Of a stretch of DNA of 64,000 bases, positions 1 to 64,000 are shown piece after piece. Numbering within the stretch: position 1 is the first letter of the stretch; each line of letters begins with the position of its first letter. Location of the stretch: NCBI GenBank assembly GCA_022749295.1, contig CP062007.1, positions 2,976,001 to 3,040,000 on the forward strand, written 5' to 3'. The stretch comes from Flavobacteriaceae bacterium GSB9. Its GTDB lineage: Bacteria; Bacteroidota; Bacteroidia; Flavobacteriales; Flavobacteriaceae. A model generated the notes under the pieces. That model made no database searches, was not told the DNA's origin, and saw only the letters and a list, made by a program, of their open reading frames with translations. The position numbers were made by a program, and so were the translations under genes.

Positions 1-976
1 AATTCAAAATTTATTTTTTCCATTTTAGTGTTAACTATAAGTAACATAGGTTTTTCCAAAGAAGTAAAAGGAGTTGTAAAAAATAAAATTGAGCAACCTC
101 TAGATGCGGCTTACATTTATAATTTAAACTCAAAAGTCATACACACTCTCTTGAAAATGGCGTGTTTGCTTTAAATGCTTGTAAAGTAGGAGATTCCATA
201 AGATAGGTTTGTTGGGTTATAGTAATAAAACCATCGTGCTGAATGAAGCAAATATCAATTCAAAGCTTGCTGTAATACTGGAAGAAAAATTATTTAAATT
301 GGAAGGGATGGTTATTCAGGAAGAACTTAACGCTATCAGTACTATTTCCAGACTTGATATACAAATGAGTCCTGTAAACTCCTCGCAAGAAATATTGCGA
401 AAAGTATCAGGATTAATCATCGGTCAACATGCCGGTAGTGGAAAAGCAGAACAACTTTTTTTTGCAACAAGAATTTGTTTATGTTGGTGATGCCGGTATT
501 TTAGAACCTAGTAGTAAAACAGAACGTTATGGATTAGATTTAGGATTGCGCTATCAGTTTAACGATTAGTTGTTTTTTGATACCGATGCTACAGTAACAG
601 AGTCTAGAAGTACTGAGAAGGCTCTAAAGGAGAAAATTATATTCCCATAGCTCCATATTTTACAATTTCATGCGGGTTGTCGGTTAACAATTTAAGTGGT
701 TTTTCTGGAGGCTTAAGGTGTCGATTTGTTGATGATAGACCTGCAAATGAAGACAATAGCATAGTGGTAGAAGGCTATTTTGTAACCGATATAAATGCTA
801 ATTATAAAATAGGAAATGAAACCATAGGTATGGTAATCGAGAATTTATTTGATGTGGCTTGGAACGAGACACAATTTGCAGCCGAATTGCGCTTGAAAGA
901 TGAGGAGCTGTTCGTTGAAGAAATACAGTTTACACCTGGAACACCTTTTAATTTAAAGGGGATTAATATCCTGTAG
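1..976 (+). pseudogene. Decayed TonB-dependent receptor (frameshifts plus large internal deletion)
   Basis: Three reading frames together spell pieces of one outer-membrane receptor. The first frame (1-174) reads a signal-peptide-like start and a carboxypeptidase-regulatory-like beginning (KEVKGVVKNK). The text continues in other frames as ENGVFALNACKVGDSI and then as a plug start with SSQEILRKVSGLIIGQHAG near 375-440. Just after GKAEQLF (about 460) the sequence jumps, with a frame change, to late barrel text (EFVYVGDAGILEPSSKTERY). A stop follows near 568, and the last open frame ends with ENLFDVAWNETQF and FTPGTPFNLKG. The middle of the receptor, more than 1 kb in a normal copy, is missing. 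Barrel-closing receptors usually end in an aromatic residue, but this one ends in Leu. The 5' end may lie outside the window. The receptor identity is judged from plug and C-terminal motifs; the original substrate is unknown. Confidence 0.8.
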
Positions 977-1192
977 GTTTAAAAATATACACAAATTATA
1001 AGCTGATTTTTGAAACGATTTATTAAAAAACTTAAATAAAGTGTTTGGTTTTAGGTTTCCTGCTAAGTGGAAGTGCTTTGTTATAGCAATATAACTGGTG
1101 ACTTTCTTTGTTAGGATGAGGCAAAATTAATGATTAACGGGGCATTAATATTAGTTTTGCTTAAAACTATGTATTATTATACTTTGTTTTAG

Positions 1193-1617
1193 CTAGTTTT
1201 TTTCCTTTTTCAATTCTTTTTCTCGTTTCCGTTTTTCTCTTCTCAGTCTACTTTTTTTAGCACCTTCAGTTTCTATTTCAAATACTATTGGCATTGAGTA
1301 TTTTTGACTAATTTTTTTCCGTTATGTTCCGAAGGTGTCATTTTCGGGAGTGCTTCTAAAATCCGAATAGCTTCTTTTTCAAATAAAGGATGTACAGATC
1401 TAGCTTTTATATCAACAACATTTCCTTCTTCATTAATAGTAAAAATGGTCAGAACTTTTATTTGGTCTCCACCTTTGTAGTTCAGTTGTTTTGCAATGCT
1501 GTCAAGTTTGTTCCGATTATCATTATTAAAAGATTCAGAAACTTTTTTAGATACGCTAGTTTGTCCAAAAGCAAAATTTGTCAATGTAAGAAGTAAAATT
1601 ATTATTGTTTTTCTCAT
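1193..1617 (-). pseudogene. Secreted TonB C-terminal-domain protein, frameshifted near its end
   Basis: The frame opens at 1617 with a signal peptide (MRKTIIILLLTLTNFAFGQ) followed by a TonB C-terminal-like domain: VLTIFTINEEGNVVDIK, then HPLFEKEAIRILEALPKM and HNGKKLV. It stops at 1285 after KNTQCQ. Shifting frame by one base at about 1290 restores the usual family ending (YSMPIVFEIE) plus a basic tail (KKSRLRREKRKREKELKKEKN without its last residue), and this frame stops at 1193. A one-base deletion therefore probably truncated the gene, or there is a sequencing error. It has no N-terminal membrane anchor or proline-rich linker as in true TonB, so it is one of the stand-alone periplasmic TonB_C proteins of Bacteroidota. 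The role is unknown. It faces the decayed receptor. Confidence 0.65.
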
Positions 1618-1711
1618 TTTTTGAAATTAACTTCAACTAGTTATATGTAGAATAAAGTAAATATTACTCCTTAAATTTTGTGAGATAGTAGTAATTTTAT
1701 TTCCAATGTAA

Positions 1712-2512
1712 TCAGGAGGCTTGTACCACACCTAACGTATACAATTGCTCCATAGTAGGCGTTTCACTACCGCCAGATGGCTCTAAAGTAATGCCGAAAG
1801 CCTCACTATTGTTGGGGTTTTCAATTTCAAAAATTTTATTTTCGTCGGTAATAAAACCATCAATGGTACCTAAGCTGGTTGGTGTCAATGGGCTTAATTT
1901 TAACGACCATACTTGGTAAACCATCCCTTCTGGAGGTTCAGGCAAGCCTTGGGCGTCTAGAAATATTCTTTTGGAATTTTTATCCCAATATACTTTGGCA
2001 TAGGTTTGGGAGAAGTTGCCTTGTCCGGCCAACGGCACTTGAGTAATATTAGCATCGCGCAAAATTGAAATTAGCGTATTGGCATCTTCTAAACTATTTC
2101 TGGATTTTTCGATTTGGTTTTCCAATAGTTCTTGTTGCGTTTCAGCAACACGAATCTTAGATTTTAGGGTGTTATTTTGGTTAATGGCCCACCATAACCC
2201 TATGGCCAACGCAATGGTTGCTGCCCAGCCTGTGTAGGTTAACCAATTGTATTTTGGTTTTGCAAAAGGAATAACTTTGGTGCCCTCGTCATTTAGCTCT
2301 AATTTATTTTTAATGGTTTGAAATGATTCCTTAGTTTTGGGTGATACCGATGAGGTAAGTTTTATAATGGCGGCTTCAATATTTAAAACCTCTTGTTGTA
2401 TTTCAGGATATTGTTGCACCATATTATACACTTCCTTGTTTTCTTTTTCAGAAAGTGTGCCAGCTACATATAGCTCTAAAATACCAGATTCTATGTATGC
2501 TTTTATATCCAT
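1712..2512 (-). CDS. Anti-sigma factor, RskA-like
   Basis: A 266-residue membrane protein. Residues 1-60 form the cytosolic sigma-binding part (ELYVAGTLSEKENKEV), without a visible zinc HxxxCxxC motif. One transmembrane helix lies at about 90-112 (YTGWAATIALAIGLWWAI), then a probable coiled coil at about 113-148. The extracytoplasmic part resembles the RskA C-terminal domain (FLDAQGLPEPPEGMVYQVW, then SGGSETPTMEQLYTLGVV). It lies one base downstream of the ECF sigma gene on the same strand, the usual sigma/anti-sigma arrangement. By family it would hold the sigma factor at the membrane until an envelope signal releases it. The signal cannot be read from the sequence. Confidence 0.85.
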   Translation of the reverse strand: MDIKAYIESGILELYVAGTLSEKENKEVYNMVQQYPEIQQEVLNIEAAIIKLTSSVSPKTKESFQTIKNKLELNDEGTKVIPFAKPKYNWLTYTGWAATIALAIGLWWAINQNNTLKSKIRVAETQQELLENQIEKSRNSLEDANTLISILRDANITQVPLAGQGNFSQTYAKVYWDKNSKRIFLDAQGLPEPPEGMVYQVWSLKLSPLTPTSLGTIDGFITDENKIFEIENPNNSEAFGITLEPSGGSETPTMEQLYTLGVVQAS

Positions 2513-2513
2513 T

Positions 2514-3044
2514 TTAATTTAATACCAAATTTCTTAGTTCATTAATGCAGTTTCTGTTTCTGGTTTTAATAGTGCCAACGGGCATGTCAAGAGCTTTAGA
2601 GGCTTCAACCTGTGTATAGCCTTTAAAGTATATGAGCTCAATAACTGCCTTGCATTTTTCGGCAAGCTTGTCTACAAACTTTTTAATACCTATAGCATCT
2701 GTTGAATTATCCAGACTCTCTTTGGTTTCAATTATATCTACGAAAAAATCAGAATCGAGGTTTTGTTTTGCCTTTTTAAATGCTTTTGATCGTGTTTTGT
2801 CAATAGCAGCGTTTCTGGCGATATTTAAAATCCAAGTAAAAAAACGACCTTTAGAGCTTGAATAAGTGTTTGATTTGTGCCAGGCTTTTATGAAAACATC
2901 TTGCATCACTTCTTCGGCTAAATCGTAATCTCTTAAAATATTGAAAATAACCCCATGCATGCTATCCCTATACATGTTGTATAGCATTTCAAAAGCCTTT
3001 TCGTCTTTTTCTTTAAATTTTTTTACCAGTGATTCTAGGTCCAT
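2514..3044 (-). CDS. ECF-type RNA polymerase sigma factor
   Basis: Encodes about 176 residues from the ATG at 3044 (MDLESLVKKFKEKDEKAFEM). An upstream in-frame ATG at 3107 would add 21 hydrophobic residues that are not part of the sigma fold, so the internal start is preferred. Region 2 is visible as FEMLYNMYRDSMHGVI, DLAEEVMQDVFIKAWHK and FFTWILNIARNAAIDKTRS. Region 4 is visible as CKAVIELIYFKGYTQVEAS and ALDMPVGTIKTRNRNCINEL. It directs RNA polymerase to an unidentified regulon and probably shares a transcript with the RskA-like anti-sigma gene that follows. Confidence 0.92.
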   Translation of the reverse strand: MDLESLVKKFKEKDEKAFEMLYNMYRDSMHGVIFNILRDYDLAEEVMQDVFIKAWHKSNTYSSSKGRFFTWILNIARNAAIDKTRSKAFKKAKQNLDSDFFVDIIETKESLDNSTDAIGIKKFVDKLAEKCKAVIELIYFKGYTQVEASKALDMPVGTIKTRNRNCINELRNLVLN

Positions 3045-3134
3045 TAACGACTTTAATTTGTTGAATTTACTAATTTTTATATAAACAAGGATAAAAAAAA
3101 TTACCAATTGGTGTAATTAAACTTGAATGTGGTG

Positions 3135-4895
3135 TTACTTTAAAATTGTGTTAAAGTAATTTTTTAAGTGCTCAGCATCAAGCGCAACATATTTTTGCAA
3201 TTCCTCAACACTTCCATGCTCGATAAATTCGTCGGGAATGCCTAATGTTTTAATGGTATTTTGGTAGTTGTTGGTGGCAGCAAACTCTAAAATAGCACTT
3301 CCAAAACCACCAATAAAGGCATTGTCTTCAACGGTAATAATAGTATTGTGAGTTATAAAGATATGGTGCAGCAATGTTTCGTCCAAAGGTTTTGCAAAAC
3401 GCATGTCGTAATGTGAAATATCTAAATTTTTAGAAGCATCACTTACATTTTTGGCCATGTTTCCAATGCTTAAAACGGCTAGATTTTTACCATGTTTTAA
3501 TCGGACTCCTTTTCCAATTTCAATTGTTTTAAATGGTTGCTGCCAATCGATGGTTGTACCTCTCCCTCGTGGATACCGAATGGCAATTGGGCTGTTTAAC
3601 CCTAATTGTGCTGTATACATGATGTTTCTGAGTTCAACCTCATTGCGTGGTGCAAAAATAATAAGGTTGGGTATGCAGCGTAAATAACTCAAATCAAAAA
3701 CCCCATGGTGGGTAGCGCCATCGGCTCCAACTAAACCAGCGCGATCCAAACAAAAAATAACAGGTAGTTTTTGTAGTGCCACATCGTGTATAATTTGGTC
3801 GTAACCCCGTTGTAAAAATGTGGAATAGATATTACAAAATGGAATAAGCCCTTGGGTAGCCATCCCAGCGGCTAAGGTGACGGCGTGCTGTTCAGCAATG
3901 CCAACATCAAAAGCACGTTCTGGCATTTCAGCCATCATGAATTTAAGTGAACTGCCCGTGGGCATTGCTGGTGTAATGCCTACAATATTTTTATTATGTT
4001 TGGCAAGTTCAACAATGGTGTGCCCAAAAACATCTTGATATTTGGGAGGTTGTGTAACCTTTGGCTTACTTATTAAATCTCCCGTTTTTGCATCAAACTT
4101 GCCTGGAGCGTGGTATTTTACCTGGTCGGCTTCGGCTTGCTTTAAACCTTTTCCTTTTGTTGTAATGATATGTAAAAACTTTGGGCCTTTTTTCTTTTTT
4201 AGCCGTTTTAGTTCTGTGATTATAGCTTCTATATCATGGCCGTCAATGGGACCTGAATAATCAAAATTTAGGGCTTTAATAATGTTATTTCGTTTTTGCG
4301 TACCCTTTTTTACGTTAGTTAAATATTGTTTTAGGGCGCCAACGCTAGGGTCGATACCAATAGCATTATCGTTTAAAATGACCAATAAATTGGCATCGGT
4401 AACGCCAGCGTGGTTTAGGCCCTCAAAGGCCATGCCGCCCGCGATACTGGCATCGCCAATTACAGCGACATGTTGTTTTTCAGTATCGCCTTTAATTTTA
4501 GAAGCAATGGCCATGCCCAATGCTGCCGAAATAGATGTTGAAGCGTGCCCAACTCCAAAACTGTCGTAAATACTTTCGGCGCGTTTCGGAAATCCGCTAA
4601 TACCGCCTAATTGTCTGTTGGTGTGGAAAATGTCTTTTCTGCCTGTTAAAATTTTGTGCCCATAGGCTTGATGGCCTACATCCCAAATGAGTTGGTCATC
4701 GGGTGTGTTGAATACGTAATGTAAGGCAATGGTTAATTCCACCACACCTAAACTGGCCCCCAAATGGCCTTCCTTGGTGGCTACAATATTTATGATGAAT
4801 TCGCGCAGTTCTTTTGCAAGTTGAGGAAGGTCTTTAGTTTTTAAAAGACGCAAATCTGCGGGCGTGTTTATATGGCTTAAAAATGATTTCTGCAC
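3135..4895 (-). CDS. dxs: 1-Deoxy-D-xylulose-5-phosphate synthase
   Basis: Thiamine-diphosphate enzyme that condenses pyruvate and glyceraldehyde 3-phosphate, the first step of the MEP isoprenoid pathway; the product also feeds thiamine and pyridoxal synthesis. The N-terminal domain shows TKEGHLGASLGVVELTIALH, DVGHQAYGHKILTGR and the cofactor motif GDASIAGGMAFEGLNHAG with NDNAIGID. The central domain shows FDVGIAEQHAVTLAAGMA and DRAGLVGADGATHHG, and a transketolase C-terminal domain follows. Length is slightly below enterobacterial Dxs. No ATG lies near the start. A TTG at 4910 overlaps a TAnnTTTG promoter box (4900-4907), so the GTG at 4895, which reads MQKSFLSHINTPADLRLL, is preferred; its message would be nearly leaderless. 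Confidence 0.95.
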   Translation of the reverse strand: MQKSFLSHINTPADLRLLKTKDLPQLAKELREFIINIVATKEGHLGASLGVVELTIALHYVFNTPDDQLIWDVGHQAYGHKILTGRKDIFHTNRQLGGISGFPKRAESIYDSFGVGHASTSISAALGMAIASKIKGDTEKQHVAVIGDASIAGGMAFEGLNHAGVTDANLLVILNDNAIGIDPSVGALKQYLTNVKKGTQKRNNIIKALNFDYSGPIDGHDIEAIITELKRLKKKKGPKFLHIITTKGKGLKQAEADQVKYHAPGKFDAKTGDLISKPKVTQPPKYQDVFGHTIVELAKHNKNIVGITPAMPTGSSLKFMMAEMPERAFDVGIAEQHAVTLAAGMATQGLIPFCNIYSTFLQRGYDQIIHDVALQKLPVIFCLDRAGLVGADGATHHGVFDLSYLRCIPNLIIFAPRNEVELRNIMYTAQLGLNSPIAIRYPRGRGTTIDWQQPFKTIEIGKGVRLKHGKNLAVLSIGNMAKNVSDASKNLDISHYDMRFAKPLDETLLHHIFITHNTIITVEDNAFIGGFGSAILEFAATNNYQNTIKTLGIPDEFIEHGSVEELQKYVALDAEHLKNYFNTILK

Positions 4896-4899
4896 ACCG

Positions 4900-4907
4900 C
4901 AAAAGTA
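4900..4907 (-). promoter_or_regulatory. Candidate promoter -7 box of dxs
   Basis: The minus strand reads TACTTTTG, a match to the Bacteroidota -7 consensus TAnnTTTG, followed by GCGGTGTGCAG. No clear TTTG -33 box lies at the expected distance. Transcription would begin at about 4893-4896, next to the GTG start of dxs. Confidence 0.45.
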
Positions 4908-5152
4908 CAAGATTTTATTGTCCTTCTAAGATAAAAAATAAGGTTAGATTTTATCAAACCTATCAAAAAAAAACTCAAAATTGTTTTTAGGCAGGATGGT
5001 GCGGCTGGCTTTAATTTAAAAAATTATTTTAAAATTTCATGAAATTTATTTCAAAACGAAATATAGGTTGTTTAGTTAATAATTTTTTAACGTTAATAAT
5101 TATTTGTTGAAGAATAATTATATTTGGGTGACTAATTCAAATAAAAATTAAA

Positions 5153-7888
5153 ATGAACAAAAATTACAGAGTTTTGGCCTTAATGGTCTTTTCTTTTTTT
5201 GCCCTGCAGACAGTCGTGGGGCAGGAACTGTTGAAAACTTCAAAACATGCCCCAAAAATTTCAGAATATTTATCTAAAAATAAAACAAAGTATAACCTTT
5301 CAAGTTCAGATTTAGAAAATATACAGCTAAACAGAGAGGTGTATTCTGCTTCCACAGGAATTACACACAGTTATTTAAACCAAGCCTATAAGGGCGTTAA
5401 AATACATAATGCCATTTCAACGGTAGGCATTAAAAACAATCAAGTATTTCATTTTGCCAATAAGTTTAAGAGTGGTATCAGTAAAAAAATAAATGTTGAA
5501 TCACCTGCGTTGAACAGGGTTCAAGCCATTCAAAAAGCAGCAACACATTTTAATCTGGGTAATGTAGGTAGTATTAAGTTGCTTGACTCTAAAAATGGTA
5601 AGGATATTTATTCGAAAGGTGACATTTCACAAGAAAATATACCTGTAGAACAAGTGTATTATCAGATGCCCGATGGCGAGTTAAGATTATCGTGGAACTT
5701 AAGTATTTACACCGTAGATAGCCAACACTGGTGGAGTGTTAGGGTTGATGCTGTAACAGGAGAAATTTTAGATACGAATGATTGGGTGACACGTTGTAAA
5801 TTCAACGGGGATCATGCTGGGCATGGAGTTAATAACCTTAAAAACAAAGAAAGTAAAACTTCAAATTTGTTTAAAACATCTGAAGCTACAATGTTTGTAG
5901 ATGGCGCACAATATAACGTATTCCCACTTCCAATAGAAAGTCCTAGTCACGGTGCCGTTCAATTAGTTACCAATCCAGCAGATGCCACCGCATCACCTTT
6001 TGGTTGGCACGATACCGATGGTAATGCAGGGCCAGAATATACTATTACCCGCGGGAATAATGTATGGGCACAAGAAGATAGAGATGGGGCAAACGATGAA
6101 GGCTATTCGCCTGATGGAACCGCAGCATTAGATTTTAACTTTTCGCTAAATATTAATCAAGAACCAATAGGGTATCAAGATGTAGCAATTACAAACTTGT
6201 TCTATACAAGTAATATGATGCATGATATTTTTTACCATTATGGATTTGATGAAGCTAGTGGAAACTTTCAGGAGAACAATTACGGTAAAGGAGGAGCTGA
6301 AGGCGATGTTGTATTGGCAGATGCCCAAGATGCTATTGAACACCCCACCGAGCCCCAAACCGATAATGCTAATTTTGCAACCCCACCAGATGGCAGTAGT
6401 CCCAGAATGCAAATGTATTTATGGAATAACTTTTCAATACCGCCTTTAACAATTAATAATGGCACATTAGCCGGGGGGTATGCTGCCGCTTTGCCATCTA
6501 CAACAGAGGGTGATGATGGTATTGGTAATATTACAGGGCCTTCAACAGTTCCGGTTACAGGTGATTTGGTTGTTGTTGATGATGGTACGGGTGCTCCAGA
6601 AGAAGGTTGTAACGCACTTGTAAATGGAGCTGAAGTAAATGGGAAAATAGCCGTGATTAGAAGGGGGAGTTGTAACTTCACCGTTAAAATTCAAAATGCC
6701 CAAGATGCAGGAGCTATTGCGGTGATAGTAGCAAATCATAATAACCCGACAAACGATCCTGATTATGGTGAATATGTTAGTATGTATGGTGTTACCGATC
6801 CTGCGTTTACAATTCCTTCTATTTTTATTAATTTTGACAATGGAGACGCTATAATAAACGCCATTCAAGGCGGCGAAACCCTAAATGCAACTATTGTGGT
6901 TGCGCCACGATTAGATTCTAGTTTCGATAATGGTGTTATTGTTCATGAATATGGTCATGGAATATCAAATAGACTTACCGGAGGTGCTGATACTTCTGAT
7001 TGTTTGTCAACTAATTTTCAAATGGGTGAAGGTTGGTCCGACTTTTTTACTTTTATTTTGACCATGAAGGCTTCTGATGATGGAGTTACAGGAAAAGGTA
7101 TTGCAACTTATGTCAATGGAGAAGGTATAAATGGGCAAGGTATTAGGCTTCGAAAATATAGCACGGATATGTCCGTTAATGAATATACCTTTGAAGCGAC
7201 TAATGATAATACAATTCTAGGAGAAGATGAGGATGGCGACCCTATAATTCTCAATCGTTTAGTGCATTACAATGGAACCATTTGGGCTACTATGCTATGG
7301 GATTTAACATGGGCTTATATAGATAAGTATGGTTTTGATCCCGATTTGAAAAATGGAACAGGGGGTAATAATAGAGTTATGCAAGTGGTTATGGAAGGAT
7401 TAAAACTCCAAGGTTGTAACCCCGAGTTTATTGAAGGGCGTGATGCTATTTTAGCAGCCGATACCGCTATTACCGGAGGAGAAGACCAATGCTTAATTTG
7501 GGAGGTATTCGCCAGAAGAGGATTAGGTGTTGATGCCTCAGAAGGTATTCCGTTTAAATTTGAGGATCAAGTTAATGGTTTTGCAACACCTGACCCTAGC
7601 GATCCTTCATTGGCCAATTGTACTACCTTAAGTGCTAACATATTTACGGTTAAAGATTTTAAAATTTACCCTAATCCGGCGAACGATAGAATTACCATTA
7701 AATCTGGTAAAAATTTAGGTAGTGTATCCATTAACTTAGTCGATATAAATGGAAGACCAGTACTCACCAAACAAGCAGATTTGCTTGGTGAGGTTGAGTT
7801 GAACACCAGTGCAATACAGTCAGGACTTTATATCTTAAATATAAAAGGGGAACACCTAAACACTAACCAAAAGATAATTATCGAGTAA
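5153..7888 (+). CDS. Secreted M36 (fungalysin-type) metallopeptidase with PA insert and T9SS tail
   Basis: A 911-residue secreted zinc peptidase. It has a signal peptide (residues 1-23, ending VVGQ), then a FTP/PepSY-like propeptide (about 30-210, with VRVDAVTGEILDTND). The catalytic domain carries HEYGH at 598-602 with zinc ligands His598 and His602 and catalytic Glu599. The third ligand is probably Glu626 in QMGEGWSDFF. A protease-associated (PA) domain is inserted at about 470-585 (GKIAVIRRGSCNF, AGAIAVIVANHN). The tail at about 835-911 is a type IX secretion sorting domain (FKIYPNPANDRITI, SGLYILNIKG). It should digest extracellular protein. A TATATTTG box lies at 5119-5126, without a good -33 box. 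A strong terminator follows. Confidence 0.93.
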   Translation: MNKNYRVLALMVFSFFALQTVVGQELLKTSKHAPKISEYLSKNKTKYNLSSSDLENIQLNREVYSASTGITHSYLNQAYKGVKIHNAISTVGIKNNQVFHFANKFKSGISKKINVESPALNRVQAIQKAATHFNLGNVGSIKLLDSKNGKDIYSKGDISQENIPVEQVYYQMPDGELRLSWNLSIYTVDSQHWWSVRVDAVTGEILDTNDWVTRCKFNGDHAGHGVNNLKNKESKTSNLFKTSEATMFVDGAQYNVFPLPIESPSHGAVQLVTNPADATASPFGWHDTDGNAGPEYTITRGNNVWAQEDRDGANDEGYSPDGTAALDFNFSLNINQEPIGYQDVAITNLFYTSNMMHDIFYHYGFDEASGNFQENNYGKGGAEGDVVLADAQDAIEHPTEPQTDNANFATPPDGSSPRMQMYLWNNFSIPPLTINNGTLAGGYAAALPSTTEGDDGIGNITGPSTVPVTGDLVVVDDGTGAPEEGCNALVNGAEVNGKIAVIRRGSCNFTVKIQNAQDAGAIAVIVANHNNPTNDPDYGEYVSMYGVTDPAFTIPSIFINFDNGDAIINAIQGGETLNATIVVAPRLDSSFDNGVIVHEYGHGISNRLTGGADTSDCLSTNFQMGEGWSDFFTFILTMKASDDGVTGKGIATYVNGEGINGQGIRLRKYSTDMSVNEYTFEATNDNTILGEDEDGDPIILNRLVHYNGTIWATMLWDLTWAYIDKYGFDPDLKNGTGGNNRVMQVVMEGLKLQGCNPEFIEGRDAILAADTAITGGEDQCLIWEVFARRGLGVDASEGIPFKFEDQVNGFATPDPSDPSLANCTTLSANIFTVKDFKIYPNPANDRITIKSGKNLGSVSINLVDINGRPVLTKQADLLGEVELNTSAIQSGLYILNIKGEHLNTNQKIIIE

Positions 7889-7907
7889 TATTTTTTGAAA
7901 TATTTGT

Positions 7908-7940
7908 AAAAAGACGACCCGTTTAACGGGTCGTCTTTTT
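7908..7940 (+). terminator. Rho-independent terminator of the M36 peptidase gene
   Basis: An almost perfect inverted repeat: AAAAAGACGACCCGTT, one central T, then AACGGGTCGTCTTTTT. The GC-rich stem is flanked by an A run and a T run, so it could work in both directions. It sits 20 bases after the peptidase stop and just before tadA. Confidence 0.9.
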
Positions 7941-7952
7941 TATTTTTGGATT

Positions 7953-8402
7953 ATGATAGAACCTTTCAATGATGCCTATTTTATGAAAAAAGCCTTGCAA
8001 GAGGCTGAAGCTGCTTTTGAAAAAGGCGAGATTCCTGTTGGAGCCGTAGTGGTTATTGAAAATAGAATTATTGCACGCGGCCATAATTTAACCGAAACCC
8101 TTAACGATGTTACGGCACATGCCGAAATGCAGGCTATTACTGCAGCAGCCAATTTTTTGGGAGGTAAGTACTTGCAAAAATGTACACTTTACGTTACATT
8201 AGAACCTTGCCAAATGTGCGCTGGTGCTTTGTATTGGAGTCAGATTTCAAATATTGTTTATGGTGCCAGGGATTTAGAGAGAGGTTGTATTAATCTCAAT
8301 ACTAAACTGCACCCTAGAACTAGTATTAAAGGTGGTGTGCTAGAGGAAGAAGCTGCAAATCTATTGAAGCGTTTTTTTATTGAAAAGCGAAACTTAAATT
8401 AG
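7953..8402 (+). CDS. tadA: tRNA-specific adenosine deaminase
   Basis: A 149-residue zinc deaminase that converts adenosine 34 of the tRNA-Arg(ACG) anticodon to inosine. The cytidine-deaminase fold motifs are intact: HAE at residues 56-58 (His zinc ligand and Glu proton shuttle) and PCQMC at 85-89 (two Cys zinc ligands). Length and the FFIEKRNLN tail fit bacterial TadA. A TATTTTTG box at 7941-7948 ends four bases before the ATG, so transcription from it would give a leaderless or nearly leaderless message. Its 3' end overlaps the convergent small membrane-protein gene by four bases. Confidence 0.95.
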   Translation: MIEPFNDAYFMKKALQEAEAAFEKGEIPVGAVVVIENRIIARGHNLTETLNDVTAHAEMQAITAAANFLGGKYLQKCTLYVTLEPCQMCAGALYWSQISNIVYGARDLERGCINLNTKLHPRTSIKGGVLEEEAANLLKRFFIEKRNLN

Positions 8403-8635
8403 TGTTTATTTTTGCGTTGACTCTCTCGCATTTTGTCTAAGTTCTCTTTGTTAATCATATAGTCTTTTATGTCTTTATCTTTCCATCGGTAGTAAGAAAA
8501 TAAAGGGAAAACCACTAAAAACAATCCGGCTACACCAAAACCTACTAACTTTTCAGAATAGGTAACATCTAGTACAAAGCCTAAAATAATGCTTGTAAAT
8601 ACGGCAATGGTTAATATATACAATAGGTATTTCAT
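8399..8635 (-). CDS. Small two-helix membrane protein of unknown function
   Basis: A 78-residue protein. Two hydrophobic segments are visible at about 3-24 (YLLYILTIAVFTSIILGFVL) and 32-50 (GFGVAGLFLVVFPLFSYY), followed by a highly charged tail (RWKDKDIKDYMINKEN, then KMRESQRKNKH). No enzyme motif was recognised. It begins seven bases from the stop of the downstream ClC gene on the same strand, so the cluster is probably read from the ClC genes into it. It could be an accessory of the ClC protein, but that is only inferred from position. Confidence 0.7.
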   Translation of the reverse strand: MKYLLYILTIAVFTSIILGFVLDVTYSEKLVGFGVAGLFLVVFPLFSYYRWKDKDIKDYMINKENLDKMRESQRKNKH

Positions 8636-8642
8636 TAAACGG

Positions 8643-10430
8643 TTACTTGGTAAATTTTATAAGTTGGCGTCGGTAGGCCGTTAATAATTTAGATTTTGAA
8701 ATATAGCCGTAGTATTTACCCTGTTTCGTTACTGGTAAATTCCAAGCGCCGGTAGATTTAAATTTCTCCATAATATCATTCATGGTGTCTTTGTTGTAGT
8801 CAATAATCCCAGCATCAGCATGCATTAAATCAGAAACACTCACTTTGTCGTACAAATCGGCTTTAAACATCATATGTCTGATGTCGTCAAGTCTTATAAC
8901 CCCTAAAAACTCATTGTCGTCATTCACTACGGGGAAATGGTTTCGCGATGATTTTGCGACAGCTTCATTCAAGATATGACCCAGGGTCATTTCAGGTTTT
9001 AAGATGATAAAATTGGTTTCAACAACCTTATCTATGTCTAAAACCATAAGAACGTTTTGATCTTTATCGTGTGTCATAAGTTCACCACGTTCGGCCAATT
9101 TCATAGTATAAATAGAGTGTGATACATAGTATTTTGTGATGGCAAACGAAATAGCAGCTACCAACATAAGGGGAACAAAGAGCTGGTGCCCACTTGTGAT
9201 TTCAGCAATGAGGAAAATGGCAGTTAAGGGCGCGTGTAAAACACCAGCCATAAGGCCTGTCATGCCTAAAAGTGTAAAGTTCGCTTCGGGAACTGAAAAA
9301 TTTAAACCAATATTATTTACAATTTTTGCAAAAGCATTACCCAAAACGCTTCCCATTATGAGGGTTGGAATAAAAATACCTCCAACACCACCGGCACCAA
9401 AAGTGGTTGTCATGGCAATGGCTTTAAACACAGCTATGCCCAAAAGTAGGGCAATAACGACCCATATATTATCGAGGTCCAATTGAAAGGGTGTTGATCC
9501 AATGGCTGCTAGATGGTCGCCTTTTAATAAATTGTTCATTAGGTTGTACCCCTCACCATATAGCGGCGGAATAAAATAAAGCATAGTGCCAATAGCCAAA
9601 CTGCCTATTAATAAACGTTTTGCCCGACTTTCAAATTGTTTGAAAAAGTTTGTTATGGCAAAAAAGACTTTTGAAAAATACACCGAGGCTATAGCTGTTA
9701 CAATACCTAAAAGAATGTACAGAGGGATATCTTTAAATTTAAAATGGTCATCAATATCAACATGAAGCAAAACATCGGTTCCTAAAAATAAATAAGAGGT
9801 GATTACAGCAGCAACAGATGCTAAAAGTAAAGGCACTAATGAGGTAAACGCAATGTCTAAGCTAAAAATTTCTACAGCAAAAACGATAGCTGCAATAGGA
9901 GCTTTAAACATAGACGCCATGGCACCTGCCGAAGCACAGCCAATTAGTAGCAATCTTGTTTTTGTGCTCATGTGAAAAAACTGCGCTGTATTTGATCCTA
10001 ATGCGGACCCAACGCTAACAGCAGGCCCTTGTAGACCAACCGAACCACCAAAACCAGCAGTTAAAGGAGCTGTAATCAAGGCGGCGTAAATATTGTACCG
10101 AGGTAAAATTCCGTTTAGTTTTGATAAACCATATAAGGTAGTCGAAATACCATGCCCGATATGTTTTTTAAGCCAAGTCTGTTTAATGATGTAAACAAGG
10201 GCAAGCCCAATAATGGGAAAAATAAAATACAAAGTGTTTTGGTGGTTTTTTAGGAAATCCCATTCCAATAATGAACGTATAAAGTGCGTTAAATTTTTCA
10301 GTACCACGGTACCCATGCCAGCCAGAACACCAACAAGAACACTAAGAATGTAAATGAACTGCCGTTCGGAAATATGTTTATATTTCCAGATTAAAAATTT
10401 TCGAAGTAGAACCTTGGAGTTTGTTGGCAT
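8643..10430 (-). CDS. ClC-family anion channel with CBS domains; gating Glu replaced by Gln
   Basis: A 595-residue membrane protein of the ClC chloride channel/transporter family. Selectivity-filter motifs are visible: GHGIS (92-96), GSVGLQGPAVSVG (about 129-141) and GAGGVGGIFIPTL. The C-terminal part (about 445-590) is a pair of CBS domains (NHFPVVNDDNEFLGVI, WNLPVTKQGKYYGYIS). In the GxEGP motif the gating glutamate (Glu148 of E. coli ClC-ec1) is Gln134. The position of the proton glutamate (Glu203) is Ile188, next to the conserved Glu187. Both changes argue against H+/Cl- exchange and for a passive or differently gated pathway. It is paralogous to the upstream gene at 10473-12266. Confidence 0.93.
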   Translation of the reverse strand: MPTNSKVLLRKFLIWKYKHISERQFIYILSVLVGVLAGMGTVVLKNLTHFIRSLLEWDFLKNHQNTLYFIFPIIGLALVYIIKQTWLKKHIGHGISTTLYGLSKLNGILPRYNIYAALITAPLTAGFGGSVGLQGPAVSVGSALGSNTAQFFHMSTKTRLLLIGCASAGAMASMFKAPIAAIVFAVEIFSLDIAFTSLVPLLLASVAAVITSYLFLGTDVLLHVDIDDHFKFKDIPLYILLGIVTAIASVYFSKVFFAITNFFKQFESRAKRLLIGSLAIGTMLYFIPPLYGEGYNLMNNLLKGDHLAAIGSTPFQLDLDNIWVVIALLLGIAVFKAIAMTTTFGAGGVGGIFIPTLIMGSVLGNAFAKIVNNIGLNFSVPEANFTLLGMTGLMAGVLHAPLTAIFLIAEITSGHQLFVPLMLVAAISFAITKYYVSHSIYTMKLAERGELMTHDKDQNVLMVLDIDKVVETNFIILKPEMTLGHILNEAVAKSSRNHFPVVNDDNEFLGVIRLDDIRHMMFKADLYDKVSVSDLMHADAGIIDYNKDTMNDIMEKFKSTGAWNLPVTKQGKYYGYISKSKLLTAYRRQLIKFTK

Positions 10431-10472
10431 AAGATAAATGTACTAAAAGTCTATGAAACAAGAGTCTAGTTT

Positions 10473-12266
10473 TTATGATTCCCCCTGCAAAGTTATCAAC
10501 TGTCTACGGTAAGCGGTTAAGAGTTTTGATTTTGAAATAAAACCGTAATAAGCGCCATTTTTTATAACAGGTAAATTCCAAGCGCTACTGTCTTGAAATT
10601 TTCGCATGATTTGAGTCATTTTGTCTTTGTCTAAATCAATAATCTTAGGAGGGCGTTGCATTAAATCTGTTGCCGTTAATTTTTTGTAGAGCGATTGGTC
10701 GAACATAATAGGGCGCAAATCGTCTAGAAGAATAATGCCTTGCAATTGATGCGTATCTTTATTTATAACTGGGTAAATGTTTCTGTTCGATTTTATAACT
10801 GCTTTTTGGATAATTTGCTCAAGAGTCATTTCTAGGTTGATAGTTACAAAATTGGTTTCAATAACTTTTTCGATATCCATTAAGGTTAAAACCGCATGGT
10901 CTTTATCGTGCGTTATCAATTCGCCTTTTCTGCCCAGCTCCATGTTATAAACCGAATGCGGCTTATAGTATTTTGTTATGGCAAAAGAAATGGTTGCGGT
11001 AAGCATCAGCGGAATAAAGAGCTCGTAACCTCCAGTAAGTTCGGCAATCAAGAAAATAGCGGTTAGGGGTGCATGTAAAACACCAGCCAATAGGCCAGCC
11101 ATGCCTACTAAGGTAAAATTACTTTCGGAAATAGAATTGTTAAACAGCCCACAATTATTGATTATTTTGGCAATACAATTGCCCATAATACTTCCCATAA
11201 ACAATACAGGCGCAAAAATACCGCCAACACCACCGGCTCCAAATGTAAAACAACTCGCTATTACTTTTGAAAATAGGAGTCCTGCCAATAGCAAAATAAC
11301 AATCCATATATTGGTTAAATCAAGGTGAAAAAGGTTATTGTGTAAGGCTTTTTCGGGTTTTCCAATGATGAGGTCGTTGATGATATCGAATCCTTCACCG
11401 TACAGTGGCGGAATTAAAAAAACAAGCAAACCAATACCCAAGCCACCAACAATTAATCGTTTTATAGGTGATTCAAGTTTATCAAAAAAGCCATGAATCC
11501 TGTCATAAACTTCGGTAAAGTAAATGGATATAAAAGCGGCAACAACACCTAAAACAATATAAAAAGGCGCATCGGATAAAAGGAATTTATCTTCAATTCT
11601 AAAAGGCAAAATAATGTCGTCTCCAAAGAAAAAATGCGAGGTTAAAATAGCAGAAAGTGAAGCGAACAATAACGGGAGCAATGACGCAAAGGTAAGATCC
11701 AAACTAAAAACTTCAATAGCAAAAATCAATGCGGCTATCGGTGCTTTAAAAATAGAGCTCATGGCTCCTGCAGCAGCACAACCAATGAGTAGGTTTCTCG
11801 TAGTTTGGTTCATGTGAAACATTCTGGAAATATTTGACCCAAGCGCAGCACCAGTAGCAACCGTAGGCCCCTCTAAACCAACAGATCCCCCAAAGCCGAC
11901 GGTTAAAGGAGCAGTAAGAATGGAGCCATACATTTGAAAACGTTTCATAATCCCTTTACGTTTAGAAATGGCATATAGCGTTGAAGGAATACCGTGGCTA
12001 ACTTTTTGCCTAATAACATATTTCATTATGAGATAAACCAAACTGAGTCCTATAACAGGGAAGGCAAAATAAAACGCGTGGTGGTAATAGGTAATCAATT
12101 TGCCTTCTAATAAATGCTGAATAAAGTGCGTTAAGTTTTTTAAAACAACGGCACCAAGACCAGCCGTAAAGCCAATAATCACACTTAAAATATAAACAAA
12201 CTGTTTATTGGAAATGTGTTTGGCTCTCCAAATTAAAACACGTTTTAATATGGTTTTTGTTGGCAT
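10473..12266 (-). CDS. ClC-family anion channel/transporter with CBS domains; gating Glu present
   Basis: A 597-residue paralogue of the neighbouring ClC protein, similar along its whole length (FVYILSVIIGFTAGLGAVV against FIYILSVLVGVLAGMGTVV). The gating motif is intact: GSVGLEGPTVATG with Glu132. The filter also has SHGIPSTLYA and GAGGVGGIFAPVLFMG. The proton-glutamate position is Val186 after Glu185, so coupled proton transport is still doubtful. Two CBS domains fill about 450-590 (NIYPVINKDTHQLQGII, WNLPVIKNGAYYGFIS). The gap to the downstream paralogue is 42 bases, so both are probably on one transcript after the aspS terminator. Confidence 0.93.
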   Translation of the reverse strand: MPTKTILKRVLIWRAKHISNKQFVYILSVIIGFTAGLGAVVLKNLTHFIQHLLEGKLITYYHHAFYFAFPVIGLSLVYLIMKYVIRQKVSHGIPSTLYAISKRKGIMKRFQMYGSILTAPLTVGFGGSVGLEGPTVATGAALGSNISRMFHMNQTTRNLLIGCAAAGAMSSIFKAPIAALIFAIEVFSLDLTFASLLPLLFASLSAILTSHFFFGDDIILPFRIEDKFLLSDAPFYIVLGVVAAFISIYFTEVYDRIHGFFDKLESPIKRLIVGGLGIGLLVFLIPPLYGEGFDIINDLIIGKPEKALHNNLFHLDLTNIWIVILLLAGLLFSKVIASCFTFGAGGVGGIFAPVLFMGSIMGNCIAKIINNCGLFNNSISESNFTLVGMAGLLAGVLHAPLTAIFLIAELTGGYELFIPLMLTATISFAITKYYKPHSVYNMELGRKGELITHDKDHAVLTLMDIEKVIETNFVTINLEMTLEQIIQKAVIKSNRNIYPVINKDTHQLQGIILLDDLRPIMFDQSLYKKLTATDLMQRPPKIIDLDKDKMTQIMRKFQDSSAWNLPVIKNGAYYGFISKSKLLTAYRRQLITLQGES

Positions 12267-12278
12267 ATTGTACTTTAC

Positions 12279-12308
12279 TAAAAAATCCCGCTTTTCAGCA
12301 GGATTTTA
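12279..12308 (-). terminator. Rho-independent terminator downstream of aspS
   Basis: On the minus strand the sequence reads AAAATCCTGC, a TGAAAA loop, then GCGGGATTTTTT: a 10-bp stem with one T-G pair followed by a T run. It lies between the aspS stop (12312) and the next ClC start (12266), so the ClC genes probably use their own promoter or readthrough. Confidence 0.75.
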
Positions 12309-12311
12309 AAA

Positions 12312-14066
12312 TTATTCTTCTAGGCTTAGTTTTAAGCTTAATTCTTTTAATTGTTCATCGTGAATAGGCGCAGGGGCATCAATCATCACGTCGCGTCCTG
12401 CATTATTTTTTGGGAATGCAATAAAATCGCGTATGGTTTCCTGTCCGCCCAATATGGCTACTAATCTATCCAATCCAAATGCCAAGCCGCCGTGTGGCGG
12501 TGCACCGTATTGAAAGGCATCCATTAAGAAACCAAATTGCGCTTTGGCCTCTTCGGGTGTAAACCCTAAATAATCGAACATTAACGATTGGGTTTCTTTA
12601 TCGTGTATTCTTATTGAACCCCCTCCAATTTCGTTACCGTTTAAAACTAAATCATAGGCATTGGCCTTTACGGCTCCAGGGTCGGTTTTCAACAATTCAA
12701 TTTGCCCTGGTTTAGGTGCGGTAAAAGGGTGGTGCATGGCGTGGTAGCGCTCGGTGTCTTCATCCCATTCTAAAAGCGGAAAGTCCATGACCCAAAGCGG
12801 TGCGAATTCATCGGCTTTTCGTAAGCCTAAACGCTCGGCTAATTCCATACGTAAGGCACTGAGTTGAGTTCTAACTTTGTTTTTGTCACCCGAAAGCACA
12901 CAAATTAAGTCGCCAGGCTTGGCTTCGGTGGCTTCTGCCCATTTTGCCAAGTCGTCTTGGTCATAAAATTTATCAACTGATGATTTATAAGTCCCGTCGT
13001 CATTGCATCGGCAATACACCATGCCCAATGCGCCAACTTGTGGGCGTTTTACCCAATCAATCAACTTGTCGATTTCTTTTCGGGTATAACTATTTCCACC
13101 AGGTACGGCAATTCCAACTACCAATTCAGCAGTATTAAAAACCTTAAAATCTTTGTGTTGTGCCACTTCGTTTAATTCGCCAAATTCCATGCCAAATCGA
13201 ATATCAGGCTTGTCATTTCCGTAAAGGCGAATGGCGTCATCATAAAGCATTCTTGGAAATTTTTTAATCTCTACACCATTTATGTTCTTTAACAGGTGCC
13301 TTGTTAAACCTTCAAAAGCAATTAAAATATCCTCTTGCTCAATAAAGGCCATTTCGCAGTCTATTTGTGTAAACTCGGGCTGTCTATCCGCACGAAGATC
13401 TTCATCCCTAAAGCATTTTACAATTTGGAAATACTTATCCATACCGCCCACCATAAGCAACTGCTTAAAGGTTTGAGGCGATTGTGGAAGGGCGTAAAAT
13501 TGGCCTTCGTTCATTCGGCTTGGCACGACAAAATCGCGAGCGCCTTCAGGTGTCGATTTTATCAAATAAGGTGTTTCTACTTCAATAAAGCCTTCTTTAG
13601 AAAGGTAATTTCTAACCTCTTGAGTTACCTTATGTCTAAAAATCAAACTATTTTTCACCGGGTTTCGGCGGATATCCAAATAGCGGTATTTCATACGGAT
13701 ATCTTCACCGCCATCGGTTTTATCTTCAATGGTAAATGGTGGTAATTTGGCTTCGTTTAGAATATTTAATTCAGAAACCAACAATTCTATGTCGCCGGTA
13801 GGAATATTTGGGTTTTTCGAGGCACGCTCAATAACGGTTCCTTTAACTTGAATAACGAACTCCCGACCCAAGTGCTGTGCTTGTTCCATCATGTCTTTCG
13901 GGGTGCGTTCTTCATCAAACACTAATTGGGTAATTCCATATCGGTCGCGTAAATCTACCCAAACAATAAATCCTTTATCTCTAATCTTCTGAACCCATCC
14001 GGCCAGAGTAACTTCTTTATTTATATCGGTCGATGATAATTCACCGCAATTATGACTTCGGTACAT
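12312..14066 (-). CDS. aspS: Aspartate--tRNA ligase
   Basis: A 584-residue class II aminoacyl-tRNA synthetase charging tRNA-Asp. The N-terminal OB-fold anticodon-binding domain opens with [19 protein letters not shown] and [19 protein letters not shown]. Class II motif 2 is visible ([20 protein letters not shown]), preceded by [20 protein letters not shown], with motif 3 near the end ([15 protein letters not shown]). The insertion (GAD-like) domain lies at about 280-410. Length matches the bacterial type, which is longer than archaeal enzymes. A stem-loop terminator follows at 12279-12308. A TAAATTTG box lies 18 bases upstream of the start. Confidence 0.97.
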
Positions 14067-14083
14067 AGAAAAAATTTAGGGTG

Positions 14084-14091
14084 CAAATTTA
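14084..14091 (-). promoter_or_regulatory. Candidate promoter -7 box of aspS
   Basis: The minus strand reads TAAATTTG, matching TAnnTTTG, ending 17 bases before the aspS ATG. No convincing -33 TTTG was seen at 17-23 bases upstream. Confidence 0.4.
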
Positions 14092-14396
14092 ATCAAATAG
14101 CTTGTAGTATTAATTATTCTATTTGTTTTTTTATTGGGGATAGTTTCAAAAAACAACAATTTTTTTGCCAAAGCGTAATAGTGTTTATCACTCTGCTTAC
14201 CTCATGACATTTTATTCTAATTTTGTGTGCTATTTAATTAAGAAATTTTATTTTCAAACAACCGATTGTGTTTTATATGCAAACATTTCAAAATTTTGAG
14301 TTTTAAAATGTTTTTGATAAGAATAGTAAGTTTTTTAAATATTGACAATCAAGAGTTAACAAAAGCCTAACGTAGAATTGAAAAAAACAAGTGTTT

Positions 14397-14430
14397 TTTG
14401 TACACTTATAAAGTTTTTGTCATATCTTTG
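14397..14430 (+). promoter_or_regulatory. Promoter of the transketolase-transaldolase operon
   Basis: TTTG at 14397-14400, a 22-base spacer and TATCTTTG at 14423-14430 match the two-part Bacteroidota promoter (TTTG, 17-23 bases, TAnnTTTG). Transcription would start near 14436, giving a leader of about 150 bases before tkt. Confidence 0.65.
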
Positions 14431-14585
14431 TAGAGAAATATGGTTTCTAATAGTTTAAGCGCCATATAATTTGAAATTAGGAAACGGGTTTGGATAAAAA
14501 GTTTTAGTTTTGCGGACCATTGCGTTTTTTAAAGCAAATAAAAATAAAGATTAACAAACAATAACGACTAAATTGTAATTAAAAA

Positions 14586-16622
14586 ATGAACAAAAAAATA
14601 GATCAAAAAGCTGCAGATAATATTAGAGCATTAGCTGTGGCTATGGTAGAAAAGGCAAACTCAGGACACCCTGGTGGACCAATGGGCGGCGCAGATTTTA
14701 TGCATATTTTATATTCAGAATTTTTTAATTACGATCCAACCGACATGGAATGGCCGTTTAGAGACCGTTTCTTTATGGATGCTGGTCACCTGTCAACGCT
14801 TATGTACGCTCAGTACTACTTATTGGGCAATTATGAAAAAGACGATGTAGCAAACTTCCGTCAATGGGGTTCTAACACGCCTGGTCACCCAGAGGTAGAT
14901 GTAAAAAGAGGTGTTGAAAACACATCTGGTCCACTTGGTCAAGGACATACTATGGGTATTGGTGCTGCCATCGCTGCTAAATTTTTACAAGCTAGATTTG
15001 GTGATTGGATGAACCACAAAATATACGGTTTTATTTCCGATGGTGGTGTACAGGAAGAAATATCGCAAGGTGCGGGTAGAATTGCCGGTCACTTAGGCTT
15101 GAGCAATTTTATTATGTTCTTTGATTCTAACGATATACAATTATCCACAGAAACTGACAAGGTAACCTCGGAAGATACAGCCAAAAAATATGAGGCTTGG
15201 GGCTGGAAAGTCGTAACTATTGATGGGCATAACCATGACGAGATTAGAAATGCATTAACCGATGCTAACAACGAAACCGAAAAACCAACCCTTATTATTG
15301 GTAAAACCATTATGGGTAAAGGTTGTGTTGCTGCAGATGGTAGTATGTACGAAGGGCACTGTGAATTGCACGGAAAGCCTATTGGCGATACTGGAGCCGA
15401 TTACGAAAAAACATTGGTTAACCTAGGAGCAGACCTTAGCAATCCATTTGATATTTTTGATGAGGTTAACGATTTTTATAAAGAAGTAATTGAAAGAAAA
15501 ACTGTTGAAGCTGCAAATAAGAAAGCAGAAATCGCAGAATGGAGAAAAGGAAATACTGAACTTGCCGATAAATTAGACTTTTTCTTTTCAGGACAATTGC
15601 CAGAATTGGATTTCAGTTCCATAGAGCATAAAGCCGGATTGGCTACAAGAGCGGCTTCTTCTGGTGTATTGGCATACCTAGCTGAAAATGTTGAAAACAT
15701 GATTGTGTCTTCAGCCGATTTATCGAATTCTGATAAAACCGATGGATTCTTAAAGAAAACGCAATCGCTTCAAAAAGGAAACTTTAGCGGTTCGTTCTTA
15801 CAAGCTGGAGTTGCCGAGTTAACCATGGCTAGTATTGCTAATGGTATTGCTTTGCATGGCGGTGTTTTACCAGTAGTGGCAACCTTCTTTGTGTTTTCAG
15901 ATTATATGAAACCAGCCATTCGATTAAGTGCCATTCAAGAATTACCTGTTAAGTATGTTTGGACGCACGATGCTTTCCGTGTTGGGGAAGACGGACCAAC
16001 GCACCAGCCTGTTGAGCAGGAAGCACAAATCCGTTTATTGGAAAAACTGAAAAACCACAGTCATAAACCAAGCTTCTTGGCCTTGCGTCCGGCAGATTCT
16101 GCCGAAACAAGTGTCGCTTGGAAAATGGCTCTTGAAAATACGGTAACACCTTCAGGTTTAATTTTGTCAAGACAGGGAATTAAAGATGTGCCTGCTATTG
16201 GCGATTCGAGATATAAAGAAGCTTTGGCTGCCGAAAAAGGTGGTTACTTGGTAAAGAAAGTTGAAAATCCAGATGTTGTATTGGTGGCAAACGGTTCAGA
16301 GGTATCTACTTTAGTGGATGCGGCCGAAATTTTAGAATCTGAAAACGGATTGAAGGTAAGCATTGCTTCAGTGATTTCAGAAGGCGTGTTCAGACTTCAG
16401 TCTAAAGAGTATCAAAATAGCATCATTCCAAAAGATAAACCATTATTTGGACTAACTGCTGGATTGCCAGTGAACTTAGAAGCCTTAGTGGGTGAAGATG
16501 GTAAAGTATTTGGTTTAGAACACTTTGGCTACTCTGCACCGGCGAAAGTTTTAGATGATAAATTTGGGTTTACAGGCGAAAAAGTTAGCAAAGAAGTATT
16601 AGAATATTTAAAAACAAAATAA
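14586..16622 (+). CDS. tkt: Transketolase
   Basis: A 678-residue thiamine-diphosphate enzyme of the non-oxidative pentose phosphate pathway. It moves two-carbon ketol units between sugar phosphates. The N-terminal domain shows [51 protein letters not shown] and the cofactor loop [20 protein letters not shown] with DSNDIQLS. The pyrimidine-binding domain contains [20 protein letters not shown] and [22 protein letters not shown]-terminal domain completes the fold. It is followed after 10 bases by a transaldolase gene that shares substrates with it, so the two form an operon. Confidence 0.97.
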
Positions 16623-16632
16623 AACTAGAGAT

Positions 16633-17289
16633 ATGAAATTTTTTATTGATACGGCCAATCTAGACGAAATCGCTGAAGCACAGGCTTTAGGTGTATTGGA
16701 TGGTGTAACTACCAATCCGTCTTTAATGGCTAAAGAGGGAATTACCGGTGAGGAAAACATTTTGGCTCACTACAAAAAAATCTGTGATATTGTTGAAGGT
16801 GATGTAAGTGCTGAAGTGATAGCCACCGATTTTGATGGTATGGTAAAAGAAGGTGAAGCTTTAGCGGCTTTGCACCCACAAATTGTGGTGAAATTACCAT
16901 TAATTGCAGATGGCATTAAAGCCTGTAAATATTTTACTGATAAAGGTATAAAAACAAACGTAACCTTGGTGTTTTCACCGGGGCAAGCTTTATTGGCAGC
17001 TAAAGCGGGTGCAACTTATGTGTCGCCGTTTTTAGGACGTTTGGATGATATTTGTACCGATGGATTAAACCTTATTGCAGAAATCAGACAAATTTATGAT
17101 AACTACGGTTTCGAAACGCAAATACTAGCAGCTTCAATTCGTCACACCATGCACGTTATAGATTGTGCTAAGATTGGTAGTGATGTGATGACAGGACCAT
17201 TATCATCGATTACTGGATTGCTTAAGCACCCATTAACCGATATAGGTTTAGCTAAATTCTTGGCTGATTACGAAAAAGGTAATAAGTAA
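16633..17289 (+). CDS. tal: Transaldolase of the small TalC/FSA-like type
   Basis: A 218-residue single-domain TIM barrel that transfers dihydroxyacetone units between sugar phosphates. It begins [16 protein letters not shown], typical of the short transaldolase/fructose-6-phosphate aldolase family. [11 protein letters not shown] follows. The Schiff-base lysine is probably Lys87 (IVVKLPLI), and the C-terminal half carries [19 protein letters not shown] and SPFLGRLDD. Length fits this short subclass and not the 310-residue TalB type. Its position 10 bases after tkt supports a pentose-phosphate role rather than an aldolase role. A strong terminator follows. Confidence 0.93.
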
Positions 17290-17308
17290 ACTAAAGGCCT
17301 AAATAATT

Positions 17309-17346
17309 AAAAAAGCCCCGAAAATTTAAATTTCCGGGGCTTTTTT
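17309..17346. terminator. Bidirectional terminator between tal and the vWA gene
   Basis: AAAAAAGCCCCG, then GAAA/TTTC flanks around a short AT loop, then CGGGGCTTTTTT. The GC-rich stem has an A run before it and a T run after it, so it can end transcription of both convergent genes. Confidence 0.92.
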
Positions 17347-17353
17347 GTTTTCA

Positions 17354-18511
17354 TTATTGAAAGCTATACTTTTTCTTTTTGGCTTGTTCTTTAATGGCTT
17401 TTATCATAGCGTTCTCTAGGTCATTGATGTTTTCTTTTTGTTGTTTTAGTACATAAGCTTTGCGTTTAGCGTTAAGCGCTTTAATTTCCTTTTGAATGTT
17501 AGCACGCTCCTTGCTTTTCTTTTCTACATAAGTTTTTATGTCTTCTTCACTTTTGCCTTGCAATTCTTTAGGTAGCGATTCTTCTTTAAGATTGGCAACA
17601 ACCACTTCTTCTTGCTCCATGGCATCCACTAAATCCCAAGTTTTATTTTTATATAAATGTGAACTTTTACTAACAGTTCTTTTTACAGCGTTAGCTTTGC
17701 TATACGAGTTGGCATTTGCATCCTGTTCGGCCTGCATGGCTATCTTTTCTAGTCCTTTTCGGCCATAGGCCACATAGGTTTTGTTCAGCTTTTTATTTAA
17801 AATTAGAATCTCATCATCGTAAGGGGAAGCGATATGTACTGTGGCTTGGTTATGGTTTATTGCCATATAATCGCCATTGGTAATCTTGGCACCATCTTGC
17901 CAATGGGATGAAATACCTTGCCTGTAATCGCCGCAAAAAATAGTGTTTACGGTAACGTCTTTTTCGTTGGCATTGACCGAGGCATCTTTATAGTTTGTCT
18001 TGCCTTGGGTAAACGGTTCGTTTCCAGCAATAAAAATAAGTTTTAGGTCGTCTGGATTTTTGCCCCAATCCAATTGGTTGAGTGAGGTTTGAATGACTTG
18101 TCCGCAATATTCCTCACCGCCATTGGTGGTTAACGAAAATAACTCTTTTGAAATATCGTCCAAATCTTCACTAAAATTCAATACTTGTCTAATATAACCT
18201 TCGCGGCTGTTTAAATTATCGTTTCCGTATTCGTATAATGCAATTTGAAGATTGGGTTTTTGGCTGCCGCATTTTGCATACGACAGTTCGTTTACAATGT
18301 CCCAAAGTTGGGCTTTGGCTTGGTCTAATAGGCCGTCCATACTATTACTGGTGTCTAATAACAAAGCCACTTTTATATATTGCTTGTTGGGCTCTAGGTG
18401 TTCAGTTTTTGCTTCTTTTATAGCCAACCGTTGATTTTTTGAATTGGCATTGCAAGACGTAAATACCGCTAAAGCAGTGCAGAATAACAATGTTTTAATT
18501 TGCGTTTTCAT
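17354..18511 (-). CDS. von Willebrand factor A-domain lipoprotein
   Basis: A 385-residue predicted lipoprotein. The signal peptide ends in a lipobox at Cys20 (LAVFTSCNAN). A vWA domain begins near residue 47 with an intact metal-adhesion motif, DTSNSMDG (DxSxS). TTNGGEEYCGQ and LIFIAGNEPFTQG fit later vWA strands. After about residue 255 the protein becomes highly charged and helical (KSKERANIQKEIKALNAKR) with a lysine-rich end, possibly a coiled coil. It should lie in the periplasm or on the outer membrane and bind a protein partner through a divalent metal. It is divergent from the kinase gene and shares its upstream region. Confidence 0.8.
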   Translation of the reverse strand: MKTQIKTLLFCTALAVFTSCNANSKNQRLAIKEAKTEHLEPNKQYIKVALLLDTSNSMDGLLDQAKAQLWDIVNELSYAKCGSQKPNLQIALYEYGNDNLNSREGYIRQVLNFSEDLDDISKELFSLTTNGGEEYCGQVIQTSLNQLDWGKNPDDLKLIFIAGNEPFTQGKTNYKDASVNANEKDVTVNTIFCGDYRQGISSHWQDGAKITNGDYMAINHNQATVHIASPYDDEILILNKKLNKTYVAYGRKGLEKIAMQAEQDANANSYSKANAVKRTVSKSSHLYKNKTWDLVDAMEQEEVVVANLKEESLPKELQGKSEEDIKTYVEKKSKERANIQKEIKALNAKRKAYVLKQQKENINDLENAMIKAIKEQAKKKKYSFQ

Positions 18512-18625
18512 GATGTTTGTTGTTTTTTAATTGATGTGGTTTTTTTATTCCGTTATGGGTTCAATGATTACCTAAAACTAAAACCAACTTAATTATTAAA
18601 AAAAGTAGAATGAGTAAGACTTGCG

Positions 18626-18656
18626 TTTTAATGCGTGAGTCGGTCTTTTTAATGCG
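18626..18656. promoter_or_regulatory. Paired direct repeat, candidate LytTR operator
   Basis: TTTTAATGCG occurs at 18626-18635 and again at 18647-18656, so equivalent bases are 21 apart, about two helical turns. LytTR-type regulators typically bind paired direct repeats on one face of the helix. The site lies between the vWA gene and the kinase/LytTR regulator genes. Confidence 0.4.
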
Positions 18657-18753
18657 CCAAGCTTATTTTTTTATTAAAAAACGTAAAGGTTAAGGAAGTT
18701 TGCATTTTAAAAAACCAAGTAAAGTGCGTATGTTTAACTATTAAAAAAATAGG

Positions 18754-20934
18754 ATGTCTAGCACTCTAAAATATTTTACACTTGTTTGCCTCTTTTTAAG
18801 TGGTATTGCCCTTTTTGGTCAGGATGCTACGTTTCGCAAAGGCGATGAGCCAAAGTTTATCGTTCGTGGTTCGGTAATTGAAAGTGATACCAGGGATCCT
18901 ATCCCTAACGTTAATATTGAGGTTAACGGTGGTGCGTATACGACAACCGATGCTTTTGGCGACTTTAGAATTCAGGCACGAAAGGGTGATGAGCTTACCA
19001 TACGTCACAAAGATTTTGAAACCGTAGTCTATATCATCAGAAGTGATGAACGCATAAGGGTAGAGGTGGAGCCAAACGAGAATGCTGCGAACTATTCCAA
19101 ATTAAAAAAAAATTCAAAGTCTTCAAAAAAGGAAACTTTTAATGCCCTAATTGATTCCGCGGAAGCGTATTTAAAGAAAGATGCCAAAAAAAGTATTCAA
19201 TTTGTGGGCGATGCTTTGGTTGAAAGTGCTTCGACCAAAGAAAATGGTGAGGCCTACGAGATTTTAGGAGATGTCTATATGCATTGGAAACAATACGATT
19301 TGGCTGTTTCGAACTACCGGATAAGTTTGCAAAACAGGAACACCAATCTTGTTAATCTTAAGTTGGCCGAGGCTTACAAGAAGAACAAAAATTATCAGGA
19401 AAGTATAGAAACTTATAATGGCATCGATAAAAAGAGTCTGTCCAATTGGCAACTCACCCAACTATATGAGGGCTTGGGCGAGGTGTACGTTTCAATCCAA
19501 AAGTACCAACAGGCCATTCGTGCTTTTCAGGAAGGGTTAAATGTGGCCAAAGCCCATTTGATAACCCCTAAAATAACCGATTTCAACTCCAAAATAGCTC
19601 AGGTCTATAATGCTATTGGGCAACGTAATAAAGCTGAGTCATTTTTTAATAAATCGATGAAATTGGCTAATACCGAAAATAAAAAACGTGCCGTTGAAGA
19701 AAAATTGAAAGTTGCTGATTTTAAGAGTGCAACCAATGATTATTCCGATGAAATTGAGCTGCGAAAGGAAGCGTTGAATGATATCACCGAAATAGAAAGT
19801 AAGTCTGAATTGAGTAACGAAAGTCCTTTAACCCCACAAAAACAGAACTATAAAATTGGTAATGCCTATGCCTCACAAAACGATTTTGGAAATGCCATTC
19901 AATATCTTGAAAAAAGTATCAGTGAAGCTGGAGCAAAAAAAGATTTGATTGTAAAAAAAGACGCTACCAGAAAATTGTCGGAGGTTTACCGCGATGCCGG
20001 ACAGTTCGATAAGGCCTTAATGGCTTATCAAAGCTACGTGGATTTAGTGGATACGCTTTATGCTTTAAAAGAACAGGAAATATCGCAAGCGGCTCGGTTT
20101 AGTAAAGAAATTACAAGCAAGCAAAACCGAATTTTAAGCCTGGAGGGCGAGCGGGAGCTATCTCAAAGTAAATATCAACTTACGGTAGAGCAATCTAAAC
20201 GCCAAAAACTAATTATTTATTCATTAATTGGCGGCGTGTTTTTATTGTTAGTTGCCGCTTTTTTAATGTTTAAATATATAAAGCAACAACGTTTGGCCAA
20301 CAATCTATTGGCTTTAAAAAGCCTTCGTAGTCAAATGAATCCGCATTTTATTTTCAATGCCTTAAACTCGGTAAACAGTTTTATTGCTTCAAATGATGAG
20401 CGCACCGCAAACAAATACCTTACCGATTTTTCGATGCTTATGCGGGCTGTTTTGGAAAATAGCGAAGAGGATTTTATTCCGTTGGAAAAGGAAATCGAAT
20501 TGCTTCAGCTATACACCAAACTGGAACATTTCAGATTTAAAGATAAGTTTGATTACAACATTAATATTGACGATACCATAAAATTACAAGAGTTTGAAAT
20601 ACCACCAATGCTGTTGCAACCGTATATTGAAAATGCCGTTTGGCACGGACTGCGTTACAAAAAAAGTAAAGGGCATTTAGAAATTAACATTTCACAGGCT
20701 AGCCCAGATGAAATCAAAATAACGATAACAGACGATGGCATTGGCCGAATAAAATCGAAGGCCTTAAAAACCGCTAATCAACAAAAGCAAAACTCGAAAG
20801 GTATGGGCAACATAAAAAAGCGGGTGGCTATCTTAAATGCTATGTATAAAGACAAAGTGGAGGTGCATATTGAAGATTTTACAGATGAAGATGATACAGG
20901 TACTAAGGTAATTGTAATGATTAAAAAGGATTAA
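18754..20934 (+). CDS. TPR-containing sensor histidine kinase (LytS/His_kinase type)
   Basis: A 726-residue membrane kinase. After a signal peptide (about 1-22) comes a carboxypeptidase-regulatory-like beta domain (VRGSVIESDTRDPIPNVNIE, about 33-105), then tetratricopeptide repeats in the region about 130-445 (QYDLAVSNYRISLQNRN, QKYQQAIRAFQEGLNVAKA, GNAIQYLEKSISEAG). A short coiled stretch and one transmembrane helix (about 486-508) follow. The His_kinase domain has SLRSQMNPHFIFNALNSV with phospho-acceptor His531. The ATPase domain has MLLQPYIENAVWHGLRYK and ITDDGIGR with GMGNIKKRV. The partner is the LytTR regulator 68 bases downstream. Known relatives sense envelope or cell-surface signals; the ligand here is unknown. 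Confidence 0.93.
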   Translation: MSSTLKYFTLVCLFLSGIALFGQDATFRKGDEPKFIVRGSVIESDTRDPIPNVNIEVNGGAYTTTDAFGDFRIQARKGDELTIRHKDFETVVYIIRSDERIRVEVEPNENAANYSKLKKNSKSSKKETFNALIDSAEAYLKKDAKKSIQFVGDALVESASTKENGEAYEILGDVYMHWKQYDLAVSNYRISLQNRNTNLVNLKLAEAYKKNKNYQESIETYNGIDKKSLSNWQLTQLYEGLGEVYVSIQKYQQAIRAFQEGLNVAKAHLITPKITDFNSKIAQVYNAIGQRNKAESFFNKSMKLANTENKKRAVEEKLKVADFKSATNDYSDEIELRKEALNDITEIESKSELSNESPLTPQKQNYKIGNAYASQNDFGNAIQYLEKSISEAGAKKDLIVKKDATRKLSEVYRDAGQFDKALMAYQSYVDLVDTLYALKEQEISQAARFSKEITSKQNRILSLEGERELSQSKYQLTVEQSKRQKLIIYSLIGGVFLLLVAAFLMFKYIKQQRLANNLLALKSLRSQMNPHFIFNALNSVNSFIASNDERTANKYLTDFSMLMRAVLENSEEDFIPLEKEIELLQLYTKLEHFRFKDKFDYNINIDDTIKLQEFEIPPMLLQPYIENAVWHGLRYKKSKGHLEINISQASPDEIKITITDDGIGRIKSKALKTANQQKQNSKGMGNIKKRVAILNAMYKDKVEVHIEDFTDEDDTGTKVIVMIKKD

Positions 20935-21002
20935 ATTAAGGTTTTTGAAGGGCAAATTGTAGTGCTTCCTTCTTAAGGCTACTAACTCCTAACGTATAAA
21001 GT

Positions 21003-21737
21003 ATGAAATTAAATTCCATTATAGTAGAAGACGAAGAAACCAGTAGAGACATTCTAAAAAATTATCTCAAAAAGTACTGTCCCAATGTTACGGTTGTGGG
21101 TGAGGCAGCCAATGTAGACGAAGCTTTGGTTTTAATACGGAACCATGAGTTGGATGTGGTGTTCCTGGATGTGGAAATGCCTTATGGTAACGCTTTCGAT
21201 TTGCTCGATAAAATGGGTAATGTTAATTTTGAAACCGTATTTGTTACGGCCTACAATCACTATGCTATTGATGCATTAAACGCCCATGCTTCCTATTATT
21301 TAACTAAACCTATTTCCATCGACGAACTTATAAAAGCCGTTGATTATGTTACTGAAATAAAAACTAAGGAAAGCGCCTTGCAGGACCAAGTGCTTGTGCC
21401 AAAAACAAATCCAGTTAATGGTAAAATAACCATTCCACAACTGGATGGTTTTGAGGTGTTGAATACTTCCGATATTTTATATTGTAAAGCCGACGATAAC
21501 TATACCGAAATCTACCTGAACAACGATAAAAAAAAGGTGGTTAGTAAAACATTAAAATATTTTGAAGATATTTTGAGCGATAGCGGTTTTACACGGGTGC
21601 ACAAATCGTATTTGGTTAATGTAAGCGAAGTGGTAAAATATGTAAAAGGCAAAGGGGGTAGTGTGCTGTTGAGTAATGGAAAGGAAATTATGGTTTCGGC
21701 CTCAAAAAAATCCGGTTTATTATCGTATTTTAAGTGA
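21003..21737 (+). CDS. LytTR-family response regulator
   Basis: A 244-residue two-domain regulator. The receiver domain (about 1-120) has acidic residues at VEDEE, phospho-acceptor Asp56 (VVFLDVEMPYG) and the conserved Lys in SYYLTKPIS. The DNA-binding LytTR domain (about 140-240) reads ILYCKADDNYTEIYLNND and FTRVHKSYLVNVSEV, with KGGSVLLSNGKEIMVS. It should receive phosphate from the preceding kinase. The paired repeat at 18626-18656 could be its own operator. The queuosine transporter gene begins 17 bases after its stop. Confidence 0.95.
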   Translation: MKLNSIIVEDEETSRDILKNYLKKYCPNVTVVGEAANVDEALVLIRNHELDVVFLDVEMPYGNAFDLLDKMGNVNFETVFVTAYNHYAIDALNAHASYYLTKPISIDELIKAVDYVTEIKTKESALQDQVLVPKTNPVNGKITIPQLDGFEVLNTSDILYCKADDNYTEIYLNNDKKKVVSKTLKYFEDILSDSGFTRVHKSYLVNVSEVVKYVKGKGGSVLLSNGKEIMVSASKKSGLLSYFK

Positions 21738-21754
21738 TTTAAAAATTGCAATTA

Positions 21755-22459
21755 ATGACGTTAAAAGACAAATTGGCTGCCCAGCGTACTTATATCCTTT
21801 TAGGAGCTTTGTTTATTACCTCGTTGGTAGTTTCCAATCTTATTTTTCAAAAATTCTTTTATTGGTATCCGTTCGATGTTGAAATCTTCGGGAATAAACT
21901 TTTTGAAATTTCAGTGGGTATTTTGCCTTACCCCATAACATTTTTGATTACCGATTTAATCAGTGAGATATACGGGAAAAAGCGCGCCAACGATGTGGTG
22001 GTAACTGGTATTTTCGCTTCGTTGTTTTCGTTGTTAATTATTTACACGGCAAGTGAAGTGCCCGCAACGCCTTGGTCTCATATTGATGATGCCACATTTT
22101 CGAAGGTGTTTGGAAACTCGGCCATTGCAGTTTTTGCCAGTATGCTCACGTACTTGTTCGCACAGTTTGTTGATATTCAAATTTACCACTTCTGGAAACG
22201 GCTTACCAAGGGTAAGCACTTATGGTTGCGAAACAATTTTTCTACCTGGTTTTCGCAGTTTGTAGATACATTTACCATTGTGTTTTTACTGTGTTCTTTC
22301 AGTATTATTGAGTGGACCAATTTTAAAGGCTTGTTGGTAAGTGGTTTTCTGTTTAAAGTCATAGTTGCTGTTTGCGACACGCCTTTATTGTATTTTGGCG
22401 TTTACCTATTTAGAAAACGATTTAAGCTAAAACTAGGGGAGGAGATAAACTTACTTTAA
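21755..22459 (+). CDS. yhhQ: Queuosine precursor transporter, YhhQ/DUF165 family
   Basis: About 234 residues from the ATG at 21755 (MTLKDKLAAQRTYILLGALF); a TTG at 21746 would add three residues without benefit. Six or so transmembrane helices are visible. The family signature is ITDLISEIYGKKRANDVV after the second helix, with FAQFVDIQIYHFWKRLT and WFSQFVDTFTIVFLLC in the later helices. By family it imports preQ0/preQ1 for tRNA queuosine modification. It lies 17 bases after the LytTR gene on the same strand, probably by readthrough. Confidence 0.9.
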   Translation: MTLKDKLAAQRTYILLGALFITSLVVSNLIFQKFFYWYPFDVEIFGNKLFEISVGILPYPITFLITDLISEIYGKKRANDVVVTGIFASLFSLLIIYTASEVPATPWSHIDDATFSKVFGNSAIAVFASMLTYLFAQFVDIQIYHFWKRLTKGKHLWLRNNFSTWFSQFVDTFTIVFLLCSFSIIEWTNFKGLLVSGFLFKVIVAVCDTPLLYFGVYLFRKRFKLKLGEEINLL

Positions 22460-22561
22460 TATGCTGCTGTAAATTGTAGGAATAGGTTAAATTTTTATTA
22501 AACTTGCTGTTCAGTTAATCAGTTGCCCCTTTTGTAACGTATATTTCTATAAAGTTTACTT

Positions 22562-25255
22562 ATGAAAAAAGCCTTTAAAATTATTGGAATAACATTGTTG
22601 GTTATCGTTGCATTACTTTTGGTTTTGCCATTTGCATTCCAGGGTCAGATACAAGACATTGTGAAGCGTTTTATTAACCAGAATTTAAATGCGAAAGTTG
22701 AATTTAGTGATGTGAATTTAAGTTTTATCAGGAGTTTTCCGCAAGCCCATGTTGGTGTTTCAGATTTGCTCATTACCAATTTTGAACCTTTTAAGGATGA
22801 AACACTGGCTACGGCCAAAACCATATCATTTACCATGTCGGTTAAAGAACTTTTTAAAAAGCCTAGCGATGGTCCGGTGGTAGTGAATTCCATCACTGTT
22901 GATGAGGCACTTTTAACCCTTAAAACTGATAAATTTGGAAATGTTAATTACGATATTGTAAAAGAAAGTGAGGGAGAATCTTCGGAAGAAGGTAGCGGGT
23001 TCTCGTTTGATATTGAAGACTACGCTATAAATAAAAGTGCTTTCACGTATATTGATGAAGAGTCTAAAATGAAGATTGATGTCACGGAACTGAACCATAC
23101 AGGGCATGGAACCTTTTCGGCCGAAACTTCAGAATTGGATACCAAGAGTGAAGCCAATCTTAGTTTTACTATGGACAGCACAAATTACCTGAGCAATAAT
23201 CCGGTAAGATTAGATGCGTTAATTGGCATGGATTTAACAAACGATAAATACACTTTTAAGGAAAACAAAGGTTTTATAAACGATTTGCCTTTAGAGTTTG
23301 AGGGTTTTGTGCAATTAATGGACGAAGGACAAGAGGTGGATATTACGTTTAAAAATCCAGAATCCGATTTCAAAAATTTCTTGGCGGTAATTCCAAAGTC
23401 TTATTCAAAAAATATCGACGATGTTGAAACTACGGGCGATTTTAAGGTCAATGGCGTTATAAAGGGTATGGTAACAGATGAAACGATTCCGAATTTAGAT
23501 ATCAATATTACATCAAATAATGCATCGTTTAAGTATCCAAATTTGCCCAAACGTGTTGAAAATATTGTGATAAACACGAGTATAAAAAATACAACGGGCC
23601 ATACTGATGATACCTATGTGGATATTAAAACCCTCGATTTTAAAATTGATGATGATGTATTCAAATCGTCGGCCACCATCAAAAATATAACAAAAAATAT
23701 GCTCGTCAATGCCAGTCTAGACGGCGTTGTTAATTTGGCTAATATCACTAAGGTTTACCCTGTGGAATTGGAAAATCAATTGACGGGAATTTTAAAAGGA
23801 AAGCTGAATACCACTTTTGATATGAACGCTATTGAGACTAATGCCTACGAGCGTATTAAAAATAACGGTTCGGTGAATATTACCGATTTTGTGTTTTCTT
23901 CCGGAGATATTGTGAATCCTATTCATATTACCAATGCCGATATGGCTTTCCAGCCTGGTACGGTATCGTTAAACCGTTTTAATGCGAAAACGGGCGATAG
24001 TGACTTAAATGCCATTGGAACTATAAAAAATTTATTAGGTTTTCTGTTGAGCGACAATACTTTAAAAGGAAATTTCAATGTAAGTTCCAATATGTTTAAA
24101 GTTAATGATTTTATGACTGTTGATGAAGAAAATCCAACCGATAATAAAACAACCAGTAGTTCCGAATCGCTTAAAATACCAGCCTTTTTAGAGTGTGTTG
24201 TTAATGCTAATGCCAAAACGGTGGTTTACGATAATTTGAATTTGAAGGACGTTTCTGGGCAGCTCTATATAAAAGACCAACAAGCAACTTTGGAAAACCT
24301 TAAGTCCAATATTTTTGATGGCGCTTTAATGCTGTCAGGAGATGTCTCTACAAAAGGCAAAACGCCTACCTTTAACCTAAATTTAGGTGCCGATGGTTTT
24401 GATATAGCAAAATCATTTAAAGATTTGGAACTCTTGCAGAATATAGCGCCAATAGCTAATTTACTTCAAGGAAAATTAAATACTGATATTAAATTATCGG
24501 GTAATTTAGATAGTGAATTTTCACCGGTTTTAAGCAGCGTTTCTGGCAATGCGCTTGCTGAGTTGCTTACTACAAAAATAAATGCAGAACAAAGCAAGTT
24601 GCTCAACAAACTGGATGGCGCTTTGAATTTTATTGATTTTAATGAACTTGACCTTAAGAATCTAAAAACCAAATTTTCATTTGCTAACGGAAAGGTAAGT
24701 GTGCAACCTTTCGATTTAAAATACAAAGATATTGGCATTACCGTTTCGGGTTCGCATGGTTTTGATAAAACAGTGGACTACAATACCGTATTTAACGTGC
24801 CCGCCAAATATTTGGGCAGTGAAGTAAACCGACTTATTGGGAAAATAAATGATGCCGAAGTGAACAAAATAACAATTCCTGTAACAGCTAATATTACAGG
24901 AAGTTTAACTAACCCTACGGTTAAAACCGATTTAACGAGCGGTGTAAATAACCTTACCCAACAACTTGTTGAAATTGAAAAACAAAAGCTGCTTAACCAA
25001 GGTAAAGATAAGGTTAAAGATTTAATAGGAGGGGTGATAGGTTCAAATAAAACAAAAACCGATTCTATAAAACAGCAGCAAAATAATGTGGTTAAAGATG
25101 TTTTGGGCGATATTGTAAAAGGAAGTACTACTAAAAATGATTCAATAAAAACAACAGATACTACGGCAACCAATACACCATCAAAAAATATCAAGGACGC
25201 TTTAAGTAATCTTTTTGGTAAAAAGAAAACAAAGGTTAACGATACGCTCAATTAA
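22562..25255 (+). CDS. AsmA-like protein
   Basis: An 897-residue protein with an N-terminal membrane anchor (residues 5-30, IIGITLLVIVALLLVLPFAF) and an AsmA N-terminal start (FINQNLNAKVEFSDVNLSF). The long body is beta-strand rich, and an AsmA C-terminal-like domain lies near 595-810 (LLQGKLNTDIKLSGNLDSEF, FANGKVSVQPFDLKYKDI). AsmA relatives are large periplasm-spanning proteins linked to phospholipid movement and outer-membrane homeostasis. The last 100 residues are low in complexity, with Lys, Asp and Thr (GSNKTKTDSIKQQQNN). It has its own terminator downstream and 102 bases upstream. Confidence 0.88.
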   Translation: MKKAFKIIGITLLVIVALLLVLPFAFQGQIQDIVKRFINQNLNAKVEFSDVNLSFIRSFPQAHVGVSDLLITNFEPFKDETLATAKTISFTMSVKELFKKPSDGPVVVNSITVDEALLTLKTDKFGNVNYDIVKESEGESSEEGSGFSFDIEDYAINKSAFTYIDEESKMKIDVTELNHTGHGTFSAETSELDTKSEANLSFTMDSTNYLSNNPVRLDALIGMDLTNDKYTFKENKGFINDLPLEFEGFVQLMDEGQEVDITFKNPESDFKNFLAVIPKSYSKNIDDVETTGDFKVNGVIKGMVTDETIPNLDINITSNNASFKYPNLPKRVENIVINTSIKNTTGHTDDTYVDIKTLDFKIDDDVFKSSATIKNITKNMLVNASLDGVVNLANITKVYPVELENQLTGILKGKLNTTFDMNAIETNAYERIKNNGSVNITDFVFSSGDIVNPIHITNADMAFQPGTVSLNRFNAKTGDSDLNAIGTIKNLLGFLLSDNTLKGNFNVSSNMFKVNDFMTVDEENPTDNKTTSSSESLKIPAFLECVVNANAKTVVYDNLNLKDVSGQLYIKDQQATLENLKSNIFDGALMLSGDVSTKGKTPTFNLNLGADGFDIAKSFKDLELLQNIAPIANLLQGKLNTDIKLSGNLDSEFSPVLSSVSGNALAELLTTKINAEQSKLLNKLDGALNFIDFNELDLKNLKTKFSFANGKVSVQPFDLKYKDIGITVSGSHGFDKTVDYNTVFNVPAKYLGSEVNRLIGKINDAEVNKITIPVTANITGSLTNPTVKTDLTSGVNNLTQQLVEIEKQKLLNQGKDKVKDLIGGVIGSNKTKTDSIKQQQNNVVKDVLGDIVKGSTTKNDSIKTTDTTATNTPSKNIKDALSNLFGKKKTKVNDTLN

Positions 25256-25289
25256 ACGTAAAACAGCGTTTAAAGAAAAATGAAAATTT

Positions 25290-25332
25290 AAACTGTCATG
25301 CACCAAAAAAATACAATGTATGGCAGTTTTTT
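25290..25332 (+). terminator. Probable terminator after the AsmA-like gene
   Basis: AAACTGTCAT and ATGGCAGTTT form a 10-bp stem (one T-G pair) around a 20-base A-rich loop, followed by a T run (TTTTTTG). It isolates the AsmA gene from the glycan cluster. Confidence 0.7.
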
Positions 25333-25423
25333 GTTTGCGGTTCTTTCATTTTTCTTCCAATTAAAATAATTAATTTATATTAGTTTTTTAATTAACGAAT
25401 TAAACTCAAAAAAGTAAAAGGCC

Positions 25424-26821
25424 TTGTCAAATATTTACGCCGTATATCGATTTTTACGGAACAATTTGGAGTCTGGGTCGCATGCTGTTTCCTTTAAAAA
25501 AAAATACAGCTGTTTTAAGACATATTTTTTCTGGTTCGTTGTTGTTTTGTTTTTAAGTTCTTGTTCCAGACCTATTGCTTTTTCCACAGTAGGCAAGGGT
25601 TGGAGCAATAACTCGGTAAATGTTGTTAAATTTAGAAAGAATGCGCTTACCACTTTTGGCGATTATCAGTTTGTAGCATATTACGATCAAGGAAATAATT
25701 TGGTTTTGGGTAAGCGAAAACTTAATACTTCACGTTGGGAAACTTTAACGACATCATTTAAGGGCCATGCTGAAGATGCTCATAATAGTATAAGCATAGC
25801 TGTTGACGGAAATGGGGTTTTACATGTTAGTTGGGACCACCATAATTCAAAATTGAAGTATGCTAGGGGGCTATCACCGTTAAGTTTAAAATTGGGTGAA
25901 ACGCAATCCATGACGGGAAACCTTGAAGAAAAAGTAACCTATCCAGAATTCTATAACTTGCCAAATGGAAACCTACTGTTTTTTTACCGTTCAGGACAAT
26001 CGGGAAGGGGCAATTTAGTTATCAATTCTTATAATGTTGATACAAAGCAATGGCAGCAAATTCAAAATAATCTTATAGATGGTGAAGGTCAGCGTAGCGC
26101 ATACTGGCAGGCTTGTGTTGATAATTTTGGTACAATTCATGTGTCTTGGATTTGGCGCGAAACTTGGGATGTTGAAACCAATCATGATTTGTGCTATGCA
26201 AAATCTACAGATGGTGGAAAAACATGGCGAAAATCGAATGGTGAAAAATACGAGTTACCCATAACCTTAGCTACAGCTGAATACGCACTTAAAATACCAC
26301 AAAATAGTAATTTAATCAACCAAACGGCAATGGTTACCGATCAACATGGAGCACCCTTTATTGCAAGTTATTGGAGCGATAATAAAATTCCGCAGTACCA
26401 TGTGGTATACTTAAGCAATGGTGTTTGGGAAAAGGTAAACACAGGTTTTCGAAAAACGGCTTTTGTTTTGGGAGGTGGGGGCACTAAAAGAATTCCTATT
26501 TCTCGCCCCGATATTTTTATCGACACATTTTCAATAAATAAAAAAGTTAATCTTATATTTCGAGATGCTGAATCTGGTAATAGAATCTCTTTAGCCCATG
26601 GTGGGTTGAAAAATAATACACCTTGGAAAGTTATAAATTTAACCCAGAAGAGTGTTGGTGAATGGGAGCCTAATTATGATGTTTCGCTTTGGAAAAGTAA
26701 AGGTAAACTTAATGTTTTTGTTCAAGACGTTACGCAAATTGATGGTGAAGGTGTTGCAAAAAAGGAACCTACAATAATAAAGATTTTAGAAATTAAAGAT
26801 ATAACTAAACTTTACAACTGA
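25424..26821 (+). CDS. BNR-4 beta-propeller lipoprotein, putative polysaccharide lyase
   Basis: A 465-residue frame that opens at TTG 25424; no in-frame ATG precedes the lipoprotein signal FWFVVVLFLSSC (lipobox Cys47). The body is a BNR-4 propeller: FVAYYDQGNNLVLGKRKL, then HNSISIAVDGNGVLHVSWDH with His120 and His140, and later VSWIWRETWDVETNHDLCYA. BNR-4 proteins include ulvan lyases (PL24/PL25) and rhamnosyl-glucuronate lyases (PL42). The 20-residue spacing of the two histidines fits, from memory, the catalytic pair of PL25. The next gene, GH88, removes the unsaturated uronate that a lyase makes. An ATG at 25482 in another frame joins this frame if the A9 run (25496-25504) gains one base, giving MLFPLKKKYSCF before the lipobox; see findings. 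Confidence 0.82.
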   Translation: MSNIYAVYRFLRNNLESGSHAVSFKKKYSCFKTYFFWFVVVLFLSSCSRPIAFSTVGKGWSNNSVNVVKFRKNALTTFGDYQFVAYYDQGNNLVLGKRKLNTSRWETLTTSFKGHAEDAHNSISIAVDGNGVLHVSWDHHNSKLKYARGLSPLSLKLGETQSMTGNLEEKVTYPEFYNLPNGNLLFFYRSGQSGRGNLVINSYNVDTKQWQQIQNNLIDGEGQRSAYWQACVDNFGTIHVSWIWRETWDVETNHDLCYAKSTDGGKTWRKSNGEKYELPITLATAEYALKIPQNSNLINQTAMVTDQHGAPFIASYWSDNKIPQYHVVYLSNGVWEKVNTGFRKTAFVLGGGGTKRIPISRPDIFIDTFSINKKVNLIFRDAESGNRISLAHGGLKNNTPWKVINLTQKSVGEWEPNYDVSLWKSKGKLNVFVQDVTQIDGEGVAKKEPTIIKILEIKDITKLYN

Positions 26822-26825
26822 ACTA

Positions 26826-28034
26826 ATGAATAGAATAGTCGCGCTTATAATGGCTTTAATGGCCTTTACGATTTCCTTTGCTCAAAAAACAGATCCGTTA
26901 ATTTTAGAAATCGAAAAGGCTCTTAACATCGCCTCAAATCAATATAAAAACATGAAAGACCGTCTGCCCAAAGGCAGATACCCAAAAACATATCATGCCA
27001 ATTCCGATAAGTTTGAAACGAGTAACTCAGGCTGGTGGTGCAGTGGCTTTTACCCAGGTACCCTGTTGTATTTGAATGAAGCGGTTAATGCGTCTGAACT
27101 AAAACAGGAAGCTGATAGCGTTTTAAACGATTTAAAAAAGGAACAATTCAATACTTCAACACACGACCTCGGTTTTATGATGTTTTGTAGTTTTGGGAAT
27201 GCCGAGCGTTTAAGCCCTTCACAAGAATATAAAGATATTTTGATGAATAGTGCAAAATCTTTGGCCACCCGTTACGACGATACAGTTAAATGCATCCGTT
27301 CTTGGAATAGTGCACCATGGAATAGTGCTGGTGAAGATGATTTGGTGGTTATTATAGACAATATGATGAATTTAGAACTACTCTTTTGGGGCACCGAACA
27401 TAGTGGAGATAGCACGTATTACAATATTGCCGTAAACCATGCGAATAAAACTATGGAGAATCACTTTAGGGATGATTACAGCTCGTTTCACGAAGTTGTT
27501 TACAACGAAAAGACAGGTGATGTAAAAAAGAGAATTACTAACCAAGGAGCCGCCGACGATTCGGCTTGGGCGCGTGGACAAGCTTGGGGTTTGTATGGCT
27601 ATGTGGTGATGTACAGAGAAACCCAAGATCCTAAGTACCTAGAGCAAGCGAATGCTATTGCAAGCTTCATTTTAAATCATCCTAATATGCCAGAAGATAT
27701 GATACCCTATTGGGATTTTAATGCTCCTGATATTCCAAATGCATTAAGAGATTCTTCGGCAGCCGCCATTATTGCTTCTGCTTTGCTCGAATTGCAAAAT
27801 TATGTTGATGGAGAAACACAAAACGATTATAAAATTAAAGCCAAAACCATGCTAAAAAGCTTGCTTAGTCCAGAATATTTAGCTGAAAAAGGTACTAACG
27901 GCGGTTTTGTTTTAAAACACGGCGTGGGAAATATGCCCAAAAATACCGAAATTGATGTACCACTTTCATATGGTGATTATTATTTAATTGAAGCTATGAT
28001 GCGGTATAGAAATAAACACAAAATAACAAAATAA
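26826..28034 (+). CDS. GH88 unsaturated glucuronyl hydrolase
   Basis: A 402-residue secreted or periplasmic enzyme (signal peptide 1-20, ending FAQ). It hydrates and releases the 4,5-unsaturated uronic acid from the non-reducing end of lyase products. Family signs are FYPGTLLYLNEAV, STHDLGFMMFCSFGNAERL with Asp114, LVVIIDNMMNLELLFWG with Asp178, and NQGAADDSAWARGQAWGLYG. Asp114 and Asp178 correspond to the two catalytic aspartates known in Bacillus UGL. The (alpha/alpha)6-barrel length is normal. It starts five bases after the BNR-4 gene and ends two bases before the GH35 gene, so it is co-transcribed and probably acts right after that putative lyase. Confidence 0.93.
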   Translation: MNRIVALIMALMAFTISFAQKTDPLILEIEKALNIASNQYKNMKDRLPKGRYPKTYHANSDKFETSNSGWWCSGFYPGTLLYLNEAVNASELKQEADSVLNDLKKEQFNTSTHDLGFMMFCSFGNAERLSPSQEYKDILMNSAKSLATRYDDTVKCIRSWNSAPWNSAGEDDLVVIIDNMMNLELLFWGTEHSGDSTYYNIAVNHANKTMENHFRDDYSSFHEVVYNEKTGDVKKRITNQGAADDSAWARGQAWGLYGYVVMYRETQDPKYLEQANAIASFILNHPNMPEDMIPYWDFNAPDIPNALRDSSAAAIIASALLELQNYVDGETQNDYKIKAKTMLKSLLSPEYLAEKGTNGGFVLKHGVGNMPKNTEIDVPLSYGDYYLIEAMMRYRNKHKITK

Positions 28035-28036
28035 CA

Positions 28037-30385
28037 ATGCATAAATTATTTTTAATATCAACACTATTATTATTTTTTACTGTAGGTTTTTCACAGAGTA
28101 AAATTCATGAAAAGGAACATACTTTTGAGATTGGAAAAGAACATTTTCTACTAGATAATACACCTTTTCAAATTCGTTGTGGTGAAATTCATTTTGCGAG
28201 GGTTCCTAAAGAATATTGGCGTCATCGTATTCAAATGATAAAGGCACTGGGCATGAATACTATTTGTGCTTATTTGTTTTGGAATTTCCATGAACGTTCT
28301 CCTGGAAATTTTAAATGGGATGGTGAAGCGGATATTGCTGAGTTTTGTAAAATAGCCCAAGAAGAAGGGATGTGGGTTATTTTAAGACCTGGTCCATATG
28401 CTTGTGCTGAGTGGGAAATGGGCGGTTTACCTTGGTGGCTTTTAAAAAATGATGATATCAAACTTCGTACTACAGATCCGTTATATATAAAGGCTTCACA
28501 AAATTATTTAAATGAAGTGGGTAGGATTTTGTCTAAATTACAAATTACAAATGGGGGACCCATTATAATGGTTCAAGTTGAAAATGAATATGGTTTTTAT
28601 GGAAATAATGCCGATTATATGGGCATTATGAGAGATGCTGTAATTGATGCGGGGTTTAATGTACCATTGTTTTCTTGCAATCCAACTTCGCGTTTAAAAA
28701 ATGGATTTCATCCAGATCTTTTTCCTGTTGTTAATTTTGGAGCTAATCCAGAAGGTGCATTCAAAGCATTACGAGAAATTCTTCCCGAAGGACCATTGAT
28801 GTGCGGTGAATTTTATTCTGGTTGGTTTGACACTTGGGGCACACCGCATAGTTATGGGAAAATCGATCAATATTTAAAGGATATGGAATACATGCTGAAA
28901 AAAGGGGCGTCATTTAGTATTTATATGTCTCATGGTGGTACCACTTTTGGTTTTTGGGCAGGTGCAGATCGACCATTTAAGCCAGATGTATCGAGTTATG
29001 ATTACGGAGCACCTGTTAGTGAAGCTGGATGGGTTACAGATAAATTTATCAAAACACGTTCGTTAATTTCTAAAAATTTAATGCCAGGTGAATCACCTTT
29101 ACCAGAGCCTCCTGGTCCAAATCCGATGACAACTTTTTCATCAGTTGAACTAAAACAATTCGCTCCACTTTTCAAAAACCTTTCTGAACCCCTTGTTACA
29201 GAAAATCCTAAAAACATGGAGTATTACAATCAAGGAAGAGGCAGTATTTTATATAGAACGATGCTGCCAGCAGGAAAAGATTGTGTTTTAAAAGTTGAAG
29301 CAGTTCATGATTTTGCATGGATTTTTTCTAATGGAAAAAAACTTGGTGCAATGGATAGGAGAAAGGGTGATTTTGAGATTAATATTCCTGCAAGAGAAAA
29401 CGCAACTACTATTGATATTCTGGTACATGCTATGGGTAGGATTAATTTTGGACCAGAAGTACATGACCGAAAAGGACTTATTGGATCCATTCAATTTTTG
29501 GATGATAAATCAAATAATATCAAGATTGGGAATTGGGAAGTATTCAATATTCCTTATGACGATTCCATGTTAAAGAATTTAAAATTTGAAGAAGCTAATC
29601 CAAATGAAAACATGCCAGGAATTTGGTCTGGTGAGATTATGATAGATAAGGTTGGTGATGTTTTTTTAGATGTAAGTAGTTGGGGAAAAGGCGTGGTTTG
29701 GATTAATGGGCACTGTTTGGGAAGATATTGGAATATTGGACCTACACAAACAATGTATATTCCAGAACCATGGTTAAAAAGAGGAGTCAATAAAGTATTA
29801 GTTTTAGATTTGTTAGGGCCAGAAAAGGCTATTTTAAGAGGCTTAGACACCCCCATTTTAAATGACTTACATCCAGAAAAGGATTTTTCATATTCTAAAC
29901 GTCCAAGCGTAGAGCTCAATATTAAAAAAATTAAACCAAACCATACAGGGCAATTTTTATCTGGGGGTAATGCGCAAACCGTTAATTTTTCAGAGACTAT
30001 ATCTGGACGGTATTTCTGTTTTGAGGCTTTAAGCTCATTTGATGAAAAACCTTTTGCAGCTATTGCTGAAATGGATATTCTTGATACTGAAAATAACCCT
30101 ATAAACCATGAAAATTGGAAAATTGCTTATGTAAGTAGTGAAGAATTAGAAAAGGAAAATGGTAGTGCAGAAAATGCTATAGACGGACAGATATTTAATT
30201 ATTGGCATTCTTCATGGGGGGATAGCAAACCTGATTACCCACATTATCTTGTAATCGATTTGGGTAAAGATGAAAAAATATCTGGCTTTAGATATGTTCC
30301 AAGAGCTGACAATAATAGTCCTGGTAGAATAAAAGACTATCAGGTTTTTATTGGAAATGATATCATCAAGAATAAGGGCAAATGA
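28037..30385 (+). CDS. GH35 beta-galactosidase with C-terminal discoidin-like domain
   Basis: A 782-residue secreted or periplasmic enzyme (signal peptide 1-19). The TIM barrel starts with RCGEIHFARVPKEYWRHRI and carries RPGPYACAEWEMGGLPWWL. The acid/base is Glu184 in IIMVQVENEYGFYG and the nucleophile is Glu258 in LMCGEFYSGWFDTWG. Accessory beta domains follow, including WINGHCLGRYWNIGPTQTMY near 555-575. The end (about 660-782) is an F5/8 type C (CBM32-like) module with AIDGQIFNYWHSSWGD and HYLVIDLGKDEKISGFRYVP. It should remove terminal beta-galactose from oligosaccharides. The stop overlaps the GH43 start by four bases (ATGA), which suggests coupled translation. Confidence 0.95.
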   Translation: MHKLFLISTLLLFFTVGFSQSKIHEKEHTFEIGKEHFLLDNTPFQIRCGEIHFARVPKEYWRHRIQMIKALGMNTICAYLFWNFHERSPGNFKWDGEADIAEFCKIAQEEGMWVILRPGPYACAEWEMGGLPWWLLKNDDIKLRTTDPLYIKASQNYLNEVGRILSKLQITNGGPIIMVQVENEYGFYGNNADYMGIMRDAVIDAGFNVPLFSCNPTSRLKNGFHPDLFPVVNFGANPEGAFKALREILPEGPLMCGEFYSGWFDTWGTPHSYGKIDQYLKDMEYMLKKGASFSIYMSHGGTTFGFWAGADRPFKPDVSSYDYGAPVSEAGWVTDKFIKTRSLISKNLMPGESPLPEPPGPNPMTTFSSVELKQFAPLFKNLSEPLVTENPKNMEYYNQGRGSILYRTMLPAGKDCVLKVEAVHDFAWIFSNGKKLGAMDRRKGDFEINIPARENATTIDILVHAMGRINFGPEVHDRKGLIGSIQFLDDKSNNIKIGNWEVFNIPYDDSMLKNLKFEEANPNENMPGIWSGEIMIDKVGDVFLDVSSWGKGVVWINGHCLGRYWNIGPTQTMYIPEPWLKRGVNKVLVLDLLGPEKAILRGLDTPILNDLHPEKDFSYSKRPSVELNIKKIKPNHTGQFLSGGNAQTVNFSETISGRYFCFEALSSFDEKPFAAIAEMDILDTENNPINHENWKIAYVSSEELEKENGSAENAIDGQIFNYWHSSWGDSKPDYPHYLVIDLGKDEKISGFRYVPRADNNSPGRIKDYQVFIGNDIIKNKGK

Positions 30386-31431
30386 AAATTGTCTTGTTAA
30401 GAAATCTTAGCCATGTGCTCATTTTTAATAAACAAAAGTTTAGTCTTGCCTTTGGACTTTTATTGTGTTTTTTTTGCATTACTTTTTGTCAGGCACAAAG
30501 AAAATATGTTATAAAGAAAGATGTTCCTCTTGATTCCATCCGACTGAGTGATCCTGCAATTTTGGTTGACAGTGTGTCCAAAATGTATTATATGACAGGC
30601 ACGGGAGGAAAGCTTTGGAAAAGTAAAGATCTAAAGTTTTGGGACGGGCCTTTCCCCATGGTCAAAACAAATCCAAATTCTTGGATGGGACCCAAACCTA
30701 TGATATGGGCAGCTGAGCTTCACCAATACAAGAATAAATACTATTGTTTTGCCACATTCACCAACAAAAAGGTAATAATTGATACCGTGGCTGGAAATAT
30801 CATCGAACGCAGGGCAAGTCATGTTTTGGTTAGTGAAAAGGCTGAAGGACCTTATGTCCCTATGGAAGAAGAAACGTATTTGCCTGCAAATAAACCCACC
30901 CTCGATGGTACCTTATGGATCGAAGATAATGGAAAGCCCTACATGGTGTACTGTTATGAATGGTTACAAAATGGAAACGGCACGATTGAAAAAATTGAAT
31001 TAAAACCAGATTTAAGCGGTTCGGTAGGTAAAGGGCAAGTATTGTTTAAAGCAAGTGATTCACCATGGAGCAAAGAGAAAGATATTAAAGGAAATGAGAA
31101 GCCACATAAAGTAACTGATGGTCCTTTTCTATTTAAAACGGGTACGGGCAGACTAGGGATGATTTGGACGAGCTGGCAATACAATGTTTATGCACAAGGT
31201 GTGGCTTACTCAGAAAGTGGTACTCTAGATGGCCCTTGGATTCAGGAAAAAGAATTAATTACGCCTCCTAATTTTGGTCATGGTATGCTGTTTAAAACAT
31301 TCGAGGGTAAAACCCTAATGGCAGTGCATAGTCATAAAAAGATAAATGAGCGTACCATACGCATTCCACATTTGTTTGAAGTTGATTTGTCAGGAGACAA
31401 ACTTGTTGCTGTAAAACCATTTGCACCGTAG
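30382..31431 (+). CDS. GH43-family glycosidase with Asp at the expected general-acid position
   Basis: A 349-residue secreted five-bladed propeller enzyme with a longer basic leader and a hydrophobic segment at about 21-38 (SLAFGLLLCFFCITFCQAQ). GH43 signs are DSIRLSDPAIL (Asp57, general base), WAAELHQYKNKYYCF, and TLDGTLWIEDNGKPYMVY (Asp175, pKa modulator). Where most GH43 enzymes have Glu as acid (EGP), this protein has VTDGPFLF with Asp246. Such a VTDGPF variant occurs, as I recall, in other Bacteroidota GH43 groups, so it may mark a subfamily rather than loss of activity. Substrate is probably galactan or arabinan. It is translationally coupled to the GH35 gene. Confidence 0.85.
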   Translation: MKIVLLRNLSHVLIFNKQKFSLAFGLLLCFFCITFCQAQRKYVIKKDVPLDSIRLSDPAILVDSVSKMYYMTGTGGKLWKSKDLKFWDGPFPMVKTNPNSWMGPKPMIWAAELHQYKNKYYCFATFTNKKVIIDTVAGNIIERRASHVLVSEKAEGPYVPMEEETYLPANKPTLDGTLWIEDNGKPYMVYCYEWLQNGNGTIEKIELKPDLSGSVGKGQVLFKASDSPWSKEKDIKGNEKPHKVTDGPFLFKTGTGRLGMIWTSWQYNVYAQGVAYSESGTLDGPWIQEKELITPPNFGHGMLFKTFEGKTLMAVHSHKKINERTIRIPHLFEVDLSGDKLVAVKPFAP

Positions 31432-31545
31432 GCAATGTTTAAGCAAACGAAAGGTGTTACTTTTATTTTAAAAGTAAAAATAGTTTTCATCGTCATTTCA
31501 ATATTAAAACTATCTTAAAAAGGGCACAGTATAGTTTTAAAGTTT

Positions 31546-31553
31546 TAGTTTTG
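31546..31553 (+). promoter_or_regulatory. Candidate -7 box upstream of the DsbD gene
   Basis: TAGTTTTG matches TAnnTTTG and lies 50 bases before the ATG, in the 172-base gap after the GH43 gene. No clear -33 box was seen. Confidence 0.3.
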
Positions 31554-31603
31554 GTAAAATTTATGGCATTGAGCCGTAAAAAAGAATACAACTAGAAATA
31601 CCA

Positions 31604-33637
31604 ATGAAAAAACTAATTTTACTTCTTGCATTTGTGGCAGTAAATGTATTACAGGCGCAAATACTGGAACCTGTTAAATGGAGTACGGCGGTTAACAAAA
31701 TATCAGATTCAAACTATCAATTGGTGGTTACGGCCACTATCGATTCGGGCTGGCACCTCTACTCTCAAAACGTTCCAGAAGGTGGCCCTATTCCAACTAC
31801 GTTTAGCTTCAACACTTATGAGAACTCCGTAAAACTTATTGGTAAAACATCTGAAGAGGAAGGGCATACGGTTGATGACCCGGTCTTTGAGATGAAAATA
31901 AAATACTTTGAAAACACTACAGTTTTTAAACAGAACATTGAAATCAACGAAAAAATTGAATCCATAAAAGGAACAGTCGAATTTATGGCATGCGACGATA
32001 CGCGATGCTTACAACCAACCGAGGCAGAATTGATTTTCAACTTTAATTCAAAAGAAGGTGCAAAAGCTGCAGAATTGGGTGATGAAAACAAAGAGTTCTC
32101 GATAAGTTTAAATGATTCAGCCGCAAACAACATGTTATATGGGATGACTTTAGAAGATTTAAAGAATCCTCGTGATACAGATGAGTCTATAAGCCAGACA
32201 CCTAATGTCGAACAAGGCAATAGTGCGTTGTGGAAGATCTTTGGTTTGGGTTTTTTAGGAGGTTTACTGGCCTTGTTAACCCCCTGTGTGTTTCCAATGA
32301 TTCCTCTAACAGTTAGCTTTTTTACCAAAAAAAGTGGCAACTCCAAAGAATCAGGAGTCTGGAAAGCATTATTGTATGGGTTCTTTATTTTTGCGGTATA
32401 TATTATATTAAGTGTACCATTTCATTTGTTAGATTCGGTTAATCCAGATATCTTAAATGAAATCTCAACGAATGTATGGCTTAATGTTATATTTTTCATC
32501 ATTTTCATATTTTTTGCTTTCTCCTTTTTTGGATATTACGAGCTAACGCTTCCATCAAACTGGACCAATAAAACAGCAAAAGGTGAAAATTTTGGAGGTG
32601 TTGTTGGAATCTTTTTCATGGCATTAACATTGGCCTTGGTATCGTTTTCATGCACAGGTCCAATACTTGGGTCTTTATTGGCAGGTTCGTTAACTGCCGA
32701 TGGCGGCGCTTGGCAACTTACATCAGGGATGGCTGGTTTTGGTGTGGCTTTAGGTTTGCCTTTTGCTGTATTTGCTATGTTCCCGAATATGATAAACGCT
32801 TTGCCAAAATCTGGAGGATGGTTAAATACCACAAAGGTTATCTTAGGCTTTCTGGAATTGGCATTGGCGTTTAAGTTTTTGTCGAACGCCGATTTGGTAG
32901 CCCATTGGAATATTTTAAAAATAGAACCTTTTTTAATTATATGGATTGTCGTTTTCACCGGCTTGGCGCTCTATGTTTTCAGGTTTATTAAGTTTCCGCA
33001 CGATGCACCCATAAAAAAACTGTCGTTTTCGAGATTAGCAGGCGGAGTATTGGTTGTTGCTTTTGTAGTATATTTAGCGTCTGGATTCAGGGTTAACGAA
33101 GACACAAAAACGTTTACTCCTTTAACGCTTTTAAGCGGATTGGCACCTCCAGTAGGTTACAGCTTCTTGTATCCCAACGACTGCCCTAATAACCTAAATT
33201 GTTTTAAAGATTTAAAGGAAGGTGTGGCATATGCTAAAAAGGTAAATAAACCAATAATGATAGATTTTACCGGCTTGGCTTGTGTTAACTGCCGAAAAAT
33301 GGAAGAGCACGTATGGCCCATTGAAAAAGTAGACGATTATTTAAAAAATGAATATGTTATTATCTCGCTTTACGTCGACGACAAAAAGAAACTGCCTGAT
33401 AACGAGCAAATAGAAGTGGCCCGAATTAATGGCGGTAAAAGACAACTTGAAAACTATGGCCATAAATGGGCGCATTTTCAAACACGGTTTTTTAAAACCA
33501 ATTCGCAACCTTATTACGTGCTTTTAAGTCCTGATGGTAAGCAAATACTTAACACACCCGTAGGCTATACGCCAGATGCCGATCAATATTACAACTGGCT
33601 TAAAGACGGAATATCCAGCCTAAAAAAGTTTAATTAA
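31604..33637 (+). CDS. DsbD-like protein-disulfide reductase with C-terminal thioredoxin domain
   Basis: A 677-residue inner-membrane electron carrier in three parts. After a signal peptide, a periplasmic DsbD N-terminal domain (about 20-150) ends with paired cysteines Cys130 and Cys135 (EFMACDDTRCLQP). A membrane domain (about 210-500) has Cys228 (LLALLTPCVFPMIPLTVSF) and Cys350 (ALVSFSCTGPILGSLLAGS). A thioredoxin domain carries CVNC (560-563, IDFTGLACVNCRKMEEHVW). It passes reducing power from cytosolic thioredoxin to periplasmic proteins. It is 20 bases from the sialidase-fold gene and shares a probable transcript with it and a pectate lyase, an unusual partner set. Confidence 0.93.
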   Translation: MKKLILLLAFVAVNVLQAQILEPVKWSTAVNKISDSNYQLVVTATIDSGWHLYSQNVPEGGPIPTTFSFNTYENSVKLIGKTSEEEGHTVDDPVFEMKIKYFENTTVFKQNIEINEKIESIKGTVEFMACDDTRCLQPTEAELIFNFNSKEGAKAAELGDENKEFSISLNDSAANNMLYGMTLEDLKNPRDTDESISQTPNVEQGNSALWKIFGLGFLGGLLALLTPCVFPMIPLTVSFFTKKSGNSKESGVWKALLYGFFIFAVYIILSVPFHLLDSVNPDILNEISTNVWLNVIFFIIFIFFAFSFFGYYELTLPSNWTNKTAKGENFGGVVGIFFMALTLALVSFSCTGPILGSLLAGSLTADGGAWQLTSGMAGFGVALGLPFAVFAMFPNMINALPKSGGWLNTTKVILGFLELALAFKFLSNADLVAHWNILKIEPFLIIWIVVFTGLALYVFRFIKFPHDAPIKKLSFSRLAGGVLVVAFVVYLASGFRVNEDTKTFTPLTLLSGLAPPVGYSFLYPNDCPNNLNCFKDLKEGVAYAKKVNKPIMIDFTGLACVNCRKMEEHVWPIEKVDDYLKNEYVIISLYVDDKKKLPDNEQIEVARINGGKRQLENYGHKWAHFQTRFFKTNSQPYYVLLSPDGKQILNTPVGYTPDADQYYNWLKDGISSLKKFN

Positions 33638-33657
33638 CCAACGATTAAAACTAATAT

Positions 33658-35112
33658 ATGATTACCAAGCGATTCCTTTTAGTTCAAATGTTATTAATAA
33701 CTTTAATATTTGGATGTAAAGAGAATGAAAAAACAGAAAGCAGAACACAGGTCAAGATAGCAGGAAAAGTGGTGAATGCCTTAGGTAAGCCTATTTCTGA
33801 AGCCGTAATTAAATTAAAAGCTACCGGCGAAACAGCAAAAACAAATGAGAACGGAAAATTTGTCCTTTCTGGTAATGTGCCAAAGGGAAGTGGGCAATCA
33901 AATATAGACTTACCAAAATTTATCGACACCATCTCGGTAGAAAAACCTGGTTTTTTAAACTATCAAAAAGTAATTACTAATCCTGAAATTTCTGAAATGA
34001 TTATAGTGCCCGCAGCTAGTGATTTGCCAGCTGTTCAAGAAGACTATATTTTTGAGAGTTCTCCACATTTTAGGTCATGCCATGCTTCTACCATTTTAGA
34101 ACTTGATAATGGCGATTTGCTTTGTTCGTTTTTTGCTGGTACAAAAGAGGCTTATCCCGATGTGGAAATATGGATGTCTAGAAAGTCTACGGGAAAACAA
34201 TGGACAGCCCCCTTAAGTGTAGCTGATGGAGTTCAGTCCGATTCGGTTCGTGTAGGTACTGGAAACCCTATTTTATTTAAGCCCTTGGGCGAAGACCTTA
34301 CCTTGTTTTATAAAGTTTTAGGACCTGGCGACCCGTGGAAGGGATGGTACAAAACCTCTAGTGACCTTGGTAAAACTTGGGGTAAACCCCAGGAGTTGCC
34401 CGATTTAATGATTGGACCCGACAAAAATAAACCAGTACAATTAGCAAGTGGAACGATTTTAGCACCTTCGGCTGTAGAAGATTCCAACGGCTGGCGCGTG
34501 CATGTGCTTCGTAGTACAGATAACGGAAAAACATGGGATAAAATGGGTCCTATAAACCCAGAAGCTAAAATTGGGGCTATCCAGCCTACATTGTTAACGT
34601 ACACCGATGGGCGTATCCAAATGCTTTGCCGAACACGTTCAGAACATGGTTTTATGGCACAAAGCTGGTCAGATGACGATGGTTTAACATGGTCGCCACT
34701 AGAGGCTTTAGTGTTGCCAAATAACAATTCTGGTGCCGATGGTGTTACTTTGCGTGATGGACGGCAACTCTTGGTTTATAACCATTCCACCCGAACACAA
34801 GAAGGTATGGGGCATAAAGGGCGCGGAATACTTAATGTCGCATTAAGTCGTGATGGTATACATTGGGAAGCAGCCCTTATACTGGAGTATCTTGATGAAT
34901 CTGGAAAGCAGTTTTCGTACCCTTCAGTAATTCAAACCAATGATGGATTGGTACATATTCTTTATACTTGGCACCGAAGACGCATTAAGCATGTAGTTAT
35001 TAATCCAGAACGATTAAAACCTGTGCCTATGCCAGAAGGCAAATGGCCAACAGATGGGCCTGTTTCTTTAGAGGTTTTCAAGAAAACAAAAACAAATGAC
35101 GAACAGTTGTAA
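33658..35112 (+). CDS. Sialidase-fold (BNR) lipoprotein with N-terminal carboxypeptidase-regulatory-like domain
   Basis: A 484-residue lipoprotein; lipobox Cys20 (ITLIFGCKEN). Residues about 32-115 are a carboxypeptidase-regulatory-like beta fold (IAGKVVNALGKPISEAVIK). The rest is a sialidase-type propeller with Asp-box repeats: SSDLGKTWGKP, STDNGKTWDKM and SDDDGLTWSP. HASTILELDNGDLLCSFFAG and IQPTLLTYTDGRIQMLCRTR with YPSVIQTNDGLVHILYTWH are typical of bacterial exo-sialidase-like hydrolases. Many such proteins in plant-glycan clusters are not sialidases, so the substrate is left open. Its neighbours are a DsbD gene and a PL1 lyase 12 bases downstream. Confidence 0.8.
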   Translation: MITKRFLLVQMLLITLIFGCKENEKTESRTQVKIAGKVVNALGKPISEAVIKLKATGETAKTNENGKFVLSGNVPKGSGQSNIDLPKFIDTISVEKPGFLNYQKVITNPEISEMIIVPAASDLPAVQEDYIFESSPHFRSCHASTILELDNGDLLCSFFAGTKEAYPDVEIWMSRKSTGKQWTAPLSVADGVQSDSVRVGTGNPILFKPLGEDLTLFYKVLGPGDPWKGWYKTSSDLGKTWGKPQELPDLMIGPDKNKPVQLASGTILAPSAVEDSNGWRVHVLRSTDNGKTWDKMGPINPEAKIGAIQPTLLTYTDGRIQMLCRTRSEHGFMAQSWSDDDGLTWSPLEALVLPNNNSGADGVTLRDGRQLLVYNHSTRTQEGMGHKGRGILNVALSRDGIHWEAALILEYLDESGKQFSYPSVIQTNDGLVHILYTWHRRRIKHVVINPERLKPVPMPEGKWPTDGPVSLEVFKKTKTNDEQL

Positions 35113-35124
35113 GAAAATTGATTT

Positions 35125-36459
35125 ATGAAAAAACATGTTTTTGCGCTATTGAGTTTTGTGCTACTTTTTTCAGCATCCTGGTCACAACAATTAGCGTTTC
35201 CAGAAGCTGAAGGTTTCGGAGCTTACTCCAGAGGCGGTAGAGGAGGCAAGGTACTTTATGTGACTAACTTAAAAGATGAAGGTAGAGGAAGTTTGCGCTG
35301 GGCTGTAGAGCAAAAGGGTGCTCGTACAGTAGTTTTTTCCGTTTCGGGAATAATTGATTTAAAAAGGCGTTTAACCATTAAATACCCAAACATTACAATA
35401 GCTGGTCAAACAGCGCCCGGCGATGGTATTTGTTTAAGGGGTGAAACATTAGTTGTTGCGGCTAGTCATGTAATAATCCGTTATCTTAGGGTGCGTTTGG
35501 GAGATGGTATGCATGGTCAGGGAAGTTTACAGGGTAAAGATGCCATTTCCATTTCGAGGGGTAGCAACATTATTGTTGATCATTGTTCGGCAAGTTGGAG
35601 CCTTGATGAGATTTTATCGGCATCGACCATGCGCCCAACTTTAACTAATGTCACTGTACAGTGGTGTTTTATAACTGAAGGGCTAAATCCAGACGGGCAT
35701 GGTTATGGGTCTCTTATACGCGGTACGGGTGGTGCAAAATACAGTTTTCTGCATAATTTGTATGCCCATAACAAAGGGAGAAACCCAAGACCGGGCAATT
35801 ACGACGTTAATTCACATAACAAAGACCCTAAAGGACTTCTCCTCGATTTCAGAAATAATGTTATTTATAATTGGGGCGGAAACCATGCTGGTTACAATCA
35901 GGATAAGCTTAGTGTAACCCACTTGAATTATGTGAACAACTACTTAATTCCGGGAAGTGATTCAAGAGCTACAGGTATTGCTTACGCAACCGGATCTCCA
36001 TATAATAAAGCTTATTTTTCGGGGAATTATTACAATGGAAAAATTCCTTATAACCAATGGGACTTGGTGGATTTTAATGACGACTGGAGCAAAGAGCAGA
36101 TTGATAACTATAAGCAAACCGAGCCTTTTGAAACAGGCACCGTGAAAACTGATAACGCGGTTATTGCCTACAGCAGGGTATTGGCTAAGGCAGGTGCTAT
36201 ATTACCTAAACGCGACGCGGTAGACTCAAGAATAGTACAAGGTATAAAAAGCCGAACGGGAGGCATTATTAAAAGTCAGGAAGAAGTTGGAGGATGGCCT
36301 GAACTTAAAAGTGTGAAAGCACCAATGGATACCGATTTGGATGGTATGCCAGATAATTGGGAAATTGAAAATGGACTTAATCCTAAAAATGGTAGAGATA
36401 GGAATAACCTAACCGACGATGGTTATACGGTACTTGAAAAATACTTGAATAGTATATAA
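35125..36459 (+). CDS. Secreted PL1-type pectate lyase
   Basis: A 444-residue secreted right-handed beta-helix protein (signal peptide 1-20, ending SWS). Family signs are FPEAEGFGAYSRGGRGGKVL, NLKDEGRGSLRWAVEQKGAR, VVFSVSGIIDLKRRLTI and NITIAGQTAPGDGICLRG in the first coils. These are followed by NIIVDHCSASWSLDEIL, and HNLYAHNKGRNPRPG with the Arg that acts as base in the family. A short thrombospondin type-3-like calcium motif, DTDLDGMPDNWEIENGLNP, lies near the end. It should cleave polygalacturonate by beta-elimination outside the cell or in the periplasm. It is the last gene of the DsbD transcript. No pectin esterase is nearby. Confidence 0.9.
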   Translation: MKKHVFALLSFVLLFSASWSQQLAFPEAEGFGAYSRGGRGGKVLYVTNLKDEGRGSLRWAVEQKGARTVVFSVSGIIDLKRRLTIKYPNITIAGQTAPGDGICLRGETLVVAASHVIIRYLRVRLGDGMHGQGSLQGKDAISISRGSNIIVDHCSASWSLDEILSASTMRPTLTNVTVQWCFITEGLNPDGHGYGSLIRGTGGAKYSFLHNLYAHNKGRNPRPGNYDVNSHNKDPKGLLLDFRNNVIYNWGGNHAGYNQDKLSVTHLNYVNNYLIPGSDSRATGIAYATGSPYNKAYFSGNYYNGKIPYNQWDLVDFNDDWSKEQIDNYKQTEPFETGTVKTDNAVIAYSRVLAKAGAILPKRDAVDSRIVQGIKSRTGGIIKSQEEVGGWPELKSVKAPMDTDLDGMPDNWEIENGLNPKNGRDRNNLTDDGYTVLEKYLNSI

Positions 36460-36472
36460 AATTTAATATTTG

Positions 36473-37300
36473 TTATTTAACTTTTTTCTCTAACCTAGAA
36501 GTGTCGGTCATTTTATTGATTATAATCTTTGGGTTTTCGTATAAACTTATGGTGCTAGACCCACTGGCTTCAATATTGATGCTGTCCATAACTTCGAGTT
36601 CGGCATCGCTAGAGATATTACAAATGACATTACAAGAATTAATAGTGAAATTTTTACCATTAAAATGAGCGTAATTATCTAATTCTAATTGCGCGTTATT
36701 ACAAGCGCCCTCTATTTCTATGTCTGCACGTTGATACAGTGTGCCTGTTAAATTTACCGTGTTTACAAGGGCTTCTATCTTACTGTTGCCACTTAAAAAC
36801 AATGAGCTATTTTCGCTGGTTATATTCAATTCAAGTTTAGCACGATCGTCTGTTTCAAGTTTAAAAGCATTGGTTTTTAGCGTTAATCCCACTTTTGAAG
36901 ACGCTTTGGCATTAACCGTTAGTTGATTTAAGTCCATTGTGACTAAAGATAATATCTCGGCATCCTCAGTAGTATTAATGTATTTGAGGGCATTATTGTA
37001 CGCTACTTTGATATTTAGACGTTTTTTGGACCTAATGCGTGCTTTTTTGTTAAAGGTTAGTACACTGTCTACAACTTTAAATTCTATATAATCATGCAGG
37101 TTGTCGTCGGTTTCAATTTCAATCGAAGGAATTTGATTGAATATAATTTCAACTTCAAAGTCTTCATCTAAATTAATGGTATGAAATGGGCTTATTTCTA
37201 TTCTTTCAATAGTCACATTTCTGCTTCCTTTTACCTTTTCTTGAGCTTCAATGGCAAAGGGGCACAATAAAATTAGCATATAGAGTAATTTGTTGTTCAT
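36473..37300 (-). CDS. DUF2807 (head-GIN domain) exported protein
   Basis: About 275 residues from the ATG at 37300 (MNNKLLYMLILLCPFAIEAQ, a clean signal peptide). A further upstream start at 37384 would put a second hydrophobic stretch before it and is less likely. The domain begins with GSRNVTIERIEISPFHTINL and continues as a beta-solenoid-like repeat region (SKVGLTLKTNAFKLETDDRA, SGNSKIEALVNTVNLTGTL). DUF2807 proteins are common exported proteins of Bacteroidota, sometimes called auto-transporter adhesin heads; the function is unproven. It is convergent with the PL1 gene (13-base gap) and divergent from the YceI gene. Confidence 0.82.
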   Translation of the reverse strand: MNNKLLYMLILLCPFAIEAQEKVKGSRNVTIERIEISPFHTINLDEDFEVEIIFNQIPSIEIETDDNLHDYIEFKVVDSVLTFNKKARIRSKKRLNIKVAYNNALKYINTTEDAEILSLVTMDLNQLTVNAKASSKVGLTLKTNAFKLETDDRAKLELNITSENSSLFLSGNSKIEALVNTVNLTGTLYQRADIEIEGACNNAQLELDNYAHFNGKNFTINSCNVICNISSDAELEVMDSINIEASGSSTISLYENPKIIINKMTDTSRLEKKVK

Positions 37301-37444
37301 TGCTAATGTTTTATTTTTTAGATACATAATGGTGAAAAAAGTCACGTTTAAAAGTAGGCTAATTTTAAATATGATAAAAATCATAGATTCGATTTAGGAT
37401 TATTTGGAAGTTTGCAATGTTAAATTAATAAATAAAAAATTATT

Positions 37445-38029
37445 ATGAATGTTTACCCAAAAATAATAAGCAGAGTATTAAGCGTAATAGCCTTTTTGGT
37501 AGTTACGGTAAATGTATCTCAAGCGCAAGAATTTAATTTGTCTAACGACGCCTCTTCTTTAAAGGTTTATGGTACTTCCAGTTTACATGACTGGCATATC
37601 AATGCAGAGCAGCAAAGTGGCAAGATAGCTTTTGAAGCTATTGAAGCGGGGAAAATAGAAAGTTTATCGCTTTCTGTGGTAGCTGAAAGTCTAAAGAGTG
37701 GGAAATCGTCAATGGACAAGAATACTTATAAAGCTTTAGATACCAAAAAACACAAGTCTATAACCTTTCAGTTAACACAGGTAAAAAGTGTAACTAATAA
37801 AGGAGAAGGCGTTTATGCGGTAGATGCTCTGGGCAACTTAACCATAGCTGGAACAAAAAAACTTGTACCATTAAAGTTTACCCTTAATGTAGCAAACTCT
37901 AAAGTGAAATTAGAAGGCGAAAAAACCTTTAAAATGACAGCGTTTAACATAGAGCCACCAACAGCATTGTTTGGAACTATTACTACAGGAGATGAAGTAA
38001 CAATTAAATTTTTAACCATATTTAAATAA
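37445..38029 (+). CDS. YceI-family exported protein
   Basis: A 194-residue protein with a signal peptide (1-27) and one YceI lipocalin-like domain (about 30-194). Typical text is GTSSLHDWHINAEQQSGKI, MDKNTYKALDTKKHKSITF, GNLTIAGTKKLVPLKFTLNV and FNIEPPTALFGTITTGDEV. YceI proteins bind isoprenoid-type lipids in the periplasm. The porin gene begins 28 bases downstream and a second, more distant YceI protein follows at 39479, so the three may work together. Confidence 0.9.
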   Translation: MNVYPKIISRVLSVIAFLVVTVNVSQAQEFNLSNDASSLKVYGTSSLHDWHINAEQQSGKIAFEAIEAGKIESLSLSVVAESLKSGKSSMDKNTYKALDTKKHKSITFQLTQVKSVTNKGEGVYAVDALGNLTIAGTKKLVPLKFTLNVANSKVKLEGEKTFKMTAFNIEPPTALFGTITTGDEVTIKFLTIFK

Positions 38030-38057
38030 CCAAGTAAAACAAAAAAAAGTAGAAATC

Positions 38058-39344
38058 ATGAAATCAATATTAAACAAAACGTTACTATTAGTAGGTGTTT
38101 TAGCTGGATTTAGCAGTTATGCACAAAACAGAGATTTAGACAATTACAGACAACCTGATCAACGCGGTGTTAATGTATTCGAAGCGAAAAAGGATACAGT
38201 AACTTCCTTTGATGGTGTTAAAGTGAGAGTTGGAGGTGCTTCAACGTTACAGTTTCAAGCTATTAGCCATGAAAATTCTGGGGATGCACCATTAGCAGAA
38301 ATAGGTAATAACTTTAACTTAGCAACTGCAAACTTTGATTTAGATGTTGCTTTAGCCGATGGTGTACGTATGCACTTAAGAACCTATTTGTCATCTCGTC
38401 ACCACCCAGAGCCTTATGTTAAAGGAGGTTACTTCCAAATTGATAAATTAGATTTTATCAGTGAAGGGCTTTTGGCAGACTTTATGAAAAAAGCAACCAT
38501 TAAAATTGGGCACATGGAAAACAACTATGGTGATGCACACTTTAGAAGAAGTGACAATGCACAAACCATTTACAATCCATTTGTTGGTAACCTTATTATG
38601 GATGCCTTTACAACCGAAGTAGGTGCCGAATTCTATTATGGATGCAACAGTGGATTTTTCGGAATGGTTGGATTCTCTAACGGTAAATTAAACCAATCTG
38701 TTGAAAACCCTATAAGCAGAAGAACAGGTGAGTATACAAGTGATATCACTGGAGGCGCCTCTTTCCTAGCGAAATTGGGTTATGATAAGCAATATAATGA
38801 CGACTTCCGATTCAGATTAACAGGGTCGTTGTACAACACCGGTTATGTGCCAAGTTTATATTTGTATACTGCAGATAGAACAGGGTCTAGATATTACCAT
38901 GTTATGGAGCCAATGGGGTCTTCAGGTTTTAGATCAGGACGTTTTTCGCCTAGTTTTAGAAACAGTGTAACAGCTATTATGGTAAACCCATTTGTAAAAT
39001 ACCAAGGATTGGAATTCTTCGGAACTTTTGAAACCGTTTCAGGTAAATCAACAGGTGATACTGATACCAGAACTGCAACGCAATATGCTGGCGAATTAAT
39101 CTACAGATTTGGTCAAAGTGAGAATTTCTACATAGGTGGCCGTTACAATGTAGTTGATTCTGAAGAAACAAGTGGCGATGTAACCATAGACAGAATTCAA
39201 TTAGGTGCAGGTTGGTTTATGACTAAAAACATCCTTTTAAAAGCAGAATATGTTGACCAGTCTTACGATGGTTTTGCTGCAGGATCATTGCTAGACGATG
39301 GTCAATTTAATGGGCTTACCCTAGAAGCTGCGATTAGTTTCTAA
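38058..39344 (+). CDS. Outer-membrane porin-like beta-barrel
   Basis: A 428-residue protein with a signal peptide (1-22, ending SSYAQ). Alternating beta-strands fill the rest, with strongly amphipathic stretches such as NFDLDVALADGVRMHLRTYL, MVNPFVKYQGLEFFGTFETV and SENFYIGGRYNVVDSEETSG. It ends in Phe (LTLEAAISF), the normal barrel signature. The 428-residue length fits a 16 to 18-strand barrel. The solute is unknown. It lies between two YceI genes, with a terminator hairpin downstream at 39368-39436. Confidence 0.8.
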   Translation: MKSILNKTLLLVGVLAGFSSYAQNRDLDNYRQPDQRGVNVFEAKKDTVTSFDGVKVRVGGASTLQFQAISHENSGDAPLAEIGNNFNLATANFDLDVALADGVRMHLRTYLSSRHHPEPYVKGGYFQIDKLDFISEGLLADFMKKATIKIGHMENNYGDAHFRRSDNAQTIYNPFVGNLIMDAFTTEVGAEFYYGCNSGFFGMVGFSNGKLNQSVENPISRRTGEYTSDITGGASFLAKLGYDKQYNDDFRFRLTGSLYNTGYVPSLYLYTADRTGSRYYHVMEPMGSSGFRSGRFSPSFRNSVTAIMVNPFVKYQGLEFFGTFETVSGKSTGDTDTRTATQYAGELIYRFGQSENFYIGGRYNVVDSEETSGDVTIDRIQLGAGWFMTKNILLKAEYVDQSYDGFAAGSLLDDGQFNGLTLEAAISF

Positions 39345-39367
39345 GGCTCTAGGAAAGGACAATAAAG

Positions 39368-39436
39368 TTAAGCTCAAAATGGCATAATCCGATGATATTT
39401 TATCAAAATAGGTTATACTTTTGAGCTTAATTTTTT
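39368..39436 (+). terminator. Probable terminator after the porin gene
   Basis: TTAAGCTCAAAA (39368-39379) is exactly complementary to TTTTGAGCTTAA (39419-39430), followed by TTTTTT. The loop is 39 bases, long for a terminator, so part of it may have another role. Confidence 0.65.
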
Positions 39437-39478
39437 AATTTTAAAGAGAAAAAGCTTCAATAAAAAAGAAATTAAGGC

Positions 39479-40057
39479 ATGAAAAGGATACTATTTTTTG
39501 TTTCCATATTAGTGTTGTTGGCGTTTACAAGTAACTATGTTGAAAGTACATCTGTAATCATTACGCCCAACAGTGAGCTTGTCATTAATGGAAAAACTAA
39601 CGTAAATAGCTTTACATGCGAGTATGACGTTTTAAGGTTTAACAGACCTATTCCTATAGCTTTTAAAAGGGTGAACGACAGAATCGTCTTTGAAAAAGCC
39701 ACTCTAGTTTTAAACAATACATGTTTTGACTGTGGCGGAATGGGTATAAACGCCGATTTTCAAGAACTTTTAAAATCGGAGTCTTATCCAGAAATCTACA
39801 TCGATTTAAAAGAAATTAGTGCAGACCCTTTAAAAGAAAGTAAAATTCAAGCATTACTCGATTTAAATATTTCGGGGGTTTCAAAATCCTACACGATGCC
39901 GGTAAAGCTTGATGGTGAAAATACTTTGCTTGTTACTGGGGTATTGCGTTTAAATATTCGCGATTTTAACCTGGAGCCGCCTAAAAAAGCACTTGGGTTA
40001 ATCGTGGTAAAAGATACCATCGAAATTAAATTTAATTTAAAAATTAAAGAGCATTAA
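39479..40057 (+). CDS. Second YceI-like exported protein
   Basis: A 192-residue protein with a hydrophobic N-terminus (residues 4-20). The YceI-like fold reads ELVINGKTNVNSFTCEYDVL, GGMGINADFQELLKSESYPE, LDLNISGVSKSYTMPVKLDG and LRLNIRDFNLEPPKKALGL. Compared with the copy at 37445 it has a longer first half and a cysteine pair (NNTCFDCGG, residues about 81-84) that could form a disulfide. It is separated from the porin gene by the hairpin at 39368. By family it binds a lipid-like ligand; the partner is unknown. Confidence 0.82.
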   Translation: MKRILFFVSILVLLAFTSNYVESTSVIITPNSELVINGKTNVNSFTCEYDVLRFNRPIPIAFKRVNDRIVFEKATLVLNNTCFDCGGMGINADFQELLKSESYPEIYIDLKEISADPLKESKIQALLDLNISGVSKSYTMPVKLDGENTLLVTGVLRLNIRDFNLEPPKKALGLIVVKDTIEIKFNLKIKEH

Positions 40058-40125
40058 TTCAATGTGAAAATGTTAGGTTTCTTGTGAAGCAGCTAAAATT
40101 ATTACAGCCTTTGTATATGGGGGCT

Positions 40126-40164
40126 AAAAAAATCCTGAGCGATAAGATTTGCTCAGGATTTTTT
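40126..40164. terminator. Bidirectional terminator between the second YceI and DUF2807 genes
   Basis: AAAAAATCCTGAGC and GCTCAGGATTTTTT form a perfect 14-bp stem with the ten-base loop GATAAGATTT. It sits between two convergent genes and can serve both. Confidence 0.92.
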
Positions 40165-40179
40165 GTTTCTTGGTTGGTG

Positions 40180-40908
40180 TTATTCTCTTTTTATACTCCC
40201 AGAAGAACTTTCGTCTTTTTCAACGTTTTCAGGGTTGCCATAATACCTAATATCACCTCCGCTGGTAGCTTTGGCAATGAGTGCCTGTGTTGTGTTAATA
40301 GTAATATCGGCACCACTCGTAGCCTTAACTTGGCTAGATGCCACTATCAAGTCGGGCGCTTTTATATCGCTACCGCTAGTGGCCTCGGCAAAGAGGTTTG
40401 TGGTTTTTCCCGAAAGGCGCATATCGCTTCCACTGGTTGATTTGCAGTTTAAAACAGAAGTGACAATACTCAAATTCATATCACTGCCGCTTGTTGATTT
40501 TAAATCCAAGCGTTCAAGCGTAATAGTGTTAGTTGATTGTACATTGCTACCACTGGTGGCAATAATGTATTCAACATTTGTGAAGTTAACATATACTTTT
40601 TTCGATTTTGCTCTACCAATTTGCGATTTAGTATGGATTTTTAAAATACCATTTTCAACCTCGGTTAATATAAGGTCTTGAAGGTTTTTGTCGGCTTCAA
40701 CACTTATGCTTTCACTGTTGCTTTGTGTCAGTACAACATCAAGGCCTTCGGTAGCTTTAATGGTTGAAAAAGTTTCAGTAATTGGTCGTTCGGTTGTAAT
40801 AACATGGCCGTTACCCTTAACGCCTTGAAAGTAAGCGACGTCGAAATTGCACGAAAAAAGCGTTAAGCTTAATATGGAGGCTACAATGATTTTAATTAAT
40901 GTGGTCAT
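40180..40908 (-). CDS. DUF2807 lipoprotein with TSGSD-type repeats
   Basis: A 242-residue predicted lipoprotein; lipobox Cys20 (LSLTLFSCNFD). DUF2807 text starts at VKGNGHVITTERPITETFST. From about residue 115 a motif recurs every 20 or so residues: TSGSN, TSGSDMN, TSGSDMR, TSGSDIK, TSGADIT and TSGGDIR, then SSGSIK at the end. This indicates stacked rungs of a beta-solenoid with the TSGSD turns in register. It lies downstream of PadR and PspC genes on the same strand, a frequent Bacteroidota arrangement. Function is unknown; a surface or periplasmic structural role is possible. Confidence 0.87.
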   Translation of the reverse strand: MTTLIKIIVASILSLTLFSCNFDVAYFQGVKGNGHVITTERPITETFSTIKATEGLDVVLTQSNSESISVEADKNLQDLILTEVENGILKIHTKSQIGRAKSKKVYVNFTNVEYIIATSGSNVQSTNTITLERLDLKSTSGSDMNLSIVTSVLNCKSTSGSDMRLSGKTTNLFAEATSGSDIKAPDLIVASSQVKATSGADITINTTQALIAKATSGGDIRYYGNPENVEKDESSSGSIKRE

Positions 40909-41010
40909 GACTGTTTGTTTTTTGATTGATTATTTTAGTTCAAATATCTTTTATAATAGTTTTGATGAGAAACTTAAGTGGTTGATTTGTTGTTTTTTAA
41001 TGGTGGATTG

Positions 41011-42783
41011 TTATTCTTCTGAATCGATTCGAACGCCATCTGAATTGATGTTGACGTTTATCTCGTCCGATTCTGCTTTTATGCCCGTATCGTCAATTTT
41101 TAAATGGTTATTATCAGCATGTATTTCAATACTGCCATCGTCAATACTTACCTTGGGCGTTTTAATTTTTACGTTAAAATGATCTTCGTCTTCGTTATGG
41201 ATGCCCCTTTCCGTAATGGTTATATATTCGCTGGTTAGTCTTTTTTTATCCGATTTTCCGTAGTATAAAAAATCTTTCGCATTCATTTGGAACTTCACAA
41301 CAGTTCCAACGGGTAAAAATAGTGTAGTCACAACTCTTTGGTCGCTATACTTTTTCTCCACGGGAGTGGAGAGGTAAGCGTTTAAAAGCAGTTTATTTCC
41401 ATTTTGGAAATTATAGTTGTAATTAATGCTATTGGCACGAGCTATAGCGGCTTCGTAATGCCTTCCATCTGAAAATTTTTCTATTTGGATAGAGGCTAGC
41501 GAGTCGGCCGTTTGATTAACCAAAATATTAACATCTTTTATATATATGTTTTTTTCGCCATGCTCATCATAAGCTACTTTGAAATCGTTGCTTCTGTAAA
41601 ACGGATTTTTAAAATAATGGTTACTTGCTACGTCAACATAAAGTGTGTCTGTTGGTTTAATATTTAGTGTTTGTTTTTCAACAATACGTTCGTTGTAAGC
41701 ATGTTCACTTGCTTGGCGAATACCAACTATAATTAAACCAATAATCGACAAAATCCATAGCCCCAGTAAGGTGAATTTAGCTACATTTCCTATAGATTTT
41801 AGATTGTTTACGAGAATTTTTAACCCTAAATAAAATAGGAAAAAGAAAGGTGTTCCAACGGCAAAAAGAACCAAAAGCGATACAAACCAAATAGGTGTAT
41901 TGCCCGAGTTAACTATATCTACCATGTCCAGACCGGGAATATGGACAATATCTGTAACCCCAACGGAAAACAGTGCGATAATCAAGGCAATTAAGGTAGC
42001 TGCGCCAATAAAAATTAAAAAGATTCCAATAAACTTGGCAAATACTTTAAGTATAAATACAATAATATCGGCAAGTGTATCAAAAAACGTCCGGCTGGAT
42101 GATTTAATTGAGTTAGCGCTTTTTTTTACATCGACGTTTTTGGCTGCGTTACTTACCGAATCGGATACGTTTTTGGCCACATCGCTAACGGTTTCGGTAA
42201 CCGAATCAAAGCCGTCTTTGATTTTTTTTTCAATGTTACTGATGTTTACAGGTTCACCAGTCATCATTAGTTTTTCGGCTGTGGTTTTAGCTTCAGGTAT
42301 TAAAATCCAAAGTAAAATATACAATAGTACGCCTGTTCCAGCACCGAATATTAATAGTACCCAGGCCAGTCGTATCCAAACGGCATCAATGCCAAAATAA
42401 TGCGCTAAACCAGACGAAACACCACCAATGTAGGAGTTGTCAGTATCTCTAAATAATTTTTTAGATGGCTGTGATTTTCTTTTGAAACTGGTGTTTGGTT
42501 CATCCTCAAAAATTTCGTCGTCTACTAGGTAATCTTCAGGTTGTCCCATAATAGAAATTACCTGGTCTACTTCTTTAAGGCGAATGACCTGTTTGTCGTT
42601 CTGTACACGTTCGTTAAAAAGTTCGGCTATTCTGGCTTCAATGTCGGCTATAATTTCAGCACGGCCTTGCGAGTCGGTAAATGAACGTTTAATAGCCTCA
42701 AGATAGCGTTGTAGTTTTAGGTACGCATCTTCATCGATATGAAAAAATATACCGGCTAAATTTATGTTGACTGTTTTATTCAT
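41011..42783 (-). CDS. PspC-domain membrane protein
   Basis: A 590-residue membrane protein. The cytosolic start (about 1-100) has KTVNINLAGIFFHIDEDAYL and EIIADIEARIAELFNERVQN. The PspC domain (about 108-170) reads RDTDNSYIGGVSSGLAHYFG and WIRLAWVLLIFGAGTGVLLY. Three or more further transmembrane helices follow (about 240-375), then a large periplasmic beta-rich part that ends EIHADNNHLKIDDTGIKAES and resembles a DUF2807-like fold. PspC domains belong to envelope-stress systems. Its start overlaps the PadR stop by four bases (ATGA), so the two are coupled. Confidence 0.9.
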   Translation of the reverse strand: MNKTVNINLAGIFFHIDEDAYLKLQRYLEAIKRSFTDSQGRAEIIADIEARIAELFNERVQNDKQVIRLKEVDQVISIMGQPEDYLVDDEIFEDEPNTSFKRKSQPSKKLFRDTDNSYIGGVSSGLAHYFGIDAVWIRLAWVLLIFGAGTGVLLYILLWILIPEAKTTAEKLMMTGEPVNISNIEKKIKDGFDSVTETVSDVAKNVSDSVSNAAKNVDVKKSANSIKSSSRTFFDTLADIIVFILKVFAKFIGIFLIFIGAATLIALIIALFSVGVTDIVHIPGLDMVDIVNSGNTPIWFVSLLVLFAVGTPFFFLFYLGLKILVNNLKSIGNVAKFTLLGLWILSIIGLIIVGIRQASEHAYNERIVEKQTLNIKPTDTLYVDVASNHYFKNPFYRSNDFKVAYDEHGEKNIYIKDVNILVNQTADSLASIQIEKFSDGRHYEAAIARANSINYNYNFQNGNKLLLNAYLSTPVEKKYSDQRVVTTLFLPVGTVVKFQMNAKDFLYYGKSDKKRLTSEYITITERGIHNEDEDHFNVKIKTPKVSIDDGSIEIHADNNHLKIDDTGIKAESDEINVNINSDGVRIDSEE

Positions 42784-43121
42784 TTTTTTGTGTTTTTTTG
42801 GCTAGTTACAATGTTTACTGCGTTACGTAATTCGTTCCAAGTGGTATCCAGTTCGTTTAGAAACAGTTTGCCTGTTTCGGTTAATCCGTAATACTTTCTT
42901 GGGGGACCAGAGGTACTTTCTTCCCATCTGTAATTTAAAAGTCCGGCGTTTTTTAGCCGCGTTAATAGCGGGTAAATGGTGCCCTCAACCACCAGCAATT
43001 TTGCGTCTTTAAGCGTATCGAGAATTTCTGCAACATAAGCATCGTCGTCTTTTAAAACCGACAGTATGCAGAACTCCAAAACGCCTTTGCGCATTTGTGC
43101 TTTTGTGTTTTCTATCTTCAT
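42780..43121 (-). CDS. PadR-family transcriptional regulator
   Basis: A 113-residue winged-helix regulator. Typical text is KGVLEFCILSVLKDDDAYVA, EILDTLKDAKLLVVEGTIYP and LLTRLKNAGLLNYRWEES, followed by GPPRKYYGLTETGKLFLNEL and a C-terminal dimerisation helix. PadR proteins usually repress their own operon until a ligand or stress releases them. It is coupled to pspC and probably controls the PspC and DUF2807 genes. A GATTGATT repeat tract lies directly upstream (43161-43210). Confidence 0.93.
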   Translation of the reverse strand: MKIENTKAQMRKGVLEFCILSVLKDDDAYVAEILDTLKDAKLLVVEGTIYPLLTRLKNAGLLNYRWEESTSGPPRKYYGLTETGKLFLNELDTTWNELRNAVNIVTSQKNTKK

Positions 43122-43160
43122 GTTGTCATTCGTTTAATGTGGTGAAACTGTTCATTTTTT

Positions 43161-43210
43161 GATTGATTTGATTGATTTGATTGATGATTTTTTTATGATT
43201 GATTATTTTA
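43161..43210. repeat. GATTGATT-rich repeat tract upstream of the PadR-PspC operon
   Basis: GATTGATTT is repeated about three times from 43161 with a related copy (TGATTGATTATTTTA) ending near 43210. The same core occurs at 40921-40937, 43657-43668 and 43761-43768, each upstream of another gene of the cluster. It is a candidate regulator site or a leader feature. Confidence 0.55.
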
Positions 43211-43649
43211 AAAATTGTATAGTAAATGGATATTTAAACACCTCGCCATCGCGTGCTTTTAAACTCGCTTTAATTATAAGTACAAGTTCAACTATAAAAG
43301 CGATAATGGCAATGGCGCCAATAAAGCCTCCTAAGTAAAGTAATGGGGAAGGCTTACCAATACTGATATGAAAATCATGGAAACCATGAAAATCTATATA
43401 ATCTAAACCGCCTAATATTTTGAAAATAAAAAACGGCATGGTGAGTGTACCCAATATAACGGCATATAATAAAATGCTCATTTGAAAATTTATAATCTGT
43501 TTGCCGTTGGCATTAATAAATTCCGATTTGTCTTTGTTTGCTATCCACAACACTATAGGCCCAATAAAATTCCCAAACGGTATAAAAAACCGGGTAAATG
43601 TCGATAAATGAATAAAGGTGGCGATGTTTTTTTGATGATTATCTAACAT
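43203..43649 (-). CDS. DUF4870-like membrane protein
   Basis: About 148 residues from the ATG at 43649 (MLDNHQKNIATFIHLSTFTR); an upstream in-frame start at 43694 is less likely. DUF4870-type text: PFGNFIGPIVLWIANKDKSE, then INANGKQIINFQMSILLYAV. Three or four transmembrane helices are visible, with the last at about 105-130 (LLYLGGFIGAIAIIAFIVEL). It ends KYPFTIQFLK. The family is of unknown function and is common near PspC genes. It is read in the same direction as the PadR-PspC genes with a gap of about 80 bases. Confidence 0.87.
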   Translation of the reverse strand: MLDNHQKNIATFIHLSTFTRFFIPFGNFIGPIVLWIANKDKSEFINANGKQIINFQMSILLYAVILGTLTMPFFIFKILGGLDYIDFHGFHDFHISIGKPSPLLYLGGFIGAIAIIAFIVELVLIIKASLKARDGEVFKYPFTIQFLK

Positions 43650-43807
43650 GATTATTTTGATTGATGATAAAACATATAATAGTTTCTTATGCAAATATAT
43701 GTCTAAAAACAGGTACTTTGTTACGCATAGTACTAAAAATTAACATAAATTTAACAATTATGATTGATTAATAATTTTATAAATTAGTGAAAAAAATAAA
43801 AGATGAT

Positions 43808-44260
43808 ATGGCTTTAACCCCAAGAAAACTAAATACTTTCACCATGTTTAAATTGCCTTCAGCATATTTGTGTGGTGTGCGTACAAAATACATCGATTCG
43901 CAAAAGTGTGTGGTTACTGTTAAGCACAAATGGATTAACCAAAATCCATTTAAATCGATGTTTTGGGCCGTGCAAGGTATGGCAGCCGAGTTTTCAACCG
44001 GGGCACTCGTAACAGACAAAATTCAAGAGACTGGTAAAAAAGTTTCCATGTTGGTTATCTCAAATAAGTCTGAATTTACAAAAAAAGCCACTGGAAAAAT
44101 CACATTTACTTGTAACGATGGAAACTTAATTGATGAAGCATTAGAACAGGCGATAAAGACCAAGGAAGGCCAAACATTTTGGATGACATCGGTTGGTATT
44201 GATGAACAAGGTGATGCGGTGTCTACTTTTAAGTTTAAATGGAGTATTAAGGTTAAATAG
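43808..44260 (+). CDS. DUF4442 hotdog-fold protein
   Basis: About 150 residues from the ATG at 43808 (MALTPRKLNTFTMFKLPSAY); a GTG at 43787 would add a lysine-rich leader that family members lack. The text fits the DUF4442 thioesterase-like group: YLCGVRTKYIDSQKCVVTV, HKWINQNPFKSMFWAVQGMA and AEFSTGALVTDK. Hotdog proteins of this type are thought to act on acyl-CoA or acyl-ACP, but no substrate can be named. It is divergent from the DUF4870 gene. Confidence 0.85.
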   Translation: MALTPRKLNTFTMFKLPSAYLCGVRTKYIDSQKCVVTVKHKWINQNPFKSMFWAVQGMAAEFSTGALVTDKIQETGKKVSMLVISNKSEFTKKATGKITFTCNDGNLIDEALEQAIKTKEGQTFWMTSVGIDEQGDAVSTFKFKWSIKVK

Positions 44261-44408
44261 AGGAGAGCTCAGTTTAGTAGGTGGTGATTTTTCTGAGATT
44301 TATGGCTTTTGGGATTTTAGGTTCATTTTTAAGAATTTGAAAAATTTTGTAACAAAATCAATAACATTTCAACCAATAAACAGTTAAACACTTAAACCTC
44401 AATTAAAA

Positions 44409-45209
44409 ATGACAGCACACGAAATTGACTATAGAATCTACGGTGAAGAAATGCAATACGTAGAAATCGAACTCGATCCCCAAGAGGGTGTTATCGCCGA
44501 AGCAGGGAGTTTTATGATGATGGACGACGGCATTAAAATGGAAACTATTTTTGGTGACGGTTCGCAAAAAGATACAGGGTTTTTAGGTAAAATACTAGGC
44601 GCAGGAAAACGTATTTTAACTGGTGAAAGCCTATTTATGACCGCGTTTTATAGTACCCTTCCAGGAAAAAGAAACGTATCATTTGCATCGCCATATCCTG
44701 GTAAAATAATCCCAATAGACCTTACCCAATTTGGCGGTAAGTTTATCTGCCAAAAAGATGCCTTCCTTTGTGCCGCAAAAGGTGTAAGCGTCGGTATAGA
44801 GTTTTCTAAAAAACTGGGGCGCGGACTCTTTGGTGGCGAAGGTTTTATTATGCAAAAGTTAGAGGGTGATGGTATGGCTTTTGTCCATGCCGGAGGAACC
44901 ATGGCCATGAAAGAACTTAAAGCAGGAGAAACCTTGCGTGTAGATACTGGCTGTATTGTTGGTTTTGATCAAACTATTGATTATGATATTGAATTTATCG
45001 GTGGAATAAAAAATAGCATTTTTGGAGGAGAAGGCTTGTTTTTCGCAAAATTGCAGGGCCCCGGTACAGTTTACCTACAGTCGTTGCCTTTTAGTCGGTT
45101 GGCAGGTCGCGTTTTAGCATCGGCACCAAGAGGTGGAGGAAGAGACAAAGGCGAAGGTAGTATTTTAGGAGGGATAGGCGATTTAATCGATGGCGACAAT
45201 AGGTTTTAA
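44409..45209 (+). CDS. AIM24/TIGR00266-family protein
   Basis: A 266-residue soluble beta-rich protein. Family signs are [40 protein letters not shown] and [20 protein letters not shown] in the first half, then [20 protein letters not shown] and [20 protein letters not shown] in the second, with a glycine-rich end. The two halves look like an internal repeat of a beta-barrel fold. The family is widespread and named after a yeast mitochondrial protein; the bacterial role is unknown. Confidence 0.9.
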
Positions 45210-45329
45210 GGTTTATTTAACGAAAAAATTGGTAGGTTATCTGTTTTTTTGTTAAATTTATCCAATCTTAAAAAGAAAGCCTATAGTATAAATCTACATT
45301 TTTAAACCTAACCCTTAACTATAAAAAAT

Positions 45330-45527
45330 ATGGCACGAGCAATGCTTGAGTATACAAAAACTATACTTAATAAAGTTAGTTTTGACCCAACGTTGTTTTG
45401 CAGAGAGGTACAAAAAGCGGTACAACGCTTATTACCTTATGAGATTGAAGAGTTAAAACTGTTTATTCACTCTCTTATACGGCAAAACCCAGAATTAAAT
45501 CAATGTTTAATTTATTTAAAAACATAA
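45330..45527 (+). CDS. Small conserved protein of unknown function
   Basis: A 65-residue helical, cytosolic protein starting MARAMLEYTKTILNKVSFDP, with CREVQKAVQRLLPYEIEELK and HSLIRQNPELNQCLIYLK. It has two cysteines (residues 24 and 58), no signal peptide and no membrane helix. The pattern resembles a small protein that recurs in Flavobacteriia, as I recall, but it has no assigned function. It has its own leader and a strong terminator that starts inside its stop codon, so it looks like a genuine single-gene unit. Confidence 0.75.
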   Translation: MARAMLEYTKTILNKVSFDPTLFCREVQKAVQRLLPYEIEELKLFIHSLIRQNPELNQCLIYLKT

Positions 45528-45555
45528 AAAAAGCGACCAATTGGTCGCTTTTTTT
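45526..45555 (+). terminator. Terminator of the 65-residue protein gene
   Basis: AAAAAAAGCGACCAA and TTGGTCGCTTTTTTT form a perfect stem with T run. It begins at the stop codon of the small gene. Confidence 0.9.
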
Positions 45556-45864
45556 ATGTTTTTAAATCGTAGATGATAAGTCATTAAAGAGTTTTTGTAA
45601 CTTAATTAATACTGACTATCAACCTATCAACAATCGATTTTGCTGATGTCAAATAAATAAATTGAACAATTTTCGTTGATGCATGGACAATTTTCAAAAA
45701 CAACTTTAAATCATTGGTAATTAAGGTGTTTTTAACAATTTATTGTAATATGTAGTTTATTAAATGTTCTGGAACAATGGTGAACAGGTGTGTTTTAATT
45801 GCTGTCTCTTTAGTATTATTTTTTAGGCCTTCTTAGTTTTATATTATGTTTTCGTGTGGTTTTT
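45556..45864. other. Gene-free stretch
   Basis: A 309-base AT-rich region between a terminator and the convergent VOC gene. I see no coding frame, clear hairpin or promoter pair in it. Confidence 0.5.
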
Positions 45865-46287
45865 TTATTTGTAAAATTCTCGTTCATTGACTTTAATAGT
45901 GGTTAATTCAACTGTATACCCATCGAGATCTTTTATGTATATTGAGTCAAAATAATAATGGTCCTGGATATTGAATTCCAAATTCAATTCTACATATCTT
46001 TTTTTAGCTCTTTCAAAGTTTTCATTTGTTACATTAAACGCAAAATGGTCAATTTTTACATTTTTTGAAGATAGTTCAAGTTTAACGTGAGTTGTGTTAG
46101 CGGGAAACAATGCGATTCCAGATTTTCCGGAAAGTAAAAAGATTGGAAAGTCTCCCCATTCAGGTAATTGATAGCGTTTTAGCCCCAATACTTTTTCATG
46201 CCATTTTGCAGAAGCTTCTATGTCAGAAACTCGAATTGCTACGTGACCTAAAAATTCAATATCTATTTTATTATCATTATTTGTCAT
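45865..46287 (-). CDS. VOC-superfamily (glyoxalase/dioxygenase-like) protein
   Basis: A 140-residue protein with the paired beta-alpha-beta-beta-beta modules of the vicinal-oxygen-chelate fold. Module one starts EFLGHVAIRVSDIEASAKWH with EKVLGLKRYQLP; module two reads KIDHFAFNVTNENFERAKKR and ends YIKDLDGYTVELTTI. Candidate metal ligands are His10 in the first module, His88 (KIDHFAF) and Glu near YTVELT. Substrate is unknown; members include glyoxalases, dioxygenases and antibiotic-resistance proteins. It stands alone between gene-poor stretches. Confidence 0.85.
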   Translation of the reverse strand: MTNNDNKIDIEFLGHVAIRVSDIEASAKWHEKVLGLKRYQLPEWGDFPIFLLSGKSGIALFPANTTHVKLELSSKNVKIDHFAFNVTNENFERAKKRYVELNLEFNIQDHYYFDSIYIKDLDGYTVELTTIKVNEREFYK

Positions 46288-46474
46288 TTTTAGACATAAT
46301 GTTTAAAATTATGTAGCCTTATTTCTGGATGGGTCATAATTGCTGCTAACTAGTTTATACCCCTAATTAAAAGTTCGGTAAGCTGCAAAAAAGTATATGT
46401 AAACATACTTTTTGTATTGCAATGTTTAATCAGGTGTTTTTAATTTGTTCTAATATAATAAAAATTCTTACAAA

Positions 46475-47413
46475 TTATTTGGGCAGCGGACTTATAATTT
46501 TTACATCCTGAAAGGCAATCGCCCCGCGTATAATACTAGCAATAACATCCTGTAAAGCCTCAATGATTTGCATTTTAAGCTCGCTTTTATGGTAAAGAAT
46601 GCTTACCTCGCGGGCAGGTGAGGGCTCGTTAAAGTAGTGCAGGTTTTGTTTTTCGTTGTCGTTGATGTCTAGGGTGTGCAAATAGGGTAGTAGCGTCATG
46701 CCTAAGCCTTCGTTAGAGAGTTTTATTAATGTTTCAATGCTGCCGCTTTCCAATTGAAATTGGTCGTCAGATTGGTCTTTAAAGGCTTTGCAAAGGTTAA
46801 TTACACCATCGCGAAAGCAGTGTCCGTCTTCGAGCAATAGCATGTCGTTGATATCTAAATCGGCCACTTCAATTTTTTGGTTGGTATGTAAACGGTGCCC
46901 CTTCGGGATATAACTCACAAAAGGCTCATAATAAAGCACGCGTTCCTTTATGTTTTCTTGCTCCAGCGGGGTTGCGGCAATGGCGGCATCTAAATGTCCA
47001 TCTTTAATTCGGGCGATAATTTCTTCGGTGGTAAGCTCTTCTATTTTTAATTTTACTTTAGGATGCTTTTTAATAAAGGTTTTTAAAAACATAGGTAGTA
47101 AAGTGGGCATAATTGTCGGGATAATACCTAGTTTGAACTCACCGCCAATAAAGCCTTTTTGCTGGTCTACAATATCTTGAATACGGTACGATTCGTTAAC
47201 GATGTTACGGGCTTGCGTTACAATTTTTTGACCAACATCGGTCAGTTCAATGGGTTTTTTGCTTCGGTCGAAAATTTGAATGTCCAACTCGTCTTCCAGC
47301 TTTTGTATTTGCATACTTAATGTGGGTTGTGTTACAAAGCATTTTTCGGCAGCCTTGGTAAAATTCTGGTTTTCGGCAACAGCCAAAACATAGTATAATT
47401 GGGTAATGGTCAT
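46475..47413 (-). CDS. oxyR: Hydrogen-peroxide-sensing LysR regulator OxyR
   Basis: A 312-residue LysR-type regulator from the ATG at 47413; a TTG nine bases upstream is an alternative. The helix-turn-helix is at about 1-60 (MTITQLYYVLAVAENQNFT, AAEKCFVTQPTLSMQIQKLE). The sensor domain contains LEDGHCFRDGVINLCKAF with Cys199 and Cys208, the same spacing and numbering as the redox cysteines of E. coli OxyR. It would activate peroxide-defence genes on oxidation. It is divergent from dps, a classic OxyR target, with a perfect palindrome between them. Confidence 0.95.
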   Translation of the reverse strand: MTITQLYYVLAVAENQNFTKAAEKCFVTQPTLSMQIQKLEDELDIQIFDRSKKPIELTDVGQKIVTQARNIVNESYRIQDIVDQQKGFIGGEFKLGIIPTIMPTLLPMFLKTFIKKHPKVKLKIEELTTEEIIARIKDGHLDAAIAATPLEQENIKERVLYYEPFVSYIPKGHRLHTNQKIEVADLDINDMLLLEDGHCFRDGVINLCKAFKDQSDDQFQLESGSIETLIKLSNEGLGMTLLPYLHTLDINDNEKQNLHYFNEPSPAREVSILYHKSELKMQIIEALQDVIASIIRGAIAFQDVKIISPLPK

Positions 47414-47440
47414 TTTTATCAATTTAGGCTATAAAAATAT

Positions 47441-47493
47441 AAAAACTATCAATAAAATTTATTGAATCAAACGTTAATTATAAATTAAATTTG
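47441..47493. promoter_or_regulatory. Shared oxyR-dps control region with 17-bp palindrome
   Basis: TCAATAAAATTTATTGA (47449-47465) is a perfect palindrome around one A. For dps (+) a TTG at 47462-47464, 21 bases and TAAATTTG at 47486-47493 form a promoter whose -33 overlaps its right half. For oxyR (-) TTTG at 47468-47471, 19 bases and TAGTTTTT at 47441-47448 enclose it in the spacer. This fits activation of dps and autorepression of oxyR. Confidence 0.65.
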
Positions 47494-47518
47494 TAGTAAA
47501 TAAAAATAAAAGGACAAT

Positions 47519-47998
47519 ATGATACTGAACAGCATAGGATTAGATTCCAAAAAGACCAAAAATTTAGCTTACGACTTAAATAATTTATTGGCTAATTTTC
47601 AAATATATTACCAAAACTTAAGAGGTATCCATTGGAATATTAAAGGTAAACGCTTCTTCGATTTACACGAAAAATTTGAGGAGTTGTATAATGATGCCAA
47701 TGTGAAAGTTGATGAAATTGCCGAGCGTATTTTAACCTTAGGCGTAACGCCAATACATACTTTCGAGGATTATTCGGCCAAATCACAAGTGCCCGTTGGT
47801 AAAAACGTTTCGGAAGACGAAAAAGCCGTAAGGTTGATTGTAGAGTCGTTAACAGAACTCTTGAAAATTGAACGCCGTATTTTAAATGATTCTGACGAAG
47901 CCAATGACGAAGGAACCAACTCGATGATGAGCGATTTTATTACCGAACAGGAAAAAACCGTTTGGATGATGAAAGCTTGGTTGGGCGAAACCGTATAG
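47519..47998 (+). CDS. dps: Dps-type ferritin-like DNA-protection protein
   Basis: A 159-residue four-helix protein that forms dodecamers, oxidises and stores iron with peroxide, and protects DNA. The intersubunit ferroxidase residues are all present: His38 (NLRGIHWNIKG), His50 (FDLHEKFEELY), Asp65 and Glu69 (VKVDEIAERIL), with the spacing of Listeria Dps. No lysine-rich DNA-binding tail is present, so DNA may be bound weakly or not at all. Divergent oxyR and the shared operator suggest peroxide induction. A terminator follows. Confidence 0.96.
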   Translation: MILNSIGLDSKKTKNLAYDLNNLLANFQIYYQNLRGIHWNIKGKRFFDLHEKFEELYNDANVKVDEIAERILTLGVTPIHTFEDYSAKSQVPVGKNVSEDEKAVRLIVESLTELLKIERRILNDSDEANDEGTNSMMSDFITEQEKTVWMMKAWLGETV

Positions 47999-48021
47999 CT
48001 AAAGAGGATTGATTAATAGCG

Positions 48022-48052
48022 AAAAAGCGACTGTTTTTAGTCGCTTTTTTTT
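48022..48052 (+). terminator. Terminator of dps
   Basis: AAAAAGCGACT, a six-base loop, then AGTCGCTTTTTTTT: an 11-bp stem followed by a T run, 24 bases after the dps stop. Confidence 0.9.
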
Positions 48053-48126
48053 ATGGAATAGTTATTGTCTGATACCGTTGATGAGAATCGAGGTTTTGTT
48101 TTCTAATCATAGCCCCTTTGGTTTGT

Positions 48127-49458
48127 TTATAGCAACCCCCGTGCTTTAATTTCCAGATATTTGTTGATGGTATCAATGGTTAAGTGTTCTGGCGTAGTCA
48201 ATATAGAATAAATACCGTGTTTTTTAAGCTCGTTTACGATTAGGCGTTTTTCAAAATCAAATTTTTCTGCAATTACTTTGTCATAAACCTGCTGTATGGT
48301 TTTGGCTTCGTTTTTAATAAGGTTATCCAATTCGGTATTAGTAAAGAAAATTACTACAATCAAATGGCTTTTTGAAATGGCCTTCAAATAAGGTAATTGA
48401 CGTTCCAATCCGTTTAAAGTTTCAAAATTGGTGTACATTAGGATGAGGCTTCGCTGGTTAATGTGCCGCTTTATATTGGCATATAATCGGCTAAAATCAC
48501 TTTCAAAAAAATCGGTTTTTATATTGTAAAGTGCTTCTAAAATTAGTTGCATTTGAGAGCTCCGACGTTCGGCCACCACAACATTTTCAATTTTTTTAGA
48601 AAACGATAGCATACCTGCTTTGTCGTGTTTTTTTAAAACTACATTACTGATTACCAATGCCGAATTTATAGCGTAATCTAACAGGCTTAAGCCTTCAAAA
48701 GGCATTTTCATTACACGACCTTTATCTATCACCGAATACACAGGCTGCGATTTTTCATCCTGAAACTGGTTAACCATTAACTGATTTTTCTTGGCCGTAG
48801 CTTTCCAGTTTATGGTGCGCAGATCGTCGCCCATAACATAATCCTTTATTTGCTCAAATTCCATGGAATGCCCTAAACGGCGGACTTTCTTTAATCCGAA
48901 ATCCAAAGTATTTTGATTAATGTTTAGCAATTCAAACTTCTTCAACTGCTTAAAACTGGGGTAGGTGGGCACCATGGTTTTATCATCAAAAGTGTAGCGT
49001 TTGGCCACAATATTTAAAACGGAATGCGCATAAACGTTTAGGTTCCCAAAATGGTATTCACCACGTTCGGTGGGCTTTAAGCGGTACGAAATACATTTAG
49101 ATTTTCGGGAAGAAATACAGTCTTTCAGTTTAAAATCGCGTACCTGAAATTGTTCGGGTATTTCATCAATAATTTCTAAATGAATGGTGAAATTGTAGTT
49201 GTTTTCAATATTAAGGGTTATTGTGTTGTTATCGCCATTAGAAAATTTATCGGGAACAATCCTTTGGGCCTCAATCTTGTTCTTTCCCAAGAAAATAGTC
49301 AACAAATCCGAAATAAAAAGCAGTATTAAAATCAATATGGAAAGTTGTGCCACATTGAATAATAACGGAATGAAATAGCTTAAAGCAAACAGCAGCACAA
49401 TGCCAATTCCGGCATGAAAAAATCGGGGTTGTATGTAAAAGGACTTAAGGAATTTCAA
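48127..49458 (-). CDS. DUF58-domain membrane protein
   Basis: A 443-residue protein starting at TTG (no ATG is near). Two hydrophobic helices lie at about 15-55. The DUF58 signature is RRLGHSMEFEQIKDYVMGDD with LRTINWKATAKKNQLMVNQF near 190-230. The C-terminal part resembles a vWA fold (SQPVYSVIDKGRVMKM). DUF58 proteins occur with MoxR ATPases, which are thought to act as chaperones for vWA proteins. It is the last gene of the MoxR-DUF4350-DUF4129-SpoIIM operon, with a 36-base gap that contains GTTAGTT repeats. Confidence 0.9.
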   Translation of the reverse strand: MKFLKSFYIQPRFFHAGIGIVLLFALSYFIPLLFNVAQLSILILILLFISDLLTIFLGKNKIEAQRIVPDKFSNGDNNTITLNIENNYNFTIHLEIIDEIPEQFQVRDFKLKDCISSRKSKCISYRLKPTERGEYHFGNLNVYAHSVLNIVAKRYTFDDKTMVPTYPSFKQLKKFELLNINQNTLDFGLKKVRRLGHSMEFEQIKDYVMGDDLRTINWKATAKKNQLMVNQFQDEKSQPVYSVIDKGRVMKMPFEGLSLLDYAINSALVISNVVLKKHDKAGMLSFSKKIENVVVAERRSSQMQLILEALYNIKTDFFESDFSRLYANIKRHINQRSLILMYTNFETLNGLERQLPYLKAISKSHLIVVIFFTNTELDNLIKNEAKTIQQVYDKVIAEKFDFEKRLIVNELKKHGIYSILTTPEHLTIDTINKYLEIKARGLL

Positions 49459-49494
49459 ACTTTGTTAGTTGTTAGTTGTTAGTTAAACCATAAA

Positions 49495-50565
49495 CTACCT
49501 CGGAATCTCAACCGTTTCAATAATTTGTTCAATGATTTGCTTACTGGTAACGCCTTCCATTTCACGTTCTGGTGTAACGATAACGCGGTGGTGCAGCACA
49601 GGTATAGCTGCACGTTTAATGTCTTCGGGGGTAACAAAATCGCGTCCACCCATGGCAGCAAAGGCTTTGCTAGCTTTTAAAATAGCAATGGAAGCTCGAG
49701 GTGAAGCACCCAAATAGAGAAAGCGATTGCTTCGGGTAGCGACTATAATTTGAGCAATATATTTTAGTAAATGCTCTTCCACCAAAATCTGTGCGACTAA
49801 TTGTTGGTGCTCTGAAATTTGCTGGGCGGTTAAAAATGGAGTTACTTCGTCGGTTTTGGCCTTATCTTTAAGTTGGTGTTCCCTGGAAAGAATTTCAATT
49901 TCATCGTTTAAATTCGGGTAGTCCACATCAATTTTAAATAAAAAGCGGTCCAATTGGGCTTCGGGCAAACGGTAGGTGCCTTCCTGTTCTATGGGGTTTT
50001 GGGTGGCCAATACCATGAATGGCATGTCAAGGATATATTTATTGCCGTCGATGGTAATTTGCTGTTCCTCCATCACCTCAAATAACGCAGCCTGTGTTTT
50101 AGCCGGTGCTCGGTTTATTTCATCAATTAAGATCATATTGGAGAAAATGGGACCTTTTTTAAATTCAAATTCGGAGTCTTTTAAGTTGAAAACCGATGTT
50201 CCTAAAATATCGCTGGGCATTAAATCGGGCGTAAATTGAATACGACTAAAGTCTACGCTTAACGATTTGGCCAAAAGTTTAGCGGTAATGGTTTTTGCCA
50301 CACCGGGGACACCTTCGATAAGCGAGTGGCCTTTGGCTAAAAGTGAAGCGATGAGCATATCTATCATGTCTTTCTGGCCAACAATAACTTTGCCTACTTC
50401 TCGCTTAATTGCTTTAACGCTGTTCTGTAATTCCGTTAAATCCAATCGGTTTTTAAAACGTAAATCATTGGTGTCTTCCAAAGCGCTGCTATCGATGGAG
50501 TCTAGAACATTTTTTTCTAATTCGCTTGGTTCTTTTGGGTTTTCGGGTGCTTTATTTTCGTCCAT
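49495..50565 (-). CDS. MoxR-family AAA+ ATPase
   Basis: A 356-residue AAA+ ATPase. Walker A is GVPGVAKT (residues 85-92), Walker B LIDEINRA (146-153), and the sensor and arginine-finger regions read FMVLATQNPIEQEGTYRLPE and LDRFLFKIDVDYP. The C-terminal lid has LGASPRASIAILKASKAFAA and HHRVIVTPEREMEGVTSKQI. Length and order are those of MoxR proteins, which remodel or activate vWA-domain partners. It lies between the DUF58 and DUF4350 genes with two-base gaps to the latter, so the operon is tight. Confidence 0.95.
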   Translation of the reverse strand: MDENKAPENPKEPSELEKNVLDSIDSSALEDTNDLRFKNRLDLTELQNSVKAIKREVGKVIVGQKDMIDMLIASLLAKGHSLIEGVPGVAKTITAKLLAKSLSVDFSRIQFTPDLMPSDILGTSVFNLKDSEFEFKKGPIFSNMILIDEINRAPAKTQAALFEVMEEQQITIDGNKYILDMPFMVLATQNPIEQEGTYRLPEAQLDRFLFKIDVDYPNLNDEIEILSREHQLKDKAKTDEVTPFLTAQQISEHQQLVAQILVEEHLLKYIAQIIVATRSNRFLYLGASPRASIAILKASKAFAAMGGRDFVTPEDIKRAAIPVLHHRVIVTPEREMEGVTSKQIIEQIIETVEIPR

Positions 50566-50567
50566 AG

Positions 50568-51773
50568 TTATTTGTTGTAAAATGCTTCAATGTGGCGGTT
50601 TAATTGAGTTAGGTTGTCTTCAAAAAACTCGTTTTTAGTGCGTAACCAATTGATAAAATCTATAACTGTTTTTACATCAGCTTTTTTCTTGCCAGCTTTT
50701 GAAGCCAATTTTTCTATAAATTCTTCATTTAAAACCGAAGTGTCTAAATTATAATCGGTTCTAATTTTTTCTAAAAAGTACGTTATTTTTTTATGAATTA
50801 AGTTTTTGTGGTCCTGCGTTTCAAAGTATAAATTCGATACGGTTTTAACAAAACCTACTGTGGTATTGGGCAATGGTTTTATGATTTTAATAATGCGTTG
50901 ACGACGTTTCGCATTAAAAATCATAAAAAGGATGCCAAAAATAATAGCGGTGTACCATGCCCACCGAAACGACAGCTGCTCCAGAAACCAACCGAGGTTC
51001 GATTCTTTTTCTACATCACCGTAATAGTTGGTTTGTATTTTGGTGTACGAATCAAAATACACATCTTTTTCTGGTAAATACGATAAAACACCTTCTGCAT
51101 ATTTGTATCGGTTTTCCTTTAAAATATTGTAATTGGTAAAAGCTTTAGGTTCGGTGTGTAGATAGATTTGGCCTTTTCCAAATGGAATTTGAAGAAAATT
51201 GGTGTGCCAATAATCAATTTTAGAGTGTCCTAAAACACGGTGGTTTAAGCTATCAAATGATGAAAAATAGCTGTCGCCTTCATTTCTGTCTATTTCAATA
51301 TTTTCAGTGGCGGCGTATTTTAAAGATTCTATGGAAATACGGTCTTTTTCGTTTTTAATGAAATCGACCCTAATACCAAGTGTATCGTGCAGTTTTTGCG
51401 GAAAGTAATAATCTGAAATGAAGAGAGTGTTTCCGTAATCAACAAAATTCAATAATTCATCCATAGAATCCTCTTCCAAATAATCTGAATTCCCAATAAT
51501 GATAAAACTGCCTTTGGCCACGTGTTCACCATAGCCACCTTCAGAATTTGCTTGTAAATAACTGGCAGGCTGATGGTAAACAGTGCGCACTTTTTGGTTT
51601 TTAAATAGTTTGGGCAATTCTTTGTAGAGCACACTAACGCCATAAGGTTTGTTGCTTTTTTCGTTAAACGATTCTTCCCAGTCGACTGTTTTTGTACGTT
51701 TTATGCCAATAAAAACTGCGGCCGTAACAACCAGCACAACGATAACGAGTATAATGGGCCAAACCTTTTTCAT
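50568..51773 (-). CDS. DUF4350-domain membrane protein
   Basis: A 401-residue membrane protein. One transmembrane helix lies at the N-terminus (about 4-24, WPIILVIVVLVVTAAVFIGI) and another near 270-288 (WYTAIIFGILFMIF). Between them is a periplasmic part (NKPYGVSVLYKELPKLFKNQ, then SYLQANSEGGYGEHVAKGSF) of the DUF4350 type, related to the GldG-like or ABC-accessory fold. The C-terminus is cytosolic and helical. It is two bases from both neighbours in the operon. Role unknown, presumably part of the same envelope complex. Confidence 0.87.
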   Translation of the reverse strand: MKKVWPIILVIVVLVVTAAVFIGIKRTKTVDWEESFNEKSNKPYGVSVLYKELPKLFKNQKVRTVYHQPASYLQANSEGGYGEHVAKGSFIIIGNSDYLEEDSMDELLNFVDYGNTLFISDYYFPQKLHDTLGIRVDFIKNEKDRISIESLKYAATENIEIDRNEGDSYFSSFDSLNHRVLGHSKIDYWHTNFLQIPFGKGQIYLHTEPKAFTNYNILKENRYKYAEGVLSYLPEKDVYFDSYTKIQTNYYGDVEKESNLGWFLEQLSFRWAWYTAIIFGILFMIFNAKRRQRIIKIIKPLPNTTVGFVKTVSNLYFETQDHKNLIHKKITYFLEKIRTDYNLDTSVLNEEFIEKLASKAGKKKADVKTVIDFINWLRTKNEFFEDNLTQLNRHIEAFYNK

Positions 51774-51775
51774 GA

Positions 51776-52501
51776 TTAATTAACCTGCTTTAAAAGGGTT
51801 GCGAAATTGGTTTTGGCCTTCTGGTAAGCGTTGGCATTTAACGGAAATTCGCCGTACCAAATGTAGTTGTACAGATACGACGTGTATTCAAAATCTTTAC
51901 TGAAAGGCTTGTCGTATATTTCGTTTAAGTATTCGCTGTTGGTTTTGTCGTCTTCAAATTTTATGTGGTTTTTAAGACTTAAATGTTTTAAAACCAACAG
52001 GTAATAATAGCGTATGGCGAGCCTATAATCACCTGTTTTTTCGGCGTTTAAAATAAAGGCGTCTATGTCGGTGTCTTCAATATTATCAGCGGTAATCTCG
52101 TTGTAAATATTGATGCTCTGGTTTCGGTTTCGCGAAAATAACCCCGAGCTGCCTTCATTCAGTAAAATATAGACCAAGAATATAACCGCACCAATAATCG
52201 CCAAGTAAAACAACCAACTGAGCGGCCCCAAATTAATAGAGAAAAAATCTTGGTTGTCCTCTTCTTTTCTGGGGTCTTCAGTTTTTTTGTAATCTTCATA
52301 TTCGCCAGAACCCGACGGGGTCTTGCTCACGATATCAACGCCCTCGTAATTATATTTGTTTCCGCTGTAGCGTTCTTTAAAATCACTATCAAACTGTCTA
52401 GGATTTTGGGGTTGCTGGGTGCCGAAATAACCAAAAGATGACTGAAAAGCTAAAAGCAAAGCCAATAAAAAAAAGCCCTTATGTAGTTTGTGGATTATCA
52501 A
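51776..52501 (-). CDS. DUF4129-domain membrane protein
   Basis: A 241-residue protein that starts at TTG overlapping the SpoIIM stop (TTGA), with no in-frame ATG nearby, so translation is probably coupled. A signal-like helix (about 10-26, FFLLALLLAFQSSFGYF) is followed by a soluble stretch, then one transmembrane helix at about 93-115 (LSWLFYLAIIGAVIFLVYIL). The cytosolic C-terminus has the DUF4129 pattern (DYRLAIRYYYLLVLKHLSL, then YLYNYIWYGEFPLN). The domain is common in MoxR operons and its function is unknown. Confidence 0.88.
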   Translation of the reverse strand: MIIHKLHKGFFLLALLLAFQSSFGYFGTQQPQNPRQFDSDFKERYSGNKYNYEGVDIVSKTPSGSGEYEDYKKTEDPRKEEDNQDFFSINLGPLSWLFYLAIIGAVIFLVYILLNEGSSGLFSRNRNQSINIYNEITADNIEDTDIDAFILNAEKTGDYRLAIRYYYLLVLKHLSLKNHIKFEDDKTNSEYLNEIYDKPFSKDFEYTSYLYNYIWYGEFPLNANAYQKAKTNFATLLKQVN

Positions 52502-53484
52502 AGGTGCGATGGTAAAACGGGGGATTGCGTAATTTGCTTTTGTATTTTAAACGGGTATACTAAATAATAATAGCTGATGATACCTAGCGTAATCAGGATA
52601 ATGCTTACCGATAGCCAGTGTGGCATAATGTTAGAATAGCGGGTAACAAAACCTTCCAAAAAACCGGCAGCAAAGGTAAATGGCATGGTACTGATTAAAA
52701 TTTTAATGCCCGTTTTGGCACCCATTTTAAAGGAGGTGTAACGTGAATGTGTGCCCGGAAAGAGGATGCTGGCCCCTAAAATAAGCCCGGCGGCACACTC
52801 GATAACAATGGCGAAAATTTCCATGGAGCCATGTATCCAAATACCACGGACGCTTTCCCAAAACACATTTTTTTCATAAAAGAAATACTGAAATGAGCCC
52901 AGCATTATGCAATTGTTGAACATAATGTAAAGTGTGCCAATGCCCAAAAACACGCCCAAAACAAAAGCAATAATGCCCACTTTTAAATTGTTTATGGTAA
53001 TGCCAATAAAACTGCCCCAATTGCTGCCACTTTTATAAACTGCTACGGGGTCGCCCTTTTCAATATTTTCAAGTGACATATTAACGTAATTATCCCCCAA
53101 AATAGAGCGCACGAATTCACCATCATTAGCTGCCGAAATCACCCCAATAGAGGTGAATGCGAAAAAAATGATAAAAGCCACGTAAATAAATTTTCGGAAT
53201 TGGTAGCAGATTAATGGAACTTCAGTTTTCCAAAAACCAACAAGCCTGTTGGAATCATGGCGTTTGGTTTTATAAATTTTTTGGAATGCTTTAGCCGCTA
53301 GTTGATTTAAGTAAGTAATTACCTTGCTTTTTGGGTAATAGGTTTGTGCGTAGGCCAAGTCGTTGATTAAATGAATGTACTGGGAAGCCAATTCATCGGG
53401 GTCTTTAAAATCATTATTAAAAATGGCTTTTTCAAAACTGAGCCATTTTTCCTTATTTTGTTTGATGAATGAAACTTCCCTCAT
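52498..53484 (-). CDS. SpoIIM-like (stage II sporulation protein M family) membrane protein
   Basis: A 328-residue membrane protein with six or so helices. Text such as MREVSFIKQNKEKWLSFEKA and AYAQTYYPKSKVITYLNQLA fits the cytosolic start. Later text such as NNLKVGIIAFVLGVFLGIGT and WIHGSMEIFAIVIECAAGLI fits the SpoIIM domain; the domain spans about 100-310. In non-sporulating bacteria it is an envelope protein of unknown role found with MoxR, DUF4129 and RDD genes, as here. First gene of the minus-strand operon, divergent from the RDD gene. Confidence 0.92.
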   Translation of the reverse strand: MREVSFIKQNKEKWLSFEKAIFNNDFKDPDELASQYIHLINDLAYAQTYYPKSKVITYLNQLAAKAFQKIYKTKRHDSNRLVGFWKTEVPLICYQFRKFIYVAFIIFFAFTSIGVISAANDGEFVRSILGDNYVNMSLENIEKGDPVAVYKSGSNWGSFIGITINNLKVGIIAFVLGVFLGIGTLYIMFNNCIMLGSFQYFFYEKNVFWESVRGIWIHGSMEIFAIVIECAAGLILGASILFPGTHSRYTSFKMGAKTGIKILISTMPFTFAAGFLEGFVTRYSNIMPHWLSVSIILITLGIISYYYLVYPFKIQKQITQSPVLPSHL

Positions 53485-53525
53485 ATTTTTTTTGAGTCAG
53501 CGTAACCGATTTTAAATTTTTGTCT

Positions 53526-53607
53526 CACCCTGTATTTGTTTCAGGGGCTCATATTAAACTCGATTCAAATATTTTATGAAATGTCGAAACAAGTTCGGCA
53601 TGACAAA
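53526..53607. repeat. Two short palindromic intergenic repeat units
   Basis: Two hairpin units lie in the gap between the SpoIIM and RDD genes: CCCTG/CAGGG at 53528-53546 with TATTTGTTT between, and TGTCGAA/TTCGGCA at 53582-53600 with ACAAG between, followed by TGACAAA. They resemble short interspersed repeats that recur in Flavobacteriaceae genomes, as I recall. The second unit reads MKCRNKFGMTN if mistaken for a coding start. Confidence 0.5.
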
Positions 53608-53634
53608 CGTTATTTTTAGAATAAAAAAATCATG

Positions 53635-53642
53635 TATTTTTG
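53635..53642 (+). promoter_or_regulatory. Candidate -7 box of the RDD gene
   Basis: TATTTTTG (TAnnTTTG) ends 17 bases before the ATG at 53660. It lies downstream of the alternative upstream start at 53576, so it supports the later start. No clear -33 box was found. Confidence 0.45.
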
Positions 53643-53659
53643 ATAAATTAAAATATAAA

Positions 53660-54379
53660 ATGTCAGAGTTACAAATTAACACCACCCAAAATGTAAAAAT
53701 AGCGTTTCGTGCTGCTGGAGCAGGAGAGCGGTTATTGGCTTTTTTTATTGATATAGCCATAAAAATAGGTTATTTAATGGTTGTGAGTTGGGGGTTTGGA
53801 GCGTTCGATAACATGGACCAATGGTCGCAAATAGCTATCAATACCGTTTTGAGTTTTCCGGTGATGTTTTACACTTTGGCATTAGAATCGCTTTTTGAAG
53901 GGCAAACCTTAGGAAAGCGCGTAATGAAAATCAGGGTTGTTAAAATTGATGGCTATCAAGCCTCGTTTTCAGATTATGTGGTGCGATGGTTTTTTCGGAT
54001 AGTTGATGTTTATATTTTCGGAATGGGCTTTTTTGTGATGATGTTCAACAAAAAAACACAGCGTATTGGTGATATGGCTGCCGGAACCGCCGTTATTGGT
54101 TTAAAGGACAGCGTAAATATTAGTCATACCATTCTTGAAAATTTGCGTGAAGACTATAGGCCCTCGTATCCTAATGTGATTAAATTGTCTGATAATGATG
54201 CACGAATTATAAAGGACACCTATAGCTCGGCCAGAGTAGCGAAAGATTACCCAACTTTAATAAAACTCCGCAAAAAAATTATTGAGGTGGTTGGTATTAA
54301 AGAAGTGAAACAAAAAACGGATATGGAATTTATAGATGTGATTTTAAAAGATTATAATTTCTATACCCAAGATATGTAA
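53660..54379 (+). CDS. RDD-family membrane protein
   Basis: About 239 residues from the ATG at 53660 (MSELQINTTQNVKIAFRAAG). RDD signs: the conserved Arg in GAGERLLAFFIDIAIKIGYL, TLGKRVMKIRVVKIDGYQAS, SDYVVRWFFRIVDVYI and NKKTQRIGDMAAGTAVIG. Three or four transmembrane helices are visible in the first 140 residues; the C-terminal part is soluble. The function is unproven (transport has been suggested for some members). It is divergent from the SpoIIM operon, a pairing seen in many Bacteroidota. Confidence 0.9.
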   Translation: MSELQINTTQNVKIAFRAAGAGERLLAFFIDIAIKIGYLMVVSWGFGAFDNMDQWSQIAINTVLSFPVMFYTLALESLFEGQTLGKRVMKIRVVKIDGYQASFSDYVVRWFFRIVDVYIFGMGFFVMMFNKKTQRIGDMAAGTAVIGLKDSVNISHTILENLREDYRPSYPNVIKLSDNDARIIKDTYSSARVAKDYPTLIKLRKKIIEVVGIKEVKQKTDMEFIDVILKDYNFYTQDM

Positions 54380-54483
54380 GCCGAGAATCACGTTTTGTCC
54401 AGCAAAATGTCTGTGGGATAGTTTAAACTGGGTATTAAAATTTCCCAGCGCCCATATTGGAAAATTAATTGACTAAAAAAACA

Positions 54484-55086
54484 ATGTTTTATACCATAGA
54501 TATTCTAGGAACCATCGCTTTTGCCATTTCGGGTGTGTTGGTGGCTTTTAACAAGCGCATGGATTTATTCGGAATTTTGATTATTGCCTTTGTAACGGCT
54601 GTTGGCGGTGGTACTCTACGCGATGTGCTTATTGGCGAAACACCAGTAAGTTGGATGCGCGACATGACTTATACCTATGTTATTTTGGCCTCGGCCATTT
54701 TTGCCATCATTTTTAGGAGTAAAATTAATTATTTACGAACATCGTTATTTTTGTTCGATACCATTGGCATTGGGCTGTACACTTTAGTAGGTATTGAAAA
54801 AGGGTTAAGTGCCGGACTGAATCCTATTATTTGTATTGCTTTAGGAACGATTACCGCAAGCTTTGGAGGGGTAACACGCGATATTTTATGCAACGAGATA
54901 CCTGTGATTTTTAGAAAGGAAATTTATGCTACAGCCTGTATTTTGGGGGGCTTCACTTATTTTGTCTTGCGTGAATTCCCCATTAAGGAAAATATTGTGT
55001 TTATAGTTGCCGGATTAGTGGTTATTGTTACCCGATTGCTGGCCGTAAAATTTAAAATCGCTTTGCCCAACATTTACAGGAATTAG
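54484..55086 (+). CDS. TRIC/UPF0126-type membrane channel
   Basis: About 200 residues from the ATG at 54484 (MFYTIDILGTIAFAISGVLV); a TTG at 54469 is upstream. Seven transmembrane helices fit. Two repeats of the family motif are visible: GGGTLRDVLIGETP and FGGVTRDILCNEIP. Bacterial TRIC proteins form trimeric monovalent-cation channels. It is in the same direction as the RDD gene, about 100 bases downstream, possibly co-transcribed. Confidence 0.92.
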   Translation: MFYTIDILGTIAFAISGVLVAFNKRMDLFGILIIAFVTAVGGGTLRDVLIGETPVSWMRDMTYTYVILASAIFAIIFRSKINYLRTSLFLFDTIGIGLYTLVGIEKGLSAGLNPIICIALGTITASFGGVTRDILCNEIPVIFRKEIYATACILGGFTYFVLREFPIKENIVFIVAGLVVIVTRLLAVKFKIALPNIYRN

Positions 55087-55110
55087 TTATTACATTATTG
55101 ATTTGATTAC

Positions 55111-56229
55111 CTAGTACCACATGAGCTGTTCTACAGCTTCTGATGGTTGCCTATTATAAACTATCGCAACAATTTTTGATGCTATTTCATGAGCGTCAAT
55201 AGAAGTGCTGTTTGAAAGCACAAATATGAACGTGTCAGATTCTGGAAAATAAAATTGACTGCTTACAAAGCCGTAAATCCATCCATCATGAAAATAAACA
55301 GTTTCGTTGGCAAATGTTTTAACAAACGACCCCAAGCCATAACCGGTAGATGTCCCAGAGGTTAGTTGCGCTGATGTGAACATTTTAGATAGTTGGCTTT
55401 TTGATATAATATCACCACTATGCAAAGATTTACTCCATGCATATAAATCATTTACATTGGATATAATGTTACCGGCAGCAAAAGGCACTTTCATTGTCAT
55501 GAATTGTGCTGGTTTGAATCCCAAAGAATCGAGCGAATACCCTTGTGTTCTATTTGGAATAAGGGCTTCGGGGTTATCGCAAAAGGTGTTTTTTAGTTTT
55601 GCTGGTTTAAAAATATTTTGAACCAAAAACGACTCATACCCTAAACCACTTGTTTTTTCAATGATTAGGCCTAGAAGCGTATAACCAGAATCGCTATATG
55701 AATACTTACTGCCGGGTGGAAAGTTTAATGGTTCATCCTTAAATAAAGCAACAATTTGCTCTGGTGTTAATGCTGTTTTTTCAATGTCTGAAATATCACT
55801 ACGTTCTGTAAATGAAGGTATTCCAGAGGTATGATTGAGTAGGTTCTCTATGGTTATGTTATAACCCTTATTAGGATATTCGGGCAAGTATTTTTGAATA
55901 TTGTCTTTAATACTTAGTTTCCCATCTTCCTCTAATTTTAAGATGGCTGCCGCTGTAAATTGTTTGGACAACGATCCAATTTTATAGATTAATTGAGGGG
56001 TGGTTCGAACACTTAGTTCTAAGCTTGCTAAGCCATATCCTTGCCTTATAATTTCCTTACCGTTTTCCATCACCAGTACAGTAAAGCCCGGGCCATTGGG
56101 TTTGACATAGGTTGTAGCAAGGCTGTCAACTGAATTAACAATAAAAAAATCTTTGCTTTGAATAGAATCTTTACAACTTCCCAGGAAAATTAGAACAAAT
56201 ACCATTAATATTTTTACAGCTACTTTCAT
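55111..56229 (-). CDS. Serine hydrolase lipoprotein (beta-lactamase/class C PBP family)
   Basis: A 372-residue lipoprotein; lipobox Cys19 (VLIFLGSCKDS). The catalytic SxxK motif is SLSK in KIGSLSKQFTAAAIL. The second motif is YSDSGY (family usually YxN, here Asp), and the third is HDG (VYFHDGWIYGF) in place of KTG. NHTSGIPSF is a further family mark. It is probably an esterase or peptidase of the outer membrane or periplasm and not a resistance beta-lactamase. It is convergent with the TRIC gene and stands alone. Confidence 0.88.
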   Translation of the reverse strand: MKVAVKILMVFVLIFLGSCKDSIQSKDFFIVNSVDSLATTYVKPNGPGFTVLVMENGKEIIRQGYGLASLELSVRTTPQLIYKIGSLSKQFTAAAILKLEEDGKLSIKDNIQKYLPEYPNKGYNITIENLLNHTSGIPSFTERSDISDIEKTALTPEQIVALFKDEPLNFPPGSKYSYSDSGYTLLGLIIEKTSGLGYESFLVQNIFKPAKLKNTFCDNPEALIPNRTQGYSLDSLGFKPAQFMTMKVPFAAGNIISNVNDLYAWSKSLHSGDIISKSQLSKMFTSAQLTSGTSTGYGLGSFVKTFANETVYFHDGWIYGFVSSQFYFPESDTFIFVLSNSTSIDAHEIASKIVAIVYNRQPSEAVEQLMWY

Positions 56230-56330
56230 AAATTACCAATTTTGGTGAGTAATTGTGTTTTTCACTTATTAATCAACCATTTGTCTATTTACAGTTTACA
56301 GTCGATTATTTATAGGTTCAAGGTCAACGG

Positions 56331-56879
56331 CTAATATTCGGTAACCGAACCCCAGTTCTCACCTGTTTTTATGCGATAGAGTTGCATTTCGGAAATGCCA
56401 AACTGTTTCGCTATCATTTTTAATCGTGTTCTGCGATTAGGGTCATTTATTTTTCGTTTAATAAGCTTCACTTTGGTTTCGGTAAGCTTTGAGTAAGTGC
56501 GCTTGCGAGGTTTGTTTTTGTATTCCGGGTTACTAAATTGGTGTATTTCCTTTTTACTCTTGGTGGCCCATTTTAGGTTATCAACACGGTTGTTGGTTTT
56601 GTCATAATCTAAATGGATTACATAAACCCCGTCGTTTTGTTCCAAAAAATGTTGGGCTACCAACTTGTGTGCGTATCGGCTGGTCGATTTTCCGTTATGC
56701 TTTTGCTTTACCGGAAGATTACGGTAACCATTTATAAAGGATTCTTTTACCAAAAATTCCTTTTCACCTTTACAATTTAAAACTCTTCCGTAATTCGAGA
56801 TTTTGAATTTTTCGTTATCGGCAATGTTATCGTCAAATTCAATCAACTTCCACACTTCATTCCAATAGCTTCTTACCAT
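56331..56879 (-). CDS. NUMOD4/HNH-like protein with C-terminal helix-turn-helix
   Basis: A 182-residue protein. The N-terminus is a NUMOD4-like DNA-binding module (WKLIEFDDNIADNEKFKISN, YGRVLNCKG). An HNH-type region follows: YAHKLVAQHFLEQNDGVYVI and HLDYDKTNNRVDNLKWATK, with the His-Asn pattern of HNH_3 nucleases largely kept. The C-terminus (about 120-180) is a helix-turn-helix segment (KMIAKQFGISEMQLYRIK). It resembles free-standing homing-endonuclease-type proteins. No intron, phage or repeat is adjacent, so it may be domesticated as a DNA-binding protein. Activity cannot be read from the sequence. Confidence 0.75.
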   Translation of the reverse strand: MVRSYWNEVWKLIEFDDNIADNEKFKISNYGRVLNCKGEKEFLVKESFINGYRNLPVKQKHNGKSTSRYAHKLVAQHFLEQNDGVYVIHLDYDKTNNRVDNLKWATKSKKEIHQFSNPEYKNKPRKRTYSKLTETKVKLIKRKINDPNRRTRLKMIAKQFGISEMQLYRIKTGENWGSVTEY

Positions 56880-57338
56880 TATTATTTATTTTGAGAGACG
56901 TTTGTTAAGGTACAAAAACTTGCTTTAAACCACAAACAGGTTGGCTTGCTAAGATTTAAAGGAACGCAAAGATAAATGAACTTTTTATTAATTAAAATAG
57001 TTTAATTGTTACGCAATGTTTTTGAATGTTTAATCTTGTAAAAGAGTACTTATTTTAAGTTAATTCAGTCGGTCAAAACCAAAATGTTTTGTGTTTTCAG
57101 TTTCAAACAAAACTCTTTTAGTAATAACAATTAATGTTGAAACTAGTTTTGGAAGCAGGGTTTGTTTTCCGTGAATATTTAGTTTGAAGGATTCCATTTT
57201 TTAATGTGCCACTTTTTGTGTAAAGCACTTTTTGTATCAATATTGTTAAAATGAATACGTACATTATGAAAATAGAAGTTAAAGTGCGTTGTTTTTCGCT
57301 CCATTGCCTTGTACAACTATATATTCTGTCAAAAACAG
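56880..57338. other. Gene-free region with CACTTTTTGT repeats
   Basis: A 459-base AT-rich region. The only structure seen is a direct repeat CACTTTTTGT at 57210-57219 and 57226-57235, 16 bases apart. No coding frame or promoter pair is evident. Confidence 0.45.
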
Positions 57339-58058
57339 TTACTCAATAATCTCCACATTCCTGATGTAAATATTCCGTAAAGGCCAGTCTGCATCATCGG
57401 TTTCCACTTTGGCAATTTTGTCAATAACGTCCATGCCGCGGGTTACATGCCCAAAAATGGTGTAATCACCATCTAAGTAATGCGCCCCGCCATGTTGCTG
57501 TACTATAAAAAACTCATACGGCGAAGCCAGTTTGTGGGGGTTGTCTATTTCGCTGCTGGGCATGGAAATCACCCCACGGTCGTGTTTAAAGCCACGTTTA
57601 GTGTCAGGCGGTAGAAGGTATTGGCCTATCGCATGGCGTTTATCCAAAGTTTCTTGGTCGTCACTATGACCAGCTTGTACCATAAAGTTGTCGATTACGC
57701 GGTAAAACTGGGTGCCATTAAAATAGTCTTGCTTGGTTAAAAAGATGAAATTAGAACGATGGAATTTAGTTTCGTTATATAAAAGGACATCAAAGGAACC
57801 TAAATCGGTAGTAATACGCACTTTGTTTTCTTTGTGCTTTTTGTCGTATTGCAGAAAGAATTCCATGGCGTTCTTTTCTGTCAGTAACGGAAATTCGCGT
57901 TCGGGTAGTTCGGTTACCACCTTGGGTGCTATTTCGGTTTTAATTTCAGAACTGTCTTTTTTTTCAACTTTGGTTTCGGGGGTACTTTTGTTTTTAGTTT
58001 TTTTATCTTCACAATTCAAAAACAGAATACAAAAGCACAGTAACAAATAAAATCTCAT
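57339..58058 (-). CDS. Cyclophilin-type peptidylprolyl isomerase lipoprotein
   Basis: A 239-residue lipoprotein; the signal ends at Cys16 (FCILFLNCEDK). A charged linker follows, then a cyclophilin domain (about 80-239): VRITTDLGSFDVLLYNETKF, FYRVIDNFMVQAGHSDDQ, YLLPPDTKRGFKHDRGVISM, and YTIFGHVTRGMDVIDKIAKV. It should isomerise proline bonds and help fold proteins in the periplasm. The active-site Arg (FYRVI) is present. It is divergent from the CoA pyrophosphatase gene. Confidence 0.92.
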   Translation of the reverse strand: MRFYLLLCFCILFLNCEDKKTKNKSTPETKVEKKDSSEIKTEIAPKVVTELPEREFPLLTEKNAMEFFLQYDKKHKENKVRITTDLGSFDVLLYNETKFHRSNFIFLTKQDYFNGTQFYRVIDNFMVQAGHSDDQETLDKRHAIGQYLLPPDTKRGFKHDRGVISMPSSEIDNPHKLASPYEFFIVQQHGGAHYLDGDYTIFGHVTRGMDVIDKIAKVETDDADWPLRNIYIRNVEIIE

Positions 58059-58096
58059 TAATTAATATTTTAAGCGCCGATAAAGGCTTTTTCTAG

Positions 58097-58738
58097 ATGA
58101 ATTTCGATGATTTTCAGCAATCGCTTTCAAAAATAAAAAATATACCGCTCTTGGGCGAAACATCGCATTTTAAAATGATACCACCGTTTCGGCAAGAGCT
58201 GGTAAAAAAACAGGCCGATGCGATAAAACGTGCCAAGCACGCTGGGGTAATGGCTTTGTTTTACCCAAATAAAAGTGGCAGCACTCAGTTGGTTTTAATT
58301 TTACGAAAAACCTATAAGGGAGTGCATTCGGCACAAGTGGGCTTCCCGGGCGGCAAGCTGGAAAAACAAGACCATTCGCTAGAAGCAGCCGCATTACGAG
58401 AAACCGAAGAGGAAATTGGTGTGCCAGCAAATAAGATACAGGTACTTAAAAAATTGAGTCAAGTTTACATACCGCCCAGTAACTTTTATGTGCAGCCATT
58501 TATGGGTATTTTGCCACATACACCACAATTTATAAAGCAAGATGACGAGGTGGAAGCCGTTATTGAAGTGCCGTTAAATCATTTCTTGGATGATAAATAT
58601 TTAATAACCAAACGGGTAAAAACATCTTATAGTATTGAGGTTGAAGTGCCTGCGTTTTTGTTGAACGATTTTGTGGTATGGGGAGCTACGGCCATGATGC
58701 TCAGCGAAATTAAAGATATACTGAAACAACTTTGGTAA
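58097..58738 (+). CDS. Nudix-family CoA pyrophosphatase
   Basis: A 213-residue Nudix hydrolase. The CoA-pyrophosphatase motif precedes and includes the Nudix box: VHSAQVGFPGGKLEKQDHS then LEAAALRETEEEIGV, with the REtEEEIG catalytic core. SQVYIPPSNFYVQPFMG is typical of the NudL group. It splits CoA into 3',5'-ADP and phosphopantetheine, probably to remove oxidised CoA. The plsC promoter overlaps its 3' end (58731). Confidence 0.9.
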   Translation: MNFDDFQQSLSKIKNIPLLGETSHFKMIPPFRQELVKKQADAIKRAKHAGVMALFYPNKSGSTQLVLILRKTYKGVHSAQVGFPGGKLEKQDHSLEAAALRETEEEIGVPANKIQVLKKLSQVYIPPSNFYVQPFMGILPHTPQFIKQDDEVEAVIEVPLNHFLDDKYLITKRVKTSYSIEVEVPAFLLNDFVVWGATAMMLSEIKDILKQLW

Positions 58739-58760
58739 TTTATTTAGTTTGTTACATTTG
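58731..58760 (+). promoter_or_regulatory. Promoter of the acyltransferase gene
   Basis: TTTG at 58731-58734, 18 bases and TACATTTG at 58753-58760 match the Bacteroidota promoter. The leader to the ATG at 58833 is about 65 bases. Confidence 0.6.
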
Positions 58761-58832
58761 TATGCTCAATTAGAGCAGGTTTTAGTATAATTTGTTTAAA
58801 TTGGGTAACTAAGCTAACGAGAAGCATTATTT

Positions 58833-59630
58833 ATGGGATTGTTTAAAAGAAATCCATTCGGTCATATACTAATTATAAAAAAGTGGCTCATTAGGGTATT
58901 GGGAGCCATGACACATAGGCGTTTTCGCGGATTTAACGAACTGCAGATAGAAGGCTCTGAAATTATTAAGGATTTACCAGATACTAATGTATTATTCATT
59001 TCTAACCACCAAACCTACTTTGCCGATGTGGTTGCCATGTTCCATGTGTTCAATGCCAGTTTAAGCGGACGTGTAGATTCTATAAAAAATGTGGGCTACC
59101 TGTGGAATCCCAAACTCAATATTTATTATGTTGCCGCCAAAGAAACCATGAAAGACGGGCTGTTACCTAAAATTTTGGCTTACGTGGGGTCGGTAAGCAT
59201 AGAGCGTACTTGGCGTTCTGAAGGTAAAGACGTGAATAGACAGGTGCGAATGAGTGATATTTCTAATATAGGAAAAGCCCTAGAAGATGGTTGGGTTATT
59301 ACTTTCCCACAAGGCACCACCACACCGTTTAAACCCATAAGAAAAGGAACGGCGCATATTATTAAACGATACAAGCCGGTGGTAATTCCTATTGTAATTG
59401 ATGGATTTAGACGATCGTTTGACAAAAAAGGATTGCGCATCAAAAAGAAAAATATCCTCCAATCGATGGAGATTAAAGCACCTTTGGAGATTGATTACGA
59501 TAACGAAACGACCGATGAAATCGTTAAGAAAATTGAATATGCCATTGAGCAGCACCCTTCGTTTTTAAAGGTTATCCCGCAAAAAGAAATTGAAGCCCAA
59601 GAGGCGCTGAACAAGAGGCGGGAGTGGTAA
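58833..59630 (+). CDS. plsC: 1-Acyl-sn-glycerol-3-phosphate acyltransferase-like protein
   Basis: A 265-residue PlsC-type membrane-associated acyltransferase. The catalytic motif is expanded: FISNHQTYFADVVAMF has five residues between His59 and Asp65, not the usual four (HX4D). The glycerophosphate-binding motif is FPQGTTTPFKP, where the common form is FPEGTRS. Such variants recur in Bacteroidota, as I recall, so activity is likely. It would acylate lysophosphatidic acid to phosphatidic acid for membrane lipid synthesis. It starts 94 bases after the Nudix gene and ends 60 bases before a GH43 gene. Confidence 0.85.
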   Translation: MGLFKRNPFGHILIIKKWLIRVLGAMTHRRFRGFNELQIEGSEIIKDLPDTNVLFISNHQTYFADVVAMFHVFNASLSGRVDSIKNVGYLWNPKLNIYYVAAKETMKDGLLPKILAYVGSVSIERTWRSEGKDVNRQVRMSDISNIGKALEDGWVITFPQGTTTPFKPIRKGTAHIIKRYKPVVIPIVIDGFRRSFDKKGLRIKKKNILQSMEIKAPLEIDYDNETTDEIVKKIEYAIEQHPSFLKVIPQKEIEAQEALNKRREW

Positions 59631-59652
59631 TTTACATTGGTTATAAACTATT

Positions 59653-59674
59653 ATGCTGAAAAGGTTTTCAGCAT
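59653..59674 (+). promoter_or_regulatory. Hairpin before the GH43 gene
   Basis: ATGCTGAAAA, GG and TTTTCAGCAT form a perfect 10-bp stem with a two-base centre, 17 bases before the GH43 ATG. It is followed by an A run, not a T run, so it is not a normal plus-strand terminator. Confidence 0.4.
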
Positions 59675-59690
59675 CTTAAAAAAAACAGAA

Positions 59691-60689
59691 ATGATATTTA
59701 AATCTCTTTTTTTAGTTTTTGTATTAAGCGTTGGCTTTGCGTCATTTTCGCAAAACATTGAATTTAATAATCCCTTAGCTGAAAAGCGAGCAGATCCCTG
59801 GGTACACAAAGCTGATGATGGTTTTTATTATTTAATTGCGACCGTGCCTGAATACGATAAAATCGTATTAAGAAAAGCCAATTCAATCAATGGCTTAAAA
59901 GACGCGAACGAAAAGGTCCTTTGGGAAAAACATAAAAAAGGCGTGATGGGGCACCACATTTGGGCACCCGAATTACATCAAATTGATGGTGTTTGGTATA
60001 TTTATTTCGCTGCTGCTGAAGCCGAAAATATTTGGAATATCAGGATGTGGGTGCTTTCAAACCATTCCAAAGACCCTATGAAAGGGCAATGGAAAGAAGA
60101 AGGGCAAATTAAAACTGATATCGAGTCGTTTTCACTGGATGCCACAACATTTACGCATAACAATAAACGATTCATGATATGGGCACAAAATGTGCGTGGC
60201 GGTATACACGGCACGGCATTGGTGCTTTCTGAAATGGCATCGCCAACCGAACTGACGGGGCCAGAATTAGTCATTACAGAACCCGAATTTAGTTGGGAGC
60301 GCATGAAGTACAATGTTAACGAAGGGCCAGCCGTAATAAAACGTAATGGAAAAATATTTGTAACCTACTCGGCTAGTGCGACCAATCATAACTATTGTTT
60401 GGGTTTGCTGTGGATTGATGAGAATGCCGATTTGCTCGACGCTTCAAACTGGCATAAATCGCCCGGCCCCGTGTTTTACACCAACGAAGATTTAAAGCGC
60501 TATGGCCCTGGACATAATTCTTTTACCACTTCCGAAGATGGAACAACCGATGTTATGATTTACCATGCACGCGATTATAAAGAAATTAAAGGTCATGAGT
60601 TGTCCGACCCCAATCGTGCCACACGCGCCAGAGTAATAAAATGGACACCGAGTGGCTTTCCTGATTTTATGCAGAATGAAGGAGATTAA
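59691..60689 (+). CDS. GH43 exo-arabinofuranosidase-type enzyme
   Basis: About 332 residues from the ATG at 59691 (signal peptide MIFKSLFLVFVLSVGFASFS); an upstream start at 59637 would prefix the hairpin sequence. The propeller has all three catalytic residues: Asp35 (EKRADPWVHK, base), Asp150 (FSLDATTF) and Glu211 (YNVNEGPAV, acid). GVMGHHIWAPELHQIDGVWY and YFAAAEAENIW match the GH43 group of exo-1,5-alpha-L-arabinofuranosidases (subfamily 26 as I recall). It should release arabinose from arabinan or arabinogalactan side chains. It stands apart from the cluster at 25424-36459 but may act on the same glycan. Confidence 0.87.
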   Translation: MIFKSLFLVFVLSVGFASFSQNIEFNNPLAEKRADPWVHKADDGFYYLIATVPEYDKIVLRKANSINGLKDANEKVLWEKHKKGVMGHHIWAPELHQIDGVWYIYFAAAEAENIWNIRMWVLSNHSKDPMKGQWKEEGQIKTDIESFSLDATTFTHNNKRFMIWAQNVRGGIHGTALVLSEMASPTELTGPELVITEPEFSWERMKYNVNEGPAVIKRNGKIFVTYSASATNHNYCLGLLWIDENADLLDASNWHKSPGPVFYTNEDLKRYGPGHNSFTTSEDGTTDVMIYHARDYKEIKGHELSDPNRATRARVIKWTPSGFPDFMQNEGD

Positions 60690-60778
60690 TCTATACGTTT
60701 GGTTAATAACTCCTAAAAACTTCCTTTAAAAAAACATAGCAAAATCTTTATTTTGCAGGACTTTTTAAACCATTTTAA

Positions 60779-63070
60779 GTGAAAGTCTGTATAGCCGAAA
60801 AACCTAGTGTGGCTCGAGAAATAGCCGCTGTTTTAGGAGCGAATACCAAACGCGATGGGTATTTTGAAGGCAATGGCTATGCCGTAACCTACACCTTTGG
60901 GCATTTGTGCACTTTAAAAGAACCCAACGATTACAAGCCGTATTGGAAAAGCTGGGATTTAAACAATTTGCCCATGTTGCCCGAAAAGTTTGAAACTAAG
61001 GTTGTGGCCAATTCGGGAATTCAAAAGCAGTTTAAAATTGTAAAAAGCTTATTCGATAAAGCGGAAGTGATAATAAATTGCGGTGATGCCGGGCAAGAGG
61101 GAGAACTCATCCAGCGTTGGGTGATGAACGAAGCCAACTACCAAGGCGAAGTAAAGCGTTTGTGGATTTCATCGTTAACCACTGAAGCCATAAAAGAAGG
61201 TTTTGAAAAACTAAAGCCTGCTACCGATTACGATAATTTATATTACGCTGGTTTTTCGCGCGCTATTGGAGATTGGTTACTGGGTATGAACGCCACTAGA
61301 TTATACACTGTAAAACACGGTGGCTATAAGCAAGTACTGTCGGTGGGGCGGGTGCAAACCCCAACTTTGGCCATGGTGGTGAATCGTTTTAAAGATATAG
61401 AAAATTTTAAGCCACAACCGTATTGGGAGCTTCAAACTTTGTATCGGGAAACCCTTTTCAGTTACGAAGAAGGTCGTTTTTTTAAAAAAGAAGATGGTGA
61501 AGCCTTAGCCAATAAAGTAAAAGAGGCTGAATTTGAAATCACCTCCATAAAGAAGAAAAAAGGAAAGGAGTATGCTCCAAAACTATTCGATTTAACAGGG
61601 CTGCAAGTGTATTGCAATACCAAATTTGGGCTTTCGGCCGATGAAACTTTAAAAATTGTACAAGCGCTGTACGAACGAAAAGTAGTAACCTATCCAAGAG
61701 TAGATACCACGTTTTTACCAACTGATATTTACCCGAAAGTACCGAGTATTCTTCAAAAACTAACCCAATATGCGGCTTTAGTACAACCGCTTTTAGGTAA
61801 AAAAATAAAAAAGTCGAAACGCGTATTCGATGATAAAAAAGTTACCGACCACCACGCGATAATCCCAACAGGGATGCAAACCCAATTAAACCCATCACAA
61901 CAGCAGGTTTACGACATTATAACCAAAAGGTTTATAGCAGTGTTTTTCGACGATTGTGCTGTGTCGAACACTACGGTTTTGGGTAGTGCTGCCGAGGTAA
62001 CTTTTAAAGCGACTGGTAAAGAAATTTTAGATAAGGGTTGGCGAGTAGTATTTGAAAATCCTAATAAAAAAGAAAAGGAATCGGGGGTTTTGCCTAAATT
62101 CGATAAAGGTGAAAAAGGACCACACGAGCCTTCTTTTTTGGAAAAAGAAACCAAACCGCCCAACCAATATACCGAAGCGTCTTTGTTACGTGCTATGGAA
62201 ACAGCTGGCAAGCAGGTGGACGATGAGGAACTACGTGATTTAATGAAAGAAAATGGTATTGGTCGCCCATCAACGCGAGCCAATATTATTGAAACCCTGT
62301 TTAAGCGGAAATATATCAAACGGAATAAAAAGCAGGTGCTGCCAACCGTTACGGGCATTCAGTTGATTGAAACCATTCAAAACGATTTGTTAAAATCGGC
62401 CGAGCTTACAGGGAAATGGGAAAAACAATTAAAGGATATTGAAAAAGGCGAGTATAGTGCTGCCGCTTTTATAAAAAATATGAAACGCATGGTAGATGCT
62501 TTGGTGTACGAAGTGCGTAGCGAAACCAAGCGTGCCAATATTTCACAAGCCAACGTAATAAAAAATAGAACAGTTAAAGCAGCCGCAAAAAAGCAAAAAG
62601 GACTTTTGGCCGAAAATTGCCCCAAATGCAAAAAGGGCAGCTTGATTAAAGGGAAATTGGCTTACGGTTGTAGTGCTTTTAAGTCGGGTTGTGATTTTAT
62701 ACTTCCTTTTAAATTTGCTGATAAAAAGATTTCAGAAAAACAATTTATCCGGTTGTTGCATAAAGGAAGTACGGTAAACCTAAAAGGCTTTAAAACCGAG
62801 TCAGGTAAAGTAGAAGGTTTGTTACGTTTTGGTGACGATTTTAAACTAAAACTAGAGCCTAAAAAAACTTCCGCGAAAGCGAACCCCGACGAGCTGAAAT
62901 GCCCGAAATGTAAGAAGGGCAACATTTTAAAAGGAAAAACAGCTTATGGTTGCAGTGCGTACAAAACGGGCTGTGATTTTAAAATGACTTTTGATGCAGT
63001 AAAAGCCAAAATAAACGGACAGAAACCAACCAAAGCGTTGGTTTATAAAATATTAAGTGATAATGCCTGA
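60779..63070 (+). CDS. topB: Type IA DNA topoisomerase III
   Basis: A 763-residue enzyme starting at GTG. The Toprim domain shows MKVCIAEKPSVAREIAAVLG and GDAGQEGELIQRWVMNEANY with the acidic DxDxE-like set. The active-site tyrosine is Tyr305 (RKVVTYPRVDTTF). SVGRVQTPTLAMVVNRFKD and ENGIGRPSTRANIIETLFKR are the usual gate motifs. Two similar zinc-ribbon repeats end the protein: CPKCKKGSLIKGKLAYGCSA and CPKCKKGNILKGKTAYGCSA, about 93 residues apart. It decatenates DNA. The rluE-like gene overlaps its end by eight bases. Confidence 0.95.
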   Translation: MKVCIAEKPSVAREIAAVLGANTKRDGYFEGNGYAVTYTFGHLCTLKEPNDYKPYWKSWDLNNLPMLPEKFETKVVANSGIQKQFKIVKSLFDKAEVIINCGDAGQEGELIQRWVMNEANYQGEVKRLWISSLTTEAIKEGFEKLKPATDYDNLYYAGFSRAIGDWLLGMNATRLYTVKHGGYKQVLSVGRVQTPTLAMVVNRFKDIENFKPQPYWELQTLYRETLFSYEEGRFFKKEDGEALANKVKEAEFEITSIKKKKGKEYAPKLFDLTGLQVYCNTKFGLSADETLKIVQALYERKVVTYPRVDTTFLPTDIYPKVPSILQKLTQYAALVQPLLGKKIKKSKRVFDDKKVTDHHAIIPTGMQTQLNPSQQQVYDIITKRFIAVFFDDCAVSNTTVLGSAAEVTFKATGKEILDKGWRVVFENPNKKEKESGVLPKFDKGEKGPHEPSFLEKETKPPNQYTEASLLRAMETAGKQVDDEELRDLMKENGIGRPSTRANIIETLFKRKYIKRNKKQVLPTVTGIQLIETIQNDLLKSAELTGKWEKQLKDIEKGEYSAAAFIKNMKRMVDALVYEVRSETKRANISQANVIKNRTVKAAAKKQKGLLAENCPKCKKGSLIKGKLAYGCSAFKSGCDFILPFKFADKKISEKQFIRLLHKGSTVNLKGFKTESGKVEGLLRFGDDFKLKLEPKKTSAKANPDELKCPKCKKGNILKGKTAYGCSAYKTGCDFKMTFDAVKAKINGQKPTKALVYKILSDNA

Positions 63071-63653
63071 AACTGAACACAGACATTTTCTTATTTTTAA
63101 ACCTTTTCGCGTTTTAAGTCAGTTTAAAAGCAACTCCAGTAAACAGCAGTCCAAAAGATTTTTAGGGGAGTTTTATGATTTTCCGGAGGGAACCATGGCC
63201 GTGGGGCGGTTGGATGAAACATCGGAAGGGCTATTGCTTCTTACCACCGATGGTAAAACCAGTGCAGTGATCAATAGTAAAAAAGTTGAAAAGGAATATT
63301 ATGCACAAGTAGATGGTGATATTTTGGAAGAAGCTGTAGAACAGTTAAAAGTAGGCGTGCAAATTAGCATTAATGGAAAAACATATACTACCAAACCTTG
63401 TGATGCATTTAAATTGGAAGATACTCCTAATTTCCCCGAACGAGGCAAAAAAATACGTGATGCCCGTCATGGACCAACCAGTTGGGTGTCGATTACTTTA
63501 ACGGAGGGCAAATTTAGGCAGGTTAGAAAAATGACTGCTGCTGTTGGGTTTCCAACCTTGCGTTTAGTACGGGTGCGTATTAGTGGGTTCAGAATTGGTA
63601 CGATGCAGGCTGGCGAGGTAGTTGAGGTAAAAAACATCGCAGAATTTCTATAA
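63063..63653 (+). CDS. rluE: RluE-type 23S rRNA pseudouridine synthase
   Basis: About 196 residues from the ATG at 63063 (MPETEHRHFLIFKPFRVLSQ); a GTG at 63057 is also in frame. The RsuA/RluB family catalytic motif is GRLDETSEGLLLLTTDG with Asp51. Other marks are SVITKS-type positions SAVINSKKVEKEYYAQ, SWVSITLTEGKFRQVRKMTA and FPTLRLVRVRISGF. There is no S4 domain, as in RluE. It modifies one uridine of 23S rRNA (U2457 in E. coli). Overlap with topB indicates one transcript. Confidence 0.9.
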   Translation: MPETEHRHFLIFKPFRVLSQFKSNSSKQQSKRFLGEFYDFPEGTMAVGRLDETSEGLLLLTTDGKTSAVINSKKVEKEYYAQVDGDILEEAVEQLKVGVQISINGKTYTTKPCDAFKLEDTPNFPERGKKIRDARHGPTSWVSITLTEGKFRQVRKMTAAVGFPTLRLVRVRISGFRIGTMQAGEVVEVKNIAEFL

Positions 63654-63672
63654 TATTGAAAAAGTATTGGGG

Positions 63673-63728
63673 AGGCTTAGTGGTCGCGTTAGGAATTGCA
63701 GCGGAAAGCCTGACCCAAAAGGGAACGC
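63673..63728. repeat. Structured intergenic element, possible pseudoknot
   Basis: AGGCTT (63673-63678) pairs with AAGCCT (63706-63711); GCGTT (63686-63690) pairs with AACGC (63724-63728); CCC/GGG closes an AAAA loop (63714-63723). The first two stems interleave, as in a pseudoknot. A similar sequence recurs in flavobacterial intergenic gaps, as I recall. Confidence 0.4.
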
Positions 63729-63741
63729 CACAATTATTGTT

Positions 63742-64000
63742 CTATTGAAAACGAATAGCTTTTACCGGTGATATTTTGGTGATAATGTACGAGGGGATTA
63801 ATAGCATAAGCAAGCACAGCACCAAAGTACCGATATTAAGTGCCACAATGTAGCTGAAACTGATGTAAACCGGGGCTTCGGTAACGTAATATACGCTCGG
63901 ATCCAGCGGAAAGAGTTTGAAATATTTTTGAGCAAAGAGTAAGCTTAACCCAATTAAGTTACCCCAAAACAAACCCAGTAAAATTAAATAGGAAGCGTTG
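63742..64000 (-). CDS. FtsX-like ABC transporter permease, C-terminal part (cut by window edge)
   Basis: The frame reads through the right edge without a start; an apparent start at 63972 is a leucine codon. The visible C-terminal 85 or so residues have two transmembrane helices (LGLFWGNLIGLSLLFAQKYF, then LNIGTLVLCLLMLLIPSYI) and end TKISPVKAIRFQ, the classic end of FtsX/LolE-type permeases. The middle (PLDPSVYYVTEAPVYISFSY) is typical of lipoprotein-release or related exporters of Bacteroidota. Convergent with rluE. Confidence 0.85.
   Translation of the reverse strand, partial: NASYLILLGLFWGNLIGLSLLFAQKYFKLFPLDPSVYYVTEAPVYISFSYIVALNIGTLVLCLLMLLIPSYIITKISPVKAIRFQ

Follow-up and report, generated by a model that had tools for sequence, protein, structure and literature searches.

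Tandem CLC genes with and without the gating glutamate at a shared locus in Flavobacteriaceae

Nearly all CLC proteins are described as retaining the gating glutamate (Glu-ex, Glu148 in ClC-ec1; PMC4746265). When it is replaced by glutamine in ClC-ec1 (E148Q, PDB entries 1otu and 4kk8), downhill Cl- flux persists and H+ pumping is gone (PMC7253180; PMC3519907); the variant is slow, with about 300 versus 2200 per second (PMC7253180). ClC-Ka/Kb, animal channels that need barttin, naturally lack the gating Glu and carry a Val in its place (Val166 in bovine ClC-K; PMC5362633). At the position of the proton glutamate, Glu-in (Glu203 in ClC-ec1), all CLC channels have Val according to PMC3519907. 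Since the E203A variant of ClC-ec1 still pumps H+ (PMC7253180), Glu-in is not an absolute need for proton pumping.

The window analyzed here is a stretch of 64,000 nucleotides from Flavobacteriaceae bacterium GSB9. It contains two CLC genes, clcE and clcQ, whose reading frames are both open over the positions in Table 1; the initial annotation had read them as paralogues with GLEGP (Glu132) and GLQGP (Gln134), which we confirmed. The products match PF00654 with 262 bits (clcE) and 238 bits (clcQ) and each has two PF00571 stretches (curated cut-off 24.8). No third PF00654 match was found in the window's genome. The frame of the small membrane protein starts 7 bases past clcQ, as annotated, and a profile search with this protein gave no family match above cut-off. 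The hairpin between aspS and clcE was not among the sites listed by a scan of the window.

Table 1. Features of the CLC locus (positions in the window).
Feature	Position	Strand	Remarks
clcQ	8643..10430	-	CLC with two CBS domains, Gln134 at gating position; 595 aa
clcE	10473..12266	-	CLC with two CBS domains, Glu132 at gating position; 597 aa
small membrane protein	8399..8635	-	78 aa; companion of Glu, Gln and Leu CLC genes
aspS	12312..14066	-	upstream neighbor of the CLC slot in 202/223 genomes; species marker
tadA	7953..8402	+	convergent neighbor, far side of the slot; same in many relatives
aspS-clcE gap	12267..12311	-	hairpin then T6, terminator-like by eye
codon Gln134	10029..10031	-	CAA; ClC-ec1 E148
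codon Glu132	11871..11873	-	ClC-ec1 E148
codon Ile188	9867..9869	-	ClC-ec1 E203 (Glu-in)
codon Val186	11709..11711	-	ClC-ec1 E203 (Glu-in)
codon Ile354	9369..9371	-	ClC-ec1 A358

Alignments of both proteins to ClC-ec1 and Salmonella CLC were calculated with phmmer. Glu132 and Gln134 both fall on E148, E185/E187 on E202, and V186 (GLEGP protein) and I188 (GLQGP protein) on E203. The codon of Gln134 was read as CAA at window positions 10031-10029, in agreement with the CAA-type change first proposed. E202, the G-x-x-G-P and GGxFxP motifs and Tyr445 are conserved in both proteins; the gating Glu of the antiporter subclass is present only in the Glu protein. An AlphaFold2 model of the Gln protein (pLDDT 84) has the CLC fold (Z 46.8, rmsd 2.7 for 414 aligned residues of 1ots_B). 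The clcQ product thus shares with ClC-ec1 E148Q the Gln at the same position and the fold. It differs in that its Gln is natural, in its CBS domains, in an identity of 22% over the matched part and in having His at S107, Leu at R147, Ile at A358 and Ile at E203. The loss of the gating Glu is natural as in ClC-Ka/Kb, but the proteins described here are bacterial, as are the proteins in the PDB that match the window protein best by sequence, and have Gln or Leu at the gate. The clcE product combines a Glu gate with Val at Glu-in like ClC-1 and other Glu-gated channels, which, unlike it, are eukaryotic. A nonpolar Glu-in residue is shared by the window pair and CLC-ck2 of Citrobacter koseri, which differs as an antiporter that keeps the gating Glu. 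CLC-ck2 is cited among the exceptions in PMC3519907.

That both paralogues lack the proton glutamate (Ile188, Val186) had been noted by the initial annotation. The residues are as stated, but they are no peculiarity: Val or Ile occupies the E203 position in all 238 aligned sequences and at 43/43 loci read outside the order, and is general among the relatives checked.

A CLC of the window type was found in 233 of 299 Flavobacteriaceae genomes and its gate was read in 223; the other ten are nine genomes without listed places and G293, with its CLC at a contig end. Two of the nine (G174, G127) were read afterwards and have Glu. The gate is Leu in 93 genomes, Met in 2, Gln in 35 and only Glu in 85 (one of them a Glu+Glu tandem), and 8 genomes have Glu+Gln tandems. 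Solely gate-less copies of the window-type CLC therefore occur in 130/223 genomes. A gate-pattern search overcounts (in G191 it hits a site that is not part of a CLC, the CLC of that genome, L226, having Leu) and undercounts (it failed to detect the Gln loci of G025, G253, G049 and G155), and the census was therefore taken from retrieved sequences; G225 has a second match besides the copy counted. Among 19 non-Glu-only genomes picked by hand, 18 have no CLC above the Pfam cut-off other than the gate-less protein. Outside the order the gate is Glu at 43/43 loci read. It is also Glu in the four genomes read from other families of the order (G300, G315, G303, G311), where further matches exist. 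A link of the Gln form to light-driven ion pumps was rejected: PF01036 matches occur in 71/299 family genomes, yet in only 2/43 Gln-bearing ones (G034, G147), and there is none in the window's genome.

In a tree of 238 CLC sequences the non-Glu proteins form one clade with a local support of 100; the same clade appears in a C20-mixture tree of 104 rows (SH-aLRT 88). The gate letter changes four times on the larger tree. Within the Gln clade 44 of 46 proteins keep Gln, the other two having Glu again, and the sister clade has Leu or Met in 95/95, so that save for these two a nonprotonatable residue, as in the ClC-K type, is found throughout the lineage. Gln134 lies on E148 and is conserved in orthologues; a misplaced Gln and a strain-specific mutation, the two refutations the initial annotation had named, are thereby ruled out. 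The gate codons are of two kinds in the 44 Gln proteins and of six kinds in the 93 Leu proteins. At the A358 position all 139 non-Glu proteins have Ile or Val; apart from the nested pair, the Glu proteins of the family have Ala, Ser or Gly there (92/92). Ala358 is no strict mark of the Glu form, since the two nested Glu proteins have Ile and, of five Glu proteins belonging to other families in the order, one (G300_2) has Val. The trees are best read as a single loss of the gating Glu, together with a change of Ala358 to Ile/Val, giving rise to a Gln and a Leu lineage. An entire bacterial clade without the gating Glu contrasts with the near-universal conservation described in PMC4746265. We found no report of gate-less CLCs in Flavobacteriaceae in the open-access PMC literature, subscription journals being outside this scope.

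One could regard the Gln form as a decaying duplicate, next to a Glu form that is a normal Cl-/H+ antiporter. Gln is a single G-to-C change away from Glu, and decay is common among duplicates. We consider this explanation barely credible: many genera have Gln-only genomes, an identity of 57% marks the lineage as old, and the Gln protein, frequently the sole CLC, exists in intact and conserved copies, which already refutes decay. Furthermore, dN/dS was 0.008-0.038 in ten pairs (4 Gln, 3 Leu, 3 Glu) out of 13 tried, dS being saturated in three, and as low for the Gln as for the Glu form; these ratios are rough, as dS is above 1 for some pairs. In the pairs tested, the gate-less proteins are under strong purifying selection, and a pseudogene or relaxed copy is ruled out for them.

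Based on these comparisons, the Gln protein most likely acts as a homodimeric anion pathway uncoupled from protons, a natural counterpart of E148Q. Like ClC-ec1 E148Q, it would have a pore open to the outside without proton coupling, and anions would flow downhill as governed by membrane potential and gradient. As ClC-ec1 E148Q is slow (PMC7253180), the Gln CLC may be slow too, or closed by other means. The gate of the Glu protein would still respond to protons or voltage, and proton coupling may persist in spite of Val at Glu-in. Each protein would form homodimers with two pores of its own. For the locus as a whole we think it probable that one ancestral Glu-gated CLC-CBS protein stands beside one member of an old gate-less lineage, the latter E148Q-like and both homodimeric, and that versions were exchanged between species. 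Of the initial interpretation, the pair of one gated and one naturally gate-less paralogue is thus supported by conservation in orthologues; a peculiarity at Glu-in, the mixed dimer and the pairing with the small protein were not supported.

In a mixed dimer, Glu and Gln proteins would be made together, one pore being gated and its neighbor permanently open. CLCs form dimers (PMC3519907), clcE and clcQ are adjacent on one strand with a gap of 42 bases, and the pair is retained in 8/223 family genomes, Glu preceding Gln wherever the order was read; the same order was seen at 6 of 80 named loci, a biased sample comprising the best 80 of at least 568. However, every CLC subunit is an independent functional unit (PMC3519907), and a Glu partner is absent from the locus in 35 of 43 Gln-bearing family genomes, so the Gln protein does not require one. 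The identity of Glu and Gln proteins is 57.3% within genomes versus 57.2% across genomes (permutation p = 0.21). Partners from one genome are no more alike than others, so there is no sign of co-adaptation. We regard a mixed dimer as quite improbable, although it may form in the eight tandem genomes; an obligate one, with the subunits always together, is unlikely given tandems in just 8 of 43 Gln-bearing genomes.

The remaining pore residues bear on another explanation, according to which the Gln and Leu proteins have a changed substrate or are CBS-domain sensors with a silent pore, and not open chloride pathways. Ile at A358, Leu at R147 and His at S107 in the window Gln protein could block the pore or alter its selectivity. 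In the Leu form G108 is replaced by Ala or Ser in 91/93 proteins and F357 is lost in 34/93 (the Phe of GGxFxP in 36/95 Leu/Met relatives), which could mean another anion or none; the CBS domains are retained. On the other hand, E202, G355 and P359 are invariant, Y445 is present in all but 2 of the 139 non-Glu sequences, His at S107 is equally the rule in the Glu form (79/92), and whole-protein dN/dS lies far below 1 for the tested pairs. Altogether we hold a changed substrate or silent pore to be unlikely and favor the open anion pathway. A full release of the 'aromatic slide' in the gate-less forms is countered by the retention of F190 (Phe-ex) in 93/93 Leu and 44/44 Gln proteins and by only two changes on the tree for the loss of F357. 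In ClC-ec1, Phe357 contributes to the swing of the gating Glu. F357A in the E148A background of ClC-ec1 causes little further slowing (PMC7274781); the loss of Phe357 in part of the Leu clade parallels this result.

The Glu, Gln, Leu and Glu+Gln forms occupy a common slot between aspS and the small gene in 191/223 genomes (both flanks in 65/84 Glu, 30/35 Gln, 7/8 Glu+Gln and 88/93 Leu genomes); in 32/223 one or both flank genes are absent from the stretch read. The type of the locus changes 43 times on the aspS tree (n = 199), 35 times on the dxs tree (116) and 28 times on the combined tree (112), where well-supported branches alone force 10 changes for Leu and 12 for Glu. These counts are approximate, since the flank-gene trees are weak in places (72/196 branches open). 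The 43 changes are well below a shuffled mean of 90.5; the locus type is clustered far beyond chance, so that much of the inheritance is vertical. Within 5 of 42 genera (table compiled by hand) the locus type varies, and in four of these aspS is 87-95% identical whereas the CLC is 51-60% identical. As the gate letter changes four times on the CLC tree and the locus type 43 times on the aspS tree, deep lineages were probably swapped in place repeatedly, which suggests that gated and passive chloride pathways were traded in evolution. The Leu lineage could have been exchanged by recombination in the conserved flanks; alternatively, one copy of a Glu-Gln tandem may have been gained and lost. Tentatively, we propose that the aspS-small-tadA slot is a long-lived trading place where closely related species swap three deep CLC lineages (Glu-gated, Gln gate-less, Leu gate-less), and that selection would repeatedly switch species between a gated or proton-coupled and a passive, always-open pathway; Phe357 would then be free for loss in part of the Leu lineage.

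The gate-less clade is a natural, replicated test of the purpose of the gate in bacteria. Its prokaryotic proteins could be used in structural work on channel versus antiporter, and close species of differing locus type in physiology (pH, salt, membrane potential).

The small membrane protein had been suggested as a partner of the tandem pair. Its gene lies 3' of the CLC gene in 201/223 genomes and follows Glu, Gln and Leu genes alike (70/84, 32/35 and 91/93, respectively), so it belongs to the locus and not to the pair.

The two CLC genes of the window occupy a slot between aspS and a gene for a small membrane protein, in a 3.63 Mb genome on a single contig. Their products, the Glu protein (clcE, GLEGP at the gate) and the Gln protein (clcQ, GLQGP), are 57% identical and give the only PF00654 matches of the whole genome. 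Of the named loci among the matches listed, the closest are those of Aestuariibaculum suncheonense and Mariniflexile fucanivorans. The NCBI taxonomy places both species in the Flavobacteriaceae, which we accordingly take as the family covered by the genome searches below.

Features of the CLC locus in the window
Feature	Position	Size	Strand	Remarks
aspS	12312-14066		minus	
aspS-clcE gap		45 bases	minus	terminator-like hairpin by eye; missing from the terminator scan's output
clcE	10473-12266		minus	Voltage_CLC domain and two CBS stretches
clcE-clcQ gap		42 bases		
clcQ	8643-10430		minus	Voltage_CLC domain and two CBS stretches
small membrane protein	8399-8635	78 aa	minus	starts 7 bases past clcQ
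tadA				convergent with the small gene, other side of the slot

A phmmer alignment with ClC-ec1 and the Salmonella CLC sets E132 and Q134 on E148, which confirms the initial annotation that the paralogues differ at the gating glutamate. In the same alignment E185 and E187 fall on E202, and V186 and I188 on E203. The proton glutamate is thus absent from both proteins, as had also been proposed, but this is no mark of the pair, since the site is Val or Ile in all 238 proteins aligned. The Gln protein was modelled with AlphaFold2 (47 rows, pLDDT 84, pTM 0.72), and the model matched ClC-ec1 (1ots_B) with Z 46.8 and an rmsd of 2.7 for 414 residues.

Searches with the Glu protein and a Leu relative as queries found this CLC type in 233 of 299 family genomes. 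The gate was read in 223 of the 224 genomes with retrieved sequences (family and genus labels as supplied with the genome set): Leu in 93 (91 motif matches, with G235 and G150 judged by eye as GLLGS), Met in 2, Gln in 35, a Glu+Gln tandem in 8, Glu in 84 and Glu+Glu in 1. Solely gate-less copies of this CLC are found in 130 of the 223 genomes. Two family genomes added later both have Glu. The best 80 of at least 568 named loci, a biased set, comprise 37 Leu, 30 Gln, 7 Glu and 6 Glu+Gln. All 43 loci read from outside the order (L306-L348) have a Glu gate, and so do all five sequences (four genomes) read from other families of the order, which makes Glu the most likely ancestral state. Glu+Glu tandems adjoin aspS at loci L135 (genome G133) and L137 (G300), showing that a CLC tandem can arise with the gate kept in both copies.

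On a FastTree phylogeny of the 238 proteins the classes separate cleanly and the gate letter requires only four changes. The Gln, Leu and Met proteins fall into a single clade (local support 100), which also holds two Glu proteins. A mixture-model tree of 104 rows recovers this clade with an SH-aLRT of 88, and the Leu clade with 100. The Glu proteins of genomes G003 and G238 are nested within the Gln proteins, and their CLC genes were found without any of the window's neighbour genes. They may have arisen by reversal or be left over from an earlier state. Three loci, L142 (G003), L149 (G238) and L377, combine a Glu gate with a position in or near the Gln lineage and are without aspS-clc neighbours.

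At the A358 site of ClC-ec1, 92/92 Glu proteins of the family have Ala, Ser or Gly, and 139/139 non-Glu proteins have Ile or Val. Exceptions are the nested Glu proteins of G003 and G238 (Ile) and, outside the family, one of the five Glu proteins from elsewhere in the order (G300_2, Val). Phe at the F357 site is present in 92/92 Glu and 44/44 Gln proteins and lost in 36 of 95 Leu or Met proteins; just two changes on the tree explain this, i.e. two events and not 36. In ClC-ec1, F357A lowers the rate about 9-fold, and E148A/F357A is reported to stay close to E148A (582 vs 974 ions per second; PMC7274781), so the loss in the Leu and Met proteins would look like a relaxed need for this residue. 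The release is only partial, since F190, the partner of F357 in ClC-ec1, shows no loss among Leu, Met or Gln proteins. Within the Leu lineage (e.g. L043), G108 is replaced by Ala or Ser in 91/93 and the S107 site is variable (His 68, Arg 11, Asn 4 of 93); the central anion site may therefore differ.

Gated and gate-less genes mostly share one slot. Of 223 genomes, 202 have aspS upstream of the CLC gene, 201 have the small gene downstream and 191 have both flanks (Glu 65/84, Gln 30/35, Glu+Gln 7/8, Glu+Glu 1/1, Leu 88/93, Met 0/2); some stretches stop at a contig edge. The locus type, i.e. the gate classes in this slot, requires 43 changes on the aspS tree (199 genomes), 35 on the dxs tree (116 genomes) and 28 on the aspS+dxs tree (112 genomes), counts that hinge on trees of flank genes in which many branches are weak (72/196 open for aspS). 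Even when only branches supported at 95 or above are used, Leu must change 7 times and Glu 11 times on the aspS tree, and 10 and 12 times on the aspS+dxs tree. Shuffled labels require 90.5 (aspS) and 55.7 changes (aspS+dxs); locus type is therefore far from random and much of its inheritance is vertical.

Among 42 genera with at least two read genomes, 37 are uniform in locus type and five are mixed. In four of the latter, aspS identity is 87-95% and CLC identity 51-60%. Among named loci, Winogradskyella litoriviva and W. ludwigii are Glu+Gln, Winogradskyella strain BB23 is Gln and W. pelagia Leu; Maribacter polysiphoniae is Glu and M. stanieri Leu. The fifth mixed genus is the window's own, in which the two congeners carry the Gln gene only. 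Although aspS and dxs group the genome with its congeners, its Gln protein shares 90% identity with the Aestuariibaculum one (L003/G115) but 83-84% with those of congeners G159 and G299, which suggests exchange of the Gln gene itself. The simplest reading of trees and synteny is that the locus changes would reflect recombination in the conserved flanks together with gain or loss of one Glu-Gln tandem copy. For the Leu lineage, replacement is favoured over differential loss, because none of the 223 genomes has a Leu gene in tandem with another CLC.

Ten pairs (four Gln, three Leu and three Glu) gave dN/dS ratios between 0.008 and 0.038, rough values because dS exceeds 1 in some of them; dS was saturated in three further pairs. 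The gate is written with six Leu codons (TTA 40, CTT 17, TTG 17, CTG 11, CTA 7, CTC 1) and two Gln codons (CAA 38, CAG 6), so the residue is kept and not merely the DNA.

The CLC content was checked in 40 hand-picked genomes. In 18 of the 19 non-Glu-only genomes the gate-less protein is the sole CLC over the Pfam cut-off and there presumably works as a homodimer. In tandem genomes a mixed Glu/Gln dimer is possible but unneeded. Tandem partners resemble each other no more closely within a genome than between genomes (57.3 vs 57.2%, p 0.21). A second CLC occurs in 1/19 non-Glu-only vs 9/13 Glu-only genomes (Fisher p 0.0002, ignoring kinship and hand choice).

In ClC-ec1, a nonprotonatable residue at E148 is described as abolishing H+ transport, with uncoupled Cl- movement persisting (PMC3519907), and E148Q transports Cl- downhill at about 300 per second vs 2200 for wild type (PMC7253180). 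By this analogy the Gln protein is probably an uncoupled anion pathway: its outer gate would be open, and anion flow would be set by gradient and voltage without H+ coupling. The Glu protein retains the gate. Like CLC channels it has Val at the Glu-in position (E203), and it could still be an antiporter, since E203A ClC-ec1 is reported to keep proton pumping (PMC7253180). His at S107, Leu at R147 and Ile at A358 may affect selectivity or rate. Gate loss is already known from animal ClC-K, with Val at the gate (PMC5362633). In the open-access literature searched we found no report of gate-less bacterial CLC clades, and the present clade is apparently new in that literature.

The small 78-residue protein follows CLC genes whether their gate is Glu, Gln or Leu and is a possible accessory subunit. 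Its likeness to SPC12 is weak (21.4 bits, under the cut-off of 23.6). A large predicted secreted metallopeptidase with an HEYGHG motif and a C-terminal sorting-like tail, which we take to resemble the fungalysin type, is encoded at 5153-7888; its presence close to the slot varies among relatives.
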